Of a stretch of DNA of 64,000 bases, positions 1 through 64,000 are shown in pieces. Numbering within the stretch: the first letter of the stretch is position 1; each line of letters opens with the position of its first letter. The stretch is from contig NZ_CP107254.1 in the NCBI RefSeq assembly GCF_029229925.1, forward strand, positions 1,550,001 to 1,614,000, written 5' to 3'. The notes under the pieces are model-generated. The model ran no database searches. It had not been told where the DNA came from and worked only from the letters and a program-made list of their open reading frames with translations. The stretch is from Halorhabdus sp. BNX81 (GTDB lineage Archaea > Halobacteriota > Halobacteria > Halobacteriales > Haloarculaceae). The translations under genes were made by a program, and so were the position numbers.

Positions 1-417
1 GCGTTCGCCTTCGCGTTCGTCGCGACCTGGGCGGACTCGATCCGGTCGACGCATCTCGCCGCCGCTGCGGTCGGGGGGCTCGTGCTCTTTCCGGCCAACG
101 TCCTGTTGACGCCACCGTTCATCAGCAGCTACACGCCCGTTCTGGGCACCCTGCAGTACGCGGTGTTGCTCGTGTTGGTCCTTGCTGTGCTCGTCCTCGT
201 CGTCGTGGGCCGCGAGAAATTGTCCGGCACGTTCCGACACGCGCCGCTCGCTTCCCTGGCCGCGTTGCCGGTCGCGGTCTATCTCGGCCGCCATCTGATC
301 GCCGCCTCACCACTCCACCAGACGGCGTATCTGCTCGCCGGTCTCGTCGTCTATGGCGGATTGGTCGGGAGTACTGTGGGTCTATGGCGGACTGAGAATA
401 GCGCCGACCGGATCTAG
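1..417 (+). CDS. Multi-pass membrane protein, C-terminal part (truncated by window edge)
   Basis: The frame is open from base 1, so only the last 138 residues are visible and the true start lies upstream. The visible part is almost wholly hydrophobic, with about four membrane-spanning stretches (near residues 20-35, 50-70, 80-100 and 110-130 of the fragment) separated by short basic loops. No catalytic or binding motif is visible and the family is not recognised. Its TAG stop (415-417) interlocks with the TAG stop of the convergent rfcL gene in the palindrome CTAG. An internal GTG at 82 could be mistaken for a start, but the coding frame clearly continues upstream. Confidence 0.7.
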   Translation, partial: AFAFAFVATWADSIRSTHLAAAAVGGLVLFPANVLLTPPFISSYTPVLGTLQYAVLLVLVLAVLVLVVVGREKLSGTFRHAPLASLAALPVAVYLGRHLIAASPLHQTAYLLAGLVVYGGLVGSTVGLWRTENSADRI

Positions 418-1895
418 ACGAAGTCGCCGAGACCGGTCTGTTGATCGTCGGCCTCATCTTCCTCGACGCTCGTCTCAGCCTCGTCCGGAGCACTGCGTTC
501 CTCGGCTTCTTGTGAGTCGATCGGTTCCGGTTGGCCGTCCCGTTGCTCACCGTCAGTGCCCTGGGACGACGAATCGCCGGTTTCACCCGGGTCGAACGCG
601 CCTTCCGAGGCGTCGACGGCGGCCGTTTCCCGGCGTTCTGCCGCGTCCTCGACGATCGAAGCGATCTTGTTCGTGTCCGCACCGCTGCCCGTAATGAACG
701 CCACGTGGTCGGCGTCGAGATCGTAGGCCGCCGTCATCGAAACCGTCAACTCGCGGTTCTTGCAGTGGTGGGTCATCGTCTCCAGATACGGCAACACCTC
801 GCGGCGCGCGGTGGACATGCTGACGCCGCTGGTCGTCGCAATGGCGCGGGCGACATCGTCGCGCGTGTCCCGTGCGCCCCTGGTTCGACCGAGCTTCGAC
901 CAATAGCTCGGCGGGCCATAGCGCGTCCAGCCGCCCTTCTCACCGCTGCGTGCGGCCGCGACACCGGCTGTCATGGCGTCGGACGCATATCGCCAGAAGG
1001 AGTAGTTCTGGGTAGCCCGCACGCGACCGAGCCACCGGTCGGCGTTCGCGAGCGAGCGGTAGGCACGTGCCAGTTCCGCGCCCTCGTAGTCCTTGGGCAC
1101 GTTGTCCTCGATCCAGGAGATGAGGTCGTCGGGCGTCTCGTCGACGTCGTAGGACGCTTCGAGGGTTTCCTGGGCGTCTGCTTCCTTCAGGACGGTATCG
1201 AGAAACGAAAAGATGTCAGTCGTCCGGTCGCGTTCGCTGGTCACGACGTCGTCTTCGGTCACCGTGTCCCGGCCCTCGGCGATGGCCTGCAGATCGTTGA
1301 TCGCTCCCCGAAGATCACCGTCGTTCATCTCCGCGATCTTTCGGAGTGCCTCCTTCTCGAAGCCGACGTCCTCCTGTCGGCAGATATCACGGAGGACAGG
1401 GACGATCGACCGGGTGGAGACGTCCCGAAACTCGATGTCCCGGCAGGCGTTCCGGAGGCCCTTGCTCATCTCGTAGAACTCGTTGGCGATGAGGACGATC
1501 GGCTGTTGGGCCTCCTTGACCAGGGCCGTGATCGCCCGCGTCCCGCCGCGGTCGACGTTGCCGTGGAGGTTGTCGGCCTCGTCCAAGATGACGAGTCGCC
1601 GCCCTGATCCACCCTGGGCGAGCGTGCCGCTTTTGGCAGCCTCGCCCGCGACCTGCTCGATGACGTCTTTGGTCCGGGAGTCACTGGCGTTGAGTTCGAT
1701 CGTCGGCCAGTCCATGTCGTTGGCGAGGGCGTGGGCCGCCGAGGTTTTCCCGATGCCAGGCGAGCCATAGAGGACGACTGCCTCGCGGTGGTCGGGCCAG
1801 GACTCGGCCCACTCCCGGAGGGCGTCGCGGGCCTTGTCGTTGCCCCGCACCTCCGCGAGCGTCGAAGGACGATGAATCTCCGTCCAGTCAGTCAT
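414..1895 (-). CDS. rfcL: Replication factor C large subunit (clamp loader)
   Basis: This 493-residue AAA+ ATPase is the large subunit of the archaeal clamp loader, which with RFC small subunits loads the PCNA ring on primed DNA. Walker A is GSPGIGKT (residues 44-51) and Walker B is LVILDEAD (about 101-108). The AAA+ module and collar domain fill the first ~390 residues. A disordered acidic Ser/Glu/Asp tail follows, ending in QTGLGDFV, which fits the PIP-box pattern Q-x-x-hydrophobic-x-x-aromatic used to bind PCNA, although the last position is Val rather than aromatic. Length and the acidic tail are typical of haloarchaeal RfcL. Start is the ATG at 1895. No rfcS gene is in view. Confidence 0.95.
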   Translation of the reverse strand: MTDWTEIHRPSTLAEVRGNDKARDALREWAESWPDHREAVVLYGSPGIGKTSAAHALANDMDWPTIELNASDSRTKDVIEQVAGEAAKSGTLAQGGSGRRLVILDEADNLHGNVDRGGTRAITALVKEAQQPIVLIANEFYEMSKGLRNACRDIEFRDVSTRSIVPVLRDICRQEDVGFEKEALRKIAEMNDGDLRGAINDLQAIAEGRDTVTEDDVVTSERDRTTDIFSFLDTVLKEADAQETLEASYDVDETPDDLISWIEDNVPKDYEGAELARAYRSLANADRWLGRVRATQNYSFWRYASDAMTAGVAAARSGEKGGWTRYGPPSYWSKLGRTRGARDTRDDVARAIATTSGVSMSTARREVLPYLETMTHHCKNRELTVSMTAAYDLDADHVAFITGSGADTNKIASIVEDAAERRETAAVDASEGAFDPGETGDSSSQGTDGEQRDGQPEPIDSQEAEERSAPDEAETSVEEDEADDQQTGLGDFV

Positions 1896-1952
1896 TGTCG
1901 GGGGAAGGTGCGACCGGCGTTTAGCTTCTGCGGTGACGGCCGGAAGGGTGAG

Positions 1953-2327
1953 TCACTCTTCGAGAACTGTCCTCAGATCGAGTCGGGATGTGACTTGATC
2001 GTAGGTGTCGTCGCTGGAGACGATTGTCTCGCCGTCTGACTCGATATAGTGGAGCGCATCAAACGGTGTAAATCCGTAGTCATCGACGTACGTTGCCGCG
2101 GTCACGACCGTTTCGACGTCGCCGTCAACCTCAACAAGCGCGGCAGCGTTCGTCACGACTCGCTCTGCCTCCCGATCTTCGCGGTACGCGACGAGGAGCA
2201 GTTCAATAAGTGTCAGCTGAGATGTCCAGAGGTCCTCACGGTGAGTGGTATACACCTCCTCGGCAGCCTCCCCTAACCAGTCGTCGTCCTTGATCAGTGC
2301 GAGCAGAAAGTCAGCCTCGACGTACAT
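1953..2327 (-). CDS. vapC: PIN-domain ribonuclease, VapC-type toxin
   Basis: This 124-residue PIN-domain protein is likely the RNase toxin of a type II toxin-antitoxin pair. The acidic metal-site residues of the family are visible: Asp5 in the N-terminal strand, Glu42 in a TLIELL helix, Asp92 in the TPFDALH motif, and a further Asp in the SSDDTYD segment. The ATG follows directly on the TGA of the upstream AbrB-type gene (TGAATG, no gap), so the two are translationally coupled, in the usual antitoxin-then-toxin order. The RNA target cannot be told from sequence. Confidence 0.85.
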   Translation of the reverse strand: MYVEADFLLALIKDDDWLGEAAEEVYTTHREDLWTSQLTLIELLLVAYREDREAERVVTNAAALVEVDGDVETVVTAATYVDDYGFTPFDALHYIESDGETIVSSDDTYDQVTSRLDLRTVLEE

Positions 2328-2558
2328 TCACCGACCGGCCTCCTCGATGGCACCCGCCCGTGCCCCCTCACGAAGTTCACTGGCCGTCTTCTCTACGTCC
2401 GAAAACTCGTCTCGAAGCGCCCCAAGCGGATCGTCCGCGACGGGAACCAGCTTGATACCGTCATGGAGAGAAACAACGTAGTACGTCTCACCATACTCTT
2501 CACGCACTTCTTTTGGCAACGTCAACCGCCCCCGGTCGTCAAGCGTCGCTTGGGTCAT
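2328..2558 (-). CDS. AbrB/MazE-type swapped-hairpin antitoxin
   Basis: A 76-residue protein beginning MTQATLDDRGRLTLPKEVRE, the standard AbrB/SpoVT swapped-hairpin signature (D-x-x-G-R-hydrophobic-x-L/I-P-x-x-hydrophobic-R). The remainder is an acidic helical tail that would cover the partner toxin. It should neutralise the adjacent PIN toxin and repress the promoter. I place the start at the ATG at 2558, because the 18 codons upstream of it are not AbrB-like and because a TATA-like stretch (about 2582-2592, minus strand) lies at the leaderless distance from this ATG. Confidence 0.85.
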   Translation of the reverse strand: MTQATLDDRGRLTLPKEVREEYGETYYVVSLHDGIKLVPVADDPLGALRDEFSDVEKTASELREGARAGAIEEAGR

Positions 2559-2675
2559 GTTCGCTACTACGAGGGGCGAGTCAATAAGTATTCCCCAGAT
2601 GACCACCCACACCCAAAAAATTACTATTTACCCACCAGTGCTGGCATAGATGGACGGCAACCCAGCGTCTACCAA

Positions 2676-3569
2676 TCAGATCGCCCACAGCGTCGTCGTC
2701 CAGAAGTCATAGAACGCATCGTCCAGCGCCGGTTCGGGATCGCCAGTGGCGTCGACAGTCGCCGTCGCGTCCGCTTCGTCGGTAAACGCGTCCAGCACGG
2801 TCCCCTCGCCGACGACGTACAGCCGGTCGGTCGAGCGCTCCTCGAGGGCTACCTGGCACCGTTCGAGGTGTGAGTCGATCTGCTCGTCGCGAAGGCGTTC
2901 AAAGCGCGCCTGCGAGAAGCCACCTTTCGAATGATTCCGCCCCAGATCACTGTCGAAGCCGTGAAATGCGATCCGTTCGCGCCCGTGGTACTCACCCATG
3001 GCAAAGAGGTCAGAACGGACCAGCGCCAGGGTGAATTCCCCCGTCGGCTCGAAATGCGATCGATCGAAGACGAACCCGTCATCCCAGGTGACGAACGGGT
3101 CGGGCTCGATCGGCGGGTCCAGCGCCACGCTGAGGAGGCCGGCGTCGTCGGTGAACACGAAGCACGGGGCGGCCCGGGAGACAAGGCTCGCATGGTCGCC
3201 GAAAGCATCGCTGACAGCGTCCGGGAGCGGCCCGTCGTCGACGAACGCGGTTAGCGCACCTTCGGGACCAGTTTCGAACGAATCGAGACGGTCCAGGACC
3301 GACGTGAGCCGGTCACCGCGGAGTGTCTCACGGCGTCGAACCGACAAGTCCCGATCCGATCCAGAGAGCCGTTCGACGCGATCCTGTAGTTCCTGGACCC
3401 GGTCATCGAGCCGGTTCGCGCGGCGTTCGGCCGCCTGGCGCTCCGTCTCGATGTCCGCTCGCCGGTCGGACTCAGCGTCCAACTCCCGCTTGAGATGGCG
3501 ATTTTCGTCTTCGAGTTCCTCGATGCGCTCCTTGAGCCGGGCGCGCCCGAGTAGCTCGTCGAGCATCAC
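2676..3569 (-). CDS. Vms1/Ankzf1-like release factor (VLRF1) family protein
   Basis: A 297-residue protein. Residues ~5-70 are a charged heptad-like coiled coil; residues ~80-297 resemble the Vms1-like release-factor domain. The diagnostic stretch is HSKGGFSQARFERLRDEQ (213-230), whose Gln220 corresponds to the catalytic Gln that in Vms1/VLRF1 proteins releases nascent chains from peptidyl-tRNA on stalled ribosomes. Such enzymes act in ribosome-associated quality control, so a rescue role is inferred. The neighbouring DUF5802 gene lies just upstream on the same strand (gap 23 bases) and the two may be co-transcribed. Two Met codons start the frame; the first is used here. Family assignment rests on the motif and architecture. 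Confidence 0.7.
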   Translation of the reverse strand: MMLDELLGRARLKERIEELEDENRHLKRELDAESDRRADIETERQAAERRANRLDDRVQELQDRVERLSGSDRDLSVRRRETLRGDRLTSVLDRLDSFETGPEGALTAFVDDGPLPDAVSDAFGDHASLVSRAAPCFVFTDDAGLLSVALDPPIEPDPFVTWDDGFVFDRSHFEPTGEFTLALVRSDLFAMGEYHGRERIAFHGFDSDLGRNHSKGGFSQARFERLRDEQIDSHLERCQVALEERSTDRLYVVGEGTVLDAFTDEADATATVDATGDPEPALDDAFYDFWTTTLWAI

Positions 3570-3592
3570 TCTGACTCGACGGGCCTGACGGG

Positions 3593-3997
3593 TTAAATCC
3601 CCGTGGGTTGCCCGCCATCAGAACGGAGTCCCGACGGGGCGCCGGTGAATCTATCAGGCGGATCCACGCTGCTGGTCAGCGATAACAGCTGATCGGCTCG
3701 ATCCGCCGTCGCGAGCAGCACTTCCCGCAACGATGGCGGATGCTCGACCTGGGACTCCGATAGTATCTCGGGAGGCACTGCGAGTGTGTCCGCCGGTACG
3801 GACTCGACGCCAGTTACCGGGAAGTGCTGCTGGTCGAGTTTCATCACCAGCGGCGTATCTCGACCGCCCGTATCCGGGTCGTAGAGTTGTCGTCGAACCG
3901 ATTCATACTGATCTCTGGCTATCGCTGGGGTCTCTCCATCACGCGGTTCGACGTACAACCGGCCGAGGTAGTAGGCTCCCGAGAACGGTTCGAACAT
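3593..3997 (-). CDS. DUF5802-like haloarchaeal protein
   Basis: A 134-residue soluble acidic protein starting MFEPFSGAYYLGRLYVEP, which I recognise as the opening of the haloarchaeal DUF5802 family. Its function is unknown. The first ~85 residues look folded; the tail after the SLREVLLATADRADQLL helix is Pro/Gly-rich. An ATG at 3997 is chosen over an upstream in-frame start at 4423 because the upstream codons are rich in Cys, His and Arg and do not resemble haloarchaeal protein, and because a strong TATA box (4027-4034) sits at the leaderless distance from 3997. Confidence 0.75.
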   Translation of the reverse strand: MFEPFSGAYYLGRLYVEPRDGETPAIARDQYESVRRQLYDPDTGGRDTPLVMKLDQQHFPVTGVESVPADTLAVPPEILSESQVEHPPSLREVLLATADRADQLLSLTSSVDPPDRFTGAPSGLRSDGGQPTGI

Positions 3998-4026
3998 GCT
4001 ATACAATAACATACACCACACCATCG

Positions 4027-4034
4027 GATATAAA
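4027..4034 (-). promoter_or_regulatory. TATA box of the DUF5802-like gene
   Basis: On the minus strand the bases read TTTATATC, a close match to the haloarchaeal TATA element, 30-37 bases before the ATG at 3997. Initiation would fall at or just before the start codon, giving a leaderless or near-leaderless mRNA. Confidence 0.6.
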
Positions 4035-4183
4035 TCTTCGGCAAACCGGTCCGAACGAACCGATAGGTGGCGGTTGGTAGTGAAAATTCCGAGCATCAAA
4101 CGGATGCAGACCATAGGATGAACGCTATTGGACGATATGAGCCGCTCCTTTCGATCGCTGAACGGTGCAAACAAATATCCGGG

Positions 4184-4189
4184 TTTATA
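4184..4189 (+). promoter_or_regulatory. TATA box and ribosome-binding site region of the secreted protein gene
   Basis: TTTATA lies 25-30 bases before the ATG at 4214. In addition an AGGTGAT sequence at 4206-4212 resembles a Shine-Dalgarno site immediately before that ATG; both signals favour 4214 over the in-frame ATG at 4067. Confidence 0.5.
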
Positions 4190-4213
4190 CGTGGACAGAC
4201 ACAAGCAGGTGAT

Positions 4214-5311
4214 ATGAGATATCGGGTTCCCATTGCCGTGTTGTTGCTTGCGATCGGCGTTGCAGTGGGGCCATCGCTTGCGTCCGCCGTCGTCGCTTCC
4301 GCAACTGACGGGCCGGTCACCATCGCGGGAGACCCGGTCACCAACACGACGACAAACGAGAGTGTATCCTCCACTAACGAGACAGCTCCGACACTCGGGA
4401 GCAAAATGAGTGCGTTCATGCAATCAAGTACCGTCTCAGCCGATGCATCTGTCGAAAGCGGTATGTGGAAGGCGGGGGTGGCACGAGCGAACGCATCGAC
4501 AGCTCGCGATGCAGTCGAACGACGTACCGCATCGCTCGAACGGCGACTTCAGGAGCTCAGGACGCGACTTGCCGCCCTCGAAAACGAAAGCGTCGACGTG
4601 CGGAATCCGAATTCCGCCGCGACCGTCTCTCGGCTCGCCGCAAGGATTCAGGCGCTGGAACGATCGATCAACGAAACGGGAGAGACAGCGCGGTCGATTG
4701 GTGTCAACACGACACGTCTCGAAACGCTCCGATCGCAGGCGTCGAACATGAGTGGCCACGAGGTCGCATCGATAGCCCGGAATCTCTCCGGGGGCCCCCC
4801 ACCGGGAGTGCAGCGAGGCCCGCCGGTTGAACCGCCCGGCCGATCCAATGGATCCGACAATACCGGTCCAAACGGGCCCAACGGACCGGTGGCCCCCTCG
4901 GAGCCGAATGGCGCGACGGCACCCGGAACGAACGGTTCAACCCAGGGGGCAAACGGCACGATGTCAACGGGCCCGAATCGGACGAAGGCACCGGCGGCGA
5001 ACGGAACTACCCAATCCACAGGAAACGAGACAGCGCCCGGTCCGAGCGGCGGTGATGGAAAAACGCCGGGCCAGGGTGGCGGCATGGCAGCGCCATCAAG
5101 TTCTGAAAGTGCAGCAAACGAAACTCGGTCCCCCGCAAACGGGAACGCTGAGAACAACGGGCCCGACAGGAACCGCTCACCAACCGGGATCGACACTGAA
5201 CCGTCGTTCGGGAGCATACTAGCGGACATCTCACTCGGAGAATTAGCCAAGGTGGGGGACCGGACAGGCGGAGTTTTCACCGACCACCAGACGTCGGTCG
5301 GGGCCTGGTGA
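4214..5311 (+). CDS. Secreted low-complexity protein rich in N-glycosylation sequons
   Basis: A 365-residue protein with an N-terminal Sec signal peptide (MRYRVPIAVLLLAIGVAVG, ending at an ALA/SA-type site near residue 25). Residues ~90-185 form a Lys/Arg/Glu-rich helical region likely to be a coiled coil. Residues ~190-340 are low-complexity Asn/Gly/Pro/Ser/Thr/Ala with many N-x-S/T sequons (for example NGST, NGTM, NRTK, NGTT, NETA, NETR, NRSP). There is no C-terminal membrane anchor. It is probably exported and heavily glycosylated; the function is unknown. The start at 4214 is supported by the signal peptide, a TATA box and an upstream AGGTGAT. Confidence 0.75.
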   Translation: MRYRVPIAVLLLAIGVAVGPSLASAVVASATDGPVTIAGDPVTNTTTNESVSSTNETAPTLGSKMSAFMQSSTVSADASVESGMWKAGVARANASTARDAVERRTASLERRLQELRTRLAALENESVDVRNPNSAATVSRLAARIQALERSINETGETARSIGVNTTRLETLRSQASNMSGHEVASIARNLSGGPPPGVQRGPPVEPPGRSNGSDNTGPNGPNGPVAPSEPNGATAPGTNGSTQGANGTMSTGPNRTKAPAANGTTQSTGNETAPGPSGGDGKTPGQGGGMAAPSSSESAANETRSPANGNAENNGPDRNRSPTGIDTEPSFGSILADISLGELAKVGDRTGGVFTDHQTSVGAW

Positions 5312-5433
5312 GTCAATTACTGGAACTCCTCAACGACGGGCAGTACCGTGATTGCCGAACACGCATAGAGGAATGCAGAATAGTATAGCCACGTGGCCAC
5401 CAGTTCGCGGGGTGGACCCTCCCAAAAGATAGA

Positions 5434-5455
5434 GTTATATGTTAGAATCACTAAC
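5434..5455 (+). promoter_or_regulatory. Promoter with palindromic operator candidate for the ArsR-type gene
   Basis: GTTATAT (5434-5440) is a TATA box 25-31 bases before the ATG at 5465. It is followed directly by GTTAG-AATCA-CTAAC (5441-5455), a perfect 5-bp inverted repeat with a 5-base spacer, lying between the TATA box and the expected transcription start. A dimeric wHTH repressor bound here would block transcription, so autoregulation by the downstream gene is a reasonable inference. Confidence 0.5.
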
Positions 5456-5464
5456 GTCACGTGA

Positions 5465-6115
5465 ATGGAATCCGCCGAGTTACTCGATCTTCTGGGAAAC
5501 GCGAACCGTCGACGCATCCTGCGTCTGCTGGCGCGCAAACCCTGCTACGTCACGGAGATCAGCGACTACCTCGGCGTGAGTCCGAAGGCCGTCATCGACC
5601 ATTTACGACAGCTCGAAGAAGCCGGCCTCGTCGAGAGCCGAACCGACGAACGCCGTCGCAAGTACTTCTATATCTCACGCGGGTTCCGACTCGAAGTCAC
5701 GGCCTCGCCGTACGATTTCGGGACCAAAACCGCGTATCCGGCCAGTTCCGGGTTGGACATCACCTCGTGTAAGCACCTCTCGATCGACGTCGACCCGGAC
5801 GGTGCGTCCGAGTTGCCGGAACTCGCCGTCGAGATGCGTCGGCTCCGTCGGCTCCGCAACGAACTCTCGCTCGCCCAGCGGTGGGTCCAGGGCCGGCTGA
5901 CGGACGTCATGGAGCGAGTTAGCGAGGAGATAGACGACAGCGACGATCGTCTCTACGTCGAGGTCATGGGAGCGATCGCCGATGGCGGTGCCGATCTCGA
6001 TTCGATCAGTCGCCAGGTCGAGGTTCCGCCGCCGGTCGTCGAGGACATTCTCGGGTCGCTGCAATCGCGTGGCGTCGTCCATCGTGACGGCGATCAGTGG
6101 ATGCTGCGACGGTAA
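5465..6115 (+). CDS. ArsR-type winged-helix transcriptional regulator
   Basis: A 216-residue DNA-binding protein. The N-terminal ArsR-type winged helix (about residues 5-75) contains the recognition-helix region SPKAVIDHLRQLEEAGLV and a wing ending KYFYIS. The middle (about 100-170) is a helical Arg/Leu-rich dimerisation region, and a second winged-helix-like segment (about 165-216) closes the protein. This two-wing architecture resembles the archaeal SurR/Phr-like group of ArsR regulators. Cys27 and Cys102 are present but there is no metal-site cluster. A palindrome in its own promoter suggests autoregulation; other targets are not evident. Confidence 0.8.
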   Translation: MESAELLDLLGNANRRRILRLLARKPCYVTEISDYLGVSPKAVIDHLRQLEEAGLVESRTDERRRKYFYISRGFRLEVTASPYDFGTKTAYPASSGLDITSCKHLSIDVDPDGASELPELAVEMRRLRRLRNELSLAQRWVQGRLTDVMERVSEEIDDSDDRLYVEVMGAIADGGADLDSISRQVEVPPPVVEDILGSLQSRGVVHRDGDQWMLRR

Positions 6116-6116
6116 C

Positions 6117-6698
6117 TCAAATATCTCGCGTCAGTCCGGAGCGCAGATCACGGCCCACGTAGTGGCCGATCACGGCCGCGAGCAGGCCGCTGCTGACGCC
6201 GAACAGCACCACCAGGTCACTACGACCGGCCAGCGCGATGACCAGGAATTCCATCACAGCACCCAGTACGGCCGTGGCCGCGCCCGCGAGTCCGAGTTCG
6301 AGGTACTGCCGGCGATCACCCACGAGGCCAAATCCGAGTCCAACGGCGAAAATACCGACCAGCGCGCCGAGTGTATCGACGAAGGGAATCGCGAACCCGA
6401 AGCCGATCGCCGCGACGATACTTGCAACGAGGGCGGTCCCGAACGTTCGCACGGAAAAGAGTTGCCCCAGTCGGGAGCGAATCGATGCGAACGGCCGAGA
6501 CACCGCTCCAGCGACAGCCGACCCGAGGCGATCACGGAGACCTGAGACCAGCCCCGAGTCAGCGTCCGCCGAGCGTGGGGCGTCAGTCGAGTCGCCCGCC
6601 ACGTCGTCGACATCCGGGCCGGTGTCGAGGAGCTCTTGGAGGTCCTCGGTATCGACTTGCGATCGCTCGCGCGTTCGCTGGTCGGATCGCTCGGCCAT
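6117..6698 (-). CDS. Membrane protein with acidic N-terminal region
   Basis: A 193-residue protein of unknown family. The first ~85 residues are polar and acidic, then an amphipathic basic stretch (about 60-80) leads into four hydrophobic segments from about residue 85 to 180 (starting TFGTALVASIVAAIGFGFAI). The C-terminus is basic (YVGRDLRSG). It probably has a cytoplasmic tail and a compact four-helix membrane domain. It is convergent with the ArsR-type gene, one base from its stop. No motif indicates substrate or activity. Confidence 0.7.
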   Translation of the reverse strand: MAERSDQRTRERSQVDTEDLQELLDTGPDVDDVAGDSTDAPRSADADSGLVSGLRDRLGSAVAGAVSRPFASIRSRLGQLFSVRTFGTALVASIVAAIGFGFAIPFVDTLGALVGIFAVGLGFGLVGDRRQYLELGLAGAATAVLGAVMEFLVIALAGRSDLVVLFGVSSGLLAAVIGHYVGRDLRSGLTRDI

Positions 6699-6781
6699 AC
6701 CCTTGCTGGGGCGGCCAGCGATATGGGCCTTTCCCGTGAGAGAAAGATGGTTTGAAGTCCACCGGTCCGGTAGCCCGGAGC

Positions 6782-8065
6782 ATGAACCCAGGAGATCGCG
6801 TGGCGGTCGAGGACGGCGGCCGGACGTTCGAGGGTGTGTTACTCCCCTCCTCGGACGCGGAGACGCTCGTCGTCAAACTCCCGAATGGCTACAACGTCGG
6901 GATCGACCGGGCAACGGCCGAAGCAGACGTCCTCGAATCGGACGTCTACGACATCGAGCCGGGGGAAGCAAGCGAGGAATCGAAAATCGAATTCGACGAG
7001 GACCTCCCGACAATCTCGTTGATTTCGACCGGCGGCACCATCGCCTCCACCGTCGACTACCGGACCGGCGCGGTCACGGCGCAGTTCGACGCCGAGGACG
7101 TCCTCCGGGCCGTCCCCGAGCTCGCCGGCCTGGCCAACTACCGTGGGCGCGTCGTCGCGAACATTCTCTCGGAGAATATGACCCCCGATGTGTGGGTCGA
7201 CCTCGCCCAGGCCATTCACGAGGAGATCGAAGCCGGGGCCGACGGCGTCGTCGTCATGCACGGCACCGATACGATGCAATTCACCGCGAGTGCGATGGCG
7301 TTCATGCTGGAAACGCCAGTGCCGATTGTCTTCACCGGCAGCCAGCGATCGGCCGATCGCCCCTCCTCGGACAACGTGATGAACGCCGTCTGCGCGGTCG
7401 AGGCCGCCAAAAGTGACGCCGCGGAGGTCATGATCGCCATGCACGCCTCCGAGAGCGACGACACTTGCGCCCTCCATCGAGGCACCCGCGCCCGAAAGAA
7501 CCACACCTCCCGACGCGACGCCTTCGAGACGATCGGCCGGGAGCCCCTGGGGGAAGTCGACTACGAGACGAGCGAGGACGACGCAACCTCGGACAGTCGA
7601 GCGGCCGACGGCCGCGAGATTGCGTTCAACCGGGCGTACGAGGAGCGCGGCGACACCGAACTGGCACTGCGGGCTGACCTCGAAACCGACGTCGACCTCG
7701 TGAAGTTCACGCCCGGTGCGGGTCCAGCGATGCTCGACCCCGTCGATGGATCGGCGGGCGTGGTGATCGAAGGCACCGGGCTGGGCCACGTCAACACGGA
7801 CTGGATCGACCGGATCGACGCGCTGGTCGAGGACGGCACGACGGTCGTGATGACCAGCCAGTGCATCGACGGCCGGGTCTGCGATCGCGTCTACGACACC
7901 GGGCGCGATCTGCTCGACGCCGGCGTGATCGAGGGCGAGGACATGCTTCCCGGGACGGCGATGGTCAAGCTGATGTGGGTGCTGGCCAACCGCGACGACC
8001 CCGCGAGTGCGATGTGCGAACCGCTGGCCGGCGAGATCACCGACCGATCGACACCCTGGGAATAG
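6782..8065 (+). CDS. gatD: Glutamyl-tRNA(Gln) amidotransferase subunit D
   Basis: A 427-residue asparaginase-like subunit of the archaeal GatDE amidotransferase, which with GatE converts Glu-tRNA(Gln) to Gln-tRNA(Gln). An N-terminal beta-barrel AnsA-like domain (1-~60) is followed by the amidohydrolase domain with the nucleophile loop STGGTIAS (82-89) and the HGTDTM motif (160-165, Thr162/Asp163), which free ammonia from glutamine or asparagine. A negatively charged insertion lies near residues 255-280. Start is taken at the ATG at 6782, as MNPGDRV is a standard GatD opening. gatE is not in the window. Confidence 0.92.
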   Translation: MNPGDRVAVEDGGRTFEGVLLPSSDAETLVVKLPNGYNVGIDRATAEADVLESDVYDIEPGEASEESKIEFDEDLPTISLISTGGTIASTVDYRTGAVTAQFDAEDVLRAVPELAGLANYRGRVVANILSENMTPDVWVDLAQAIHEEIEAGADGVVVMHGTDTMQFTASAMAFMLETPVPIVFTGSQRSADRPSSDNVMNAVCAVEAAKSDAAEVMIAMHASESDDTCALHRGTRARKNHTSRRDAFETIGREPLGEVDYETSEDDATSDSRAADGREIAFNRAYEERGDTELALRADLETDVDLVKFTPGAGPAMLDPVDGSAGVVIEGTGLGHVNTDWIDRIDALVEDGTTVVMTSQCIDGRVCDRVYDTGRDLLDAGVIEGEDMLPGTAMVKLMWVLANRDDPASAMCEPLAGEITDRSTPWE

Positions 8066-8101
8066 GGAAGACGACTCGAAGCGCGTTCTGTCGTAACCTG
8101 T

Positions 8102-9427
8102 TTACTCGAAAACAAACGCCGCACCGGTGGGGATGCCGTTCTCCGTGGCTGCCCGATCAGCGCCGACGACGGCCGTGGTTCCGTCACCGGCGAGTGCCAG
8201 TGACCGCCCGAATCGACCGTCCGACCGGCCGTCCCCGGCGTCGAGTACCGTTCCCCGAGGCCACGATCCTCCCGACCGAGTGACGGCCTCGACAACATTC
8301 TTCCGTTCGGTACTCGGCCTGACGATGAGGGCCCTCTCGCCGTCGGCGGAGAGCGCGACGTGTGCGTTCTTCCCGGGGTTGTCCGTCTGGCCGGGTGAGA
8401 GTGTCGCCGACCGGGTCCACTCGCCGTCTACCCATTCGAAGACGGACGCCGGGCCGCCGTAGTCCCCGACGACCGCCATGGTGCCGTCACTGGAGATGCC
8501 GATCACACCGTCGCGGTACAGGAAGGTATCGTCGTCGATCGGGAGCGTCGATGCTTCGGCCCAGGACTCCTCAACGCGCTCGAAGACGGTGACCGAACCG
8601 CCCCCCTGGGAGGCGACGAAGGCTTTCGACCCATCACCTGTGAGTGCGACCGCCGATCCAACGTGGTCTGGCCCCCGCCGTTCCTCGGAGGCGAATTTCG
8701 CGGCCTGGTGCCACTCGCCGCCGGATCGCTCGAAGACGAACGCCGCTCCCGGTGTCGGGCCGATCGAGTCGTTGACGGACGCGACCACGTCGTCGACGGC
8801 CGATCCACCGGAGACCGGCGGGCCGCCGCTGGTCGTACTGAAGACGTGGTAGGGTGCGCCGGCCAGCACCGTCCCCCCGTCGGTCGAGACCGCGACGGAT
8901 TCGCCGAGCGCATTGGCAAACGCTACTGACCTGTCGGTGGCGTCATCCGCCACGTCCTCGATCAATCTCGCCTCCTGGCTCCACTCGCCGTCGACCCGTT
9001 CGAAGACGTACACCGCACCCGATGTCTGCATCTCGCGTCGCTCGTCGAACCCACACCCGACGACGGCCGTCGTGCCGTCGGCCGACAGCGCCACGCCGGC
9101 CCCGAACGAGTAGATGTCTCGCGAGGCGTCGGGAACGAGTTTTTCAGCTTGGGTCCAGGACTCATCGGCGCGTTCGAAGACGTAGACTGCGCCCGTTTCC
9201 GTTCCACTGGAGGTGTCGGCTTGATACGCACTGACCAGAATCGTCGATCCGTCCCGGGAAACGGCGACTTCGTTGCCGAACAGATCGTCCGCAGTGCCGT
9301 CATCGGGCCAAAGCGTCCGTCGGTTGCCAAAGGACTGGCCGGGGGCGGCAATGCCGCTGCAGCCAGCAACCGCCGTGAGACTGGCTGTGCCAACGAGTTT
9401 GAGGGCGGTCCGACGGCTTGGGTTCAT
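8102..9427 (-). CDS. Tat-exported lipoprotein with FG-GAP/WD-like repeats
   Basis: A 441-residue exported protein. The N-terminus has a twin-arginine motif (SRRTALK, residues 4-10) and a lipobox ending at Cys23 (AVAGC), so it should be exported folded and lipid-anchored. The rest contains about six or seven repeats of the form 'phosphate-binding-like loop / V-A-L-S-x-D-G-T / V-G / G-A-x-Y-V-F-E-R', as in bacterial and archaeal FG-GAP or beta-propeller proteins. The blades suggest a binding or adhesion role, but the ligand is unknown. A TATA-like AAAAAATAATA lies upstream (about 9450-9462). Start at the ATG at 9427 is set by the signal peptide. Confidence 0.8.
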   Translation of the reverse strand: MNPSRRTALKLVGTASLTAVAGCSGIAAPGQSFGNRRTLWPDDGTADDLFGNEVAVSRDGSTILVSAYQADTSSGTETGAVYVFERADESWTQAEKLVPDASRDIYSFGAGVALSADGTTAVVGCGFDERREMQTSGAVYVFERVDGEWSQEARLIEDVADDATDRSVAFANALGESVAVSTDGGTVLAGAPYHVFSTTSGGPPVSGGSAVDDVVASVNDSIGPTPGAAFVFERSGGEWHQAAKFASEERRGPDHVGSAVALTGDGSKAFVASQGGGSVTVFERVEESWAEASTLPIDDDTFLYRDGVIGISSDGTMAVVGDYGGPASVFEWVDGEWTRSATLSPGQTDNPGKNAHVALSADGERALIVRPSTERKNVVEAVTRSGGSWPRGTVLDAGDGRSDGRFGRSLALAGDGTTAVVGADRAATENGIPTGAAFVFE

Positions 9428-9545
9428 ATTCGGAGGCAGTATTCGCCCCGTATTATTTTTTGGGTGATACTTCCGGAAGACGGTAGCCATCTCCGTCGTG
9501 ACGGGCGCTGGGCCACGCGAACCCTCAGTGTCCGCGTTGGGGAAA

Positions 9546-11177
9546 TCAGGCGCGTTCGTCCCCGTTCGTTTCCGCTGTCGACTCTCCTGTGGCCTCCGTG
9601 GTCTCTTCGGGACCCGCATCTACTGCCTCACTCGTCTCCGCTGTCTCTTCACTCGTCTCACCTGTCCCCTCACCGGTTTCGTCCGATTCCGTAGACGCCG
9701 GTGTCCCCTCGCCCGGTGTCTCGTCACCCGACTCACTCGATCCAGCGGGCGACTGTTCGGTCCGTCCGTCGCCGTCAGCGTTCGCCGACTCGTTGGACTC
9801 GACCTCATCATTTTCGCCGGATTCACTGTCAGCGTCGGTCGATCCGTTCGGCCCCTCGGATGGATCCTCGGGTGTTTCAGCGCTCGTCTCGGCCGATCCG
9901 GTGGACGATTCCTCGGATTCGGAACTAGCATCGTCGACTGGCTGGGCGGACTCGACAGATTGGGACGCACGGACCTCGGAGATGGTGCTTGATGCGGACT
10001 CTCCCTCGCCGACGCCTTCGGCAGTGCCGGCCGCCTCCATCCGACGGATAGCGTCGGGCCGGGCGATGACGTACACCGAGTCACCGCCCGAAAGCACGCG
10101 GTCGCTGGCGGGCAGTGCCTCGATGCGATCGTCCGGGCCACCGGCGTGGATCGCGACGACGGTGGCATCGAGCGCCCCGACCGGCACCCCGGCCAGCGAA
10201 CTTCCCTCAGCGATCTCGACGACACCGAGGGTCTCGTCGGCTGCCCGGAGCAGTTCCGTGAGTTCGCGATCGGCCCGTTCCTCGACGGGGAGGGTGGCGA
10301 GTTTGTACCGCGCCTCGGCCGACAGCTTCGAGGCGTCGGCGGCGTCGATCGCAAGCGTGACGACCTCGCCGGCCGTCCCCCGGACCTCGGCGTTCAGGAG
10401 TCGGCGCTGTGGATCGCGCTCCCACACCTGGACGAGATCGCCGGCGCTGGCCGCATAGGCGGGATCGGCGCGGATCGCCATCGCCGCGCTCTCCGGGGGT
10501 AGCGTCGGCCCGATCCCCGCGGCACGACTCCCCAGTCCAAGGTGCGTGACAGTGCCGCCGTCGTCGATCTCGATATCGACGTGGCCGACGCGATAATCCT
10601 CGCGCAGACGACGGGTGAGTCGGTCGCGCAACTCCTGGACGGTGAGGCCGCGTGGAAACACGAAGGTCTTCCCTTCGAGGGTCGCCCTGGTGTCGGCGTC
10701 GACGGGATCGTACCCCGGCACGTCCTCGATTTCGTCCGGAAGGTTGACAGTGATGACCCGACCGACAGCCCGGACGACACGACTCACCGAATCGTCGAGT
10801 GCGACCTGATCGGTCCCGCCGAGCACAGTTTTCGCCAGGTGATCGCCCACGGTGATTCCGAGCAGCGCCGCGGCCGTGCCGACCGCGAGGGCGCTCACGT
10901 TGAACATCGCAGCGCGGACGGTCAGGACGGCGGCCCCACCCGTTGGACCCACGACCTGTCCGAGTGCTGTCATAGCATTGAGCAGTAGGGCGACCGCGCC
11001 AAGGGCGATGAGAACGGCCGGCGGGTTCGAGACGCGCTCACGGGCGTACCAGCGGTACGCGATCGCGACGCCGCCGGCTACCGACGCGGCGACGACAGCG
11101 AGCCCGCCGATTTCGGCGGCCGCTTCCAACACGGTGCTCGCCCTGGCGCTGATCTGCAACGGACGGGCGGGTATCAC
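9546..11177 (-). CDS. Membrane protein with RCK_C (TrkA-C) domain and long acidic tail
   Basis: A 543-residue protein paralogous to the gene just upstream. Residues ~15-125 hold three or four transmembrane helices; residues ~130-250 form a middle domain shared with the upstream protein (a conserved V-x-G-Y-D/P-P...W/F-x-F-P motif); residues ~305-385 match a TrkA-C/RCK_C ligand-binding domain; and residues ~390-543 are a disordered Ser/Thr/Glu-rich tail. It lacks a TrkA-N NAD-binding domain and a K+ pore. A role in ion or c-di-AMP-type sensing is inferred only. A GTG start at 11177 overlaps the upstream stop by four bases (GTGA), so the pair is translationally coupled. Confidence 0.75.
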   Translation of the reverse strand: MIPARPLQISARASTVLEAAAEIGGLAVVAASVAGGVAIAYRWYARERVSNPPAVLIALGAVALLLNAMTALGQVVGPTGGAAVLTVRAAMFNVSALAVGTAAALLGITVGDHLAKTVLGGTDQVALDDSVSRVVRAVGRVITVNLPDEIEDVPGYDPVDADTRATLEGKTFVFPRGLTVQELRDRLTRRLREDYRVGHVDIEIDDGGTVTHLGLGSRAAGIGPTLPPESAAMAIRADPAYAASAGDLVQVWERDPQRRLLNAEVRGTAGEVVTLAIDAADASKLSAEARYKLATLPVEERADRELTELLRAADETLGVVEIAEGSSLAGVPVGALDATVVAIHAGGPDDRIEALPASDRVLSGGDSVYVIARPDAIRRMEAAGTAEGVGEGESASSTISEVRASQSVESAQPVDDASSESEESSTGSAETSAETPEDPSEGPNGSTDADSESGENDEVESNESANADGDGRTEQSPAGSSESGDETPGEGTPASTESDETGEGTGETSEETAETSEAVDAGPEETTEATGESTAETNGDERA

Positions 11178-12412
11178 GCTACCACCGCCCCGAGACTGTC
11201 GAGTCCGTCACGCGTTCCGACGACGTACAGCTCCGTCCCTGGTTCAATCGAGCGAGTCCCCGGCGGGTCGAACTCCCACCCACTCCCGTCCCGGACGGCC
11301 AGCACGACGACGCCAAACCGGTCCCGGAGGCCGGCCGACCCGAGCGTCCCCCCCGCGAGTTCGCCGCCCGCCCGGACGGTCAGGCGGCGAAACCGCTTGC
11401 CTGCTCGCCGAAGCAACGAGATTAGCGCGTACTCCCGGCGAGTGCCCCGCGCTTCGACGATGATCGTCGCCCGGTCCGACCGGAGCAGCGCTTCGGCGTC
11501 GGTCCGACCGACAGCGACGGTTACCTGGCCGTCACCGCCGGTTGTCGTCGGTGCACGGACCGATTTGGCGGGCTGTTGCTCCGGTCCGGAAGCCGATTCC
11601 ACCGGTTGCTCCGGCGAGTCCGCCGGGCGGGGCGGGCCACTGTCGTCGTGGGAAGAGCGGGCACTCAGGACCGTCCCGCGGACCTGTGCGTCGGCCGTCG
11701 CGACCGTCACCACGTCCCCGCGGGCGAGACCGGTCGGAACCAGCGCGTCGACGGAGACGGCGCGTTTGCCTGACTCGACGCGCTTGGAAAGCCCCGAGAA
11801 CGGCGGTGCGGCCGCGACGGTCGCCCGGCCGCGCTTGTCGATCGCGACCGAGACGTCACCCAGGGCAAATTCGTTGGTGAGTCGCTCCGCGAGTCTGGTC
11901 TCCAATTCGGGCAGGTCGAGATCGGCCGGGAACGTCCACTCGCCGGCCCGTATCTCCGCCCGGAGATCGTCCGGCAGCGGGGGGTAGCCTTCCACGTCGG
12001 CCACCTCACCGGTCACCCGCACGCGGACCTCGTTGCTGCCGACGGATTCGATCAGATCGAGAGCGAGCGTCCGTTCACCGAGGGTCCGAAGCGAGAGCTT
12101 CCGCGGCATTGCCGCGCCGAGTTGGTCGCCCTTGCTGTGGGCGTACAGCACCATCATCATGATTACCAGCAGGGCGAGGAGGATCGTCGGCGCATTGGCC
12201 GACCCCGTGATCGAGGGGTCCGCAAGTGCGAGCAACCCACCGTTGACGCCAGCCAACGCGACCCCGAGGACGACCACACCGAACCCCGGCAGCGTGACAC
12301 CGGTGAGATATTTGAACAGGAACCCGAGCACCCAGGCGACCAGCGCCGGGATGATGCCGGTAAGCACGCCCAGGTAGACGCCAAAGAGCAGGGCAACTGG
12401 TAGCGATGGCAT
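11174..12412 (-). CDS. Membrane protein with RCK_C (TrkA-C) domain
   Basis: A 412-residue protein. Residues ~3-95 contain three or four transmembrane helices (VALLFGVYLGVLTGIIPAL, then FGVVVLGVALAG and LLALLVIMMMVLYA). A middle domain (~100-220) is shared with the paralogue downstream. The C-terminal ~80 residues (RAGGELAGGTLGSAGL...) look like an RCK_C domain, the ligand-binding half of K+ transport regulators. An insertion rich in Pro/Ser/Glu sits near 240-290. Start is the ATG at 12412 at the head of the first membrane helix. It is divergent from the K+ channel gene, 111 bases away, which suggests shared regulation. Confidence 0.75.
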   Translation of the reverse strand: MPSLPVALLFGVYLGVLTGIIPALVAWVLGFLFKYLTGVTLPGFGVVVLGVALAGVNGGLLALADPSITGSANAPTILLALLVIMMMVLYAHSKGDQLGAAMPRKLSLRTLGERTLALDLIESVGSNEVRVRVTGEVADVEGYPPLPDDLRAEIRAGEWTFPADLDLPELETRLAERLTNEFALGDVSVAIDKRGRATVAAAPPFSGLSKRVESGKRAVSVDALVPTGLARGDVVTVATADAQVRGTVLSARSSHDDSGPPRPADSPEQPVESASGPEQQPAKSVRAPTTTGGDGQVTVAVGRTDAEALLRSDRATIIVEARGTRREYALISLLRRAGKRFRRLTVRAGGELAGGTLGSAGLRDRFGVVVLAVRDGSGWEFDPPGTRSIEPGTELYVVGTRDGLDSLGAVVA

Positions 12413-12523
12413 GTGCGCTGATGGACGGCCCTCGCTCAAATCAGTACCGGCGATCACCCTCTCCACCTGGCATGCTCCCGCCGTCCCGGCAGACTTTACT
12501 CCCGGCCTGCGGTGTGTGCGACT

Positions 12524-13690
12524 ATGGACGAGATTCGGGATTGGTTGGGCTCAAGGCCGGCGATCTATCTGACGTCAGTCGTGGCCGTCCTGTCGGTCGC
12601 GACGGGGCTCGTACACGTCGGCTCAGCGTCGGTCTCGGGCCCTCTCGCGGAGATAATCCCGTCGACGCTTCAGCAGACTGCCGGATTTACCGGATCACTG
12701 ACCGGCTTTCTCATGTTGGCGTCGGTCTTTGGCCTTCGGCGACGACTTCGGATCGCGTGGTTCTCGACGGTTGTCCTGTTGCCGGTGACAGCTTTCCAGG
12801 GACTCGTGCAGTCCTCGGTCGTCTCGATGCCGCTGGTCGTCCTCTCGGTGCTGTCGGTCCCGACTGTCCTGTTGAGTTACCGGCGGTTCGACCGGAAGAT
12901 CGACCTCTCGCTCTCACAGCTTGCGGCACTGGCCGCGCTCGTCGGAACGATGACCTACGGCACTGTCGGCACCTATGCGTTGCGCGAGGAGTTCGCACAG
13001 GTCGAGACACTCACGGACGCGCTGTACTACACGGTCGTGACCGCGTCGACTGTCGGCTATGGCGACGTGATCCCGTCCAGTTCCGACGGCACTCGACTGT
13101 TCGCGCTGTCAGTCGTCGTTCTCGGAACGGCGTCGTTCGCGCTCGCCCTCGGCTCGCTGATCGGCCCGATGATCCAGGCCCGGTTTGCACGCGCACTCGG
13201 CACTATGACACGCACACAACTCGACCAGCTCGAGGATCACGTCCTCGTGCTGGGGTACGGCGACCTCACGGAACCGATCCTCGAAGAACTTCAGTCCGAG
13301 ACGGCCTTTATCGTCGTCACGCCCGACGACGACGCGGCAACCGCACTCGGCAATCGGGACATCAATGCGATCGTTGGCGATCCCAGCGACGACGAACCCC
13401 TTCAGCGGGCCGGCATCGATCGCGCCCGCGCGGTGCTGGTGGCAACCAACGACGACGCCCAGGATGCTCTCGCGATCCTGACCGCGAGACAACTCAATCC
13501 CGAAGCCCGGATCGTCGCCGCCGCGACTGACCGCGCAAACATCGAGAAGCTCCGGCGAGCGGGGGCCGACTCGGTCATCAGCCCGGCAGTTATCGGCGGG
13601 CATCTTCTGGTCCAGTCGGCCATGGGCGGGGACGGTATGGAATCGATCGCCGACCGACTGCTCGCGGTCAAGGACGAAAACGATCTCTGA
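12524..13690 (+). CDS. Potassium channel with TrkA-N regulatory domain
   Basis: A 388-residue K+ channel subunit. About four hydrophobic helices (residues ~12-120) precede a pore module: helix 135-155, a P-loop with the selectivity filter TVGYGD (176-181), and an inner helix (~195-220). The cytoplasmic part from ~235 is a Rossmann-type TrkA-N/RCK domain beginning HVLVLGYGDLTE and containing the VGDPSDDEPL and VLVATNDD motifs. It should gate K+ flux in response to a nucleotide or ion. The third Gly of the usual GxGxxG is replaced by Thr, so NAD binding is uncertain. Start is the ATG at 12524. Confidence 0.88.
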   Translation: MDEIRDWLGSRPAIYLTSVVAVLSVATGLVHVGSASVSGPLAEIIPSTLQQTAGFTGSLTGFLMLASVFGLRRRLRIAWFSTVVLLPVTAFQGLVQSSVVSMPLVVLSVLSVPTVLLSYRRFDRKIDLSLSQLAALAALVGTMTYGTVGTYALREEFAQVETLTDALYYTVVTASTVGYGDVIPSSSDGTRLFALSVVVLGTASFALALGSLIGPMIQARFARALGTMTRTQLDQLEDHVLVLGYGDLTEPILEELQSETAFIVVTPDDDAATALGNRDINAIVGDPSDDEPLQRAGIDRARAVLVATNDDAQDALAILTARQLNPEARIVAAATDRANIEKLRRAGADSVISPAVIGGHLLVQSAMGGDGMESIADRLLAVKDENDL

Positions 13691-13745
13691 GATACAGGGA
13701 GCCGGGACCGGCCCCAACCACGGCATTCCGATCAGTGACGGAGCG

Positions 13746-15272
13746 CTAACGGTCGTCGACGTAATTCCGATCGACGATCGCGACATCAGTCGCTACGTCT
13801 TCGAGGCGTTCGAAGGTCGGCGGCGAGACGAACCGCGAGGTCGTACTCCGGTCCTGACTTGAGCCGATGATGACCAGATCGTATCCCGGCGCGTTCTCCG
13901 TGAGAAACGACTGGAGATCCTCGGCCGCAACCCGGGTTTCGATCCGACCGGTAAACGTCTCGACGAGGTCGGCGAGCAATTCCTCGGCCTGGCGACGTTG
14001 TTGGGCTGCGGTAATACAGTGACACACGCTGACGTGACCGGTCCGTCCGGCGAGCCGCGTCGCGAAGTCGATCATGCTGTGGGCAACGCCTTTCGTCCGG
14101 ACCGGGACGAGGATTCGCTTCCAGCGGGTGCGACCCTCGTGAGACCGATGGACCAGCACGTCGATATCACCAACGAACAGCTGTTTGATCGTCGGCGACA
14201 GCCCGCCGTGGCGTTCCTGGTACGGGACGGCGATCAAGTCACAGTTTGCCTGCTTGGCAGTGCGGGAGATCGTATCTGCAGGTGAGTCACCGTCGGCGGC
14301 GACGATCACGTCACATGGTACGCCAACCTTCGTCTCGATACGGGCAGCATCGGTTTCGAGACGGTCCGCCGCGGCCGAGACGGCGTGTTTCTCCGCAATA
14401 TCGTCGAGCGTCGCTGCATCGAAATCGGCCGCTTCGAGATCATCCCGATCCGCTTGAGTCAGCGACGCATCGCCCGCGTTCGCCAGCCAGTCCGCATCGC
14501 CGCTGTAAGTCGCGTCAGTGTCGATGAGTTCGCGCTCGACGCTGGCGACCGCTTCGTCGTCGACGATGTCGAGCAGGACGACTTTGCCGGCGTCGTGGGC
14601 CCCAGCGAGTCGAGCGGCGAGCATCGCCGTCGCGTCGGCCTCCTCACAGAGCAACGGAACGAGCACGCGGTCGTCGCCGCGGATCGAATCGTAGAGCAAC
14701 TCCGCCCGGTTTTCGTAGACGCCACGACGCCAGGCAACGAAGACACCGGCGACGATCGTCGACGACACGAAGACGCTCAGGACGTACTCGATCTGTGCCG
14801 TCCCGGTGACGTGAACGAGCAGCGCCGTCGAATACGCCGATGCCTCGCGCAGGTTTAACGCCCACGTGACGGCCCCGGTCAGAAAGAGGCCAAGCGCAAC
14901 CGCCCCACCGTGAACCTGATACTGTCCCGGTGGGACCTGATACCAGTACCGGGCCGTCACGGCGAGTGCGATCCACCCACAGAGTGCGCCGGCGGTCAGC
15001 CCCCCGATGAACCGGCGTGGGGAGGACGCGGGGCTTTCCGGGTTCGTGAACAGCGAGTACGACCCGGAGGCCAGCGGCGGGAACAGCAGATACGGGAGAA
15101 TCCCGAGAAAGTTCGAGAGCCACGTCACGACACCCATCAACAGCGGGATCGCAACGAGGACCGAAAGGTGGACGAGATTCCGGGTGTGCTCGACCCAGCG
15201 GCGAAACGCGCCGGCTCGATAGCGCATGCGCCGACGCAATCTGCGGTAGGCAGCCCCCGACCGTCCACTCAT
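13746..15272 (-). CDS. HPP-family membrane protein fused to two universal stress domains
   Basis: A 508-residue protein. The N-terminal ~190 residues form an HPP-type membrane domain, recognised by the FPPLASGSYSLFTNPESP-like loop and the G-x-x-G helices. Two tandem UspA-like domains follow (about 200-350 and 360-500), each with hydrophobic strands and a DLI-A/V-x-x or GSSQ-x-R-S-x-x-x-R nucleotide-type loop (IIGSSQDRSTTSRF near 475). It may couple a membrane transport or sensing activity to ATP or stress signals; no ligand is known. It is convergent with the K+ channel gene, next to the RCK_C pair. Confidence 0.8.
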   Translation of the reverse strand: MSGRSGAAYRRLRRRMRYRAGAFRRWVEHTRNLVHLSVLVAIPLLMGVVTWLSNFLGILPYLLFPPLASGSYSLFTNPESPASSPRRFIGGLTAGALCGWIALAVTARYWYQVPPGQYQVHGGAVALGLFLTGAVTWALNLREASAYSTALLVHVTGTAQIEYVLSVFVSSTIVAGVFVAWRRGVYENRAELLYDSIRGDDRVLVPLLCEEADATAMLAARLAGAHDAGKVVLLDIVDDEAVASVERELIDTDATYSGDADWLANAGDASLTQADRDDLEAADFDAATLDDIAEKHAVSAAADRLETDAARIETKVGVPCDVIVAADGDSPADTISRTAKQANCDLIAVPYQERHGGLSPTIKQLFVGDIDVLVHRSHEGRTRWKRILVPVRTKGVAHSMIDFATRLAGRTGHVSVCHCITAAQQRRQAEELLADLVETFTGRIETRVAAEDLQSFLTENAPGYDLVIIGSSQDRSTTSRFVSPPTFERLEDVATDVAIVDRNYVDDR

Positions 15273-15332
15273 GTGACTCGGCTATTCGAGCCGTGCATGA
15301 AAACTCCCCCGATTCCGTCAGCACCGACTGGG

Positions 15333-16058
15333 TTACAGTTCCGTCACGGCCGTGAGCGCCATCTCGATCATTCGTTCGACGTTATCGTGTGCTTTCGCCG
15401 GCAGTTCGTCGTCCTCGGTTTCGCCCTTCTGGGTCCCCTCGACCAGATTCCCGTCGACGGTGCAGATCGCGCCCGAGCGAAGTCCCTTCCGACGCGCCAG
15501 CGAGAAAATCGAGGCCGCTTCCATCTCGACAGCGAGCAAGCCAGCGGCTTCCCAGTCGGTGACGGCCGAGTCGTCCTCCGCGTAAAAGGCATCGTCTGTC
15601 ACGATCGGCCCGACGTGGACCGGCTCGTCGCGTCGTCTGGCCGCCCCAACCAGCGTCGACACCACCTCGTGGTCCGGGACGGCCGGAATCGTCGCCGACT
15701 CGTAGCGTTTCGTGGTCCCTTCGTCCTTGGCCGCGCCGGTTGCGACGATCACGTCGCCGATCTCGATGTCGGACTGGAGTGCGCCGGTCGTCCCCACGCG
15801 CAGGAACGTCTCGACGCCGACGGCCGCGAGTTCCTCGATGGCAACTGCCGCCGACGGACTCCCGATCCCGGTCGAACAGATCGCCAGTTCCCGGCCCTCG
15901 TAGGTCGCGGTGACGATCCGGTATTCGCGGTTGTGCGTCACCGTTTCGACGTTCTCACAGTGGTCGGCGATGCGATCGACGCGGCCCGGATCACCGGGAA
16001 GCAACACGACGTCGGGCAGGTCGCCCTCCTCGACGAGCAAGTGCGGTTGTTTCGCCAT
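15333..16058 (-). CDS. udp: Uridine phosphorylase / nucleoside phosphorylase
   Basis: A 241-residue PNP/UDP-family enzyme that splits a nucleoside with phosphate to give ribose 1-phosphate and the free base. Visible motifs are VVLLPGDPGRVDRIA (substrate-phosphate Gly/Arg loop), STGIGSPSAAVAIEEL, RVGTTGALQ, and LAVEMEAASIFSLA (the Glu-Met-Glu ribose-binding motif). The family distinguishes uridine from purine substrates only weakly by sequence, so uridine is the most likely substrate. With deoC and the intervening DUF63 gene this gives a salvage neighbourhood. A TATA-like TTTTAGT lies ~27 bases upstream. Confidence 0.85.
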   Translation of the reverse strand: MAKQPHLLVEEGDLPDVVLLPGDPGRVDRIADHCENVETVTHNREYRIVTATYEGRELAICSTGIGSPSAAVAIEELAAVGVETFLRVGTTGALQSDIEIGDVIVATGAAKDEGTTKRYESATIPAVPDHEVVSTLVGAARRRDEPVHVGPIVTDDAFYAEDDSAVTDWEAAGLLAVEMEAASIFSLARRKGLRSGAICTVDGNLVEGTQKGETEDDELPAKAHDNVERMIEMALTAVTEL

Positions 16059-16145
16059 GCGTGTGGCTGTGATCGCGGGGACTAAAACAGTTGAGAACTG
16101 CCATCACTCCGCGCCGTCGCCCCCGTCACGACGATCGCCCCCGGA

Positions 16146-16979
16146 TTATCCCAGCGTGAACAGCACGAAGTTGTTCACCGCCGGTCCGAGCCCGACAGCC
16201 GTGATGACAACGAAAAAGAGGCTGCCGTAGGTCGGTTCCTCCTCAACGTAGTCGGCAAACGTGACGACAACGAACGTCGCGATGAGTACCTTCACGACGA
16301 GAAACAGCCATCCGGAGCCGATGTATGCGGCTGTCGGCAGCGAGCCGGCGAAATCCATGATCGCCGCCGGGATCGGCGTTCGCTCAGTCGATCCCAGGAT
16401 GTCGTAGCCGATCATCGTGATCACACCGTCGAACGTGTGGGCGAAGACGACGGCCGCGCCGGCGATCCCCGTCCGAGCGACCGCCCCAGTCCAACGGAGA
16501 CTTACCAGGAAGTACGTGACTGCCGTCACCGCAAGCGAGATTACGAACGCGAGGGTCGGCCACATCGGCGAGAACTCGACCGCCGGAGCGATCCCCTGCC
16601 AGACCATCGCGCCGAGGAAGACGATCAAGACACCGAGACCAGCCGCCCCGAGATACGTCCCGACGCGACCGAGATTGCCCGTGGCTGTCCCGAGGAGGAT
16701 CAACAGCAGCCAGACAGTCGCCACCAGGACGTAGGTCGTCACGTACACTGTCGGAGCTGAAAACAGCGGCGCGACCCACGCCGGGTACAGTCCCGGCACC
16801 TGATAGAACCCGTGTGCGATCCCCCCGATCGCCATCCACGGAAGCAACGCAACGACGTGTCGTTTCCCCACCGGCGGCTCGAACCCAAACAAAAGCAGTG
16901 TCGTCAGCAGCGCCCCCAGCCCGAGTACCACCAGATACGGCAGCCCCGGAGCGACCAGCCCGCTTGGAAGAATTGCCAT
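16146..16979 (-). CDS. DUF63 family membrane protein
   Basis: A 277-residue protein with about seven transmembrane helices, recognised as archaeal DUF63 from the VFAHTFDGVITMIGYD segment, the FAGSLP and KVLIATFVVVTF segments, and the final VVITAVGLGPAVNNFVLF segment. DUF63 has no established function. Its place between uridine phosphorylase and deoC is interesting but does not prove a role. A second DUF63 homologue begins at 63253. Start is the ATG at 16979. Confidence 0.8.
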   Translation of the reverse strand: MAILPSGLVAPGLPYLVVLGLGALLTTLLLFGFEPPVGKRHVVALLPWMAIGGIAHGFYQVPGLYPAWVAPLFSAPTVYVTTYVLVATVWLLLILLGTATGNLGRVGTYLGAAGLGVLIVFLGAMVWQGIAPAVEFSPMWPTLAFVISLAVTAVTYFLVSLRWTGAVARTGIAGAAVVFAHTFDGVITMIGYDILGSTERTPIPAAIMDFAGSLPTAAYIGSGWLFLVVKVLIATFVVVTFADYVEEEPTYGSLFFVVITAVGLGPAVNNFVLFTLG

Positions 16980-17081
16980 ATGTTGGTTTACTTAGGCATC
17001 CATGGAAAACGTTCCGGTCTTGGGAAACCGACGCTTCATTGTCGTGGATCGAGTTCGCCAGTCCGGTGTGGACCCACGACG

Positions 17082-17314
17082 GAAATGAGGGTAGTGTTCA
17101 GATAAGGGGTTGAATTGAGTGAGACTGCTCTGAAAGCCCTCGCCAGTTCCGGTCCCGCGACTCGCTGCGCGCTTCGAGCCTTTCAGGCTCTGCAGTGCTT
17201 GCATCGTCGGGGTTCCCGGAACTGACTCGCCCTTTCAGTCCACCAGGATTCGGTTGTGTAGCCGGCAAAAAGTCGCTCTTTGATCGGTGCTTATCTGAAC
17301 ACCGCCGAAATGAG
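17082..17314. mobile_element. MITE-like element with 17-bp TIRs and 8-bp target duplication
   Basis: Bases 17090-17306 (217 bp) begin GGTAGTGTTCAGATAAG and end with its near-perfect inverse, CTTATCTGAACACCGCC: 15 of 17 positions pair, including 13 consecutive ones. The element is bounded by identical 8-bp direct repeats GAAATGAG at 17082-17089 and 17307-17314, which are the target-site duplication. There is no ORF for a transposase inside, so it is a non-autonomous MITE. An 8-bp duplication and GG-starting ends fit IS6-type elements (IS1595 also makes 8-bp duplications). An internal hairpin is at 17176-17190. The element fills most of the 373-bp space between the DUF63 gene and deoC. Confidence 0.75.
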
Positions 17315-17324
17315 ACAGTTGACC

Positions 17325-17330
17325 TTTATG
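17325..17330 (+). promoter_or_regulatory. TATA box of deoC
   Basis: TTTATG sits 24-29 bases before the deoC ATG at 17354, only 10 bases after the right target duplication of the MITE. Anything upstream that once regulated deoC has therefore been displaced by the element. Confidence 0.5.
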
Positions 17331-17353
17331 TCCTCCGGGTTCCTCCCAGACGT

Positions 17354-17995
17354 ATGCTCCCGGAAGACGTTCCCGCACGAATCGAACACACCGTGCTCGG
17401 CCCGGAAACGACACCAGCTGCCGTCATCGACGTGCTCGATGACGCGATCGAGTACGGGATGGCTGCCTGCGTCCCGCCGTGTTACGTCGCCCAGGCGGGT
17501 ACATACGCACCCGAGGTCAGACTCGCGACTGTCGTCGGGTTCCCCCATGGACAGCATGCGTCGTCGGTCAAAGCGGCCGAGGCAGCCCAGGCCGGCGACG
17601 ACGGTGCCGACGAACTCGACATGGTCTGTAACATCGGGCAGCTCAAAGCCGGCGAAGACGAGCTCGTGAGGACGGACATTGCGGAAGTCGTCGCGGCCAC
17701 GTCGCTGCCAGTCAAAGTCATCGTCGAAGCACCGCTGTTGACTGACGCCGAACTCGACCGCGTCGGGCAACTGACCGCTGAAGCTGGCGCTGACTTTCTC
17801 AAGACATCGACCGGATTCAACGGCGGTGCGACAGTGGCCGATGTCGAGCGGCTGAGTCGGTATCTTCCGGTCAAGGCCAGCGGCGGGATCGGCTCCTGGG
17901 AGAAAGCAAAGGCGATGTTCGAGGCCGGGGCTGAACGGATCGGAGCCTCACGCGGCGCGACGATCGTCGACGAATACAGACAATCCGAGTCGTAA
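17354..17995 (+). CDS. deoC: Deoxyribose-phosphate aldolase
   Basis: A 213-residue class I aldolase that splits 2-deoxyribose 5-phosphate into glyceraldehyde 3-phosphate and acetaldehyde. The active-site parts are all present: the DMVCNIG strand (Asp89), FLKTSTGF with the Schiff-base Lys150, and LPVKASGGI with the helper Lys174. The length is close to the family's usual 210-260. Start is the ATG at 17354, just downstream of a TATA box and after the MITE; an in-frame open stretch upstream (from 17195) lies inside the MITE and is not coding. It is the downstream partner of nucleoside phosphorylase in deoxynucleoside catabolism. Confidence 0.92.
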   Translation: MLPEDVPARIEHTVLGPETTPAAVIDVLDDAIEYGMAACVPPCYVAQAGTYAPEVRLATVVGFPHGQHASSVKAAEAAQAGDDGADELDMVCNIGQLKAGEDELVRTDIAEVVAATSLPVKVIVEAPLLTDAELDRVGQLTAEAGADFLKTSTGFNGGATVADVERLSRYLPVKASGGIGSWEKAKAMFEAGAERIGASRGATIVDEYRQSES

Positions 17996-18020
17996 ACTAC
18001 GCCACCCTACTCGCGTCGCC

Positions 18021-18133
18021 CTTCCGACTGGCGTCGGAAGTCCTCGCTCTCTTCTCACGGGCGCGAAGCGCCCGTTCGAACGGTCAAGAGGGACCTCCGG
18101 TCCCTCACGACTTGAGGCCGGAGGCTCCGCCTC
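18021..18133. repeat. Cluster of four consecutive hairpins / palindromes
   Basis: Perfect inverted repeats follow one another: CTTCCGAC-TGGC-GTCGGAAG (18021-18040), GGGCGC-GAA-GCGCCC (18059-18073), CCGTTCGAACGG (18072-18083), GAGGGACC-TCC-GGTCCCTC (18088-18106), and a bulged stem between GAGGC (18114-18118) and GCCTC (18129-18133). They fill the 225-bp space between deoC and the convergent surface-protein gene. No ORF is supported here. It could be a bidirectional terminator, a structured RNA, or a palindrome-associated element. Confidence 0.6.
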
Positions 18134-18220
18134 GAAATTGCTGACACGCGGGGCGAAGCTACTCATTTCTCATCACAGCTGACGGTTCGGATAAATGACG
18201 CGAGAAAATCGAGGGCGTCG

Positions 18221-20218
18221 TCAGTGACGACGCAAGCCGATCATCGCCACGGCGAGCGTGGCGACCACGGCGACGACGACGCCGAACCCGGGACCAGTCG
18301 AGGTGGTCGTCTCGGTGGGTTCGTCGGTCGTCTCAGTATCGTCCTCGCTCGATTGGTCGGTCGGTTCATCGGTGGACGACGACTCACTCGTCTCGTCGTC
18401 GGTCATCTCATCGTCGGATTGCTGGGCGTCGTCGTTTGCTACCGGCAGCGCCATACTCGTCTCGGCCGAGGAGTCCGGGACCGTGACGGACTGTGTCTCG
18501 GTGTCCCATTCTCCCGGCAGGTAGATGTTCGTCTCGTCGGAGATCATCTCGTGTTCCCGGAGCGTGGTTTTGTCGGGACTGTCAGACTCGACGACGTTCT
18601 CCAGTCGGACGTACGTCGTTGCACTGTCGCCTTCCGCATCGACGTAGATCTGTTCCATCGAGCCGGCGTCCATTTGTTCGTCCATCAGGCTCGTCAGCGC
18701 CGAGAGGTTGCCGAATTCGGCGTGTCCATCCATAGCCACGGCGGTCTCGTTAACCGAGGCGTCGAGGCGCGAGCCAACGAAGTCAGCCGCGTTGAGTCGC
18801 GCGAACGGGTTGATGTCAGGCGTCCCTGCGACGGAGGAAGACTGTTCGAAACTCCGTTCGAGGCTCTGGAGGGTCTGTCCGTACATGTCCTCGCGCTGGA
18901 CGAGGAACGACCCGTTCATGACCACCTGATCGGCCTCCGTGGCTGCGTCGAAGGCGAACCGCTGGGTGCCGACCGCCGGCAGGTCACGGGCATCCCGTTC
19001 GGCGACGTACGCCTGCCAGTTGTCGGTCCGCTGTTCCATCGAGGCATCCGCCTGGATGGCTCCGTCAGTCGTCGTCGAAACGGCGATATCCCACGATCCA
19101 GTCTGTGAGTAGTTCGCCGATTGCATGGCTGCGAACTGCGCTTCGAGACGATCCGACTGGTTGGCGATCATGCCACTATCGTCGGTGGCCTCCATGACAT
19201 CCATGTACGCGAGCATGAGCTGGTCGTAGCCGTCGACAGCCACGTCCCAGCTTGCGGATCCGGATCCCTGATTGACGTCAACTGAAACCGAGACTCGGTC
19301 GATCGAGACGTCGTCAAGTTCGACGTCGAGGTCGTTCATCGAGTCGCCGAACTGTGGGCTCTCGGACAGGGACTCCGCAAGCCCCTGCTGGAGGAATTGG
19401 TGGATCCCCTGGAGTTCGACGGTGTATTCGACATCGAGATGTCCGCCGTCCTCGGTCGACTCGAAGTCATACGCGTCCATCGTGAGATTGCTGGACCCAT
19501 TGACCATCTGTGCGACCATCGAGAACTGCCCCTCGAGGGACTCGGTGGCCTTCTCGCGAGTGTTCCACTGCTCGGCCGCGAACGAGCTGACGTTGTAGGA
19601 CTGGCTGGCTTCCAGCACGTGTCCCTTCTCGGTCGCCCGCAGGTCGAACGAATGCTCCTGGGCGTCCATGCCGAGCGCGGCCGACCAATTGGCACTCCCC
19701 TGCATCTCGAGGGCCGAACCGCTCGTTGTGGCCGTGCCAGTGGTCGTGAACTCGTCGAACAGCATCGTGAGGGCACTGGAGTCCTCGGGGAGGGCAACGG
19801 TCGCTTCGAGGTCCATGTCGCTGCGGGAGTTCTCGGCATTGGTGGTGCTTTCGATGGTCGCATCAAGCGACTGGAGGTTCTCGGGCCGTGGCATCGCGAG
19901 CGAGCCCGACGCGTTGACTTGTGACTTGTTGGCGGCCATCGCGAACTCGCCCGTCACGTTTGTCTCGACTGGTTCGTGGTAACTGCCATACACCAGTCCC
20001 TCCGTGACGTTCATCCCGAGTTCACCGGTGCCCGCGGCACCCTCACTCTGAGAGACGACGATCACGCTGCCATCGTCAGTGACGTATGCCCCATCCGCAG
20101 TGTCTGTCTCGTTCGTTATCGGTACGCCTGGATCCCCATTGTCCGCAGCCGCGACGGCTGTGCCGGCGAGGACACACGCCGCGACCACTATCAGGACGGC
20201 AAGGTTTCTCTTCGTCAT
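18221..20218 (-). CDS. Exported surface protein with PGF-CTERM anchor
   Basis: A 665-residue protein with an N-terminal signal peptide (MTKRNLAVLIVVAACVLAG, cut after ~AVAAA) and a C-terminal sorting signal of the PGF-CTERM type: a Thr/Glu/Ser-rich stalk, then GPGFG followed by a hydrophobic helix and a final RRH. Such proteins are processed by the archaeosortase ArtA and lipid-anchored. The body is acidic, rich in N-x-S/T sequons and in Gln/Met/Ser, mostly beta-type with no catalytic motif that I recognise. Start is the ATG at 20218, required by the signal peptide. Confidence 0.8.
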   Translation of the reverse strand: MTKRNLAVLIVVAACVLAGTAVAAADNGDPGVPITNETDTADGAYVTDDGSVIVVSQSEGAAGTGELGMNVTEGLVYGSYHEPVETNVTGEFAMAANKSQVNASGSLAMPRPENLQSLDATIESTTNAENSRSDMDLEATVALPEDSSALTMLFDEFTTTGTATTSGSALEMQGSANWSAALGMDAQEHSFDLRATEKGHVLEASQSYNVSSFAAEQWNTREKATESLEGQFSMVAQMVNGSSNLTMDAYDFESTEDGGHLDVEYTVELQGIHQFLQQGLAESLSESPQFGDSMNDLDVELDDVSIDRVSVSVDVNQGSGSASWDVAVDGYDQLMLAYMDVMEATDDSGMIANQSDRLEAQFAAMQSANYSQTGSWDIAVSTTTDGAIQADASMEQRTDNWQAYVAERDARDLPAVGTQRFAFDAATEADQVVMNGSFLVQREDMYGQTLQSLERSFEQSSSVAGTPDINPFARLNAADFVGSRLDASVNETAVAMDGHAEFGNLSALTSLMDEQMDAGSMEQIYVDAEGDSATTYVRLENVVESDSPDKTTLREHEMISDETNIYLPGEWDTETQSVTVPDSSAETSMALPVANDDAQQSDDEMTDDETSESSSTDEPTDQSSEDDTETTDEPTETTTSTGPGFGVVVAVVATLAVAMIGLRRH

Positions 20219-20369
20219 CGTTGCGCCTAGGTGTACTGTAATCGGCCCAATAATTGTTACGACACGATACCTGTCGAGAAACAACGCGTGAACAAGTACC
20301 ACAAGATGGGTGTCTGAGACCACCGCTTTCGCCGTGCTTTTGCCTCCCGGACCGTAGTGACACCTACGG

Positions 20370-21644
20370 ATGGCCCGCTATCACATCGAGACGTACGGGT
20401 GTACGTCAAACCGCGGCGAGAGCCAGGCGATCGAGCGCCGGCTCCGCCAGGGCGGCCACTACCCCGTCGACAGTCCCGCGCGGGCCGACGTCGCGATCCT
20501 CAACACCTGTACCGTCGTCGAGAAGACCGAACGGAACATGCTCCGACGGGCAGCGGAACTCGACGAGGGGACGCCCGGGGATCTCGTCGTCACCGGCTGT
20601 ATGGCGCTCGCCCAGGGCGAGGCGTTCGACGATGCCGACGTGGACGCCGAGATTCTCCACTGGGACGAGGTCCCCGAGTACGTCCGCAACGGCGAGTGTC
20701 CGACGGCGACACCGGATACCGACGCCGTGCTCGACGACGTGACTGGCATCTTGCCGATCGCCAGGGGCTGTCTCTCGGATTGTTCGTATTGCATCACCAA
20801 GCAGGCCACCGGCACGATCGACTCCCCGCCGGTGGCGACGAACGTCCAGAAGGCCCGTGAACTCCTCGCGGCCGGCGCGCGCGAGATCCGGATCACGGGC
20901 CAGGACACCGGCGTCTACGGCCTCGAAAACGGCGAGCGAAAGCTCCCGGAGCTCCTCACCCGCATCTGTGAGCTCCCGGGCGAGTTCCGCGTCCGAGTCG
21001 GCATGGCGAACCCGAAAGGCGTCTACGGCATGCACGAGGAACTCGCCGATGTCTTCGCAGCCCACGACGAACTCTACAACTTCCTGCACGCGCCGGTCCA
21101 GTCGGGCAGCGACGATGTCCTCACTGACATGCGCCGCCGTCACCGGACGCCGGAGTTCGAGGAGATCGTCGCGGCCTTCGACGACCGCCTTGACTACTGG
21201 ACGCTCGCGACAGACTTCATCGTCGGCTTCCCGACCGAAACCGACGCGGACTTCCAGCAGTCGCTGGAGCTCCTTCAGGAAGTCGAACCCGAGAAGGTCA
21301 ACGTGACGCGTTTCTCGAAGCGTCCAGGGACGGACGCCGCCGAGCTGGACGGCCTCGGCGGGACGATCAAGAAAGAGCGGTCCTCGGCGATGACCGATCT
21401 GAAGATGGACGTCGTCGGCGCGGCCCACGATGCGATGGTCGGCGAGGAGCACACGGTGTTGCTGACCCAGGACGGCACTGAGGACTCGCTGGTTGGCTAC
21501 GACGAGGCCCACCGTCAGGTCGCCATCCCTGAGGCAGAATCGATGGGGCTGGAGTTGGGGGACTTCGTCGACGTCGAGATCACCGGCCACAACACCGTCT
21601 ATGCGCTCGGCGAGCCGATCCGCGCCGTCGCGAAGACGGCCTGA
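20370..21644 (+). CDS. tRNA t6A methylthiotransferase (MiaB-like, archaeal MtaB/CDKAL1 type)
   Basis: A 424-residue radical SAM enzyme that adds a methylthio group to t6A37 of tRNA. The N-terminal UPF0004 domain has its three Fe-S cysteines (Cys11 in YGCTSNRG, Cys47 in NTCTV, Cys77 in TGCMAL). The radical SAM motif CLSDCSYC gives Cys134, Cys138 and Cys141. A C-terminal TRAM-like domain ends the protein. The lack of other tRNA genes nearby does not affect the call. The MEMO gene converges on it with no gap (TGATCA). Confidence 0.9.
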   Translation: MARYHIETYGCTSNRGESQAIERRLRQGGHYPVDSPARADVAILNTCTVVEKTERNMLRRAAELDEGTPGDLVVTGCMALAQGEAFDDADVDAEILHWDEVPEYVRNGECPTATPDTDAVLDDVTGILPIARGCLSDCSYCITKQATGTIDSPPVATNVQKARELLAAGAREIRITGQDTGVYGLENGERKLPELLTRICELPGEFRVRVGMANPKGVYGMHEELADVFAAHDELYNFLHAPVQSGSDDVLTDMRRRHRTPEFEEIVAAFDDRLDYWTLATDFIVGFPTETDADFQQSLELLQEVEPEKVNVTRFSKRPGTDAAELDGLGGTIKKERSSAMTDLKMDVVGAAHDAMVGEEHTVLLTQDGTEDSLVGYDEAHRQVAIPEAESMGLELGDFVDVEITGHNTVYALGEPIRAVAKTA

Positions 21645-22496
21645 TCAGGCTGCCTCGCTGGCCCCGTCACGGACGGCGACCGACGCGTATCCGACTACTT
21701 CGTCTCGCGAACCGGCGGTGTCGCCGCTGGTGGCGTGTGCGAGGACGTCGACCTGACTGTCCGCACCACTCGCCCACAGCATCGCGGCGATCGCCCCGTA
21801 GCCACAGACCGACAGTCCCTCGCGTTCGACGGTCTCGATCAGCCCCGCCGGATCGGTCGCGTCGATCCGATCCAGCGCCAGTTCGTCGCGGTCGATCGCC
21901 ACCTCGTGTGGCTCGTAGTGGGTGAAGTCACTCGAAGCGATAACGACCGCCCCCTCGCCGGCATGTGTTTCGAGGACGTCACCGAGTGCTTGGGCCACGT
22001 CGGCGTCCTGTCGTCGGAGGGAGATCGGGAGCACCGCCAAATCGTCGTAGAGGTGTTGCAGGAAGGGGAGTTGGACTTCAGCGGCGTGCTCGCTCGCGTG
22101 GGCACGGTCATCAACACTTGCGTCGGTCTCGGCGACAATTCGATCGCGGAGGCCGTCGTCGATCGGAACTGAGCCAAGCGGCGTTCGCCACTCGTCGTCG
22201 CCGGGAACGGCAACGGCCGCGCCGACGCCCGTGTGGTTCGGCCCGACGATGACGACCGTCTCGGGCGTTCCGGACTCGGCGAGTGCCGCGTAACTGTGGG
22301 CGGCGACGGGACCGGAGAACGGCAGGCCGGCGTGTGGCGCGACGACTCCGGCGATGTCGGGCGAGCCCGCCGCCGGCGTCGGTACCGATCCGGGACCGAT
22401 CTCGTGGGCGAATGCTGCTTCGACCTGCTTGCGGAGCGACGGCTCGTCGCCGGCGTAGAACCGTCCGGCGACCGCGGGTTGGCGGGTGCTAGCCAT
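21645..22496 (-). CDS. MEMO family protein
   Basis: A 283-residue member of the MEMO family, whose archaeal members have an unknown reaction. The three metal-type motifs are visible: PHAGLPFSG, GPNHTG, and SSDFTHY (with His in each), which in family members line a dioxygenase-like Fe/Cu site. The length matches archaeal MEMO1. Start is the ATG at 22496; the reading frame upstream is not protein-like. It abuts the stop of the methylthiotransferase gene. Confidence 0.88.
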   Translation of the reverse strand: MASTRQPAVAGRFYAGDEPSLRKQVEAAFAHEIGPGSVPTPAAGSPDIAGVVAPHAGLPFSGPVAAHSYAALAESGTPETVVIVGPNHTGVGAAVAVPGDDEWRTPLGSVPIDDGLRDRIVAETDASVDDRAHASEHAAEVQLPFLQHLYDDLAVLPISLRRQDADVAQALGDVLETHAGEGAVVIASSDFTHYEPHEVAIDRDELALDRIDATDPAGLIETVEREGLSVCGYGAIAAMLWASGADSQVDVLAHATSGDTAGSRDEVVGYASVAVRDGASEAA

Positions 22497-22637
22497 CTCG
22501 CTTACCTCCGAGCGGTCCGTCGAGACAATGCGTCGCTGTAATGGTGGTGTACGGGCGAGCCATACGAGACAGTACGACCGCCAGTAGTTCAACGTTGAGG
22601 GGGATCCCCCCGATCTCGCGACAGATTGGGACAGCGT

Positions 22638-24383
22638 TCAGGGGCTGGTTTCGTTCGCGGCGCGCTCGTCGTCGGGCGCGACGATCTGGGTGTCCTGGCC
22701 GCGTTCGACCGGGATACGATCGACGATGTCGCCGTTCTCGTCGGTGATGAGGACGTAATAGAGGATGTTCTCGTCGTCCGGTGCCGGTTCGACATCGGTC
22801 CCGTTCTCGCCGGGTGTGAGGTCGCTATCGTCGATGTCGCCACGGAGGAACTCCCGGATCGCCGCGTCATCATTGAGTTCGATCGCATTGTTGGCATCGG
22901 CGTTGACGAAGACGCTACGGGTCACATCTGTGAAGTCGACCGGCGCGACCTTGATGTGCCACCAGAGGTCGCCGTCGACAGTCACCGGTACTGGCTCAGT
23001 GACCACGAAGTTATCTCCCCAACCAGTCTGGGAATCTGCGTTCCGGGCCATTCCCATCGCTTTTTCTGGCCCCGTCAGCGTCTCCTCGTCGGTGCCGAAG
23101 TAGGTGTACTCCCCGGTGTCGGCGTCGGCGAACCACACCTCATCGAGGCCGCGGGTGTCCTCGCCGTAGGGTTCCATGGCCGTGACGTAGGACATCTGCT
23201 CGCCCTCGAGATCGATCACGAACGGCTGTTCGTTGTCGGCACCCTCCGGCAGAGCAGCGACCTCAATTTGTCCCTCGTGTGCGCCGATGACCGGCATCTG
23301 GTTGATGATTCCCTCGCGGTACCCCAGCGAACCCGTCTCCGAGCGCGTCAACGTCATCGGATAGAGGCGCTGGCCATCGAGAATCTCGTTCGCCTGTGCC
23401 TCCTCGGGTGTGAGATGTTCGATGGTCCCGTCGGGATGGACCAGGGCCCCGCCGTTCCATTTCGGCGTCGTGTGCGGGAACGGAAGGAGGTGCCACTCGT
23501 GGCCCGTCTTCGGATAGTAGAGGTACGGCGTGCCGTCGTGGCTGAACTCGACGGCATCGTCGTTGTACTTCGAGAAGAACCCGCCGAGTTTGACGTTCCA
23601 CCGTGCCGAACGGTGCAGCCACATCCCCTCGCCGTACGTGAAGTCTTCTTCGTAGACGTTGATCTGTTGGGCGTCCATCGACGTCATGTTGGCGACGAGG
23701 ACGCCGCGTTGGTTGTCCAGTAGCTTGTTCCGGGCGCCGTCCGGTTCGATGGGATAGGACCACGCCAGCGAGCCGTCTTCCTGTCTGGCGATGTCGCTCG
23801 TCCCGAGGCGGTGCGTTCGGTAGGACACCGACCCGCGGGTCGTCACGTCCGAGACTTCACGCGGAATAACACGCGGGTTGTTCGCATTGGCCTGTGGGAA
23901 CTCCTGAACCTCGGTCGCGTCGGCCATCGTCTGCTGGGCCAGGGTCCGCTGTTCGAGCGCGCCCGCCGGCACGCTTGCGAGGATCGAGAGGACGAACAGC
24001 ACGCTGAGGACAGCCCCCAAAATCCGAAGTTTTCGCATCGCCGATCCACCACCCACCACGATCCCGTCGACTGACGTCTGGTCGTCCTCGAACAGCATCG
24101 AGACAAGGTTCGATTCTCGTTTCTCACGTTCGAGTCGCCAGGGCGGGTAAAACCACAGTATCAGCGCCGTGACGGTGCCACCGCCAATCAGGACCAGTCC
24201 GGAGGGGGAAAACAGCGCGGCGTAGACCACACCGTGGACCAACGGCCGAACCAGGAATACGATTCCCACGACGATCGCGAGTATCACGATTCGCTTTCCC
24301 AGGAAGTACGGCAGCGGGGACCCCGACGACGGGGCATCCACGTCGGACCCATCGTCGTCACCGGAGATGTCGATGTCAGCCAT
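22638..24383 (-). CDS. Membrane-anchored protein with large extracytoplasmic domain, unknown
   Basis: A 581-residue protein I do not recognise. An acidic cytoplasmic tail leads into membrane helices at about residues 28-50 and 55-78, and a third at ~115-140 (LGAVLSVLFVLSILASVPAGAL). The remaining ~440 residues are predicted outside the cell: a Trp/Tyr-rich beta-type domain with paired DD turns and no recognised motif, ending in a short acidic tail. A 58-residue membrane-protein gene lies 61 bases upstream on the same strand, so the two may be an operon. The MEMO gene is downstream. Confidence 0.65.
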   Translation of the reverse strand: MADIDISGDDDGSDVDAPSSGSPLPYFLGKRIVILAIVVGIVFLVRPLVHGVVYAALFSPSGLVLIGGGTVTALILWFYPPWRLEREKRESNLVSMLFEDDQTSVDGIVVGGGSAMRKLRILGAVLSVLFVLSILASVPAGALEQRTLAQQTMADATEVQEFPQANANNPRVIPREVSDVTTRGSVSYRTHRLGTSDIARQEDGSLAWSYPIEPDGARNKLLDNQRGVLVANMTSMDAQQINVYEEDFTYGEGMWLHRSARWNVKLGGFFSKYNDDAVEFSHDGTPYLYYPKTGHEWHLLPFPHTTPKWNGGALVHPDGTIEHLTPEEAQANEILDGQRLYPMTLTRSETGSLGYREGIINQMPVIGAHEGQIEVAALPEGADNEQPFVIDLEGEQMSYVTAMEPYGEDTRGLDEVWFADADTGEYTYFGTDEETLTGPEKAMGMARNADSQTGWGDNFVVTEPVPVTVDGDLWWHIKVAPVDFTDVTRSVFVNADANNAIELNDDAAIREFLRGDIDDSDLTPGENGTDVEPAPDDENILYYVLITDENGDIVDRIPVERGQDTQIVAPDDERAANETSP

Positions 24384-24444
24384 GTATGGGGGATCGGCCG
24401 GTTCGATTAAATACTATGGGTTGTCCGGATCGTCGAGTCCTTCC

Positions 24445-24621
24445 TTACCGCGATTTCGATTCCTCCCGTCGAAGGCGCGGCGGTTCGGTCTCATCTGAGA
24501 GAAAGATGCTGTCGGCGTCGGGGTCGAAGTACACTTCGAGCGCGCGAAGTGCGCCGGCGTACGCCGAAATCATGATGAAGGCGAACACGAACACGGCAGG
24601 CAGGACAAGTTGGAGGACCAT
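24445..24621 (-). CDS. Small single-pass membrane protein (58 aa)
   Basis: A short ORF with clear coding signs: MVLQLVLPAVFVFAFIMIS at the N-terminus forms one membrane helix, and the remainder is a charged cytoplasmic tail (DPDADSIFLSDETEPPRLRR). Codon use matches its neighbours. It starts at ATG 24621 and ends at TAA 24447-24445, lying 61 bases before the 22638-24383 gene. The short distance suggests one transcript and perhaps a partner subunit; function unknown. Confidence 0.65.
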   Translation of the reverse strand: MVLQLVLPAVFVFAFIMISAYAGALRALEVYFDPDADSIFLSDETEPPRLRREESKSR

Positions 24622-24702
24622 ACCATCAATAGGGACCCTCGTTCCCGAAAACCTTGATATTTCGGCCGCGGCCGAACGCCGTCATCTCACGCCCCAAAAC
24701 GA

Positions 24703-25680
24703 TTACTCGTGACCGGAAACCGGAACTGGCTCGTACGGTTCTTCCAGATAGGCCTGATCGGATTCGCTGAGGTCGATCTCCAGGGCTTCGACGGCGTCTT
24801 CGAGGTGCTCGACGCTCGTCGTGCCGACGATCGGCGCGTCGACGGCGTCCTGATGGAGGAGCCACGCCAGCGCGATCTGGGCCATCGTCACGCCGTAGTC
24901 GGCAGCGAGTTCGGCGACGCGCTCGTTGATCTCCCGGCCGCCGCCATCGAAGTAGGGGTGTTCGCGGGCGTAGTCGTCGGTTTCGCCCCGGGTCGTCGCG
25001 TCGAATTCCTCGTGTGGCCTGGTGAGATAGCCACGCGCCAGCGGACTCCAGGGAATGACGCCGGTCCCCTCGCGGTCACAGAGGGGCAGCATCTCCCGTT
25101 CCTCCTCGCGGTACAGCAGGTTGTAGTGGTTCTGCATCGTCTGAAATCGTTCCAGTCCCTCGCGCTCGCTGGTCGCCAGGGCGTCGGCGAACTGGTGGGC
25201 CCACATCGACGAGGTGCCGACGTGACGGGCCTGCCCGCGGCGGACGGCATCGTCGAGTGCCGATAGCGTCTCCTCGATCGGCGTGTCGTAGTCCCAGCGG
25301 TGGGTCTGGTAGAGGTCGACCGTCTCCATGCCCAGGCGATCCAGCGAGTTCGACAGTTCCTGTTCGATGGCCTTCCGGGAGAGGCCGCCCGAATTCGGGT
25401 TCTCGTCGTCCATCTGGAAAAAGCCCTTCGTGGCGACGACCTGCTCGTCGCGGTCGTAGTCGGCCAGCACGTTCCCGAGGACACGCTCGGACTCGCCCAG
25501 CGAGTACATGTTGGCCGTGTCGAAGAAGTTGATCCCCAGGTCGATCGCGCGCTCGATGATTTCGCGACTCTCCTCCTCGTCGAGGACCCACTCGCGCCAG
25601 TCGCTGCTCCCGAAGCTCATGCAGCCCAGACAGATCCGGCTGACCTCCATGCCAGTGGAGCCGAGGGTCGTGTACTCCAT
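24703..25680 (-). CDS. Aldo/keto reductase
   Basis: A 325-residue NADP(H)-dependent reductase of the YajO/Tas-type AKR group. The catalytic tetrad is visible: Asp in FFDTANMYS, Tyr in the same motif, Lys in VVATKGFF, and His in YQTHRWD. The C-terminal GTTSVEHLED cofactor loop is also present. The substrate cannot be told. Start is the ATG at 25680. It is divergent from the HTH gene of the next pair, 102 bases away, and the intergenic region contains candidate operator half-sites. Confidence 0.88.
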   Translation of the reverse strand: MEYTTLGSTGMEVSRICLGCMSFGSSDWREWVLDEEESREIIERAIDLGINFFDTANMYSLGESERVLGNVLADYDRDEQVVATKGFFQMDDENPNSGGLSRKAIEQELSNSLDRLGMETVDLYQTHRWDYDTPIEETLSALDDAVRRGQARHVGTSSMWAHQFADALATSEREGLERFQTMQNHYNLLYREEEREMLPLCDREGTGVIPWSPLARGYLTRPHEEFDATTRGETDDYAREHPYFDGGGREINERVAELAADYGVTMAQIALAWLLHQDAVDAPIVGTTSVEHLEDAVEALEIDLSESDQAYLEEPYEPVPVSGHE

Positions 25681-25731
25681 GGACGGGGCAGGTCCGGCGA
25701 AGAGAAAAGGGTTCGCCCACGGGACCCATAT

Positions 25732-25755
25732 ATTTGACCGAGGCCAAATTATTTG
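25732..25755 (+). promoter_or_regulatory. Operator-like half-sites ATTTG / CAAAT / ATTTG
   Basis: ATTTG (25732-25736), CAAAT (25745-25749) and ATTTG (25751-25755) form two inverted pairs (spacers 8 and 1), the second being the palindrome CAAATTATTTG overlapping the presumed TATA element of the gene starting at 25783. Such spacing is typical of a dimeric wHTH operator. Confidence 0.4.
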
Positions 25756-25782
25756 AACAAGCGGCGGCAACCACGCACAGAG

Positions 25783-26322
25783 ATGGACGAATCGGAACAA
25801 CGAACGTGGACGGACACGCTCAGCGGTCGGGAACGGGTTCGCCGAGCCATCGAGGCGCTGGAGGGGGCGACACCGGTGGGCGAAATCGCCGACAGGGCGG
25901 ACGTCTCCCGGGCGACGGCCGACGACGAACTCGAACAGCTGGCGAGCGACGACTGGGTCAGTGAAACGACAGTCGAGGGAACCAAAGCGTACGATCTGAA
26001 CCCCGTTCGCCTGCTTTTCGACGAGGTGACGGATCTCATCGAGGAGCATTCACGGAAGGAGCTCGAATCACAACTCGCCGAGTTGACCGAGGAGCGAGAC
26101 CAGTTGGCGGCGGAGTACAATGCCGACTCGCTTTCGGAATTCCGGAATCAATTGGCCGAAGCGGAGTTGAATGCGTCCGAGATCCGCGAGCGGCGCAACG
26201 TGATCGAGACGTGGGAAGCGATCAACACTGAGCGTCGGCTCGTCAGGCACGCCCTCCAGCTGTACGACGACGTAACCGAACTGTCCTCGCCACGGACTGA
26301 CGTTCCCTCGACCTTCGCATAA
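25783..26322 (+). CDS. Winged-helix protein of the DUF7342 type (possible antitoxin)
   Basis: A 179-residue protein starting MDESEQRTWTDTLSGRERVR. Residues ~18-75 form a winged helix (ATPVGEIADRADVSRATADD is the recognition helix), residues ~85-150 a Glu/Arg-rich coiled coil. It precedes a TumE-like gene by a one-base stop/start overlap (TAATG), so the two are translated together. The order HTH then partner and the operator palindrome upstream suggest an autoregulated toxin-antitoxin-like module, as in TumA/TumE. Start is the ATG at 25783 rather than 25753 because of the operator/TATA arrangement. Confidence 0.65.
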   Translation: MDESEQRTWTDTLSGRERVRRAIEALEGATPVGEIADRADVSRATADDELEQLASDDWVSETTVEGTKAYDLNPVRLLFDEVTDLIEEHSRKELESQLAELTEERDQLAAEYNADSLSEFRNQLAEAELNASEIRERRNVIETWEAINTERRLVRHALQLYDDVTELSSPRTDVPSTFA

Positions 26323-26828
26323 TGGTCGTCTTTCTCGCAAACCGAGGGAACCTCCAGAGCAAGCGCCTCCACGACCGCATCCGCAATCGGCTCGACGGCG
26401 AACTCACGGACGTGCGACGGCGACGGGCCGAACCGCGAGATGCTGGCCAGTACCGCGTGGTCGGTGAGGTGGATCCCCGACAGTTCCTCGAGAATCCGGA
26501 CTATCCGGCAACGACGGCACGGATCGAAGTCGGATTTCGCCTTCGGACGGGCGACTCGTCCGAGCACTACTGGTTCAACTGGATCGAACCGGACCGGGAC
26601 GTACTGGTCGGGTGGCATCAGGACGACACGCACGACAATCTCGGTCCGGTTCACGTTCAGGTGAATGACGGATCGAGGACTGTCGAGCACAGACCGACCC
26701 GGTTCATCGACGCGCATCCACTCGACGTTCTCGAACGTCGGTTCGACGCGTTGTCCGATCTCGTCAATGCTGTCGAGTGGGATGATGGACGGCCAGTCGG
26801 TTTAGACACCGCCGTCGAGTCGCTGTGA
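26322..26828 (+). CDS. TumE-like partner protein (possible toxin)
   Basis: A 168-residue protein whose centre contains a small beta domain with YWFNWIEPDRDVLVGWHQDD and the motif THDNLGPVHVQV, resembling the H-x-D-N-x-P-H-x-x-H pattern of TumE-type toxins. The remaining residues are charged helices. It is translated from the ATG that overlaps the stop of the HTH partner by one base. A toxin role is inferred from the pair arrangement and motif; other possibilities include a sensor partner of the regulator. Confidence 0.5.
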   Translation: MVVFLANRGNLQSKRLHDRIRNRLDGELTDVRRRRAEPRDAGQYRVVGEVDPRQFLENPDYPATTARIEVGFRLRTGDSSEHYWFNWIEPDRDVLVGWHQDDTHDNLGPVHVQVNDGSRTVEHRPTRFIDAHPLDVLERRFDALSDLVNAVEWDDGRPVGLDTAVESL

Positions 26829-26884
26829 CTCTTGAAGAAGTGGTGAGCGTCCACGGATAGCGCGAAACGGTCCCTGAAACAGCT

Positions 26885-28228
26885 CTATTCGGCCAAGCCA
26901 CGCGGGAAGTTCCCGATTGTCGCCTCGCGGAAGCCATCCTCGTCGAAGTCAGCGTCGAGCCACTCGCTCAGCTGTTCGGCGTCGGCCATTGCGTTCTTCA
27001 GGCACGTCGAGGCCCCGGGCGAGGGCGTGATGTTGAAGATGACGTCGTTTCCGGTGATCTTGGCCTCGCCCATGTCCAGGGACTTCGTCTCCGTATTGAC
27101 GATCTGCGGGCGGACGCCGCCGTAGCCCTTCGCGCGTTCGATGTCACTCGCTTCGACGGTCGGCACGACCTTCTGGACGTGCGGAAGGAAGGCCCGTTTG
27201 CCGACCGCGGGCAGGTCATAGAGCAGGTTCTCGAGGACGTACGGCAACAGCGTCCGATCGGCGAGGATGTTCGCGTAGCTGAGGAACGAGTCCGGCGAGA
27301 GTTCGAAGACGTCGAAGAAGTCGGCGACCGTCGAGAGCCGCCCGCGTTCCAGGGCGGGCACGACCTTCGCCGTCGGGCCGAACCGGGTCAGTCCCTGGTC
27401 GTGGACCTCGGCGTCGCCGTGGACCGCCGCGAAGGGGAGTTTCGCCATCTGGAGGGTGTAGACCTTGCCGTTCAGCAGGCCCTCCTCGGCGACGAAGAAA
27501 CTGCCCGCGACCGGGAGCAAGGACATGTGCTCGCCGTAGCCCATCTCCTTGGCGATCTGGAGGCTGTGGGAGCCGGCGGCGACGACCGCCGCGTCGCTCT
27601 GGTACCACCCGCGCTCGGTCTCGACCAGGAACTCGTCGTCGGTTTCGTTGACCGACTCGACTTCCGTGCCCGTGAAGACGTCGACGCCCTCGTCGCCTTC
27701 GACTTCACGGACGAAGTCGATCGCGAGTTCGCCGTAGTCGACCGTGTAGCCGTCGGGCGTCTGGAGGGCGAGCATCTCGGTGTCCGGCTCACGCCCCTCG
27801 ACGACCTTCGGTTCGATTGCTTCGATCTCCTCACGGTCGATCGCGTCGAGTTTCGGGAAGAGATCGCCAAAGCCCTTCTCGTGATAGCGGGCGTCGAGAC
27901 GGTCGACTTCCTCGTCGCCGACCGCCAGTGCCATCTTGGAGCGCTTTGCGTGCATCTCGCGGTCGGCGTCGTTGGCTTCGAGGTAGCCGGCGACCATTTC
28001 GGCACCCTCCTTTACTTCCTGGGCTTTCTCCAGGGAGTAATTCGTCTCGATGTCCCCAAAGTGCAGCGTCTGGGAGTTGTTCGTGTGGTGGGAGTTGATC
28101 GCCGCGATATCAGGCTCCTTCTCGAACAGTGCGACCGACTCGATGTCGGTGAATTTCGAGACCGTATACAGCAACGACGCCCCGCTGATGCCCCCGCCGA
28201 CGATGACCAGGTCGTATTCGCCTTGCAT
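26885..28228 (-). CDS. FAD-dependent oxidoreductase, malate:quinone oxidoreductase-like
   Basis: A 447-residue flavoprotein. The N-terminus has the FAD dinucleotide fold (DLVIVGGGISGASLLY), followed by the segment NSHHTNNSQTLHFGDIETNY that corresponds to the conserved N-terminal substrate loop of the Mqo/DAO type. The C-terminal part has ITPSPGASTCLKN and a PRGLAE end. Mqo oxidises malate to oxaloacetate using quinone; that call is by overall resemblance and is not certain. Start at the ATG at 28228 puts the FAD motif at the usual place; a GTG at 28243 is possible. An inverted repeat lies upstream. Confidence 0.6.
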   Translation of the reverse strand: MQGEYDLVIVGGGISGASLLYTVSKFTDIESVALFEKEPDIAAINSHHTNNSQTLHFGDIETNYSLEKAQEVKEGAEMVAGYLEANDADREMHAKRSKMALAVGDEEVDRLDARYHEKGFGDLFPKLDAIDREEIEAIEPKVVEGREPDTEMLALQTPDGYTVDYGELAIDFVREVEGDEGVDVFTGTEVESVNETDDEFLVETERGWYQSDAAVVAAGSHSLQIAKEMGYGEHMSLLPVAGSFFVAEEGLLNGKVYTLQMAKLPFAAVHGDAEVHDQGLTRFGPTAKVVPALERGRLSTVADFFDVFELSPDSFLSYANILADRTLLPYVLENLLYDLPAVGKRAFLPHVQKVVPTVEASDIERAKGYGGVRPQIVNTETKSLDMGEAKITGNDVIFNITPSPGASTCLKNAMADAEQLSEWLDADFDEDGFREATIGNFPRGLAE

Positions 28229-28367
28229 GGTAGAAGTGTCCACAAAGATGGGTGTCGGACACTTATGTCATCGGGCCGGGGAAGCCACTGCCTCGATAGC
28301 CATAGCCCACACTGCCAGCCAGGACCACGACGACAGACACTTCACGGTCATTTCCCTACCACCGGTC

Positions 28368-28580
28368 ATGCCAGAATATCCGGTCATCGTCCGCGAGATC
28401 GGCGGCCAGAATCGACTGGGAGTCGAGGAAGCCGACGATCTGGAGGCGGATGTTCGGGAAATCGTCACCGAGGGATACGAACAGATCAACGTCGAGCGGC
28501 GGGACGACGGCGAGGTAGTTGGAACAGTGGTGGCGAGTGACGATCGCCAGCGGATCGAAGACGTCCACTGGGACGCCTAA
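28368..28580 (+). CDS. Small haloarchaeal protein (70 aa), unknown
   Basis: A 70-residue acidic protein starting MPEYPVIVREIGGQNRLGV and ending in VHWDA. It looks soluble and beta-alpha-type with no motif or membrane helix. The ATG at 28368 is preceded by a purine-poor stretch, so the transcript is probably leaderless. It is unrelated to the overlapping reading frames on either strand. Function unknown. Confidence 0.6.
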   Translation: MPEYPVIVREIGGQNRLGVEEADDLEADVREIVTEGYEQINVERRDDGEVVGTVVASDDRQRIEDVHWDA

Positions 28581-28663
28581 TCGAGCCGATTCGCCGGCTT
28601 CTCAGCGAATCAGGGTCCGGTTGGGGCGATCCACTTATCGGCCTGACAGCCGTTCACTGCACA

Positions 28664-29641
28664 ATGAGTACCGAAACCGGCGATCGCGATGCGATGGGCG
28701 ACCAGTCAGGACGGACTGTCGTCGTCACGGGAGCCAACAGCGGAATCGGCTTCGAAGTGACGAAAGCCTTCGCCGAGAGGGGTGCTGACGTGGTCATGGC
28801 GTGTCGAAGTCTCGATCGCGGGAATGCGGCCCGGCAGGAGATACGGAACGAAGCCGAGGTCGACGACGCAGCACTCGCGGTCATGGAACTCGATCTGGCC
28901 GACCTCGATTCGGTGCGATCGTTCGCGGAGGGCGTCCGATCGACGTATTCGGATCTCCACGTCCTGTGTAACAACGCCGGCGTGATGGCGATTCCGCGGA
29001 GTGAGACCGCAGACGGCTTCGAGACCCAATTCGGCGTCAATCACCTCGGTCACTTCGCGCTCACGGGTCTCCTTCTCGACCGGCTTCGGGACACCGAAAG
29101 TGAGACGCGGATCGTTACCCAGAGCAGCGGCCTTCACGAGCGAGGGGAGATCGATTTCGATGACCTCCACGGCAAGAACTCCTACGACCGGTTCGACGCC
29201 TACGCCCAGTCGAAACTCGCGAACGTGCTGTTCGCCTACGAACTCGATAGACGGCTTCAGGCGGCCGACGCGGACGTCACGAGCGTCGCCTGCCACCCCG
29301 GTTTCGCCGCGACGAACCTCCAGCGACGGGGGCCCGAACAGTCGGGTTCACGGCTTCGACTATGGATGATGAAAATTGCCAACGCCGTCTTCGCCCAGTC
29401 CGCCGCCACGGGCGCACTCCCGATGCTCATGGCCGGGACCGATCCTGCCGTCGACGGCGGAGAATACGTCGGGCCGGGCGGCTTGCTGAACATGCGCGGT
29501 ACCCCGGAGATGCAACGATCCAGTGACCGGTCCTACGATGAGGAACTCGCCAGGGAACTCTGGGACGTCTCGGTCGATCTCACTGGGGTGGGCTATGACC
29601 TGCCGGATCCCCGCCAAACGGATGCTGCTGGCGCGGACTGA
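28664..29641 (+). CDS. Short-chain dehydrogenase/reductase (retinol dehydrogenase-like)
   Basis: A 325-residue SDR. The Rossmann motif is TGANSGIG, the NNAG motif is present (CNNAGVM), the catalytic Ser is in VTQSSG, and the YAQSK motif (Tyr-x-x-x-Lys) follows. The long form and sequence fit the retinol-dehydrogenase-like group, NAD(P)-dependent oxidoreductases of unknown substrate here. A TATA-like CTTATC lies ~28 bases upstream. It is convergent with the radical SAM gene. Confidence 0.88.
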   Translation: MSTETGDRDAMGDQSGRTVVVTGANSGIGFEVTKAFAERGADVVMACRSLDRGNAARQEIRNEAEVDDAALAVMELDLADLDSVRSFAEGVRSTYSDLHVLCNNAGVMAIPRSETADGFETQFGVNHLGHFALTGLLLDRLRDTESETRIVTQSSGLHERGEIDFDDLHGKNSYDRFDAYAQSKLANVLFAYELDRRLQAADADVTSVACHPGFAATNLQRRGPEQSGSRLRLWMMKIANAVFAQSAATGALPMLMAGTDPAVDGGEYVGPGGLLNMRGTPEMQRSSDRSYDEELARELWDVSVDLTGVGYDLPDPRQTDAAGAD

Positions 29642-29671
29642 TCGCAACGGGAGTGTCTCACCCAGCGGCTT

Positions 29672-30823
29672 TCAGACGGTGTCTCCCACCTGCCCGACCC
29701 ACGGACACAGCGGGTCGCTCGCGAGCGGATTTCCGGTAACGGCGTGGGCGCGGGATCGCGAACCGCCACAGAGATCCAGATACTCACACTCCCCACAGGA
29801 ACCGACGAACTGGTCAGTATCGCGGAGTCGCTCGAACAGATCGGCGTTGCGGTAGATGTCCACGAGGCTCCGGTCCGTGACGTTCCCACCGCTCTGCGGG
29901 AGAAAGCCTGACGGGTAGACCTCGCCCTCGTAGCTGACGAACACGAAGCCCTTCCCAGCCCGCGTCGAACCGACGCGGACGCCATCGCCGGACTCCCGAC
30001 GTTCGAGTTCGTCGGCAACCCGCCGGTAGTGTGGCGCTTCGACCGTGATTACCCGATATGGAGCCGCCTGGCCACGGCGATAGAGCCACTCCATCACCTC
30101 GACGGTCCGCTCGGGATCGAGCTGGGCGAGTTCCTCGCCGCGGCCGATGGGGACGAGGAAGAACACTTCCCACATCGCGGCGTCAAACGCTTCGACCATG
30201 TCGGCGATCGCGGGCAGATCCTCGACGGTGTTCGCGGTGACGGTCGTGTTGATCTGGATCTCCATCCCTGCCTCGCGAGCCTGGCGGGCGGCCTGCTCGA
30301 CGCGGGCAAACGAGCTGTCCTCGCCGCGGAACTCGTCGTGGGCGTCGGCGGTGGCCCCATCCAGTGAGAGCGCGATCCGCTCGACGCCGGCGTCGGCGAG
30401 TTTGCCGATCACGCTCTCTGTCAGGTTTGCCGTCGGCGCGGGCGTCACAGCCGTCGTGATGTCACGGTCGGCTGCGTGATCGAGCAGTTCGAAGAGGTCC
30501 GGCCGCTCCAGGGGATCGCCGCCGGAGAACACGAGAATCGGCTGTGGGCTGGCGAAGTCAGCGATCGAGTCGATGAAGTCTTTCCCGTCCGCCGTCGAGA
30601 GCTCCGCCGGGTCGCGTTCCGGTTGTGCTTCCGCCCGGCAGTGATCACATTCGAGTTCGCAGGCCTGGGTCACCTCCCAGGTGACGATCAGCGGGCGCTC
30701 GTCGTAGTTCCGGGTCCCGGGATGACCGCCAGGGTGGCCCGGATTCGACGCTCCGGGAGGGCCGCCGTGACCCCGGCTCGATGCCGACGGCGGGTCGTCA
30801 CCATGTGGATGCTCCTCGGTCAT
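29672..30823 (-). CDS. Radical SAM/SPASM protein (TIGR04053-like)
   Basis: A 383-residue radical SAM enzyme. The cluster-binding motif is CELECDHC, with an upstream DERPLIVTWEVT strand and the VFSGGDPLERPDL motif, and it has a C-terminal SPASM-type auxiliary cluster region with CGECEYLDLCGG and a final Cys near the end. Before the catalytic domain is a His/Gly/Pro-rich stretch that may bind metal. It resembles the TIGR04053 group, seen in haem-modification or peptide-modification loci; the substrate is not clear. Start ATG 30823 is preferred to the GTG at 30877. Confidence 0.8.
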   Translation of the reverse strand: MTEEHPHGDDPPSASSRGHGGPPGASNPGHPGGHPGTRNYDERPLIVTWEVTQACELECDHCRAEAQPERDPAELSTADGKDFIDSIADFASPQPILVFSGGDPLERPDLFELLDHAADRDITTAVTPAPTANLTESVIGKLADAGVERIALSLDGATADAHDEFRGEDSSFARVEQAARQAREAGMEIQINTTVTANTVEDLPAIADMVEAFDAAMWEVFFLVPIGRGEELAQLDPERTVEVMEWLYRRGQAAPYRVITVEAPHYRRVADELERRESGDGVRVGSTRAGKGFVFVSYEGEVYPSGFLPQSGGNVTDRSLVDIYRNADLFERLRDTDQFVGSCGECEYLDLCGGSRSRAHAVTGNPLASDPLCPWVGQVGDTV

Positions 30824-30897
30824 TCGTCTCGGTGGATTGTCGTCCCAGATCGTCAAAAGCCCATGGTCGATTCCCACCGGTCAGGACCGCTCCAGGA

Positions 30898-31983
30898 TCA
30901 ATATCGTTCGGTATCGATCCGCGTCACATAGCGGCGCATCGCGGCGTACCCGACGACGGCACTCAACGTTACACCAGCGACGGTCGCGATCGTCACCGTC
31001 GTCGCGCTGCCGACAGCGAGTTTCGCCGCGACAGTAGCCAGGTGCTCGGGCAACAAGGCGAGCGCGCCGAAGGCACCCAACACTAGCACCGAGTACAGTA
31101 GCTGTGCCTGCTGGCGTTTCCCGGTCAGCAGCCCCAGGACGATCCCGAAGACGACGACCAGGACTGCGGTGGCTGCCACCAGAAGTACCAGTGCCGGGAC
31201 GTTCCGGATCGCGATGCCGTTGGCACCGAGCAACACGATCCAGAGGATCGCCTGAAGTGGTGCCAGGATCGCCATCCCCAGTGCTTTCCCGTCGACGATA
31301 TCCACGAGAGAGACCGGCGCGACGCGCAGGAGTTCGAGCGTCCCGCGTTCGATCTCCTCGGTGATCGCGTCGACGGCGATCGACCCGCTGATGAACGGAG
31401 GCAAGAACAGCAGGAGCGGCACGAGCACGGTGTAGGTGAACCCGAAGTACGGACTCGAACTCGTCTCTGCCGGAAGCGTGACGGGCGGCGCATCGAGGAA
31501 GTCACTTCGGTCGATCCGCTCGGTCCGTTCGAGCTCTTCGAGGACCGACCGAAGCTGGACGACGACCAGCGTCGACTCGATGCTCCCCTCGGGGACAGTT
31601 GCCGTCACCCGTATCTCTCCCCCAACCGTTTCGGCGTGTACTAGCCCCCGGACGGTCCGAGCCTGGAACCCTGCCATCGCCTCGGCCCGGTCGGCGTACG
31701 GCGTGACCTCGACCCCGTCGACGGCCGCCGCGGCGTCTTCGAGTTCGGCCGTCGCGTCACCTGAAACGCCGATATCGATCCCGCTTGCCTCGACGGACCC
31801 GGGATCGTACAACGAGGTCAGGCCCACGACGAGGAACGACGAGAACGCGGCGATGAACAACTGGATGACCAGCGCGAGGATGATCGTCTTCTCCCGGGAG
31901 AGCGAGGCCACGTCCCGCTTTGCGATGGTCAATCGGCTATCGCCGAGGAACGAGTCGCTCGATCCGGATTCTTGGTCAGGCAA
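30898..31983 (-). CDS. ABC-2 type transporter permease
   Basis: A 361-residue permease of the NatB/ABC-2 class. An N-terminal cytoplasmic helix (DSRLTIAKRDVASLSREKT) leads into a first membrane helix at ~33-55, a large extracytoplasmic loop (~60-180), and five helices at the C-terminal end. It overlaps the upstream gene by eight bases, and both are co-encoded with an ATPase, so it should form the membrane channel of an exporter. Substrate unknown. Confidence 0.85.
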   Translation of the reverse strand: MPDQESGSSDSFLGDSRLTIAKRDVASLSREKTIILALVIQLFIAAFSSFLVVGLTSLYDPGSVEASGIDIGVSGDATAELEDAAAAVDGVEVTPYADRAEAMAGFQARTVRGLVHAETVGGEIRVTATVPEGSIESTLVVVQLRSVLEELERTERIDRSDFLDAPPVTLPAETSSSPYFGFTYTVLVPLLLFLPPFISGSIAVDAITEEIERGTLELLRVAPVSLVDIVDGKALGMAILAPLQAILWIVLLGANGIAIRNVPALVLLVAATAVLVVVFGIVLGLLTGKRQQAQLLYSVLVLGAFGALALLPEHLATVAAKLAVGSATTVTIATVAGVTLSAVVGYAAMRRYVTRIDTERY

Positions 31984-33838
31984 GGAACGTCACCACCGTG
32001 AGGTTGTAGGCCAGGTGAATGACGATCGCGGCCAGGAGTCCGACAGCGTATCCACGTCGGCTCCGGGCCGCCCCGATGGCCGAGGTCGTCGCCGTAACCG
32101 CGTGCAGCGCGAGCGGCGCGAGCAGGAGTCCAACGGCCAACAGCGGTGAGACGCCGTACTCCGCACCGCCGGTGACGAACGCGGCCTGCTGGACGGCCGG
32201 CAGATCGGTCCCGAGCAACTGGACGATGAGGCCGAGTTTCTCCGCGAGGAAAAAGCCGAGTCCAGATAGCGACCCGACGACGACCGCGTTCGCGATCGTC
32301 CGTTCATACTTCCGGTGGACGAACCCGGCGTAGAGGTGGAGACTCTTGGCGATCTCCTCGATGACGGCGACGGCGACCAGCACGAAGACCACCGCAAGTT
32401 CAGGTGCGCCGAGCCAGATCGGATAGGCCATCGCGACCGCGACCAATTCGATCACGAGGACGAACGGCAACAGGATAATCGAGAGTTTCGCCGCGCTCGT
32501 CCGGCGCTTGATCCGACCGGACAGTGAATCAAGCACTTTCAGCGGGACCGGCCGCTGGGTGAACATGTCCTCCTCGCGGTACAGCCCCGCGCCGAGGCCG
32601 AACAGCACGGCCGCCGTCAAAAGCGGCGGGAGCGTCGAGAAGACGAACTCCATGAGTCCGACCGCCTGACCCTGGATATCCCGGACGACGATCGTCAGCG
32701 GCGAGATGAGTGCGATCGGCGTCACGTCGGTGAAAATGGCTGGCACGAACGCGTAACTGGTCAGGCCGACGGTGATCGTGACCGTCAGGAAGGTAAGCTC
32801 CTTGAACGACCGGGCGAACATCCCCGCGAGAAACGTCGCCCCGAGGAAGAGGAGCACCAGCGGTATCACCGCCAGAACGGAGATGACCCCGTTTGCCCCG
32901 TCGGTCGCAAAGACGACGAGCCCGGCAGTGATGAGTACCTCGAAGGCCATCGCCCCGAGGAAATACGGCAGCGTCTTCCCGGCGATGATATCCCCGCGAG
33001 TGACCGGTGAGACCAGCATGAGTTCACCGCGGCGTTTGAGTCGTTCACTGAGAATCGAACTCCCGTAGGCCTGAATGATGAAATTCAGCGGGAGGACGAA
33101 GACGAACGCCAGCACGAGCGAGCCAAACGGGAAGGGGGGCGCGATGTCCGACGGCGACCCGGTCGTGCTCCCGCCACCGAGGCTGCCAGCCAACCCCCCG
33201 AGGCCGCCGGCCAATCCACCCCCACCACTGCCCGTAGTGTCACCGTCAGTTCCACCGGCACCACCGCCGGTATCGCCATCGCCGGCTCCAGGGGCGTCTC
33301 CGGATGCATTGCTGTTGCCACCGGTGTCGTCTCCGCCGGACGCTCCTCCGTCGCTGGCTCCGTCGTCAGTGCCTGTAGAATCAAGCGGTCGCCGCTCGAC
33401 GGAGGTCAGCGTCACTGAGACTGGGTAGGCTGCAGTCTGGTTATCGTCCTGGTCCATCAGCCAGTCGTTGTACGCCTGAACCGAACTCCGCAGTTCCGTC
33501 AGTGCAGCGCTCCCCTTCGGCGAGTCGGTGGGTGTGACCACGGTTCCGTCGATCAGTAGGTCGACTCGGCCACTCGAAATGCCGTCCCGAGTCGGCGGCT
33601 TGACGGCGAACGTCGGGTCTCGCTCAACCACGTCGTGGTAGGGGCTGGACTCGTCGACGCCGACGCGGTACAGTCCGGCGTCGAGTGCGACGCCCTGGCT
33701 GGCAATGAGTGGCGCAAGCGCGCCGAGGACGACGAGCGCACCGATCGTGACAGCCGCCGTCCGGCGGTCGATCCCGCCGGCGTTCTTCGTGACTTCCCAC
33801 CAGCCGATCCGGAGGACCTTTCTGAGACGCACGTTCAC
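31976..33838 (-). CDS. ABC-2 permease fused to PrsW-type intramembrane protease domain
   Basis: A 620-residue fusion. Residues ~1-420 are an ABC-2 permease with one N-terminal helix, a large Gly/Asp/Ser-rich extracytoplasmic loop (~55-235) and five or six helices. Residues ~450-620 are a PrsW-family domain in which the four active-site motifs are present in order: EEIAK (first), FFLAEKLG, LHAVTATTSAIG (His...Thr) and IHLAYN (His...Asn). Those residues bind Zn in PrsW proteases. Its 3' end overlaps the 30898 permease by eight bases and its start overlaps the ATPase by four. Confidence 0.8.
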   Translation of the reverse strand: MNVRLRKVLRIGWWEVTKNAGGIDRRTAAVTIGALVVLGALAPLIASQGVALDAGLYRVGVDESSPYHDVVERDPTFAVKPPTRDGISSGRVDLLIDGTVVTPTDSPKGSAALTELRSSVQAYNDWLMDQDDNQTAAYPVSVTLTSVERRPLDSTGTDDGASDGGASGGDDTGGNSNASGDAPGAGDGDTGGGAGGTDGDTTGSGGGGLAGGLGGLAGSLGGGSTTGSPSDIAPPFPFGSLVLAFVFVLPLNFIIQAYGSSILSERLKRRGELMLVSPVTRGDIIAGKTLPYFLGAMAFEVLITAGLVVFATDGANGVISVLAVIPLVLLFLGATFLAGMFARSFKELTFLTVTITVGLTSYAFVPAIFTDVTPIALISPLTIVVRDIQGQAVGLMEFVFSTLPPLLTAAVLFGLGAGLYREEDMFTQRPVPLKVLDSLSGRIKRRTSAAKLSIILLPFVLVIELVAVAMAYPIWLGAPELAVVFVLVAVAVIEEIAKSLHLYAGFVHRKYERTIANAVVVGSLSGLGFFLAEKLGLIVQLLGTDLPAVQQAAFVTGGAEYGVSPLLAVGLLLAPLALHAVTATTSAIGAARSRRGYAVGLLAAIVIHLAYNLTVVTFLA

Positions 33839-34755
33839 TCCCCCGGTTCGACGGCACCCGTGCCCGTCGTCCCGGTCGCGGCCGCACGGGCGGGTTCGTC
33901 GGCGACGTTCAGGAACACCTCTTCGAGACTCGCCTCCTCGGTCCGGATATCGACTACCTCGCCATCACGGTCGGCGGCCGCGGATCGGGTTTCCTCGACC
34001 TCGTCCATCGTGGCGACGCTGCGAACGTACCGTCCGTTCTTTGCTTCACTGCCGGGCAGTTCGACGGTCGTGTAGACGTGATAGGTCGTTTTGCCGTGCT
34101 CCTCCCGGAGGGTTTCGAGTGGTCCCCGGGCGACGATCGAGCCCTCGTTCATGATCGCGACCCGATCACAGATGCTCTCGACGTGAAAGAGATTGTGGGC
34201 GCTGAAGACGATCGTCTTGCCCGCCTCGGCGAGTTCGGTCGTGAACTCGATGATGAAGTTCGTCGTCAGCGGATCAAGACCGCTCGCGGGTTCGTCGTAG
34301 ATCAACACGTCGGGATCGTTGATCAGCGACCGGGCGATCGCGACCTTCCGTTTCATGCCCTTGGACATGTCTCCCAGCGGCCGATCGCGGTGCTGGAGAT
34401 CCAGTCTGTCGAGCGTGTCGTGGATACGCGTGATCGCCTGGTTCTCGGGAACGTCGTAGAGGTCAGCGAAAAAGGAAAGGTACGAAATCGGCGTCATCTC
34501 CTCGTACAGCGGCGACTCCTCGGGGAGAAAGCCCAATCGCCGTCGCATCGCCGAATCGTCGGCCGCGAGGCCGGCGATCCTGACGTCGCCCGCAGTCGGT
34601 TCGATCAGGCCGGCGAGCATCTTCAGCGTCGTCGTCTTGCCCGCGCCGTTGGGCCCGATGATGCCGAACACCTCGCCGCGGTCGACCGAAAAGGTACTCC
34701 CCTCGACGGCCGCGAAGCCGCCGTACTCCTTGCGGAGATCGTCTACCTCGATCAT
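33835..34755 (-). CDS. ABC transporter ATP-binding protein (NatA-like)
   Basis: A 306-residue ATPase for the ABC-2 permeases downstream. Walker A is GPNGAGKTTT, the signature loop is MSKGMKRKV (a variant of LSGGQ, as in many NatA-type exporters), Walker B is VLIYDEPASGLD, and the switch His is in FSAHN. A C-terminal extension (~215-306) is characteristic of export-type ABC-2 ATPases. The three genes overlap and form one operon. A TATA-like CAACATATAGG lies upstream near 34780-34789. Confidence 0.9.
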   Translation of the reverse strand: MIEVDDLRKEYGGFAAVEGSTFSVDRGEVFGIIGPNGAGKTTTLKMLAGLIEPTAGDVRIAGLAADDSAMRRRLGFLPEESPLYEEMTPISYLSFFADLYDVPENQAITRIHDTLDRLDLQHRDRPLGDMSKGMKRKVAIARSLINDPDVLIYDEPASGLDPLTTNFIIEFTTELAEAGKTIVFSAHNLFHVESICDRVAIMNEGSIVARGPLETLREEHGKTTYHVYTTVELPGSEAKNGRYVRSVATMDEVEETRSAAADRDGEVVDIRTEEASLEEVFLNVADEPARAAATGTTGTGAVEPGE

Positions 34756-35005
34756 TGACCGTTCTTGCGGTCGGACGAACCTATATGTTGGCTCCAGTCA
34801 TCAGATTCGATATTGGGACAGGCCCGACGGCCGAACGCGGGCCGTCACCGAGCGAGGATCGGCCCGCGAGTGACCTCAGAACATTGGAAAGGAAACTACC
34901 AGTAACATTCTCTGGAACCGACAGCGTGGAGTACTATTCGACGATCTTCAGCCTTTGAGGCCATGGTAAACCCAGATATACGGGAGAGGTGTGTATGATA
35001 ACGTC

Positions 35006-35776
35006 ATGACAAAATATGACTTCGATGGCCGCGTCGCGGCCGTCACGGGCGGAGCTTCCGGAATCGGCCGAGAGACAGCGATTCAGTTCGCCGAAAACGG
35101 AGCCGCGGTCGTGATCGGGGATGTCGACGACGAGAAAGGTGGGGCCGTCGTTGCCGACATCGAGGACGCCGGCGGCGAGGCCGTCTACGTTCGGACGGAC
35201 GTGACGGAGATGGACGAGGTCGAGGCGATGGTCGAGACCGCTGTCGAGGAGTTCGGCCGGATCGACTACGCGGTCAACAACGCGGGTATCGGCGGTGACC
35301 AGGTACCGGCGGGCGATGTCGAGGAAGACGGCTGGGAGCAAGTCGTCGACATCAACCTCAACGGCGTCTGGCGCTCGCTGAAAGCCGAACTTGCGGAGAT
35401 GACCGACCAGGACGACGGCGGCGTCGTGATCAACATGGCGTCGGTCCTCGGGAAAGTCGGCTTCGAGAACTCCGCGGCGTACGTCTCGGCCAAACACGGG
35501 GTGCTCGGGCTTACAAAAACTGCAGCCTGGGAGTACGCCGAGGACGGCATCCGTGTCAACGCGGTCTGTCCCGGGTTCATCGAGACCCAGATGCTGGACG
35601 ACGCCGGCATCACCACCAACGATGACGTCCGCGAGTGGATCGCCGGGATGCACTCTGAAGGGCGTCTCGGACAGCCCGATGAGATCGCTGACGCGGTCAT
35701 GTGGCTGTGTTCCGACGGGGCTTCGTTCACCAACGGCGAGGCACTCACCGTCGACAGCGGCTTCACCGCTCGATAA
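35006..35776 (+). CDS. Short-chain dehydrogenase/reductase
   Basis: A 256-residue classical SDR. The motifs are TGGASGIG (cofactor), NNAGIGG, the catalytic Ser in INMASVLG, and YVSAKHG (Tyr-x-x-x-Lys), with a C-terminal SGFTAR end typical of FabG-like enzymes. Start is the ATG at 35006, downstream of a TATA-like GATATAC at ~34975. Substrate unknown. A second SDR follows, but its sequence is distant. Confidence 0.88.
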   Translation: MTKYDFDGRVAAVTGGASGIGRETAIQFAENGAAVVIGDVDDEKGGAVVADIEDAGGEAVYVRTDVTEMDEVEAMVETAVEEFGRIDYAVNNAGIGGDQVPAGDVEEDGWEQVVDINLNGVWRSLKAELAEMTDQDDGGVVINMASVLGKVGFENSAAYVSAKHGVLGLTKTAAWEYAEDGIRVNAVCPGFIETQMLDDAGITTNDDVREWIAGMHSEGRLGQPDEIADAVMWLCSDGASFTNGEALTVDSGFTAR

Positions 35777-35800
35777 CAGTAACTTGATTCGGCGGGGCAG

Positions 35801-35807
35801 TTTTTAT
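35801..35807 (+). promoter_or_regulatory. TATA box of the second SDR gene
   Basis: TTTTTAT lies 26-32 bases before the ATG at 35833. The placement fits a leaderless transcript, separate from the SDR upstream. Confidence 0.55.
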
Positions 35808-35832
35808 CGGTGTGACGCGCTAACGTGACACG

Positions 35833-36546
35833 ATGTCAGTCCAGTTTGATTTCAGCGATTACGTGGTACTGGTGACCGGTGCTGGCGGCGCGCTCGGGAG
35901 TGCCACAGTCGAAGCGTTTCTCGATGCGGGCGCGACAGTGTGTGCCGCCGACGTGATCGGCCCGGACGACGAGGGATACCCCCTCGATCCCGACCAGGAT
36001 CGACTCCGGACATACCAGGCCGATTTCACCGACGAAGCGGCCGTACAGGCCGCCGTCGAGGACATCGTCGCCGAACACGGTCGGTTGGATACCCTCGTCA
36101 CCGTGGCGGGCACCTGGCAGGGCGGCGATCCCGTCGAGGAGACGAGTACTGAGACGTTCGATCTTCTCGCTGATGTGAACGTCCGGACGGCGTTTCTCGC
36201 TGCCAAGCACGTCCTTCCCCACCTTCAGACGACCGGCGGGTCGATCGTGACGGTCTCCTCGACGTCGTCGCTTCAGGGTGGTTCCGGGGACGGGCTCTAC
36301 CGTGCCTCGAAGGCCGCCGTTCGATTGCTAACTGAATCCATCGCTGCCGAGAACGAAGGGACGGTCAGGGCGAATACCGTCATGCCCGACGTGATCGACA
36401 CGCCGGCTAACCGGGAGATGATGCCCGACGCCGACCACGACGCGTGGGTCGACCCCGCGGATATCGCCGACGTGATTCGGTTCCTGTGTAGCGAGGCGGC
36501 GTCGCCGATCACGGGCGGCGCGATTCCGCTCGATCACTCGGGGTGA
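35833..36546 (+). CDS. SDR family oxidoreductase
   Basis: A 237-residue SDR with the cofactor motif TGAGGALG, VAGTW in place of the NNAG motif, the catalytic Ser in VSSTSSLQGG, and YRASKAA (Tyr-x-x-x-Lys). It lacks the classical Asn-Asn-Ala-Gly, so it is a divergent member. It has its own TATA box and is probably transcribed alone. Substrate unknown. Confidence 0.85.
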   Translation: MSVQFDFSDYVVLVTGAGGALGSATVEAFLDAGATVCAADVIGPDDEGYPLDPDQDRLRTYQADFTDEAAVQAAVEDIVAEHGRLDTLVTVAGTWQGGDPVEETSTETFDLLADVNVRTAFLAAKHVLPHLQTTGGSIVTVSSTSSLQGGSGDGLYRASKAAVRLLTESIAAENEGTVRANTVMPDVIDTPANREMMPDADHDAWVDPADIADVIRFLCSEAASPITGGAIPLDHSG

Positions 36547-36691
36547 TTCCCGCCACGACTGTCAGCTGTCGTGCGTTCCGAACGGCTGTGCATTCCATCC
36601 ACGTATACGCTCCGAAAAATAGACGCCTGTCCGAACGGACCCGGCAAATATCGACGACTTAATTGGGACGGGTACGGAAGGGACGTGGCGT

Positions 36692-38173
36692 ATGAGTGTC
36701 GACGAAACAGAGGGAGGATCGTGGTCGACCCGGATCGGGTTCATCCTCGCGGCAGTGGGATCGGCAATCGGACTCGGGAACATCTGGCGGTTCCCGTACC
36801 AAGTCCACGCCAACGGCGGCGGCGCCTTCTTGATCCCGTATTTCGCCGCGTTGCTCCTGGCGGGCATACCGGTGCTCCTTGTGGAGATCTGGCTCGGCAG
36901 TGAGACGGGACTGACGACGCCGCTCGCGATCCGCGAGAAGTTCAAAGAGAGCGAGTTCCTCGGGTGGTGGGCCGTCCTGAACGGCTTCATCGTCAACGCC
37001 TACTACGTCGTCATCCTGGGGTGGTCGGCGGCGTTCATCGTGTTCTCGATCACGCATGGCTTTGATCTCGCCACCGGGGATTTCTTCACCAACTTCAAGT
37101 CCTTCCTCACGTCGTGGTATCCGGTCGCCGGCGTGATCGCGATCTGGGCGGTGAATTACGTGATCCTGCAGTTGGGCATCGAGGACGGCCTCGAACGGGC
37201 GAACAAACTGTTCGTCCCGTTCATCTGGGTGCTCGTCATCCTGCTCGCGGTTCGGGGGATGCTGCTGCCCAGCGGCCTCGAAGGTCTGGAGTTCTATCTG
37301 ACGCCTGACTTCGGGGCGTTGACTGATCCGGGTATCTGGATCAGTGCGTTCGGACAGATCTACTTCACACTCAGCGTCGCATTGGGGATCATGATCACCT
37401 ATTCGTCCTACCAACCGGAGGGCCAGGACATCACCAACAACGCCTTCATCATCGCCTTCGCGAACTCCGGCTTTGCATTCCTGGCTGGCTTTGCGATCTT
37501 CCCGTATCTGCTCGCGGCGGACGCTGGGGCGACCGACAGCATCGGTCTCGCCTTCGTCGTGCTCCCGCAAGCGTTCCAGACGATTCCGTTTACACCGATC
37601 GTCGGCGCGATATTCTTCCTCTTGCTGACGCTTGCGGGACTCTCCTCGTCGCTCTCACTCGCGGAGGCCCAGGTCGGCCCGCTCCGGCAAAAACTCGGAT
37701 TCGGCCGCGCGACAACTGTCAACGCCGTGTCCCTGGCTGGCGTCGCCCTGAGTCTCGTGATCGCCCTCGAAGGACCGCTCGGGTTGCTCGGCAGTGGGGA
37801 AGCGGTCGGCGATTCGCTGCAGTTGCTCTCGATGTTCGATACCTCGAGTGCGACCTACACGCTGCCGATGATCGCGCTGGGCGAGACACTCATCTTCGGG
37901 TGGGTCTACGGCGTCGGTGCGTTCGACGGCGGCCAGCGGATCGCCACTGCCGCCAATGCTGTCAGCGACTTCTCGATTCCGCCGCGGCTGTACGCGGCCG
38001 TCCTCCAGATCGTCGTCCCGACGGCACTGGGCTATACGATCCTCTCCCAGATCGTCGTGGATGGCAAAACCGGCCTGATTGCGCCGCTGGTGATTATTTT
38101 CTCCGCGGCGATATCCTCTTATGTCACCCAACGGGCGGACACCGTCGCCGCGAACGGAGGTGATGGTGCATGA
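36692..38173 (+). CDS. NSS (SNF) family sodium-dependent amino acid transporter
   Basis: A 493-residue transporter with about 12 transmembrane helices. The family signatures are IGFILAAVGSAIGLGNIWRFP in the first helix (sodium site) and the YSSYQPEGQDI loop. It should import an amino acid or related solute with Na+. Its stop overlaps the following MetS small gene by four bases (ATGA). The large subunit plus MetS arrangement matches the MetPS methionine transporter of bacteria, so methionine or alanine is possible. Confidence 0.9.
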   Translation: MSVDETEGGSWSTRIGFILAAVGSAIGLGNIWRFPYQVHANGGGAFLIPYFAALLLAGIPVLLVEIWLGSETGLTTPLAIREKFKESEFLGWWAVLNGFIVNAYYVVILGWSAAFIVFSITHGFDLATGDFFTNFKSFLTSWYPVAGVIAIWAVNYVILQLGIEDGLERANKLFVPFIWVLVILLAVRGMLLPSGLEGLEFYLTPDFGALTDPGIWISAFGQIYFTLSVALGIMITYSSYQPEGQDITNNAFIIAFANSGFAFLAGFAIFPYLLAADAGATDSIGLAFVVLPQAFQTIPFTPIVGAIFFLLLTLAGLSSSLSLAEAQVGPLRQKLGFGRATTVNAVSLAGVALSLVIALEGPLGLLGSGEAVGDSLQLLSMFDTSSATYTLPMIALGETLIFGWVYGVGAFDGGQRIATAANAVSDFSIPPRLYAAVLQIVVPTALGYTILSQIVVDGKTGLIAPLVIIFSAAISSYVTQRADTVAANGGDGA

Positions 38174-38328
38174 CGGCGATCGATCCGGGGGCGCTCGCGA
38201 TGGCCATCTTCGGCTTCGTGTTCCTGTTTGGCGGCCTCGCCGTGACGCTGTGGATAGCCCTTCAGTCGGGTGGATATAGCGACGACGAATCGATGGATGG
38301 CGACAAAGCGACAGCGGACGATGAGTGA
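38170..38328 (+). CDS. metS: MetS-type small subunit of NSS transporter (52 aa)
   Basis: A 52-residue protein with one membrane helix (residues ~8-31, LAMAIFGFVFLFGGLAVTLW) and an acidic tail. The position, length and single helix fit the MetS small subunits needed by some NSS transporters. Its start overlaps the stop of the first NSS gene by four bases (ATGA) and its end overlaps the start of the second NSS gene by eight, so all three are translationally coupled. It could serve either transporter. Confidence 0.7.
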   Translation: MTAIDPGALAMAIFGFVFLFGGLAVTLWIALQSGGYSDDESMDGDKATADDE

Positions 38329-39787
38329 TCGCGACGCCTGGACGACCCGGATCGGGTTCATCCTCGCGGCCGTGGGATCAGCTGTCGGACTGGGGAACGT
38401 CTGGCGGTTCCCCTGGATGACCGCCGAGAACGGCGGGAGTGCGTTCCTGGGCGTCTATCTCGTGATCGTGTTCGCGATCGCACTCCCGGGTTTGATCGGC
38501 GAGTTCGTCATCGGCCGACGCGGGGAGCGCAATCCCGTCGGGACGTTCGAACGACTCCAGTCGTCGTCGTGGCGACCCATCGGCTGGATCGCAGTGTTCA
38601 CGTCGCTGATCGTCCTGACGTTCTACAGCGTCGCCGGTGGATGGGTGCTCCGGTACGTCTTCGACAGCCTGGGTGGCGACCTTCTTTTAAAAGGCATCGG
38701 CCTCGCCGAGACCACCGCCTTCGGCGCGCCGAGCGCGCACTTCGGGGCGATATCGTCCGGTCCTGCCGCCCTGGTCGCGCATCTCGTCTTCATCAGCTTC
38801 ACCGGCGGAATCGTCTATTTTGGCATCGCCGACGGCATCGAACGCGCGACGAAGGTGATGGTGCCGGCGATCGTCGCCCTGTTGGTCGGCCTCGCCGTGT
38901 GGGCGTTCACCCTGGACGGGGCTGGCGCTGGCCTGTCGTATTACCTCTCGCCGGATTTTGACTACCTCGCAAACAACTTCGTGTCCGTCGTCGAGGCCGC
39001 AACCGGACAGGCCCTGTTCACCCTCTCGGTGGGCGCGGGTGTCATGTTGACCTACGCCTCCTATCTCGACGAGGATCGGTCGCTGTTCGTCGACGGCGGA
39101 TCGATCGCCGTGCTCAACACCGCGATCGGCGTCCTCGCTGGCTTCGTCGTCTTCCCGATCATCTACTCCTTCGGGTCGATCGAAGCGGGGACGGGTGGCC
39201 CGGGCGTGATCTTCGTCAGCCTCGCACAGGCGTTCAGTCAGTTGCCCTTCGGGCGAGCGCTCGGGGCGATTTTCTATCTCATACTCGCGATGGCGGCGCT
39301 GTCGAGTGCGATCTCCATCATGGAGGTGCTCGTCGCGTACCTCGTCGACGAACACGCGATCGAGCGCGAACGGGCGACGGTCGGCATCACGCTGTTGTTC
39401 GCGTCAACCGGCACGGTGTGTGCGCTCAGAAGCGACGTGTTCGCGCTGTTCGCCGACAATCTCGCGAACCTCGGTCTCGCGAGCGGCCTGCTGGCGTTCC
39501 TGCTGTTTGCGGTGTGGATCCTGCGCGAGGAGGCAACCGAGGAACTCCGCCTCGGCGGCGGGAGCGTCACTGACGCGCTCGCGCGCCCCTGGGCCGTGTT
39601 GATCGCAACGGTGCTCCCGATCTTCCTGGCGTTCTCTATTTTCAGCGGCCTGCCAGCCGCGCTGACGACGCTCGGAGAGGTACTCGGCGGCGTTCCCGCA
39701 TGGGGCTATCTCGCCGGCGCGATCGTCGTGATCGGCCTCGCCCACGCGCTCGTCTTCCGGTCCGAGATCGCAGCGATCGCCGAGTGA
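38321..39787 (+). CDS. NSS (SNF) family sodium-dependent transporter
   Basis: A 488-residue transporter, the second NSS member, with the same first-helix signature (IGFILAAVGSAVGLGNVWRFP) and a TYASYLDEDRS loop. Start is the ATG at 38321, nested in the 3' end of metS, preferred over upstream in-frame ATGs because MSDRDAWTTRIG is the standard NSS opening. It differs from the first copy through most of its length, so it is an ancient paralogue, not a recent duplication. Confidence 0.9.
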   Translation: MSDRDAWTTRIGFILAAVGSAVGLGNVWRFPWMTAENGGSAFLGVYLVIVFAIALPGLIGEFVIGRRGERNPVGTFERLQSSSWRPIGWIAVFTSLIVLTFYSVAGGWVLRYVFDSLGGDLLLKGIGLAETTAFGAPSAHFGAISSGPAALVAHLVFISFTGGIVYFGIADGIERATKVMVPAIVALLVGLAVWAFTLDGAGAGLSYYLSPDFDYLANNFVSVVEAATGQALFTLSVGAGVMLTYASYLDEDRSLFVDGGSIAVLNTAIGVLAGFVVFPIIYSFGSIEAGTGGPGVIFVSLAQAFSQLPFGRALGAIFYLILAMAALSSAISIMEVLVAYLVDEHAIERERATVGITLLFASTGTVCALRSDVFALFADNLANLGLASGLLAFLLFAVWILREEATEELRLGGGSVTDALARPWAVLIATVLPIFLAFSIFSGLPAALTTLGEVLGGVPAWGYLAGAIVVIGLAHALVFRSEIAAIAE

Positions 39788-39809
39788 TCGGTCCCGAAAC
39801 CTCCCACGC

Positions 39810-40070
39810 TTGGACAGTCCCGCCGCCGGCATTCTGCTCGTACTCGGGGGACTCTTGTTGTTATCGATCGTGAGGATCTGCCACACTCAGGACGGACGCA
39901 AAGAGGTGAGGAAGCCGATCGGTGAACTCGGCTGGATCGGTGACCGGTATCTGGAAATCGGCGGCGAGTCGGTCGTCGTCACACTCGGCGTTTCGCTAGT
40001 GCTTGGCATCGACCGGTACGTCCAGTTCCTTCGGGGAGACTTCGCCAAATTCCGTGCGGACCTGGGCTGA
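39810..40070 (+). CDS. Possible small two-helix membrane protein (86 aa)
   Basis: An 86-residue reading frame starting with TTG at 39810. It has an N-terminal hydrophobic segment (AAGILLVLGGLLLLSIVRI) and a second one (SVVVTLGVSLVLGI). Codon third positions are mostly G/C but not as strongly as in the neighbours. It follows the NSS gene by 22 bases on the same strand. There is no better start codon upstream. It could be real or spurious. Confidence 0.4.
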   Translation: MDSPAAGILLVLGGLLLLSIVRICHTQDGRKEVRKPIGELGWIGDRYLEIGGESVVVTLGVSLVLGIDRYVQFLRGDFAKFRADLG

Positions 40071-40100
40071 ATCGCGGCGGTCGTCCCACCGAGTCGTGGC

Positions 40101-40754
40101 TCATCGGACGTAATACGCCCCGCCGCCACCGGCGAGCCGACCCAGATCGGCCTCTCGTCGATAATCCTGCTGCTGGAGTTCACGGAGTGCGTCTGCGAGT
40201 TTCTGCCCGTCGTCTTCGTCCCACGTGTCCGGATCGGCGATGGGCACAACGAGCCACCCGCTGCCGACGATCTCTGTGGCGTGTAGCGCCGCCATGTCGA
40301 TGTCGTCGCTCGGTTCCGTCGTCATGTTCTCGAAAACCCACCTGGTCGCACGCTCGCCGACCGGCAGGAGAACGTGGGCCGCGATCGCACGGACTTCGGC
40401 CTCGAGGAACGTCTCCTCGCGAGTGTACTCGTCGTCGCTCGGTGCTCGCTCGGGCACACTCGGGTGAAGGTACGAGAGATACGTCGAATCGACCGTCGGT
40501 GGCGTCCCTGCCTTCCGAAGCAATCCGCCCCGAACCAGCGCGTCCTGCAAGCGGTCCGCGCCAGCTGTTTCCGTGAACGGCACGCTGGTCGTGACGCCGC
40601 CGTGAATCCCTGGATGGTCGCCGATCACCTGGAAGTCCGCCTCGACGTCACCGTATCCGGGGACGAATCGCTCATCGTCAGGATCGAAACCGAATGGATT
40701 GAACGCCGCGTCCGAAACGTAAGTCACGTCGTCCACTCGGCACCTGGGTTGCAT
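40101..40754 (-). CDS. Uracil-DNA glycosylase superfamily protein
   Basis: A 217-residue protein with the UDG-superfamily motif IGDHPGIHGG (a variant of the G-x-x-P-G loop) after the segment FVPGYGDVEADFQV, and a Ser/Tyr/His segment SYLHPSVPER. The second motif expected near the C-terminus (H-P-S or similar) is HPS in the SYLHPS segment. It should excise uracil or a related damaged base. Only Cys9 is available, so it lacks the Fe-S cluster of family 4. Start is taken at the ATG at 40754; GTG 40769 is possible. Confidence 0.65.
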   Translation of the reverse strand: MQPRCRVDDVTYVSDAAFNPFGFDPDDERFVPGYGDVEADFQVIGDHPGIHGGVTTSVPFTETAGADRLQDALVRGGLLRKAGTPPTVDSTYLSYLHPSVPERAPSDDEYTREETFLEAEVRAIAAHVLLPVGERATRWVFENMTTEPSDDIDMAALHATEIVGSGWLVVPIADPDTWDEDDGQKLADALRELQQQDYRREADLGRLAGGGGAYYVR

Positions 40755-40796
40755 GAATCTCTCGATCACGGACGATCGGGGATACCTCGACCCCGC

Positions 40797-41801
40797 TTAC
40801 GCCAATTCGACGTCATCCGGGAGGGCGATCGGCACGGACCCGAGCGTGTAGGCTTCGGTGTTGCCACCGGGCCGCACGCGAAAGACGACAGCCGGCCGGT
40901 GACCGATCTCGGGCTGTTCGTCGAGGATTCGAGCCCATTCGCCGTCATCGAACGACGAGCAGTCGACGAACAGCGTCACCCCACCGCCGTGATCGGCGAG
41001 TTGCCCACCGGTCTTGGTCGCGACAGTCTCCTTGATCGCGGCGACGGCCGACCCGGCCGAACGTTTCGAGGGGGGAAGCGGGCGCGTCACTTCGACGAGT
41101 CGGCCCGTCTGTTCGTCGCCGTCGACCCGGAAATCGATCGAGTGGCCCGAGGACACCTCGTTTTCGGGGGCGAGATCGTAGCCCGCTTCGTCTAAGAGTT
41201 TCGCGACGGTAAACTCACTCATCGTCGCGCTCATCCGCGTCAGGTTGAGCGTCTCCGCGGTCCCGAGTTTCGCCGCCATCTCGTAGCGATCCGGGAAGAC
41301 GCCGCCCTCCAGTAACTCCTCGTAATAGGACAGCGCCGTCTCACGGTCGCAGTCCGGAAACCCCGCGGCGTGGTCCCTGAAGAACTCCCGGGAGGTGTGT
41401 CGGCCGTCCTTCGAGAGCAACACCGGCAGGAAAAACCACGAGAGCGTCGGATACTCGGCGAGCCAGGGGGCTTCCTCGTGGAGTTGTGCGAGCAGTTCGC
41501 GTTCGGCCCACTCGGCCACGGCGTCGGGCACCTCCTCGAACGTGTACTTCTCGGTCTGCCAGAGCGCCCGCGGCGTCTCGGTGTTGCCCATCCAGTAGGC
41601 GACGTCGTCGCTCCAGGTGAACAGCGCCACGTCGCCGTTGTCCATGTCGAACCGGCGGGCGTCGTACCCCTCGGGCTGGCGGAACCACGGTCGGCCCATC
41701 GTCGCACCGATGGCCTGGTTCAGCGACTGATAGAGGGCGGATCGAACGCGGTCGGCGGTCCAGCGCTCGTTCGAACGCCGGAATCGAAGCGGCTTCGCCA
41801 C
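40797..41801 (-). CDS. DUF5784 family protein with nuclease-like C-terminal motif
   Basis: A 334-residue haloarchaeal protein, DUF5784 family, starting at a GTG at 41801 (VAKPLRFRRS). The N-terminal ~190 residues are helical and acidic. In the C-terminal half, SGHSIDFRV (Asp223) followed by RLVEVTRP (Glu237-x-Thr239) resembles the D...E-x-K/T layout of PD-(D/E)xK nucleases, with a helix carrying a Glu ahead of it. The Lys of the motif is replaced by Thr. Function is not known; a nuclease fold is only a hypothesis. Confidence 0.65.
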   Translation of the reverse strand: MAKPLRFRRSNERWTADRVRSALYQSLNQAIGATMGRPWFRQPEGYDARRFDMDNGDVALFTWSDDVAYWMGNTETPRALWQTEKYTFEEVPDAVAEWAERELLAQLHEEAPWLAEYPTLSWFFLPVLLSKDGRHTSREFFRDHAAGFPDCDRETALSYYEELLEGGVFPDRYEMAAKLGTAETLNLTRMSATMSEFTVAKLLDEAGYDLAPENEVSSGHSIDFRVDGDEQTGRLVEVTRPLPPSKRSAGSAVAAIKETVATKTGGQLADHGGGVTLFVDCSSFDDGEWARILDEQPEIGHRPAVVFRVRPGGNTEAYTLGSVPIALPDDVELA

Positions 41802-41838
41802 GGAAACGGATAGTCCAGTGACTGATTTACGTGTTTGG

Positions 41839-42663
41839 TTACCGCCGGTCACCAACGACCTGGTCAATCAGGGTTTCGAGGGCGCCCTGAATCGACCCGT
41901 TCGAGGCGATCACCTGGCGGGTGCCATCCTCCAGCGCCCGATCCCGAACCCCGCCGCCGGCCTCTCGGAGGATGACTTCGCCCGCAGCGACGTCCCAGTC
42001 GTTGATCGACAGCACGACGTAGCCGTCGGCGCTCCCATCCGCGATCTGGCACATGTTGAGTGCGGAGCTCCCGGGCCGTCGAACCATGCTCTCGCGTTCG
42101 AGGAGGGATGTCGCGACCGCGAGGTCCGACGCGAGCCAGGCCCGACTCCGCTCGCTCAACCGGGCGAACGCCATGCTACCGGCCAGCGTGTCGCGTTCGG
42201 AGACGGCGATCGGCTCGCCGTCGAGCGTGTGGTCGTCGCTCCGGTAGGCCCCCTCACCAGCGGCGGCGTACCACGTCCGCCCCAGGGCGGTATCGGGCGA
42301 GTGGACGACGCCGACGACACCTTCGCCGTCGATCCGGAGGCCGACCGAGACGCAGTAATAGGGATACCCGGTCGCGAAGTTCGATGTGCCGTCGATCGGA
42401 TCGACGATCCACTCCCGGCCTTCGCCGGTGACACCGATCTCGTTTTCCTCGCCGACGACGCGATCATCGGGGAAGGCCTCGCCGATCACGTCGGTGACCC
42501 GCTGTTCGCACTCGCGGTCGACGGCGGTGACGAGGTCGTTCCCGCTGCTCTTGGATTCGGTATCCTTGGAGTCACGGAAGTCAGTGCCAGCGTGTTCAGC
42601 GGCGATCGATCCGGCCTCGCGGGCCGCCCGGAGGGCGACCTGGAGTTCCTCGGAAGCGTCCAT
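41839..42663 (-). CDS. suhB: Inositol monophosphatase family protein
   Basis: A 274-residue metal-dependent phosphatase of the IMPase/FBPase fold. The three motifs are visible: VGEENE (metal-binding Glu), DPIDGTSNF (Asp-Pro-x-Asp-Gly-Thr) and INDWDVAAGEVI (Trp-Asp-x-Ala-Ala-Gly). It could act on inositol 1-phosphate, fructose 1,6-bisphosphate or a related sugar phosphate. The gene lies 37 bases before the DUF5784 gene on the same strand. Confidence 0.88.
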   Translation of the reverse strand: MDASEELQVALRAAREAGSIAAEHAGTDFRDSKDTESKSSGNDLVTAVDRECEQRVTDVIGEAFPDDRVVGEENEIGVTGEGREWIVDPIDGTSNFATGYPYYCVSVGLRIDGEGVVGVVHSPDTALGRTWYAAAGEGAYRSDDHTLDGEPIAVSERDTLAGSMAFARLSERSRAWLASDLAVATSLLERESMVRRPGSSALNMCQIADGSADGYVVLSINDWDVAAGEVILREAGGGVRDRALEDGTRQVIASNGSIQGALETLIDQVVGDRR

Positions 42664-42792
42664 GTCCCCGGTTGCGTCCGGGGTGGGTTAGCCTTGACGT
42701 TCCAACTGAGTGGCGTCGTCTTGCTGTCAAGCTCCAATCCGTCGTACCGGCGTACGGTGAATTGCATGGGACATCACCGTCTCCAAGCCCCC

Positions 42793-44220
42793 TCACTCGG
42801 CGACGCCACGGGCCAACGACTGCATCTCGCCGACGAACTTCCGACGCAACGAGGAGTTTGCCAGCGTGAGCGCTGCGTAGACGACGACACCCACCACCAG
42901 GATACCGAGCAACCGCGGCAAGGTGTCGATCGGGATGACGACACCGATGGCGTGAATGGCCCCGGCCATCACGGCGGCCGCACCGGTCAGCCATCCGATC
43001 TCGAGCCACGGGAAGTCGATCGTCACGAACCGCGAGAGGAAGTACGCGTGCAGGACGGTGTTGAGGACGAACGACGAGGCCGTCGCGACCGCCGCGCCGG
43101 CGATGCCGAACTCCAGGATGAGCACGACGTTCAGGACGAGGTTGACGGTGATGGAAGCGACAGTCGCGTAGGCGGCCAGGTCCGGCCGGTCGACCGCCTG
43201 CAGCGACCGACCGAGGATCGTATGCACCGACTGCAGTAGTTTCTCCCCCATCAGGATGATCAACACGACCCATGCGACGGTATACTCCGGCCCGAAGACC
43301 AGTCCCAGGATCTCCTTCGCGTAGACCAGCGTGATGAAAAACGAGGGGATCACCAGCGCCATCGAGGGCGTGATCGTCTTCCGGATCATGTCCTCGATCC
43401 GGTCGTAGGCCTCCTCGGCGTCCCAGCGGCTGGCCTGGGGGAACAGCGTCGTCGCGATCGAGCGGCTCAACAGCATCACGACCAGCGTCACCCGCCAGGC
43501 GATCTCGTAGGCCCCGACGTCGGCCTGGGTCATCAGCAGACCGATGATCGCGACGTCCATCCAGGAGTAGAAGTACCAGCCGACCCGCGAGATCACGCCC
43601 CACCGGCCGTACTCGAACAGCGACCTGGCGTGCTCGAGCGAGACAGTCCCGAGCGGGATCGACACCCGATACCAGCCCCAGACCAGCATGACGCTTAGCC
43701 CCGCGAGCAGGCCGTAGATCAATGCCTCGACGCCCATGCCCTGGCTGACGAGCAGTCCGCTGACGCCGAACCAGACGGCCCACCGGGTCACCCGGAGGAT
43801 CGCCGTCTCGCCGACCCGGAGTTCGCCACGGAGGACGATGGTCGACAGCCGGGAGACGTCCTGGATCACGATGGCGATAGCGAGAAAGACCGCGAACTCC
43901 GCGCCGATGTAGCCGTTGATAGCGTCCTGGAAGACGAGGATGAGCCCTACCACCAGCGCCATCGGGACGAGTTTGACGGCCAGCGCACTCGTGAGATACG
44001 TGCTCTGCTCGCTGCCCTCGCTGATTCGCTTCTCGATAGCCCCGCGGAAGCCGAAGTCCGCGGGGATGGCGATCATCCCCAGGAGTGCCTGAAACAGGAA
44101 GAACATCCCCATCTCCGAGGCCCCCAGCGCCCGCGCGAACACCGCGATTCCGAGAAACCGGATCGTGGTCCGGCCGACGTTGCTCGCAAACAGCTTGAGA
44201 CTAGAGCGTGTGAAGTCCAT
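42793..44220 (-). CDS. Polysaccharide flippase (Wzx/MOP family)
   Basis: A 475-residue membrane protein with about 12-14 helices of the MOP flippase superfamily. The first helix (TIRFLGIAVFARALGASEMG) and the IGAEFAVFLAIAI and LFPQASRWDAEEAYDRIEDM segments match archaeal Wzx-type flippases such as AglR-like proteins. It likely flips lipid-linked sugar intermediates across the membrane for glycosylation or polysaccharide assembly. Start ATG 44220. No glycosyltransferase genes are next to it. Confidence 0.8.
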   Translation of the reverse strand: MDFTRSSLKLFASNVGRTTIRFLGIAVFARALGASEMGMFFLFQALLGMIAIPADFGFRGAIEKRISEGSEQSTYLTSALAVKLVPMALVVGLILVFQDAINGYIGAEFAVFLAIAIVIQDVSRLSTIVLRGELRVGETAILRVTRWAVWFGVSGLLVSQGMGVEALIYGLLAGLSVMLVWGWYRVSIPLGTVSLEHARSLFEYGRWGVISRVGWYFYSWMDVAIIGLLMTQADVGAYEIAWRVTLVVMLLSRSIATTLFPQASRWDAEEAYDRIEDMIRKTITPSMALVIPSFFITLVYAKEILGLVFGPEYTVAWVVLIILMGEKLLQSVHTILGRSLQAVDRPDLAAYATVASITVNLVLNVVLILEFGIAGAAVATASSFVLNTVLHAYFLSRFVTIDFPWLEIGWLTGAAAVMAGAIHAIGVVIPIDTLPRLLGILVVGVVVYAALTLANSSLRRKFVGEMQSLARGVAE

Positions 44221-44500
44221 CGCTACACCCCCCGTCGGTGTCGCGGGCCGGTCCCTGTCAGCGACCGCGACGGGATGGAACGACCACCGTGCCACCAACC
44301 GATTCGCTTCCCCCACGCAGCCGTCCCCTGTTTCACGGGCGATACCTCCGCGACCCGTCGCTACGCGTAGACAACAGCATAAAAAATCGTCTCCCTCACG
44401 CCTTCCTATATCTTTCGAGATACAGAAGTGACAACGGGTCCGATAAAGGGGGGAGCGATCGGACCGACACCTTCGACAGGCTGGCGTCCAAACACGACAT

Positions 44501-44776
44501 ATGACAGCGACGGAGCAGACGGATGGCGACATCACCGCCACCTACGAGGAAACGGAATCCGAACGCGTACTCGTCTTCGAGCGCCGTGGAAAAACGGCCG
44601 CTATCGCCCAGAACCGAGAAGGCTATGCGATGTTGAAGGTCCGACCGACAGCCGAGGATGACGAACTCGAACGCTACTACGGGTTCGACATGGCGTTGGA
44701 TCACGCTGGGGAGCTACTGGACGTTTCCCCGGCACAACTGCCGGTTCCTGAACCGGCCGAAGACATGGGGATGTAG
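44501..44776 (+). CDS. Small haloarchaeal protein (91 aa), unknown
   Basis: A 91-residue acidic soluble protein starting MTATEQTDGDITATYEETES and ending in EDMGM. It has a beta-type central part (LVFERRGKTAAIAQNREGY) and a Pro-rich end. No motif is recognised. It lies in a 280-base intergenic region that also holds the flippase promoter; TATA-like AT-rich stretches lie near 44380-44420. Confidence 0.65.
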   Translation: MTATEQTDGDITATYEETESERVLVFERRGKTAAIAQNREGYAMLKVRPTAEDDELERYYGFDMALDHAGELLDVSPAQLPVPEPAEDMGM

Positions 44777-44812
44777 CAGGTACGTGCTTCCAGGGAAGAC
44801 GCCACAGCCCCC

Positions 44813-45769
44813 TCAGGTGGTCGAAACAGCCGTCGAGGGGGCCTCGTCGATATCGTCGGCGACGACCCCGACGAACGCGGCGGGATGTTCTACGTGTGGG
44901 AGGAGCTTTGCGTCGTCGAAGACGACCAGGCGGGAGTCGGTCTTCTTTGCCAGCGCACGACCGGCGGAGACGGGCGTGATATCGGCGTCACGTCCCCAGA
45001 CGAGTGTCACCGGGGCGTCGACCGCAGCGAGTGTTTCCGCCAGCGACGCATCCGGATCGAGGTAGCCGCTGACGAACGACGCCGGGGCGTAGCGTGCGCC
45101 GGGCTGGTGGGCCGTCTTCCACTGGTATTCGAGGGTCTCGTCCGTCAGATTATCCATGTTCGCGTAGCCGTGATCGCGGTGGAAATATTTGATCCCCGGT
45201 TTGCTGACCAGCAGATTGAACAGGCCGGTACCCACCAGCGGCGCGCGGAACACCGTCCGGAGCCACGACCGGGGTGAGTCGCTCATCGTCGAGTCAGTCG
45301 GGGCGATCAACACGAGCGAATCGACATCCGTTTCGGCCGCGGCGCTGGCGGCGTAGCCACCGGACAGCGACGACGCGACGATCCGCGGTTCCTCGACGAG
45401 ACTTCGAATGGCGTCCCGCAGGAACGTCTCGTACAGCGACGACGAGTACAGCAGCGGTGGGCGATCCGACCGGCCGAAGCCGGGGAGATCAGGGGCAATG
45501 ACGTGGTACTCCCGGGAGAGGGATTCGAACACGTTAGCGAACTCGCGGCTGGAGGAAGCCGCCGAGATGCCATGGACCAGCAGGACATCAGGATTGTCAG
45601 GATCGCCAGCCTCGGTGTAGGTAATGTCGAAGCCGCGCCAGCGGTAGGTTCCGTCGGCCCCGACCAGTGGCGGTTCGAGGTCGCCGGCACGGGCCGTGAG
45701 AACGCGATTGACGCCAGCGATCACGCCGGCAGTGCCGACAGCCGTCGTGAGGAGGTTCCGGAGCTTCAT
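44813..45769 (-). CDS. Alpha/beta hydrolase
   Basis: A 318-residue alpha/beta-fold hydrolase. The oxyanion-loop motif LVHGISAAS precedes the nucleophile elbow SSLSGGYAAS. The catalytic Asp lies in WGRDADITPVS, and the His in LLPHVEHP. There is a hydrophobic N-terminal segment (LLTTAVGTAGVIAGVNRVL) that may anchor it to the membrane. It could be an esterase, lipase or haloalkane-type hydrolase; substrate unknown. Start ATG 45769 sits behind a good TATA box. Confidence 0.88.
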   Translation of the reverse strand: MKLRNLLTTAVGTAGVIAGVNRVLTARAGDLEPPLVGADGTYRWRGFDITYTEAGDPDNPDVLLVHGISAASSSREFANVFESLSREYHVIAPDLPGFGRSDRPPLLYSSSLYETFLRDAIRSLVEEPRIVASSLSGGYAASAAAETDVDSLVLIAPTDSTMSDSPRSWLRTVFRAPLVGTGLFNLLVSKPGIKYFHRDHGYANMDNLTDETLEYQWKTAHQPGARYAPASFVSGYLDPDASLAETLAAVDAPVTLVWGRDADITPVSAGRALAKKTDSRLVVFDDAKLLPHVEHPAAFVGVVADDIDEAPSTAVSTT

Positions 45770-45792
45770 ACCAATACTCACGGGCGTACCCG

Positions 45793-45800
45793 GCATATAG
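45793..45800 (-). promoter_or_regulatory. TATA box of the alpha/beta hydrolase gene
   Basis: On the minus strand the sequence reads CTATATGC, 24-31 bases before the ATG at 45769, as in leaderless haloarchaeal genes. Confidence 0.55.
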
Positions 45801-45831
45801 GTGATGCTCCGGGGAGTCGCTCGCGGTCGGA

Positions 45832-46656
45832 CTACCGCGAGTTCGTTCGGAACGCCGACCGGACCGCGACGGCAAGCGCGCCGCCCGTCCAGACGACTAG
45901 CCCGGCGAGTGCAGCCGGCGGATCGACGCCCCCGGCGATCGTGTCGCCAGCCACTGGTCCAATGGCGACTTCGAGGACGAGTCCGCGATAGGCCGAGAGC
46001 GGACTCACAGCGACGAGCGTCGACAATGCCTCCCCGGGAACGAAGCCGCCCGCGAGACCGGCCACGAACCCGATATCCAGGCCGACGACCAGTACCAGAA
46101 CGCCGCCGATGGCCAGCGTGATCGCGTTGCGGGTCGTCCGGGCGATCGCCGAGACGGCGATGGCGACCGCAAGCGCCACCGGCACGAAGATCGCGGTCAA
46201 TACGACCGTCCGCAGGTAGACCAGCGGGGAATCGGCGGTCGCGTGGGTCGCCAGGACGGAAATGGACTCCGCACGGAACACACCCACGGATCCCCCGGCG
46301 ATCAACAGGGGAACGAGAACGACGACAAGCACTGTCGCCAGCCGACCCAGGAACACGCCGAAGACGTACGATCGAGCCGACAGCGGATACGTGCGAACGA
46401 CGGCGAGTTCACCCCGGACGCGATCGTCGAGGATCGACCGGTAGCCGACCGCGAAGGCCACCACGGGCACCAGCACTTCAAGCGGTGTGAGCAGCGATAG
46501 CGACAGCGAGAGATAGCCACTGCCCCGAGTCGTCCAGGCGATGGCGAAGATCACGAACGCATAGCCCGCACCAACCGCGAGGAGCGCTCGACTCCGGACA
46601 GTCGCGTCGAAAGCGCGCTGGGCCACTGCGATCGTCCGGGTCCAGGATTCGTTCAT
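45832..46656 (-). CDS. nosY: NosY-type ABC permease
   Basis: A 274-residue permease with six transmembrane helices that pairs with the NosF ATPase. It carries the R-S-I-L-D-D-R-V-R-G-E-L cytoplasmic signature seen in ABC-2 permeases such as NosY. NosY and NosF work with NosD to supply a copper or sulfur species for copper-enzyme maturation. The gene follows nosF by 22 bases and should be co-transcribed with it. Confidence 0.85.
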   Translation of the reverse strand: MNESWTRTIAVAQRAFDATVRSRALLAVGAGYAFVIFAIAWTTRGSGYLSLSLSLLTPLEVLVPVVAFAVGYRSILDDRVRGELAVVRTYPLSARSYVFGVFLGRLATVLVVVLVPLLIAGGSVGVFRAESISVLATHATADSPLVYLRTVVLTAIFVPVALAVAIAVSAIARTTRNAITLAIGGVLVLVVGLDIGFVAGLAGGFVPGEALSTLVAVSPLSAYRGLVLEVAIGPVAGDTIAGGVDPPAALAGLVVWTGGALAVAVRSAFRTNSR

Positions 46657-46678
46657 CCGCGATCACCTGTTGACCCCA

Positions 46679-47488
46679 TCATCGCCGATCACCCGCCCCG
46701 GCCCGGACGCCGATGGCGTCCTCGCGGTCGATCAGAGCGTCGATGGCGGCCCCCAGTGAGTCGGTGTCCGTGTCCGCCCTCACTGCCTGGGACGACCCTC
46801 CGGCGACGAACTCGCCGTCGTCGAGGACACGGATAGCGTCGGCGATACGCGCGGCCGCGTCGAGATCATGGGTCGCCATGAGCACGGCCGCCCCATCGGC
46901 GGCGAGATCAGCGATCACGTCGGCGATGTGTCGACGAAGTTGGGGGTCGAGACCACTGGCCGGCTCATCGAGCACCACAACCGGTGGCGAGCCGACGGTC
47001 GCCTGTGCCAGCCCGAGGAGCCGAACCATCCCGCCCGAGAGATGCTCGACCCGGCGGTCGGCAACGGCTTCGAGCCCCACTTGCTTGAGGATCGAAGACT
47101 CGTCGACATCCATCACCACGAGGGAACCGTAGAATTCGATCGTCTCGGCGACCGTGAAGTGGGGGCGAAACGCCGGGTGCTGGGGGAGATACCCGACCTC
47201 GCGTGGGGCATCGGTTCGTCTGGTAACTGTCCCGTCATCCGGCGTTCGGAGGCCAGCCGCGATCGAAAGGAGCGTCGACTTCCCCGAGCCATTCGGCCCG
47301 AGCAGACACGTCACCGAGCCGGGCTGGACGTCGAGTGACACCCCGTCGAGGACGGAGACATCCCCAAACGCTTGCTGAATTCCCTGGAGCGTCAGGACGG
47401 CTTCCTTCCCGTCATGCGAGTCCGGTTCGCCATCAGTCGACTCGGCATTACTGGACTGTCCGGCAGCTCCGGAACCACTATCGCTCAC
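46679..47488 (-). CDS. nosF: NosF-type ABC ATPase
   Basis: A 269-residue ATPase with Walker A GPNGSGKSTL, signature LSGGMVRLL, Walker B VVLDEPASGLD, and switch His in MATHDLD. The first ~30 residues are an acidic Ser/Gly-rich tail. It begins with GTG at 47488, overlapping nosD's stop by four bases (GTGA). It powers the NosY permease. Overlap and order place it firmly in the nos operon. Confidence 0.88.
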   Translation of the reverse strand: MSDSGSGAAGQSSNAESTDGEPDSHDGKEAVLTLQGIQQAFGDVSVLDGVSLDVQPGSVTCLLGPNGSGKSTLLSIAAGLRTPDDGTVTRRTDAPREVGYLPQHPAFRPHFTVAETIEFYGSLVVMDVDESSILKQVGLEAVADRRVEHLSGGMVRLLGLAQATVGSPPVVVLDEPASGLDPQLRRHIADVIADLAADGAAVLMATHDLDAAARIADAIRVLDDGEFVAGGSSQAVRADTDTDSLGAAIDALIDREDAIGVRAGAGDRR

Positions 47489-49386
47489 GGCAGCACCCCC
47501 TCATTGGCAGCCGATCCGTTCCGTGCCGCCGCGATCTTGTCGGGATTGATCGGCTCGATCCGCGGCTCGTCGTCGATCACGTTCGCGGACCGGAGACCTG
47601 GAACAGCGGCCTGGAAGCGACGAAGCACCGCGACGGCGGGCGAAGTCGCGAGCGTCGCCGCTCCCTCGGACGTCCCCACGGCGCTGTCGACCGGCCCTGT
47701 CGGTCGAAATGCCCGGTCGAACCGGCCGTCAGCGTCGGCATCACGGCCCGGAAGAGGCCCCCAGTAGTTGCCTGTCCACACCCGAACCGGGCCGCGTCCG
47801 GTGTCGACGTATCGATCGTTGTCGATCACGTCGTTGCCCGTCACGCGGTTGGTCGGGACGATCGTCCCCGTTCGAAGGCCCACCTCATTGTCGAGCAAGA
47901 CGTTATATTCGACGGTCGATCGCTGGGCACCGAGATCCATGCCATAGCGATTAGCCACGAGCGTGTTGTTGGCTACGAGCGAGACGCTCCCGCCCACCGA
48001 AATGCCCACGTCACTCGCCGAAACCCGATTGTCGAGGATCGCGTTCGATCGCGGTCGCGTCATGACGACGACGCCGATGTCCGCGTCCCGGACAGTGTTG
48101 TTCGCCACCACCGTCCCGGACGTGTACATCTCGTGGACGCCAAAGCGCATCCCGGTCATGCGGTTGTTTCGGACGACGAGTCCGTCGGCGTGGTGGGTGT
48201 AGACGGCGTCCCGGCCGCCGGTGAACGTGTTGTTTTGGACCACGATCCGGGAGTCCATCGCGAGGACGCCCATGAACCCGTCCTGCCAGTGGGTTGTCCC
48301 GTCGATCGCGATGTCCTCGACGACCACGCCGTCACTGTCCCGAACGATTGCGCCGCTTGCTGGCGTCTCGATGGCGACATTCGACAGCAGCGAGCGGTTC
48401 GCCCCGTCGAAGACGACCGCGGCGTCGCCGTAGCCGTAGGTCGTCCGAACACCCTCGTCCCAGTCGCCGGCGGTCCCGGACGCGTTGGCTGGCGTGCCCG
48501 TGTTCGCCCCACCCACACCGGTGATCGACAGTCCGGCGAGGCTGACGTTCGGTTCGGTTACCCGAAACACCGTCCCGTTGTCGCCGACGACGCGCGTCCG
48601 TTCGCCCGCTCCCCGGATCGTGATCGGCTTCTCGACGGTGACGTTCCCGTCGTAGATTCCAGGCGGCAGTCGGATCGTGGTGTTCGGCGGCGCGGCGTCG
48701 ATCGCTCCGGCGAGCGTCGGGACATCCTGGCCGACCGTGACTGCGACTGGCCGATCCAGCAGTGGCCGACGGTGCGTGACGGTCCGGTCGGCCCAGGCCG
48801 CGCGATCTGTCGACGCGTTGCGGAGCCACGACGACCGCGGTTCGTCCTCGCGCGGGTGGAGGTCCTCCCAGTCCCGAACACTGCCCCCGTATCGCTCGGC
48901 GAAGTCCCCGGCGTCGGTCCCATCGCTGAACGGGACGATCGCCGGACCGCCAGGGGTCCGCGCGGGAGTCTCGACGACAAATGACGCCTCGCTGGCTCGC
49001 GTCCACCCGACTGCGGGATCGGACGCGACGGTGAGATAATCGTCGTCAGTGAGTCGGGGATCGGCACCCGAGTAGTCACTGACGTAGATGGCCACGGGAC
49101 GCCCGAACTGCCGGGTCGTGGCCTCGCGGGACAGCGCCGAAACTGCCGAGTCAACGCCATAATAGCCGACGATGTACTGATACTGGGAGTAAAACACCTC
49201 GACCCGAGGGATCTCAGTGCCCGCGGCGCGGGCCTGCTGGACGTCGACGCCCGTCAGGCCGGTCGTGAGCGTGTCCGAGAACGGCACCGGCTGTGCGCTC
49301 GCGCTCGCACCGGGATCGGCCGCGAACGCGAGGCTCGCCCCGCCGATCACGACCCCGAGCACGGCGAGGACGAGCGTGACGCGCAT
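47485..49386 (-). CDS. nosD: NosD copper-binding protein with N-terminal NosL-like domain
   Basis: A 633-residue exported protein. A signal peptide (MRVTLVLAVLGVVIGG, cut after ~AFA) leads to a NosL-like region (61-176) that ends with FVVET...FSDGTDAGDFAERYGGS, similar to the separate NosL gene next door but without its CxxC. A parallel beta-helix follows from ~215 (carbohydrate-binding-type repeats with NN/GG turns such as VVQNNTFTGGRDA), as in NosD, which accepts copper for the CuZ/CuA enzyme. It starts two bases after nosL and overlaps nosF. Confidence 0.85.
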   Translation of the reverse strand: MRVTLVLAVLGVVIGGASLAFAADPGASASAQPVPFSDTLTTGLTGVDVQQARAAGTEIPRVEVFYSQYQYIVGYYGVDSAVSALSREATTRQFGRPVAIYVSDYSGADPRLTDDDYLTVASDPAVGWTRASEASFVVETPARTPGGPAIVPFSDGTDAGDFAERYGGSVRDWEDLHPREDEPRSSWLRNASTDRAAWADRTVTHRRPLLDRPVAVTVGQDVPTLAGAIDAAPPNTTIRLPPGIYDGNVTVEKPITIRGAGERTRVVGDNGTVFRVTEPNVSLAGLSITGVGGANTGTPANASGTAGDWDEGVRTTYGYGDAAVVFDGANRSLLSNVAIETPASGAIVRDSDGVVVEDIAIDGTTHWQDGFMGVLAMDSRIVVQNNTFTGGRDAVYTHHADGLVVRNNRMTGMRFGVHEMYTSGTVVANNTVRDADIGVVVMTRPRSNAILDNRVSASDVGISVGGSVSLVANNTLVANRYGMDLGAQRSTVEYNVLLDNEVGLRTGTIVPTNRVTGNDVIDNDRYVDTGRGPVRVWTGNYWGPLPGRDADADGRFDRAFRPTGPVDSAVGTSEGAATLATSPAVAVLRRFQAAVPGLRSANVIDDEPRIEPINPDKIAAARNGSAANEGVLP

Positions 49387-49388
49387 CG

Positions 49389-50048
49389 CTACGTCTGGGC
49401 CAGTTCGCCGATCATCGATCTGGTCACGTCGCCGAACTGTGCCCTCGACCCGCCGTACTCGTCGGCAAACGCCGTCGCGTCGTCATCGCCGGAGAATCCA
49501 ATGAGGTCCCGGCCCATCGCGCCCTCGACGGACGACGCCACGACGAACGTAACTTCGGAAGCGTGCGTGAACGCCTCGGCCGACGGATGCGTCGAGATGA
49601 ACGTCGTGCCGTCGTCCGTGAAAATCTCGTATTCGACGCTCGAATAGTCAGTCACGTAAAACGCTGCGCGGGACCAGCCGCGGTCGCGGCGCTCGAAATC
49701 GTACTGGAATGCCTCCCAGGTACTGTCGAATCGAGCCGGGTTCTCGTGACCCGACGGGTCGTGGTTCCGGTAGAACACCTCGGCGCTCGGGCCGGGATGT
49801 TGGGGGATGATCATGCCACAGACGTCACAGGCGTCGTCGTCACGCACGGTGACCGGTTCGGGGGTTTGCGTCGAGAGACAGCCCGCGGCGCTGACCGCCG
49901 CGCCACCGCCGATCGCCGCAAGAAGTCCTCGCCGTGTGAGCCCATGCTGCACACACTCGGCGTGCTCCCGTGCGCTGACCTGTCCCTCGTGCCCACGGGG
50001 CCCAGGCACATAGCGACAGCCGTCCCCAGACCGCTCGCTCCTCGTCAT
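49389..50048 (-). CDS. nosL: NosL copper chaperone
   Basis: A 219-residue lipoprotein. The Tat motif (LTRRGLLAA) and lipobox (AAGC) show export, and CDVCGM is the Cys-x-x-Cys-Gly-Met copper-binding site of NosL. The rest has the FYVTDYSSVEY and FADEYGGS segments of the fold. The ATG at 50048 gives a 36-residue stretch before the Tat motif; a GTG at 49952 would shorten that and is an equally good start. The gene is first in the nosLDFY operon and 101 bases from the divergent SCO1 gene. Confidence 0.82.
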   Translation of the reverse strand: MTRSERSGDGCRYVPGPRGHEGQVSAREHAECVQHGLTRRGLLAAIGGGAAVSAAGCLSTQTPEPVTVRDDDACDVCGMIIPQHPGPSAEVFYRNHDPSGHENPARFDSTWEAFQYDFERRDRGWSRAAFYVTDYSSVEYEIFTDDGTTFISTHPSAEAFTHASEVTFVVASSVEGAMGRDLIGFSGDDDATAFADEYGGSRAQFGDVTRSMIGELAQT

Positions 50049-50149
50049 ACGCCAGTATTGGGAGTGTGCCACAATGAATCCGGTGGTCGCTCCCTGCAAT
50101 TCTTTCGGATTCGCGAACGGTTTAGTGCGCTGGATGCAAGTATGCGAGC

Positions 50150-50848
50150 GTGAACAGACGACAATATCTCGGGGCCATCGGCGGTGGGATCGCCGCGCTT
50201 TCGGCCGGGTGTTCGACCGCCGAGTCGGATACCACAGTGACGAGCGAGCGTTCGATCGATGCATCGAATACCTATCTCGATACACCCGATCTGCGGGCCG
50301 AACCGTCGATTCTGCCGTATCCAGCGTACGGACAATCACTTCCCGATGTCACGCTGTCAGATCCGCTTGCAGGCGACTCCGTCTCGATCGACAGCGACGG
50401 TCGCGACACGCTGATCACGTTCTTCTATAGCCACTGTCAGACGGTCTGTCCCCGGTTGATCTCTGCTCTGCGAAACGTGCAGGCGAAGGCAATCGAGGAC
50501 AACCGCATCGACACGACGGCCTTCCAGGCAGTCACGTTCGATCCCGAACGCGACGACGCGGACCGGCTGGGAGGCTACGCCGACCGAATGAACGTCGCCC
50601 TGGATGAGAACTGGCGGTTTCTGGCCCCGGATTCGCCCGAAGACGCCAAGGAGATCGTCATGGACGAGTTCGGCGTCCGGTTCGAGCGGACCCATCCCGA
50701 GGAGATGGACAAGTACATGTTCACGCATCGCTCGCTCATTTTGCTGGTCAACGCCGATGGATACGTCGAACGGTCCTACACCGACTCGACGCCGTCGTGG
50801 CAGTCGATATACGACGACCTCCGGACCCTCCGAGATCGGGAAGCATAG
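50150..50848 (+). CDS. SCO1/SenC family copper protein
   Basis: A 232-residue lipoprotein with an RR signal (NRRQYLGAIGGG) and lipobox Cys21 (LSAGC). The copper site of SCO proteins is present: CQTVC (Cys-x-x-x-Cys) and the downstream His in FTHRSL. SCO proteins deliver copper to the CuA site of cytochrome oxidase. GTG at 50150 is the start, with a TTTAG box ~29 bases before. It is the first of four genes in the same direction and faces nosL. Confidence 0.88.
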   Translation: MNRRQYLGAIGGGIAALSAGCSTAESDTTVTSERSIDASNTYLDTPDLRAEPSILPYPAYGQSLPDVTLSDPLAGDSVSIDSDGRDTLITFFYSHCQTVCPRLISALRNVQAKAIEDNRIDTTAFQAVTFDPERDDADRLGGYADRMNVALDENWRFLAPDSPEDAKEIVMDEFGVRFERTHPEEMDKYMFTHRSLILLVNADGYVERSYTDSTPSWQSIYDDLRTLRDREA

Positions 50849-50850
50849 CG

Positions 50851-51363
50851 ATGCGACGGCGCGATCTCCTCGCTGGCGTGGGCGGCGCGGCGGTCGTCGG
50901 GGCTGGCGGGTATCTGGCGGTCTCCACCGACGACGGCAGAATCGATCCAGTCGCCGTCGACACATTCGAGACGCCGAACAGCGCTGCTTCCGAACTGCGG
51001 GTCCCCGTCGAAGGACAGGTCACCGTCGTCGATTTGTTCGCGACATGGTGTCAACCGTGCAAGCCCGCTCTCGACGCACTCCGGACGGTCCAGGCGGAAA
51101 CCACTGACATCGCGTTCGTCTCGGTCACCAACGAAGTGCTGGGCGGAGAACTCTCCCGGGACGACGTGCTCGCGTGGTGGGACGCGTACGGCGGGGCCTG
51201 GCCCGTCGGCCACGACCCCGAGGGGAGCCTGCTGGCGAGTCTCGGAGCATCGACGTTGCCATACACGGCTGTGGTGGACCCGAACGGGCGAGTCGTCTGG
51301 GCGGAGACGGGCGTCCCGGACCCGGAACGAGTGAGCCAAGCGATCGACGACGCCCGGCCATGA
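50851..51363 (+). CDS. Thioredoxin-fold TlpA/ResA-like protein
   Basis: A 170-residue exported protein with a Tat signal (MRRRDLLAGVGG) and a thioredoxin domain with the redox motif WCQPC, the usual TlpA/ResA-type WCxxC. It should reduce or maintain the Cys pairs of SCO1 or CuA sites outside the membrane. It lies two bases after SCO1 and overlaps the ccdA gene by four bases. Confidence 0.88.
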   Translation: MRRRDLLAGVGGAAVVGAGGYLAVSTDDGRIDPVAVDTFETPNSAASELRVPVEGQVTVVDLFATWCQPCKPALDALRTVQAETTDIAFVSVTNEVLGGELSRDDVLAWWDAYGGAWPVGHDPEGSLLASLGASTLPYTAVVDPNGRVVWAETGVPDPERVSQAIDDARP

Positions 51364-52034
51364 GCGGCCTCACGCTCGGGGCGACCGTCGCCTTCGCAAT
51401 CACGACCGGCGCAACGACGTTTTTCGCGCCCTGTGCCTATCCACTGCTCCCGGGGTACGTCGGCTACTACATGCAGGCCGAGTCCACGGAGGGCGAGTCG
51501 CTACTCACTGGGGCTCTGGTCCGCGGCCTGGCAGCGAGCGTCGGCGTGCTGGTGACCTTCGGGCTGTTGGCCGTCGCGGCGATCACGGTCGGCCGGCCGC
51601 TCCAGGCACATCTCTCGGCGCTCGAAGTGGTCGTCGGCGTCCTGCTGGTGTTGTTCGGACTGGTGACGCTGTCAGGCCGGACGATCGGCTGGCACGCGCG
51701 ACTGCCCGAGAGAACCACGTCGATCAGTGGATTCGTCGGGTTCGGGGGACTCTACGCGATCGCGGCGACGGGCTGTGTCGCCCCCGTCTTTCTGGCTGTC
51801 GTCTCCCAGGCACTGACGTTCGGGCCGGCTGGGACAGCCGCAGTCCTGGGTGGATACGCTGCTGGGATGGCGGTGCTGATGATCGGAGCCACCGTCGCAG
51901 TCGCGGTCGGCGTCGAGATCACGACGGATCGGTTCGCGGGATTGACCGAGCGCATGACGCCGATTGCGGGCGGGATTCTCGTCGCGGCCGGCCTCGCCCA
52001 GATCGCCCTCGCGCTGTTCGTCTACAGCGTCTAG
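51360..52034 (+). CDS. ccdA: CcdA/DsbD-like membrane thiol-disulfide transporter
   Basis: A 224-residue six-helix protein with the paired Cys motifs APCAYPL and TGCVAPV in helices one and four. It moves reducing equivalents from cytoplasmic thioredoxin to the TlpA-like protein encoded just before. ATG at 51360 overlaps the stop of the previous gene (ATGA), showing translational coupling. Confidence 0.9.
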   Translation: MSGLTLGATVAFAITTGATTFFAPCAYPLLPGYVGYYMQAESTEGESLLTGALVRGLAASVGVLVTFGLLAVAAITVGRPLQAHLSALEVVVGVLLVLFGLVTLSGRTIGWHARLPERTTSISGFVGFGGLYAIAATGCVAPVFLAVVSQALTFGPAGTAAVLGGYAAGMAVLMIGATVAVAVGVEITTDRFAGLTERMTPIAGGILVAAGLAQIALALFVYSV

Positions 52035-52082
52035 GCGTGCCGGAAGCCGAACACAAAAGCCGCCGGCGGTCCAGGGTCGCGT

Positions 52083-52745
52083 ATGCAGACAGATTCAGGC
52101 TCCTGGCTCCGCCGCGTGGCCCGGGAGCGACCGCTCGGCGTGACGGCCGTGCTCTCGGCGATCGGGTACGCCCTCGTGGCGGGCGCGTTCGCGGGGGCGA
52201 TCCCGCTGTTCCCGCCGCTCGAACGGTCGACGGTCAACCTCTTCGGTCACCTCATCGCCGTCGTCAACGCGAGCGCGCTAAGCGCGATTCTCGTCGGCGT
52301 CTACTTCATCACGCACGACGAAGTCGAAAAACACCGCGCGGCGATGCTGACGGCGTTCGCCCTCATCGCCGTCTTCCTGGTGCTGTATCTCTGGAAAGTC
52401 GGCGGCGGCTTCGAGAAGTCGATCACCGTCACCGGCCCCCCGGAGATCGCCTACCTGCTGATGCTGGCCGTCCACATTATTCTGTCCGTCGTCGCCGTCC
52501 CGGTCGTCCTCTATGCGGTGATTCTCGGGCTCACGCACACGCCGGCCGAACTTCGATCGACGGCCCATGCCCGGGTTGGGCGGATCGCCGTCGCCGCCTG
52601 GTCGATCAGTCTCTTCCTTGGGATCGTGACCTACGTCATGCTGAATCACGTCTACGGCTGGGTGCCCCGCGAATCCGCCCTGCTCCTGGTCGCCGTGCCA
52701 CGACCGGCGTGGGATCTGGGCTGGGGATCCGGCGGTCGCGAATAG
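52083..52745 (+). CDS. DUF420 membrane protein (CtaM-like, oxidase assembly)
   Basis: A 220-residue protein with five or six helices and the family's His residues (NLFGHLIAVVN, FITHDEVEKHR, TYVMLNHVYGW), which in DUF420/CtaM proteins take part in cytochrome oxidase assembly, perhaps CuB insertion. Its position after SCO1, TlpA and CcdA strongly supports that role. It is 48 bases after ccdA and has its own ATG. Confidence 0.82.
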   Translation: MQTDSGSWLRRVARERPLGVTAVLSAIGYALVAGAFAGAIPLFPPLERSTVNLFGHLIAVVNASALSAILVGVYFITHDEVEKHRAAMLTAFALIAVFLVLYLWKVGGGFEKSITVTGPPEIAYLLMLAVHIILSVVAVPVVLYAVILGLTHTPAELRSTAHARVGRIAVAAWSISLFLGIVTYVMLNHVYGWVPRESALLLVAVPRPAWDLGWGSGGRE

Positions 52746-52774
52746 GTGCGAAACCGACGAGAACAGGAGGTCGT

Positions 52775-54049
52775 TTACGCGACGCTGATGTGCTCGACCG
52801 GCAGCGCCTCGGCGTCGAGATCGAGGTCTTCGGCGAGCAGGCCGGCCACGAGATCGCGGGGGAACGACTGCTCGTCGTCTCCCAGGACGTTCGAGAGTTC
52901 GATACCACCGGGCAGTTCGTCGCGTCGATCCAGCGCAGTAGCGAGTTCGGCTTCGCTCGTCACCTCGCCGTCCAGCTCGGACCGGAGGGCCTCCAGTGCA
53001 AGCGCGGCCTCGATGGTCGACACCAGATATTCCCGGGCCCTGGCGGTCGGATTCGACAGCGACGGGATCGTCGAGAGATACTCGGCCGCACTCGTCTCCG
53101 CGACATCGCACTCGTCGCTCAACCAGGACTCGATGTCGCCATGCGTGGCGTCGGTCGAGAGCGCCTCGACAGCGTCGGCACACAGATCGGCTTCTTCGTC
53201 GGCGATCTCGTGGAAGACGTTACCGACGACGACGGCGTCCGCGCCGGCTTCGAGGACGGCCTCGACGTTCTCGCGGGAGTCCAGTCCGCCACCGTACCAG
53301 AGCCGCGACCACGACAGCGCATCCGAGACGTCCTCAAGGATCTCGACGGCTTCCTCGCCGCCAAACGTCCCCGAATACTCGAGATACACGATCTCTGATT
53401 CGAAGACCGTCTCGGCCACCATCGCACGCTGTTTGGCCGCCCGGGGACTGAGCAGATCGTCCTCAGTCACCGAGGCCTCCCGGGCCGCAGCACTGTCGAG
53501 GTTCATGATGATGTACGCCTCGAAGACGGCTTCCTGGAGCGTCCACGCCGAGAACAGCGAGACGACCCGCCGTTCGAGGCCCTCTCCGAGCGGGATCGGG
53601 AGCTTGTCGTCGAGGTACTCCGGACCGAGTTCCTCCCTGAGGTACTCGATTCCGGAGCCGAGCGTCCCGACAATGGCCTCAGTGTCGCCGTTGAGCACCT
53701 GTGGGACGGCAAAGTAATCGGCCTGCTCGCGGGTCCGCTCGGTCACCTGTCGGACGCCGCTTGGCTCCTGAATGGCAGGGCGCGGCCGTCCGGAAACGAG
53801 TTCGAGGGTCTCCTCGGTGTTCTGTCCGGTCACGTCCTTCGAGCCCCCGACCTCCAGGGCACCCGTGTGCTGGAGATAGAGCGGAAACAAAAGCGGGAGT
53901 TTCTTTTCTTCTTCCGGGTCGATCTTCGTGATGTGCTCCCACTCAGCGGGCACGGGGTTCGTGTCCACGGGGAGAACCGTTCGACCGGCCAGGGAGATCG
54001 TTCTCGTCGCCGACTCGAAAGTGCGGGCGATAGCGTCGAAACTCGGCAT
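52775..54049 (-). CDS. Geranylgeranylglyceryl phosphate synthase-like (PcrB family), extended
   Basis: A 424-residue member of the PcrB/GGGPS fold, about twice the usual ~215-250. The core runs from about residue 35 to 285: EHITKIDPEE (41-48, glycerol phosphate pocket), VGGSKDVT (67-74), IQEPSG (93-98), YLEYSGTFGG (222-231), WYGGGLDS (251-258) and VVVGNV (273-278). A ~130-residue helical C-terminal extension is not in ordinary GGGPS. It may make geranylgeranylglyceryl phosphate from GGPP and sn-glycerol 1-phosphate, or have another substrate. It is part of a cluster with a GGPP-type synthase and geranylgeranyl reductase. Confidence 0.75.
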   Translation of the reverse strand: MPSFDAIARTFESATRTISLAGRTVLPVDTNPVPAEWEHITKIDPEEEKKLPLLFPLYLQHTGALEVGGSKDVTGQNTEETLELVSGRPRPAIQEPSGVRQVTERTREQADYFAVPQVLNGDTEAIVGTLGSGIEYLREELGPEYLDDKLPIPLGEGLERRVVSLFSAWTLQEAVFEAYIIMNLDSAAAREASVTEDDLLSPRAAKQRAMVAETVFESEIVYLEYSGTFGGEEAVEILEDVSDALSWSRLWYGGGLDSRENVEAVLEAGADAVVVGNVFHEIADEEADLCADAVEALSTDATHGDIESWLSDECDVAETSAAEYLSTIPSLSNPTARAREYLVSTIEAALALEALRSELDGEVTSEAELATALDRRDELPGGIELSNVLGDDEQSFPRDLVAGLLAEDLDLDAEALPVEHISVA

Positions 54050-54140
54050 TGATAGCTGGTTGTGGTCGCCCCGGTATTATACCCCCCGTTCTCGACTGTC
54101 GGGTCCGTTCGATCGATCCAACAAATATCCGCGCCGACGC

Positions 54141-55685
54141 TCAAAACAGGACGTTCGAGACGGGAAACAGCAGGGGGACCACGTTCGACGAGAGGAGACT
54201 GGCCATCTTGTTCACGTCAAGCGGCCAGGTCGGGGCGTCCTGGAGGGCAGCCCACTCGGGCCCCTCCGAATCGTCGAAAGAGTGGATCCGGTCGCCCGCG
54301 GCCGGCGTCCGGGACGCGTCAGTCTCCCGATGGGTCCCCTGGTACTTTCGAGCGATCCGGTGTTTGTCCCGGACCATCTTGGCGTGCATCGACCAAAACG
54401 AGTAGTAGCCCCACGCGCCGGCACCGAGCGCGTACCCGACGACCGGGCCGACGAAGCTGATCAGCCAGACGGCGGTCGCCAGCGGATCGCCGATCGCCAT
54501 GACGCCCTCGGGCGGAACGGCCCGGCCGCCGACGACGTACAGCCGGTAGACCAGATAAAGCCCGGCCATCGAGAGGAGCAGGTTGATCCGGATCGCAAAG
54601 CGGCCGAGATCCCGGAAGCCGCCGTACCCGTCGACGTGGAACGGTTCGTAGGTTAGATCGACATCGCTGTACTCCCCGTTTGCGTTCAGGAGCCGGTTGA
54701 AATACCGGACGACGACCAGAAACTGGAACGCAACAGTGCCGAGGACGGCGTTGAGCGAGGCGTTGACGACCAATCCAAGCCCGTACTCCAGTTCCTGTGG
54801 GCCGTTCCCGATTAGCCAGATGATGGCAAACTGGGCAGCAACGAGCACACCGAACACCCGGGACGGGGAGAACCCGTAGGCGCTCAACCGGAGGTTATCA
54901 TGGAGGTCAGTCAGGAAGTGCCGGTAGGCCAGTTCGTCACCCACGATGTCGTTGGTCCGCGTGCCAAGCGTGACAAACAGATGCTCGATCCGAAGCGTCG
55001 CTTCGTAGAGAAACTGTCCGGCAACGAGCAACAACAGAAGATAGCCCGAGACGAAGACGACGTTCGGGGCAACGCTGCTGGGATGACCGGCAGAGACAGT
55101 CAGAAACACCGACGCCCCGACGCCGGCCAGCAGCCCCCCGACGAGTCCGTAGATGGCAAGTGCGGTCGGGAACTCCCGGTACTCGACGACGTCGACCATC
55201 GACAGCAGCCAGAGCAACACCGGCGTGATGGCGAGATAGAGTCCAAACAGTCCCGCATCCGGCCCCGCGATCGTCGGGACCAGGTCAGTAATGGGGGCCA
55301 CGGATGGGTCGATCCGCGCCCCACCGACGAGGAGGGCACTCGCCACCAGAATCACGAACGGTGTGTGCCGGAGGAGCTGTCGTGGAACCCCGTCGATAAA
55401 TGCGAACTGTGCCTCCTCACCGGTCTCGCGGTAGGTTCCGTCCGGCTCGCGCTCGACCCGCTCGAACGTCGGCCGCGCACCCGACTCGGGGCTGACCGCA
55501 AGAAACGGAAACGAGTCGCGGCGAGTGACCTGAGGGACGATCTCACAGATCCGGTGGAGGTGCAAGTCCGAGCCGCCGTCGGTCCACCGGATCCACAGCG
55601 ACCCGAGCAGTTCGTCGTCGTCCGGCCGATCGGCCCGCCAGTCCTCCCGCGCCGTCGACCTGTCGGTCGCGTCCGGCTCACCCAT
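54141..55685 (-). CDS. Large multi-pass membrane protein, unknown
   Basis: A 514-residue protein. The first ~110 residues are an acidic cytoplasmic domain (DLHLHRICEIVPQVTRRDS and an EEAQFAFIDG stretch); the remainder has about eight or nine helices, some paired by long loops near 220-260 and 330-360. There is no UbiA-type N-D-x-x-D motif, so it is not the missing DGGGP synthase of ether lipids. It sits between the GGGPS-like gene and the paired small membrane-protein genes, all on one strand. Function unknown. Start is the ATG at 55685. Confidence 0.65.
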   Translation of the reverse strand: MGEPDATDRSTAREDWRADRPDDDELLGSLWIRWTDGGSDLHLHRICEIVPQVTRRDSFPFLAVSPESGARPTFERVEREPDGTYRETGEEAQFAFIDGVPRQLLRHTPFVILVASALLVGGARIDPSVAPITDLVPTIAGPDAGLFGLYLAITPVLLWLLSMVDVVEYREFPTALAIYGLVGGLLAGVGASVFLTVSAGHPSSVAPNVVFVSGYLLLLLVAGQFLYEATLRIEHLFVTLGTRTNDIVGDELAYRHFLTDLHDNLRLSAYGFSPSRVFGVLVAAQFAIIWLIGNGPQELEYGLGLVVNASLNAVLGTVAFQFLVVVRYFNRLLNANGEYSDVDLTYEPFHVDGYGGFRDLGRFAIRINLLLSMAGLYLVYRLYVVGGRAVPPEGVMAIGDPLATAVWLISFVGPVVGYALGAGAWGYYSFWSMHAKMVRDKHRIARKYQGTHRETDASRTPAAGDRIHSFDDSEGPEWAALQDAPTWPLDVNKMASLLSSNVVPLLFPVSNVLF

Positions 55686-55768
55686 TCGTGGTGGGTTTTC
55701 CTGCGTAGGCGGTGAAAAAAGTTCCTGTGAACCAGCCGAATGGATACGATTCGTTCGTATAAATAAAT

Positions 55769-56257
55769 CTATAGGAACTTGCCGGAGTCGAAGTAGTGGG
55801 CGAGCACATAACCGCCGAGGAACATGCCGCTGCCGACGTTCCCCAGGAGGTGATTCTCCAGGCGGACGTACCACGCCAGAATCGCGATTCCGGCTACGAG
55901 AATCGCGATCCCGGCAAGAAAGCCAAAGACAGCGGGTCCATCCGGCAGGATCGCCCGGAGTTGCCAGAGGACGCCGCTATCCGCGTCGCCCGAATCGGCG
56001 GCCCCGTTCATCGTCGGGGCGTCGGCACTCCCCTCACTCATGTCGTCGACGAAGACGCCCTCCTCGGCGTAGTGAGCGATGAGATAGCCGGACCAGGAGG
56101 TGAACCCGGCGACGTAGACCAGCAGCACGTGGCCTTGGCTGGCCCAGATGAAACCCGAGGACATCGAGGCGGCGGTGACCGCTAGGCCGACGATCAGGCC
56201 CAAAGCACTCCCAACGCGAGCAAGCGACGAGTCACGTGGGCGTGTCCCGGCAGCCAT
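55769..56257 (-). CDS. Four-helix membrane protein, paralogue of next gene
   Basis: A 162-residue protein with four helices (two pairs divided by an acidic loop near 72-95, VDDMSEGSADAP). The last helix ends with GGYVLAHY, which repeats in the neighbouring gene as GGYIFGHIG. The two genes are one base apart on the same strand, so they likely form a heteromeric pair. Function unknown. Confidence 0.65.
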   Translation of the reverse strand: MAAGTRPRDSSLARVGSALGLIVGLAVTAASMSSGFIWASQGHVLLVYVAGFTSWSGYLIAHYAEEGVFVDDMSEGSADAPTMNGAADSGDADSGVLWQLRAILPDGPAVFGFLAGIAILVAGIAILAWYVRLENHLLGNVGSGMFLGGYVLAHYFDSGKFL

Positions 56258-56258
56258 C

Positions 56259-56735
56259 TCAGAGCGTCACCCCGTTGATCCCGATGTGCCCGAAGATGTA
56301 CCCCCCGATGCAGACGACGCCAGCGGCGACGCCGAGGGTCGCGTCCCAGGACTGGATCGTGAGGGCGAACAGCCGCATCCCCGCGCCGAGGCCGACGACG
56401 CCCAGAACGACGAACCCACCGCGGGCCAGGAGGACGCCGTCGACGCCACCCGAGCCACTCGTGGCGAGTTTGTCGGGGCCGTCGTCGGGAACGGGAACGA
56501 ACGCCGAAACGAACGATTCGTCGGGATCGAGGTACGTCCCGACCTGCGTGAGGTGATACCCCGCGAAGAAGATCGCAAAACCGATCGAGACAACGCCGAC
56601 CCTGATCGCCGGATTCGAGCCGTCGAGCAACGGGAGCGACGGCGAGAACGCCGACAGCGTCGCGGTCCCCGCACCGATGCCGATCACCAGGTTTCCGGTC
56701 AACGCCCAGAACAACGCCTTCGGCTCCGGTAACAT
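56259..56735 (-). CDS. Four-helix membrane protein, paralogue of previous gene
   Basis: A 158-residue protein with four helices and an acidic/Gly loop (~70-100, PVPDDGPDKLATSGSGG). The C-terminal helix has GGYIFGHIG, as in the protein encoded next. The reading frame on the same strand at 56194-56739 in another phase is not coding. Starts at ATG 56735. Function unknown. Confidence 0.62.
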   Translation of the reverse strand: MLPEPKALFWALTGNLVIGIGAGTATLSAFSPSLPLLDGSNPAIRVGVVSIGFAIFFAGYHLTQVGTYLDPDESFVSAFVPVPDDGPDKLATSGSGGVDGVLLARGGFVVLGVVGLGAGMRLFALTIQSWDATLGVAAGVVCIGGYIFGHIGINGVTL

Positions 56736-56812
56736 GCACGAGTCACGCCGGCAGGTTCACATAAAGCCACCGCTCCCGTCGATTTCGGCCGCGGTTGTGC
56801 CGCCAGTGAACC

Positions 56813-57739
56813 CTAGACGTCCCGTTCGGTAATGAACTGTCCGAGAGCTTGGAGTTTCGCTCGCTGTGGCGAGTCCGGGAGCTCGGTGATCGCCCCGCGA
56901 GCCTCCTCGATCAGGTCGTTCATCCGCTGCTCAGCGAACGCCATGCTCCCCTCGGCTTCCAGGATTTGCATGACCGTCCGGACGTCCTCCTTGGTCGTCT
57001 CGTCGAACGGTTTATCGAGGATGTCATACACTCGCTCGTCGTCGGCGTGGACAACCATCAGCGTCCGTTTGCCGGCCCGGACGTCGTTGCCTATCTGCTC
57101 GCGGCCCTTGCCCTCCTGGAAGTCCAGCAGATCGTCCCGGATCTGGAAGGCCGGCCCCAGCGACGTGAATCCGGAGAGGTCGAGGTCCGAGTCGGCGAGG
57201 GCCAGCGGCGCGTCGACACAGAGTTCCAGCAGCGCGCCCGTCTTGCGCCGGACCATCGTCATGTACTCCTCGACGGTGATGTCACGACGGTCGGCGAAGT
57301 CGATGTCCATCTGCTCGCCGTTGGTGACCGTGATGACCGTATCGAGCGCGAGATCACGGGTTTCGGCGGGGAAACACAGGATCGCCTTCGCGAACATCAT
57401 ATCGCCGAGGTTGATCGCGCTCCCCTCGCCGTGTTCGGCCCACAACGTGGGTTCGCCGCGGCGATACTCGTCGCCGTCGATGATGTCGTCGTGGACCAGC
57501 GTGAAGTTGTGGAGGAGTTCGACCCCTGCGGCGATGTCGAGTGCGTCCGCCCGCGGGACGTCGACCATCTCCGAGACGAGGAACACGAGCCCCGGTCGGA
57601 TGCGCTTGCCGCCGGTATCGATCGGATACCAGAGGCGCTCGGCGTACTCGAACTCCTCGAGCCACTGGCGTATTCGATCGTCGACCGTCGGTTTGACCTC
57701 GTCTTGCAACCAGGCGAAGACGTCTTCTTCGTCAGTCAT
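56813..57739 (-). CDS. Polyprenyl synthetase (geranylgeranyl diphosphate synthase-like)
   Basis: A 308-residue trans-prenyltransferase that condenses IPP with allylic diphosphates. Both Asp-rich motifs are present: VHDDIIDGDEYRRG (first DDxxD) and QIRDDLLDF (second DDxxD), along with GGKRIRPGL. A Phe lies five residues before the first DDxxD; in archaeal type I enzymes a bulky aromatic there limits the product to C20, so geranylgeranyl diphosphate is likely. It should supply GGPP to the GGGPS-like enzyme and to lipids. Start ATG 57739. Confidence 0.9.
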   Translation of the reverse strand: MTDEEDVFAWLQDEVKPTVDDRIRQWLEEFEYAERLWYPIDTGGKRIRPGLVFLVSEMVDVPRADALDIAAGVELLHNFTLVHDDIIDGDEYRRGEPTLWAEHGEGSAINLGDMMFAKAILCFPAETRDLALDTVITVTNGEQMDIDFADRRDITVEEYMTMVRRKTGALLELCVDAPLALADSDLDLSGFTSLGPAFQIRDDLLDFQEGKGREQIGNDVRAGKRTLMVVHADDERVYDILDKPFDETTKEDVRTVMQILEAEGSMAFAEQRMNDLIEEARGAITELPDSPQRAKLQALGQFITERDV

Positions 57740-57810
57740 TATCTCCACCGTCAGGCGCAGGGAACCTCGGTCTTTCGGTCGGTGACAATTAGCCCTTCCC
57801 CGGGGTTCGC

Positions 57811-59064
57811 TCACTCGCCGGCGGCGGCCCCGGGCAACACGGTCGGATCGCCGGAGCGATAGATATACTCGGTGGCGATGCCGGTCAGCGGCGAGTCCGT
57901 CTCGGTCGCGAACGTCTCGGCGAGATCGAAGTACCCCTCGCTGATCGAGACGATCCGGTCGTAGGCCGTCTCGGCGTCCTCGGCGAGGACGTATTCGGCG
58001 GTGACAGGCGTGAGTTGCCCATCGACACGGTCGTCGGCGTAGTCGTCGACATCGTCGAGCCAGATCTGGGCGCCGATGATCGCCAGCACGATCGAGCGCT
58101 TGAACGCCTCGTCGACGGGCAACCCGGCACGCCGATACATCTCGATCATGCCGTCGTAGATGACGCCGACCCGGGCGTACTGGGTTTTGAGATAGGGCAA
58201 CGCCTCGATGTCTTCAAAGAGCGTAACCTCCGCGTCGAATTCCGACAGGGACGCGTCGCGGTACTCCGTTCGGATGTCCTCACGAGCCGAGGAATCACCG
58301 TCACGGGCAGCCCGAAAGAGGTCCCGGAAGTGCGGATCGCGATCCTGGTGGCGCTCCGAGAGGTCGACGGCCCACTCGTAGATCTCCCGGACTTCCCCGG
58401 GGAGGCGGTCAAATGTCGCATCGAGCTCCGACGCGAGGGTCTCCTGGGCGATCTCGGCGACCCGGCGTCGCTCCGCCGGAGTGATGTCGAAGCCGACGGA
58501 GAAATCCTCGAACTCCGCGTCGTTGATCGCATCCCGCATGTCACCGTCGATCAACGCGGCGAGCACGAGCCGAGTGAGGTAGTCCCCACCATCGACAAGA
58601 TCCTGTGGGGAAGTCGGGCCGGTGGCCCACTGCTCTTCAGTGATCGACTGTCGAAAACTGACCGGTCCGGCCACGTCGTTCTCGGCGAGGTCCGTGGCTT
58701 CTGGAGTCTCGTCCTCCCACATACTCAACGCGACGGGATCGGCACCGTCGTCGGCGCGATTCCTCGCCGTCCGATAGATCTGACCGAGTGTCAACTCGGC
58801 CGGCATCGTCAACTTGGTATCGTAACTGAACGAGACGGCCCCAGGAGCCACGTCGAAGGCATCGGCGATCGCGTCTTCGACCGGCTTGAAGGCATCGTCG
58901 ATCATCGCTTCGGTCCGTCGATCGACGATGCGTTTGAGCTGAATACTTTCGCGATCGAAGACGCCGGAGCCGGCATAATACCCGAAGACGGCCTGGCCAG
59001 TTGTCGGTACTGTGTCACGCTCGGCCAGCCAGCCGGCGAATCGCCGGCGAAGTGTCGTCCTCAT
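57811..59064 (-). CDS. Uncharacterised protein with isoprenoid-synthase-like Asp-rich motif
   Basis: A 417-residue, mainly helical, acidic protein. The C-terminal third has FKRSIVLAIIGAQIWLDDVDD: helix then Asp337-Asp338-Val-Asp340-Asp341, like the first Asp-rich motif of class I isoprenoid synthases, followed by YADDRVDGQLTPVTAEYVL. A Tyr-rich helix (YARVGVIYDGMIEMYRRAG, 296-314) packs ahead. It could be an isoprenyl-diphosphate-using enzyme of a new family, but no second motif of the NSE/DTE type is clear. It is just upstream of the GGPP-synthase gene on the same strand and divergent from the geranylgeranyl reductase. Confidence 0.6.
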   Translation of the reverse strand: MRTTLRRRFAGWLAERDTVPTTGQAVFGYYAGSGVFDRESIQLKRIVDRRTEAMIDDAFKPVEDAIADAFDVAPGAVSFSYDTKLTMPAELTLGQIYRTARNRADDGADPVALSMWEDETPEATDLAENDVAGPVSFRQSITEEQWATGPTSPQDLVDGGDYLTRLVLAALIDGDMRDAINDAEFEDFSVGFDITPAERRRVAEIAQETLASELDATFDRLPGEVREIYEWAVDLSERHQDRDPHFRDLFRAARDGDSSAREDIRTEYRDASLSEFDAEVTLFEDIEALPYLKTQYARVGVIYDGMIEMYRRAGLPVDEAFKRSIVLAIIGAQIWLDDVDDYADDRVDGQLTPVTAEYVLAEDAETAYDRIVSISEGYFDLAETFATETDSPLTGIATEYIYRSGDPTVLPGAAAGE

Positions 59065-59269
59065 TACGAGATCACCATCCGAATCCGGCCTGATCGTCGC
59101 CGGCACATTGGTGGCGTTCTGGCCGGTGTGAATATCATCTTTTCGCCACGGCGGCCACTCCGTCACGGGACCGTAAAGCCCGCCAAAAAATGCAAAACAA
59201 GTGTTAAGTGGCAATATTTCCTACGGATACACGGCAGTTTTTTGTGAACCCCAAGTTTACCAATGGTTC

Positions 59270-60643
59270 ATGTCCGCAGACGCGTACGACATCGTCATCG
59301 TCGGTGGTGGGACTGCTGGTGCGTTCGCAGCCGCCAGTGGCGCCCAACAGGATCTCGATGTCGTCCTCCTGGAGCGAAAGAGCGAACAAGAGGCGGGACA
59401 CATCGCGTGTGGTGACGCGATCAAGGGCAAGAGCACGTTCCCGGATGTGATCGATCTGGACTATCTACGCGAGGAAGCGTTTACCAACGAGAACATTCAG
59501 AAGGCAGTGTTCGAGGTGCCCGACGGCGGCACGATCGAGTATCCCTTCGCCACCGGCTCAGGATCGATCGTCGACCGGAAGCGCTACGGCGAAGTGTTGC
59601 TCGAAGAGGCCGACCGCGTCGGGGCGGACTTACACTTCGACACCGTCGTCCAGGACGTCGTCCAGACCGACGACGGCCGTGTCGAGGGCGTGCAGGCGAC
59701 CCGGAAGGGCGACCGGAAACGCTACGACGCCGAGGTCGTGATCGACGCCGCGGGCGCGCTGTCGCTCCTGCAGGACAAGGCCGACCTCGCCGACGCCACC
59801 TTCGATACGAACGTCACCCACCGACAGTTCTGCTCGGCCTATCGCGAGGTCATCGAGGTTGAGGAACCGGTCGACTTCGAGGACGCTATCGTGTTCAAAC
59901 CGACCGAAGAACTGGGGTATCTGTGGTACTTCCCGCGGACGCCGACCGAGATCAACGTCGGGCTGGGCTTCCAGATGGACCAGGAACCGATGGAACTCGT
60001 CGAGGTCCTTCGCGAAGATATCGAAGACCGCGAGGAGTTCCAGAACGCCACAGTCACGGACAAACTCGGCGCGGCGCTACCGACCCGGCGGCCCTATGAC
60101 TCCGCGACTGCGCCCGGATTCATCGCAATCGGTGACGCTGCGGCCCACGTCAACCCGACCACTGGCGGCGGGATTCCGGGTGCGGCCAAAGCCGGGCACT
60201 GGGCAGCCGAGGTCGCTGCCGACGCCATCGCCGAGGGGGACGTCAGTGAGGCCGCGCTGTGGGAGTACAACCACCGCGTCCTGACGGACTTCGGCAAGCG
60301 GTTTGCGGCGATGGATCTGTACAACATCTTCGGCACGACACTGTCCGTCGAGGACATCTCAGACGTCATCTCGGCGCTGCCCGCCCAGCAACTCATCGAC
60401 ATCCTCGGCCGGAGCGGGACCTCCTCGATGGGCTGGGGGCTGAAAATCAAGACGATGGTCCAGACGTTCGGTCACTGGGGGACGCTGTACGACGCATACA
60501 AAGTCAACCAGCGCGCCTCACAACTCAAAGCGATCTACGACGAGTATCCGACATCGCCCAGCGGGTTCGAAGACTGGCGGGAGAAGCGCGATGCCTTCAT
60601 GGACGACTTCTTCGCGGAGTTTGGGGCCGATCCGAAATACTGA
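59270..60643 (+). CDS. Geranylgeranyl reductase family flavoprotein
   Basis: A 457-residue FAD enzyme of the geranylgeranyl reductase family that saturates the double bonds of isoprenoid chains in ether lipids. The FAD motif is DIVIVGGGTAGAFAA and the second FAD segment is FIAIGDAAAHVNPTTGGG; the family Cys/Gly loop IACGDAIKG is at ~47-55. Start is the ATG at 59270. The gene is 205 bases from the divergent isoprenoid-synthase-like gene; together they frame the lipid cluster. Confidence 0.88.
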   Translation: MSADAYDIVIVGGGTAGAFAAASGAQQDLDVVLLERKSEQEAGHIACGDAIKGKSTFPDVIDLDYLREEAFTNENIQKAVFEVPDGGTIEYPFATGSGSIVDRKRYGEVLLEEADRVGADLHFDTVVQDVVQTDDGRVEGVQATRKGDRKRYDAEVVIDAAGALSLLQDKADLADATFDTNVTHRQFCSAYREVIEVEEPVDFEDAIVFKPTEELGYLWYFPRTPTEINVGLGFQMDQEPMELVEVLREDIEDREEFQNATVTDKLGAALPTRRPYDSATAPGFIAIGDAAAHVNPTTGGGIPGAAKAGHWAAEVAADAIAEGDVSEAALWEYNHRVLTDFGKRFAAMDLYNIFGTTLSVEDISDVISALPAQQLIDILGRSGTSSMGWGLKIKTMVQTFGHWGTLYDAYKVNQRASQLKAIYDEYPTSPSGFEDWREKRDAFMDDFFAEFGADPKY

Positions 60644-60712
60644 CGGCCAATTGACGGGCGGCCGGGAGCCGTATCCGCACCCTTTTTTCGGTGTGCCTGC
60701 TACGGCTACCCG

Positions 60713-61546
60713 ATGACAGGCCAGACGACTCACGACGACGTGCCGGTTCGCGATGCCATGCCCATGCTCGGGCTTGGGACCTGGCAAAACGAAGCCCCCG
60801 AACAGTGCGCCGAGAGCGTCCGGACGGCCCTGGAAATGGGGTATCGCCACGTCGACACGGCCAAGGCGTACCACAACGAGGCGGCCGTCGGCGACGGCAT
60901 CACCGCCGCCGACGTCCCGCGTGAGGATATCTTCCTTGCAACGAAAGTTTGGGCGGGCGATCTCGCCTATGCGGACGTCATCGAAAGCGCCGAACGGAGC
61001 GCCGATCGCCTCGGCGTCGAGACGATCGATCTGCTGTACATCCACTGGCCGTCACACGCCTATGACCCCGAAGAGACGCTGCCTGCGTTCGACGAACTGG
61101 TCGACCGTGGCGTGATCGATCGCGTCGGCGTGAGCAATTTCACCCCCGAACAGGTCGAGCGCGTCCAGGAGGTACTTGATGCACCCCTGTTCGCCAATCA
61201 GGTCGAAATGCACCCCTACCTACAGCAGGATGAACTCCGGGCGTTCGCCGCCGAGACTGATCTCAACCTCGTGGCCTACTCGCCGCTCGGACGGGGGACC
61301 GTCCTCGACGACGGAACGCTCGCCGACATCGCTACAAAACACGATGCAAGCGTGGCACAGGTCAGCCTGGCCTGGCTGCGAGAGAAAGGGGTCACGGCGA
61401 TCCCGAAAGCGACCAGCGAGGCCCACATCCGGGACAATTTCGAGAGTGTCGCACTCGACCTTGCGGACGAGGATATCGCGGCCATCGACGATATCGAGCG
61501 GACCGACCGCCAGATCAACCCGGACTGGGCACCTGCCTCCTGGTAA
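60713..61546 (+). CDS. Aldo/keto reductase (AKR5-type)
   Basis: A 277-residue NADPH-dependent reductase. The catalytic residues are Asp and Tyr in HVDTAKAYHNE, Lys in LATKVW, and His in YIHWPSH; the cofactor motif IPKATSEAHIRDN is near the C-terminus. The short AKR5-like form suggests 2,5-diketogluconate-type or methylglyoxal-type substrates. It is on the same strand as geranylgeranyl reductase 70 bases before, but has its own start region. Confidence 0.88.
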   Translation: MTGQTTHDDVPVRDAMPMLGLGTWQNEAPEQCAESVRTALEMGYRHVDTAKAYHNEAAVGDGITAADVPREDIFLATKVWAGDLAYADVIESAERSADRLGVETIDLLYIHWPSHAYDPEETLPAFDELVDRGVIDRVGVSNFTPEQVERVQEVLDAPLFANQVEMHPYLQQDELRAFAAETDLNLVAYSPLGRGTVLDDGTLADIATKHDASVAQVSLAWLREKGVTAIPKATSEAHIRDNFESVALDLADEDIAAIDDIERTDRQINPDWAPASW

Positions 61547-61578
61547 CTCGGGTCCAAGCGCCGGGGACGGCTCGTAGC

Positions 61579-61585
61579 AATTATA
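61579..61585 (+). promoter_or_regulatory. TATA box of the 61611 gene
   Basis: AATTATA lies 26-32 bases before the ATG at 61611, consistent with a separate leaderless transcript from the reductase upstream. Confidence 0.5.
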
Positions 61586-61610
61586 CGCACTGGCGATCAA
61601 TCGGCTACAC

Positions 61611-62348
61611 ATGTCGGGCGGGAACGCGACGGGAATCGTCGCCGGGATTCGTATCGACCTCAAGCGGCTCCACGAGACGTGGATGGAGATCGTCTATCCA
61701 CGCCAGCGCAACGCGGCGGACACCGTCCTCGGGAAGTGGACCCCCAACTCACAGTCGGGCTGGTTCGCCTACCGGCTGTGGGGTGCCATCGGGGCGCTGC
61801 TGGTCGCAATACTCTACCCACTGGTGTTGCTTGGCTACGTGTTCCGCGCCCAGACGAGACGCATCGACCTGGCGGCGGCCCGGATCGGCGCGATCGGCGT
61901 GTTCGTCGTCCTGGCCGTGCTATGGGGGGCGCTGAGTGCGTTCGCCAGATATCAGTTCTCCACCAGCGGGTTCATCGCCGTCCTGGCGGCAAGCGTCGTC
62001 GCGATCGTCGCCGGTCTGCTCGCCTACGTCTTCAGCCGCATCGGCGGCCGAGTGACGACCGTCCTCCTTGCGTATCCCTTCGGTGTGACCGCGCTCTTGC
62101 TTCCACCCGTCGTCGCCGCGCTGTACTCGCCGACGCTCGCCGAGACTGTCTTCTCCCGGAGTGAAGCGATCGCCCGGTGGATCAACGACACGCTGCTCGA
62201 CGTCTACAACATAAACGAGCGCCTGCGAAGCACGTACGACCTCCGTGGAGTCGCTCACGCGGTCATGTGGTTCGCCATCTCGATCCCCGTCGGTTGGCTG
62301 CTGGGGACCGTGGTCACGCTGGCGAACTACGTCCGCCCGAGTACCTGA
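61611..62348 (+). CDS. Multi-pass membrane protein, unknown
   Basis: A 245-residue protein with about five or six helices. A ~50-residue N-terminal cytoplasmic region (RLHETWMEIVYPRQRNAAD) precedes the first helix, and a loop near 190-210 carries INDTLLDVYNINERL. No catalytic motif is recognised. It has its own TATA box. Function unknown. Confidence 0.68.
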   Translation: MSGGNATGIVAGIRIDLKRLHETWMEIVYPRQRNAADTVLGKWTPNSQSGWFAYRLWGAIGALLVAILYPLVLLGYVFRAQTRRIDLAAARIGAIGVFVVLAVLWGALSAFARYQFSTSGFIAVLAASVVAIVAGLLAYVFSRIGGRVTTVLLAYPFGVTALLLPPVVAALYSPTLAETVFSRSEAIARWINDTLLDVYNINERLRSTYDLRGVAHAVMWFAISIPVGWLLGTVVTLANYVRPST

Positions 62349-62390
62349 GAGGGGTCAGTCCGGGTTTCTGTTGACTCCCGTGTGGTACTA

Positions 62391-63149
62391 TCACGAATTC
62401 CCGATGCTGATCGATCGCGGGTCGATCCCGTCCGCACCGATCCGAACCGTCTCGTCGTCGGTACCGACCAGCATCGTCCCGCCGGCGAGTAGTGGAGCGA
62501 GAACCCCACCGACGACGGTTCCCGGTTCAGAGAGGGTGCTATCGATGGCGACGCTATCGGCGGCCGTGAGAGACGCTTGATCGAGGAAAGCCTCAGCAGC
62601 TTCGACCAGCGTCCGGTGATCGAACTGCCGGTCGTCAGTAATCAACAGTGGTGTGTCCGGCGAAACCGTTTCAGGTGGGGCGATCGGCGTCTCGCTCCAG
62701 ACTTCGGTTTCGAAGTGGACTATAGACGGATTCTCCGGCGGCCCGCCGTAGGCGATCGACGTACTGGCCGGTCCCGGTTCGTAGTCGTCCATCCAGGCGG
62801 CCGGGCCGACCAGCGCGTCGGCTTCGAGGTCCCGCGGTGGATCGAACCGGACGGTCGCGCCGAGCAACGCCGCGCCGAGCAACGCGAAGATGACCTCCGG
62901 AATCGGCGTGTCTTCGGTTCGTGACGGCGGCGTTCCCGGTTCGTAATCGGGGTGTTTGGGCGCATCGACGACACCGACGATCGATCCGTCGTGGACGCCA
63001 TAGAGCCGGAGCAGATTCGCCGTTTTCCAGGCAGTTGCACAGACGCTATCGTAACTGTGTGATCGCGCCCGGTCGCCGACCACCCGATACGCGAGGTCGT
63101 CGCTCCGTCTTGCCGGGGCAACCAGATCGCCGATCACCGCTGCGTCCAT
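62391..63149 (-). CDS. AMP-ligase (ANL)-like N-terminal fragment protein
   Basis: A 252-residue protein that resembles the start of acyl-CoA/acetyl-CoA synthetases: a YDSVCATAWKTANLLRLYGV segment, then VGVVDAP and ALLGAALLGATVRFDPP, as in the ANL N-terminal subdomain. But it is far shorter than the ~500-residue enzymes, and the P-loop Ser/Thr/Gly motif and the C-terminal catalytic Lys domain are absent. It may be a remnant or a stand-alone binding domain. Start is the ATG at 63149. Function unknown. Confidence 0.55.
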   Translation of the reverse strand: MDAAVIGDLVAPARRSDDLAYRVVGDRARSHSYDSVCATAWKTANLLRLYGVHDGSIVGVVDAPKHPDYEPGTPPSRTEDTPIPEVIFALLGAALLGATVRFDPPRDLEADALVGPAAWMDDYEPGPASTSIAYGGPPENPSIVHFETEVWSETPIAPPETVSPDTPLLITDDRQFDHRTLVEAAEAFLDQASLTAADSVAIDSTLSEPGTVVGGVLAPLLAGGTMLVGTDDETVRIGADGIDPRSISIGNS

Positions 63150-63252
63150 GGGTGGCGTTTGTGGGCAAGCGCCAAAAGCGTTCGCGGACGGGGCCACCAC
63201 GACGACATGCGCGCCGGGACCGGAACGCTAAACAGGACGGCTGACACCTGCA

Positions 63253-64000
63253 TGAACATGGACGACCAAGCGTTCACGCTGACGCCCGGGCGGGCGTGGC
63301 TCGCGATGTTCGGGGCCGCGATCGTCGCGATCGGGGGCGCGTCGATCGCGTTCACGCGGCAGGTGTGGGACGAGTTCATCTGGCAGTACTTCTGGGGGCC
63401 GGTGTACGCCGACGCCCACAACGCCGGCTGTGCGATCAAAGACGGCGGAGAGACGCTGCTGGGCGGTAGCGGTTTCGCCGAGAACTGCGGGATCGCGATG
63501 GAACAGGGCCACATCGTCGCCGAACCGGGCTATACCCTGGTTTCGGAAGCGGGTTACATGGTCATCGGACTGTTCTTCCTGATCGGCGTCTACCTGCTCC
63601 TGAAGAATCTCGACGTTTCGTTCGGTCGGGAGTACTTCTACGCGCTGTTCCCGTTCATGCTGTTCGGCGGCGCGCTCCGGGTCGTCGAGGACGCGACCGA
63701 CGCCGCCGTCGAGGCCGGCGTCGAACCGGTCGCCTCGTATCCGCTCAACACGCTGTTCATCAGCCCGATCATCTACTTTACCGTGTTCGGGATCGCCATC
63801 GGCGCGCTCGTCGGGAGTCTCCGGCTCGCCGATCGTGGGATTGTCTCTTCGGCCGAACGGGCACTCGGGATCATCGGGAGCGTCGCCTTCGGTGTGACGT
63901 TTGGCTATCTGGTCGTGCTCGGAGTGACCGTCGAACACGTCGACTTCCTCCCACACGTCCTGCTCATTATCGTCGGCGGCGCGACGGCGATGGCCTACGG
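63253..64000 (+). CDS. DUF63 family membrane protein (3' part beyond window)
   Basis: The frame is open from ATG 63253 to the window end (249 codons). It holds about five or six helices and the DUF63 signature SYPLNTLFISPIIYFTVFGI, as well as FPFMLFGGALRVVEDA. A Cys/Gly-rich loop near 60-80 (AHNAGCAIKDGG, ENCGIAMEQGH) is in the first extracytoplasmic part. It is a homologue of the shorter DUF63 gene at 16146-16979, with a longer N-terminal region. A second ATG at 63259 is also possible. Confidence 0.82.

Follow-up and report, generated by a model that had tools for sequence, protein, structure and literature searches.

A probable promoter-targeting group of non-autonomous IS6 elements, represented by an ISH29-type MITE at a fixed distance upstream of the deoC core promoter in Halorhabdus sp. 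BNX81

MITEs, IS6 elements, an IS6 MITE and the general occurrence of insertion sequences near promoters are already known, and what is new here is the choice of target at a fixed offset. The closest described systems are ISH29 and the archaeal IS6 group, with which the element described here agrees in its ends, in its 8-bp duplication and in the 697-bp length of its autonomous partner, and from which it differs in being a MITE that lacks a transposase and in having a core hairpin that is absent from the autonomous IS. In their way of working, the nearest parallels are the yeast retrotransposons Ty3 and Tf1, whose insertions take up a set position with respect to a promoter, in Ty3 by way of TBP and a TFIIB-like factor. 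A fixed distance from the core promoter is common to these and to the haloarchaeal IS6 elements; the enzymes are unrelated, guidance by protein is what we infer for the haloarchaea, and the likeness is one of working and not of membership. An IS6 MITE of haloarchaea that is likewise moved in trans has been named MITEHarch3 in ISfinder, according to the extract available of PMC6807381, and can be likened to ours by its description alone; the authors of the same extract report having found no experimental data on archaeal IS6. The MITEs of Haloquadratum, as they appear in excerpts of PMC3119063, are also haloarchaeal and moved in trans, with cases recorded in genomes that lack a functional transposase, but unlike ours they are reported inside other mobile elements (30 of 31). 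An offset from the promoter or TATA box is unmentioned in the excerpted literature on archaeal IS6, haloarchaeal MITEs and IS near promoters, the point itself not having been made the subject of a literature search, and the end and hairpin strings matched nothing in related literature texts, save for one string that occurs in two unrelated papers.

The window, that is, the whole stretch of 64,000 nucleotides that was analysed, contains the MITE at 17090-17306 (Table 1), and the element is confirmed as real. All of the structural details given in the preliminary description were found again in the letters of the window, namely a length of 217 bp, outer 17 bases that pair at 15 of 17 positions (with a run of 13 perfect pairs) and identical 8-bp repeats on either side. 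Its designation as a MITE without a transposase also holds, the ends being common to autonomous IS, the duplication being present, and the 217 bp containing no transposase gene, with no IS6 transposase match at the locus. When up to two mismatches are allowed, the core end motif occurs at only two places in the window, which are the two ends of this MITE (0.45 expected). The TATA/BRE region of the downstream gene, which we take by recognition to be deoC, encoding deoxyribose-phosphate aldolase, lies outside the MITE and is uninterrupted: CTTTATG stands 9 bases past the right duplication, and its centre is 27 nt before the ATG at 17354. The BRE position given in Table 1 is a presumed one. Adjoining deoC, at 15333-16979, are what we recognize as a nucleoside-phosphorylase-like gene and a DUF63-type gene. 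Just past deoC, at 18040-18160, there is a series of short perfect hairpins, and CACGGGCGCGAAGCGCCCGTTCG within it is also a hairpin inside another copy of the MITE (copy g, see below).

Table 1. Features of the deoC locus in window coordinates. Offsets are counted outward from the element end.
Feature	Position	Strand	Remarks
Target duplication, left copy, GAAATGAG	17082..17089	.	identical to right copy
Left terminal inverted repeat, GGTAGTGTTCAGATAAG	17090..17106	+	same as ends of the 697-bp IS6 element in G002
MITE core, one full hairpin-repeat unit (model R1)	17123..17243	-	87.6 bits, E 3.1e-19, model positions 1-120; covariation
Remainder of MITE between hairpin unit and right end	17244..17289	.	
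Right terminal inverted repeat, GGCGGTGTTCAGATAAG on the minus strand	17290..17306	-	
Target duplication, right copy, GAAATGAG	17307..17314	.	
deoC core promoter, intact: TATA-like CTTTATG 17324-17330, presumed BRE position ~17318-17323	17318..17330	+	offset 18-24 from element end
deoC (presumed)	17354..17995	+	ATG at offset 48 from element end

The autonomous partner is found outside BNX81. A genome of the same genus (G002) carries four essentially identical 697-bp elements with GGTAGTGTTCAGATAAG at both ends, one of which has a stop within the transposase, and the 17-bp ends of the MITE equal the left end of this element and the ends of IS in genomes G050 and G053. The autonomous IS in all three genomes are flanked by 8-bp duplications (8 bp at each of L070, L073 and L074). 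The open reading frame of the 697-bp element scores 191.6 bits against the IS6 model NF033587 (cut-off 125) and 29.6 bits against PF13610 (cut-off 27). At the DNA level the element shares 82% identity with ISH29 across 697/697 positions. The preliminary description had allowed for an IS6- or an IS1595-type partner; the match to the IS6 model settles the first, and the second falls away, no IS1595 model being among the NCBIfam or Pfam matches to the partner transposase up to an E-value of 0.001. The expectation that the mobilizing IS would be elsewhere in this genome was not borne out, as a Pfam search of the BNX81 genome returned no such IS6 transposase and a protein search returned only two transposase fragments (62.6 and 19.6 bits) with stops, the intact copies being in a sister species. 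Because the genome has only these fragments, the MITE appears now to be stranded in BNX81. Across the family the IS6-type end pattern is present in 63 of 146 genomes, with 0 for the reversed control. In one region of G002 (G002:C6:208885-229731), two inverted IS6 copies (L071 and L072) lie 20 kb apart with their 8-bp flanks exchanged and inverted, as expected of an inversion either by intramolecular replicative transposition or by recombination between two copies, which are indistinguishable here; the former is described for IS6 in the available portion of PMC7986276.

The preliminary description had looked to other genomic copies and to relatives lacking the element, and both exist. The BNX81 genome (2.83 Mb, one contig) contains 26 end motifs with no more than one mismatch, versus 1 for the reversed control, and 24 stretches resemble the focal MITE, which when joined amount to about 16 copies. 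Perfect 8-bp duplications flank seven of the 16 copies examined, the focal one included, and one further copy has a duplication of 7/8. For nine copies the element and, where present, one duplication were removed and the joined flanks compared with six sister genomes. By this means contiguous unoccupied sites were found for copy c in both G006 and G005, for copy e in G005 and for copy h in G006; copies d, i, o, a, f, and b had one flank matched, or none. The unoccupied sites in relatives are signs of movement of the MITE, which would have taken place in trans. At the focal locus itself, G001 has the DUF63-type gene and deoC adjacent with no MITE between them; in the remaining sister genomes the two genes are separated. 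Divergence of the intergenic DNA in G001 is too great for the precise empty site at deoC to be located there, and no MITE copy is seen upstream of deoC in the other Halorhabdus genomes.

These results bear directly on the alternative that the focal sequence is a non-mobile conserved structured element of the deoC leader, either RNA or regulatory DNA. Such an element would be expected to fold, and the MITE does so beyond its shuffles (z of -4.4 as DNA and -4.3 as RNA) with stems that covary, but copies with duplications lie beside other genes, none lies upstream of deoC in the other genomes of the genus compared here, and no Rfam family reaches threshold for the MITE stretch, the sole above-threshold match being a tRNA elsewhere in L021. 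We regard a deoC-leader element as refuted by the duplications and the unoccupied sites, and give it almost no weight. The age of the insertion is a separate matter. The perfect target repeat had been read as a sign of recent insertion, a view that does not survive comparison with G006: copy g and its counterpart in that genome share the same perfect duplication, CCCTGAAT, and near-identical flanks, and a perfect duplication is therefore no proof of recency. At this same site in the two species (L096 versus copy g, G000:C1:649068-649601), whole small hairpins have been gained or lost and the rest is nearly identical, and the same-site copies L099 and copy l (G000:C1:2189690-2190198) also differ by whole small hairpins in an otherwise nearly identical sequence. 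Phage records searched with the MITE DNA gave no match.

The hairpin in the core of the MITE is a repeat in its own right. Covariance model R1 was built from 29 hairpin units, all from outside this MITE family, in which 93.8% of paired positions are standard pairs (sliding the pairing lowers this to 22-48%) and 178 double changes occur. The mismatches were compared to see whether the hairpin might act as a functional RNA: G-T and A-C are about equally frequent in this alignment (11 and 9), and in a 109-row alignment fitted to the model, whose rows are related, G-T exceeds A-C in P2 and P3 (45 vs 17, p 5e-4). The repeat has conserved feet, GAAAGGGGC and GGGGCTTTC, and stems that change freely yet are always paired, often as a two-armed cloverleaf, and it occurs at L021, L022, L023, and L202-L208 in the BNX81 genome as well as in other Halobacteria. 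Of 57 genomes sampled from the family, 48 contain units; when the phylum was sampled, units were seen in 13 of the 14 genomes belonging to the order of BNX81, itself among them, and in 0 of 66 others. The MITEs of Halomicrobium have two inward-facing units between IS6 ends, and by analogy the remainder of the focal MITE (17244..17289) is perhaps the remnant of a second unit; none of the four autonomous IS tested has a unit. In being short, palindromic and present in many copies the core resembles the bacterial REP elements and RAYTs of PMC3733652, but the unit is larger and has the two feet where, in the excerpt of that paper, REP has GTAG. At one hairpin site, C202, the repeat is present in G005 and G006 and absent from G001 and G003, where the site is empty. 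With the cloverleaf as query, no annotated feature lay under the match in the annotated plasmid records among the matches listed. The idea that two-armed hairpin elements are wholly independent of IS6 was dropped, since an IS6-like end lies within 90 nt in 12 of 86 of their outward flanks (2 in the five next 90-nt windows together), from which it follows that some hairpin elements are within IS6 MITEs of two end types and that most are not. Four hairpin elements, L206 (G000:C1:2518065-2518309, with the duplication GAAAGAAT), L203, L207, and L158, are bounded by the second IS6-like end type, CTAAACAC..CC, and thus make up another group of IS6 MITEs that shares this core.

The position of the insertions relative to promoters is the central result. 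An A/T box at a constant place was first noticed in the flanks of 29 insertions, and the interval of 18-24 was picked after seeing the first set, so that the later sets are the test. A box was scored when at least 5/7 positions at offset 18-24 were A/T on at least one side, and expected counts came from windows placed at random in these flanks, with starts between offsets 27 and 51, over 20,000 permutations. The first set comprises 28 insertions whose duplication is complete or matches at 5/8 positions or more; its offset counts exclude copies c, f, k, l, m, n, and p (f was among the 29 initially viewed). A second sample of 60 more stretches from the end-pattern list gave 45 that paired at both ends, 25 of them with a duplication of at least 6/8, and after removal of three repeats of earlier insertions and addition of four IS it consisted of 15 MITEs and 11 autonomous IS. 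A pattern scan of new genomes used the 80 of 120 stretches that had titles (40 untitled were excluded) and its 73 exact ends yielded 11 pairs with a duplication of at least 6/8, or nine insertions once two repeats were subtracted. The sampling is weighted to Halorhabdus and Halomicrobium, and gene-context counts were not taken from simple ORF calling, which is too crude.

The box is present in 42 of 54 distinct MITE/IS insertions, for which 12.7 would be expected, and is missing in the other 12, which is a counter-point. By set, it is found in 22/28 of the first insertions (8.3 expected), in 11/15 of the further MITEs (1.8 expected) and in 9/11 of the autonomous IS (2.6 expected), the observed count being reached in 0 of 20,000 permutations in each case; the later MITEs and autonomous IS together have 20/26. 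The new genomes add a box in eight of nine insertions (3.7 expected; 11/20,000 permutations), with the three IS of that set, at 2/3 and 1.2 expected, no different from chance. Among single haloarchaeal ends (n = 70) the box is present in 37 versus 7-19 in seven other windows, and a control of 19 chance matches outside haloarchaea, which is small and not perfectly clean, has 7 at 18-24 versus 2-5 elsewhere. Start codons also cluster: over 108 flanks there are 8 ATGs at offset 48, 9 at 49, 6 at 50 and 5 at 52, with about one at most other offsets, and 19 of 42 promoter-side flanks have an ATG at 46-52 (11/22 in the first set, 5/11 in the further MITEs and 3/9 in the autonomous IS). The promoter-side consensus reads C/G at position 12, A at position 16 and TTTAT over positions 19-23, where the A/T richness at 18-24 comes partly from selection and the letter order and positions 12-16 do not. 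Such a layout corresponds to a BRE followed by a TATA box near -27 and a start without a leader. Within the family the deoC copy is typical: with its TATA at offset 18-24 and its ATG at 48, it matches the mode exactly. Since 74 flanks of hairpin units without IS6 ends have no A/T or ATG peak at the offset window, and 12 flanks beyond IS6-like ends, some of the second end type, have the offset signal again, if weakly, the promoter offset goes with the IS6 ends and not with the hairpin.

The ATG peak spans 3 nt and that of the A/T box about 5 nt, and these widths weigh on the explanation that insertion is random and that the elements simply persist where they lie just upstream of core promoters or between genes. 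Insertions within genes would indeed be lost, and IS near promoters are common in general, as stated in the accessible part of PMC9208149. However, survivorship of this kind would tolerate any position beyond -40 as well as the gaps separating convergent genes, so that a wide scatter upstream of -40 is to be expected; because no such scatter is seen, we disfavor it as the sole cause and judge it improbable. That relatives in many related species insert at a constant spacing from the TATA box suggests instead that the elements recognize promoters when they jump. Our reading is that the focal element is a non-autonomous IS6 MITE of the ISH29 type, inserted at a fixed distance upstream of the deoC core promoter, and that its group is promoter-targeting, to which we assign a probability of roughly 80%.

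We propose that the transposase was supplied in trans by the 697-bp IS6 element, now represented by fragments only in BNX81, and would have inserted the MITE with its 8-bp duplication. Insertion in this group is not random: some 17 nt separate the element end from the TATA box, 47-49 nt separate it from the start codon, and the promoter faces outward. The transposition complex would be steered to such sites, most likely by TBP/TFB already bound there or by the shape that these proteins impose on the DNA. The main rival to TBP/TFB guidance is direct sequence preference, in which the transposase itself, with no transcription factor, prefers a DNA pattern about 10 bp outside the cut (C/G, A, and TTTAT at fixed spacing, or bendable A/T), promoters merely supply that pattern, and insertions that break promoters or genes are removed by selection. 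In its favor the A/T box is commoner than a start codon at the expected place, most clearly in the autonomous IS, where 9/11 have the box and 3/9 of those an ATG at 46-52. The signal is, however, directional, with a start codon at a fixed distance, and A at 16 and C/G at 12-13 fit a BRE; direct recognition is nonetheless compatible with a directional signal and BRE-like positions, and we hold it to be a serious possibility at somewhat less than even odds. Guidance by TBP/TFB would account for the fixed distance, the direction and the start codon, and direct preference would do nearly as well. That haloarchaeal IS6 transposases and their MITEs are directed to the upstream border of a core promoter occupied by TBP/TFB, as a prokaryotic counterpart of Ty3-like targeting, is a tentative proposal, for which we would likewise not claim even odds.

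By inserting at a constant spacing from the TATA box, a mobile element seldom ruins the gene and yet renews its upstream region, and could thereby rewire regulation repeatedly across the haloarchaea. At deoC the core promoter is spared, and the likely effect is therefore that DNA formerly upstream of about -40 has been displaced by 225 bp; an effect of the MITE on deoC expression is plausible. The rule predicts that new insertions will be found at about -47 to -40. If TBP/TFB do guide the complex, the MITE copies would chart which promoters were occupied when each insertion took place, these elements could serve as a genetic reporter of archaeal promoters in the bound state, and the yeast retrotransposons would have an evolutionary parallel in the haloarchaea.

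Follow-up and report, generated by a model that had tools for sequence, protein, structure and literature searches.

The GGGP synthase (GGGPS) determines the stereochemistry of archaeal membranes and their first chain and, to our knowledge, is regarded as conserved and universal. Moenomycin synthesis pairs MoeO5, a TIM-barrel enzyme resembling GGGPS, with MoeN5, which has the prenyl-synthase fold and extends the lipid-bound chain by a prenyl unit (PMC9385802, PMC7839719, PMC13096315). In AfGGGPS, W99 is the chain-length limiter (PMC9385802). Some haloarchaea are already known to have two paralogues of GGGPS, IaH1 and IaH2 (Peterhoff et al., as relayed in PMC9385802), and IaH2 is said to have Leu at the limiter position.

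The window analyzed here, a stretch of 64,000 nucleotides from a genome of one contig (2.83 Mb), encodes P0001 (57811..59064, minus strand; 417 aa, ATG start), the founding protein of a new family that has a predicted class I prenyl-synthase-like fold and fails three features that define polyprenyl synthases. The original prediction could place the protein outside its Asp motif in no known family, and neither single-sequence nor alignment queries find a match in Pfam, NCBIfam or PDB sequences. Pfam and hhalign do not relate P0001 to PF00348, and comparison with haloarchaeal polyprenyl synthases reveals no significant homology (hhalign probability <1%, at looser settings as well). The tie to polyprenyl synthases rests on structure, since the sequence-profile comparison is negative. 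An anti-phage role was discarded, as a PADLOC search gave no match.

AlphaFold2 yields a P0001 model with a pLDDT of 91.5 (pTM 0.90) and a model of a 356-aa Halovenus orthologue (L084) with a pLDDT of 94.7 (pTM 0.92). When searched against the PDB with Foldseek, class I prenyl synthases or their relatives make up 49 of the 50 best matches to P0001 (best E 1.4e-2) and all 50 of the best matches to L084, the top one at E 5.5e-4 and probability 1.00 (TM up to 0.60 by target). The E-values are modest, with TM-scores of 0.4-0.6, and the two models are not fully independent because they have most of their alignments in common. Comparison with a viral structure library gave no meaningful match. As modeled, P0001 has the all-α class I isoprenoid synthase fold that had been anticipated.

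P0001 is more than a product of chance, as homologues are encoded in 83 of 146 genomes of the family (Haloarculaceae) and about 88 of 391 genomes of the class, two weak matches (G288 and G295) having been removed as spurious. When 187 genomes of the phylum were searched with a profile, the four matches all fell in genomes already known to be positive. A pattern scan of 84,980 genomes with a pair of conserved peptides from the region of the first Asp cluster, which remoter members could escape, identified 70 loci, every one haloarchaeal; the closest named relatives among them are Halorhabdus species at 72% identity, which points to Halorhabdus as the source. Judged from these searches, the family is confined to haloarchaea in the data searched.

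Residue conservation was evaluated in an alignment of 61 orthologues, with 18 more from a whole-protein search, free of motif seeding, as a control set. Thirteen of the 87 acidic residues of P0001 are at least 98% conserved (D173, D175, D178, D182, E184, D187, D243, D337, D338, D340, D341, D345 and E357), and 11 of these fall within residues 173-187 and 337-345. The first cluster, DGDMRDAIND (residues 173-182; 58519..58548, minus strand), sits where predicted helix 153-181 reaches its C terminus. Its conservation is partly ascertained through the pattern-scan peptides, a bias relieved by the 18 unseeded orthologues, which carry the same patterns wherever the regex captured the motif; in a few it caught another stretch for one motif. 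The second motif region, QIWLDDVDDYADDRVDGQLTPVTA (residues 333-356; 57997..58068, minus strand), contains invariant D337, D338, D341, D345, Q350 and T352. It includes a DDxxD second Asp-rich motif, with D337, D338 and D341 present in 61/61 orthologues (100%). The LDDVDD stretch that drew attention to this protein (residues 336-341) does close a helix, sitting at the C terminus of predicted helix 319-338, and its Asp motif proved conserved in the unseeded orthologues as well, wherever the regex captured it. In the L084 model, both clusters likewise close long helices. The FARM and SARM of prenyl synthases sit at such helix ends.

Other hallmarks are altered. Instead of a first Asp-rich motif of the form DDx(2-4)D, the family has a nearly invariant DGDMRD. 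YDTKLTMP (residues 81-88; 58801..58824, minus strand) presumably occupies the place of GGKxxRP in prenyl synthases; the family pattern is T[KR]LxLP, in which K/R84 and P88 are kept and the Arg of the IPP-binding motif is lost. Furthermore, SERHQDRD (residues 236-243; 58336..58359, minus strand) contributes invariant S236, H239, Q240 and D243, and KTQYARVGVIY (residues 293-303; 58156..58188, minus strand), which starts helix 292-312, contributes T294 (97%) and invariant Q295, Y296, R298 and Y303. The order K84...P88, first cluster, Q240, T294, Q333, DDxxD, D345...Q350-x-T352 presumably parallels that of FPPS, a correspondence drawn from knowledge of FPPS rather than from a computed alignment.

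These features bear on whether P0001 is simply a sequence-divergent member of the ordinary head-to-tail prenyl diphosphate synthases (GGPP or GFPP). Theirs is the closest fold, the SARM-like DDxxD is kept, and Halococcoides, which has both P0001 and the GGGPS homologue P0003 described below, makes C25 chains at sn-3 (PMC6423904). However, the IPP-binding Arg and the canonical FARM are missing, canonical synthases are kept in all 17 genomes examined, and Haloarcula argentinensis (L058), which has P0001, is not among the strains listed with >10% C25 chains (PMC10704169), so that we regard this reading as highly improbable. The same Haloarcula lipids leave P0001 unsupported as a general C25 synthase (PMC10704169). 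Alternatively, P0001 could be a non-catalytic or regulatory partner, comparable to the small subunit of heteromeric prenyl synthases, that would bind prenyl diphosphate or another synthase and steer chain use towards the P0003-type GGGPS. Such a partner would be in keeping with the altered FARM and GGKxxR, the constant presence of P0001 with P0003, and the 2-5 PF00348 enzymes already found in every one of the 17 genomes. Yet known non-catalytic small subunits are without DDxxD (PMC7839719), and P0001 keeps the Asp, Gln and Arg residues of its two clusters without exception, which argues against a non-catalytic regulator. The neighboring synthase is also not conserved beside P0001, and a regulatory role seems rather unlikely.

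That synthase, P0002 (56813..57739, minus strand), is a GGPP-type enzyme (PF00348, 3e-48) encoded 71 bases from P0001, as the original prediction had it, and is a real yet non-conserved extra copy. The GGGPS homologue and geranylgeranyl reductase expected nearby are also present: P0003 (52775..54049, minus strand; PF01884, 5e-29) and the divergent neighbor P0004 (59270..60643, plus strand; 457 aa; geranylgeranyl reductase subfamily, 4e-65). The link to ether-lipid genes therefore stands, but the adjacency of the synthase is limited to the host genome and one close relative (G073). P0002 was rejected as a functional partner, being absent beside P0001 in 70/70 pattern-scan loci, and an adjacency so confined tells little about the function of P0001. 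Among 17 genomes, P0002-type extra synthases occur only in the host, G073 and possibly G044.

The conserved partners are instead P0003 and a divergent reductase. Of the 92 P0001 loci examined, 54 have P0003 within 2.5 kb: it is divergent in 28, downstream and codirectional in 21, and convergent in 5. In three others it lies farther off, as it does in this window. Thirty-seven of the 92 loci have a reductase divergent to P0001, of the canonical lipid type in 21 and of the P0004 type in 16. Haloarcula relatives have a canonical lipid reductase in the P0004 slot, scoring 769 bits against the digeranylgeranylglycerophospholipid reductase equivalog NF041385 (cut-off 700). P0001 is genetically coupled to GGGP formation. 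One could still assign it, as a terpene cyclase or prenyltransferase, to another branch (carotenoid, quinone, polyprenol), with the proximity of lipid genes reflecting a common precursor and regulation; P0001 occurs without P0003 in Haloarcula and Halomicrobium, and divergent reductases can serve other terpenoids (PMC10821996). Against this stand the strict co-occurrence of P0001 with P0003, the repeatedly rearranged adjacency and the identity of the Haloarcula reductase, and we consider such a role distinctly unlikely.

Several further observations concern the neighborhood. The host genome and its relative G072 have no match to NF041385, which is found in five further genomes of that genus; the P0004-type reductase may substitute for the NF041385 enzyme in these two genomes. 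A long protein with no Pfam match is encoded at 54141-55874 (minus strand), and homologues with 32-33% identity occur near P0003 in L081, L089, L222 and L223. An apparent P0001-P0003 fusion in L118 is artefactual, caused by a stretch of N in the scaffold. Finally, replacement of DGGGP synthase by P0001 was discarded, as the 17 genomes examined contain UbiA homologues, a DGGGPS-like one among them.

P0003 is the only GGGPS-family gene found in the host genome. By sequence it belongs with the GGGPS/PcrB TIM barrels and has their G1P site (PF01884 match, fully conserved Y-x-E-Y-S-G, 2f6u alignment), sharing the G1P-binding motif YxEYSGT with archaeal GGGPS and bacterial PcrB, but it has 424 residues versus about 230, with N- and C-terminal additions. 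Against the canonical haloarchaeal model TIGR04147 (>300 bits) it reaches 61 bits (G000 match). The position of the AfGGGPS limiter W99 is Ala or Ser in 53 of 57 sequences of P0003 homologues, in an alignment that includes three remoter GGGPS-like proteins, whereas the canonical Haloarcula GGGPS retains Trp in this stretch. The small residue fits P0003 taking longer chains, as in PcrB, and P0003 has no Leu there, unlike IaH2 as reported. Two GGGPS-like proteins (L212:8503-9267 and L213:8587-9762) that are 38-39% identical to P0003 have His at the limiter, in genomes that also contain canonical GGGPS; they are a third type, perhaps the known IaH2 subgroup. Between the host and G073, P0003 is 99% identical and the flanking P0001 and P0002 are 85% and 91% identical, which suggests recombination or recent transfer of the P0003 gene.

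Across 391 haloarchaeal genomes, all 50 that are positive for P0003 also hold P0001 (Fisher 2e-39, before correction for relatedness). As this value takes no account of shared ancestry, the repeatedly rearranged adjacency is the stronger argument. Canonical GGGPS is missing from 20 of the 50, the host included, and P0003 has probably replaced it there. TIGR04147 is absent at E 1e-60 from 26 of the 391 genomes of the class, of which 20 have both P0003 and P0001 and six have neither; in the family, it is above cut-off in 102 of 142 genomes. The searched genomes of Halorhabdus (g1), Halapricum (g2), Halovenus (g13), g5, g20 and g22 have no TIGR04147 match and only the P0003 type, the three genus names being inferred from pattern-scan loci. 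Halococcoides (G046) also has the P0003 type and no canonical GGGPS. In its chromosome, the P0003-type gene (L211; 54662-55879) is far from P0001 (L042; 1959612-1960781), so co-occurrence needs no adjacency. Halococcoides cellulosivorans HArcel1 makes C20-C20 archaeol (81%) and an extended archaeol that has C25 at sn-3 (13%) (PMC6423904). Because Halococcoides makes archaeol with the P0003 type and without canonical GGGPS, its GGGPS activity in vivo very probably comes from a P0003-type enzyme.

The reverse dependence does not hold. P0001 is present without P0003 in Haloarcula, Halomicrobium and others, whose genomes keep canonical GGGPS; it is thus not simply a P0003 subunit, and its role cannot hang on P0003 alone. 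The computations show the fold, the motif conservation, the coupling to P0003 and a reductase, and the lack of canonical GGGPS where P0003 is the sole copy. The reading we favor, with slightly better than even confidence, is that P0001 is a metal-dependent prenyltransferase that works on a prenyl chain at the GGGP step of ether-lipid assembly or close to it. By analogy with the MoeO5/MoeN5 pair, this appears the most likely role. P0001 would bind Mg2+ and a prenyl diphosphate and act as a prenyltransferase in glycerol-ether lipid assembly, its target being either the prenyl donor or the chain that the P0003-type GGGPS attaches to sn-3 of glycerol-1-phosphate. A more specific version, which we hold to be speculative and quite improbable, has P0001 and P0003 forming an alternative first module, in which the chain at sn-3 is attached by a GGGPS of relaxed specificity and either made or lengthened by P0001 in the manner of MoeN5. 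If true, this would explain the C25 at sn-3 of Halococcoides, where canonical GGGPS is absent; most of the haloarchaea found to make C25 in that study have it at sn-2 instead (PMC6423904).

Several haloarchaeal genera seem to have lost canonical GGGPS and to depend on a long, divergent form, always together with the prenyl-synthase-like P0001. This makes an enzyme replacement in a core lipid step open to a sharp test, and P0001 adds a new enzyme family that is invisible to family databases. Compared with the PF00348 trans-isoprenyl diphosphate synthases, P0001 shares the predicted fold, Asp clusters that close two long helices, a DDxxD-type second motif preceded by Gln, and the Thr of the K-T motif. 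It differs in the lack of a detectable profile match, in DxDxxD for DDxxD in the first cluster, in the lost Arg of GGKxxR, in an invariant Gln for the Lys after the second motif, and in its occurrence only in haloarchaea in the data searched. MoeN5 is outside the 50 best structure matches and comes from a different domain of life. The likeness to MoeN5/MoeO5 is one of gene pairing alone: in both, a gene for a prenyl-synthase-like fold, here P0001, is coupled to one for a GGGPS/PcrB-type TIM barrel, here P0003.
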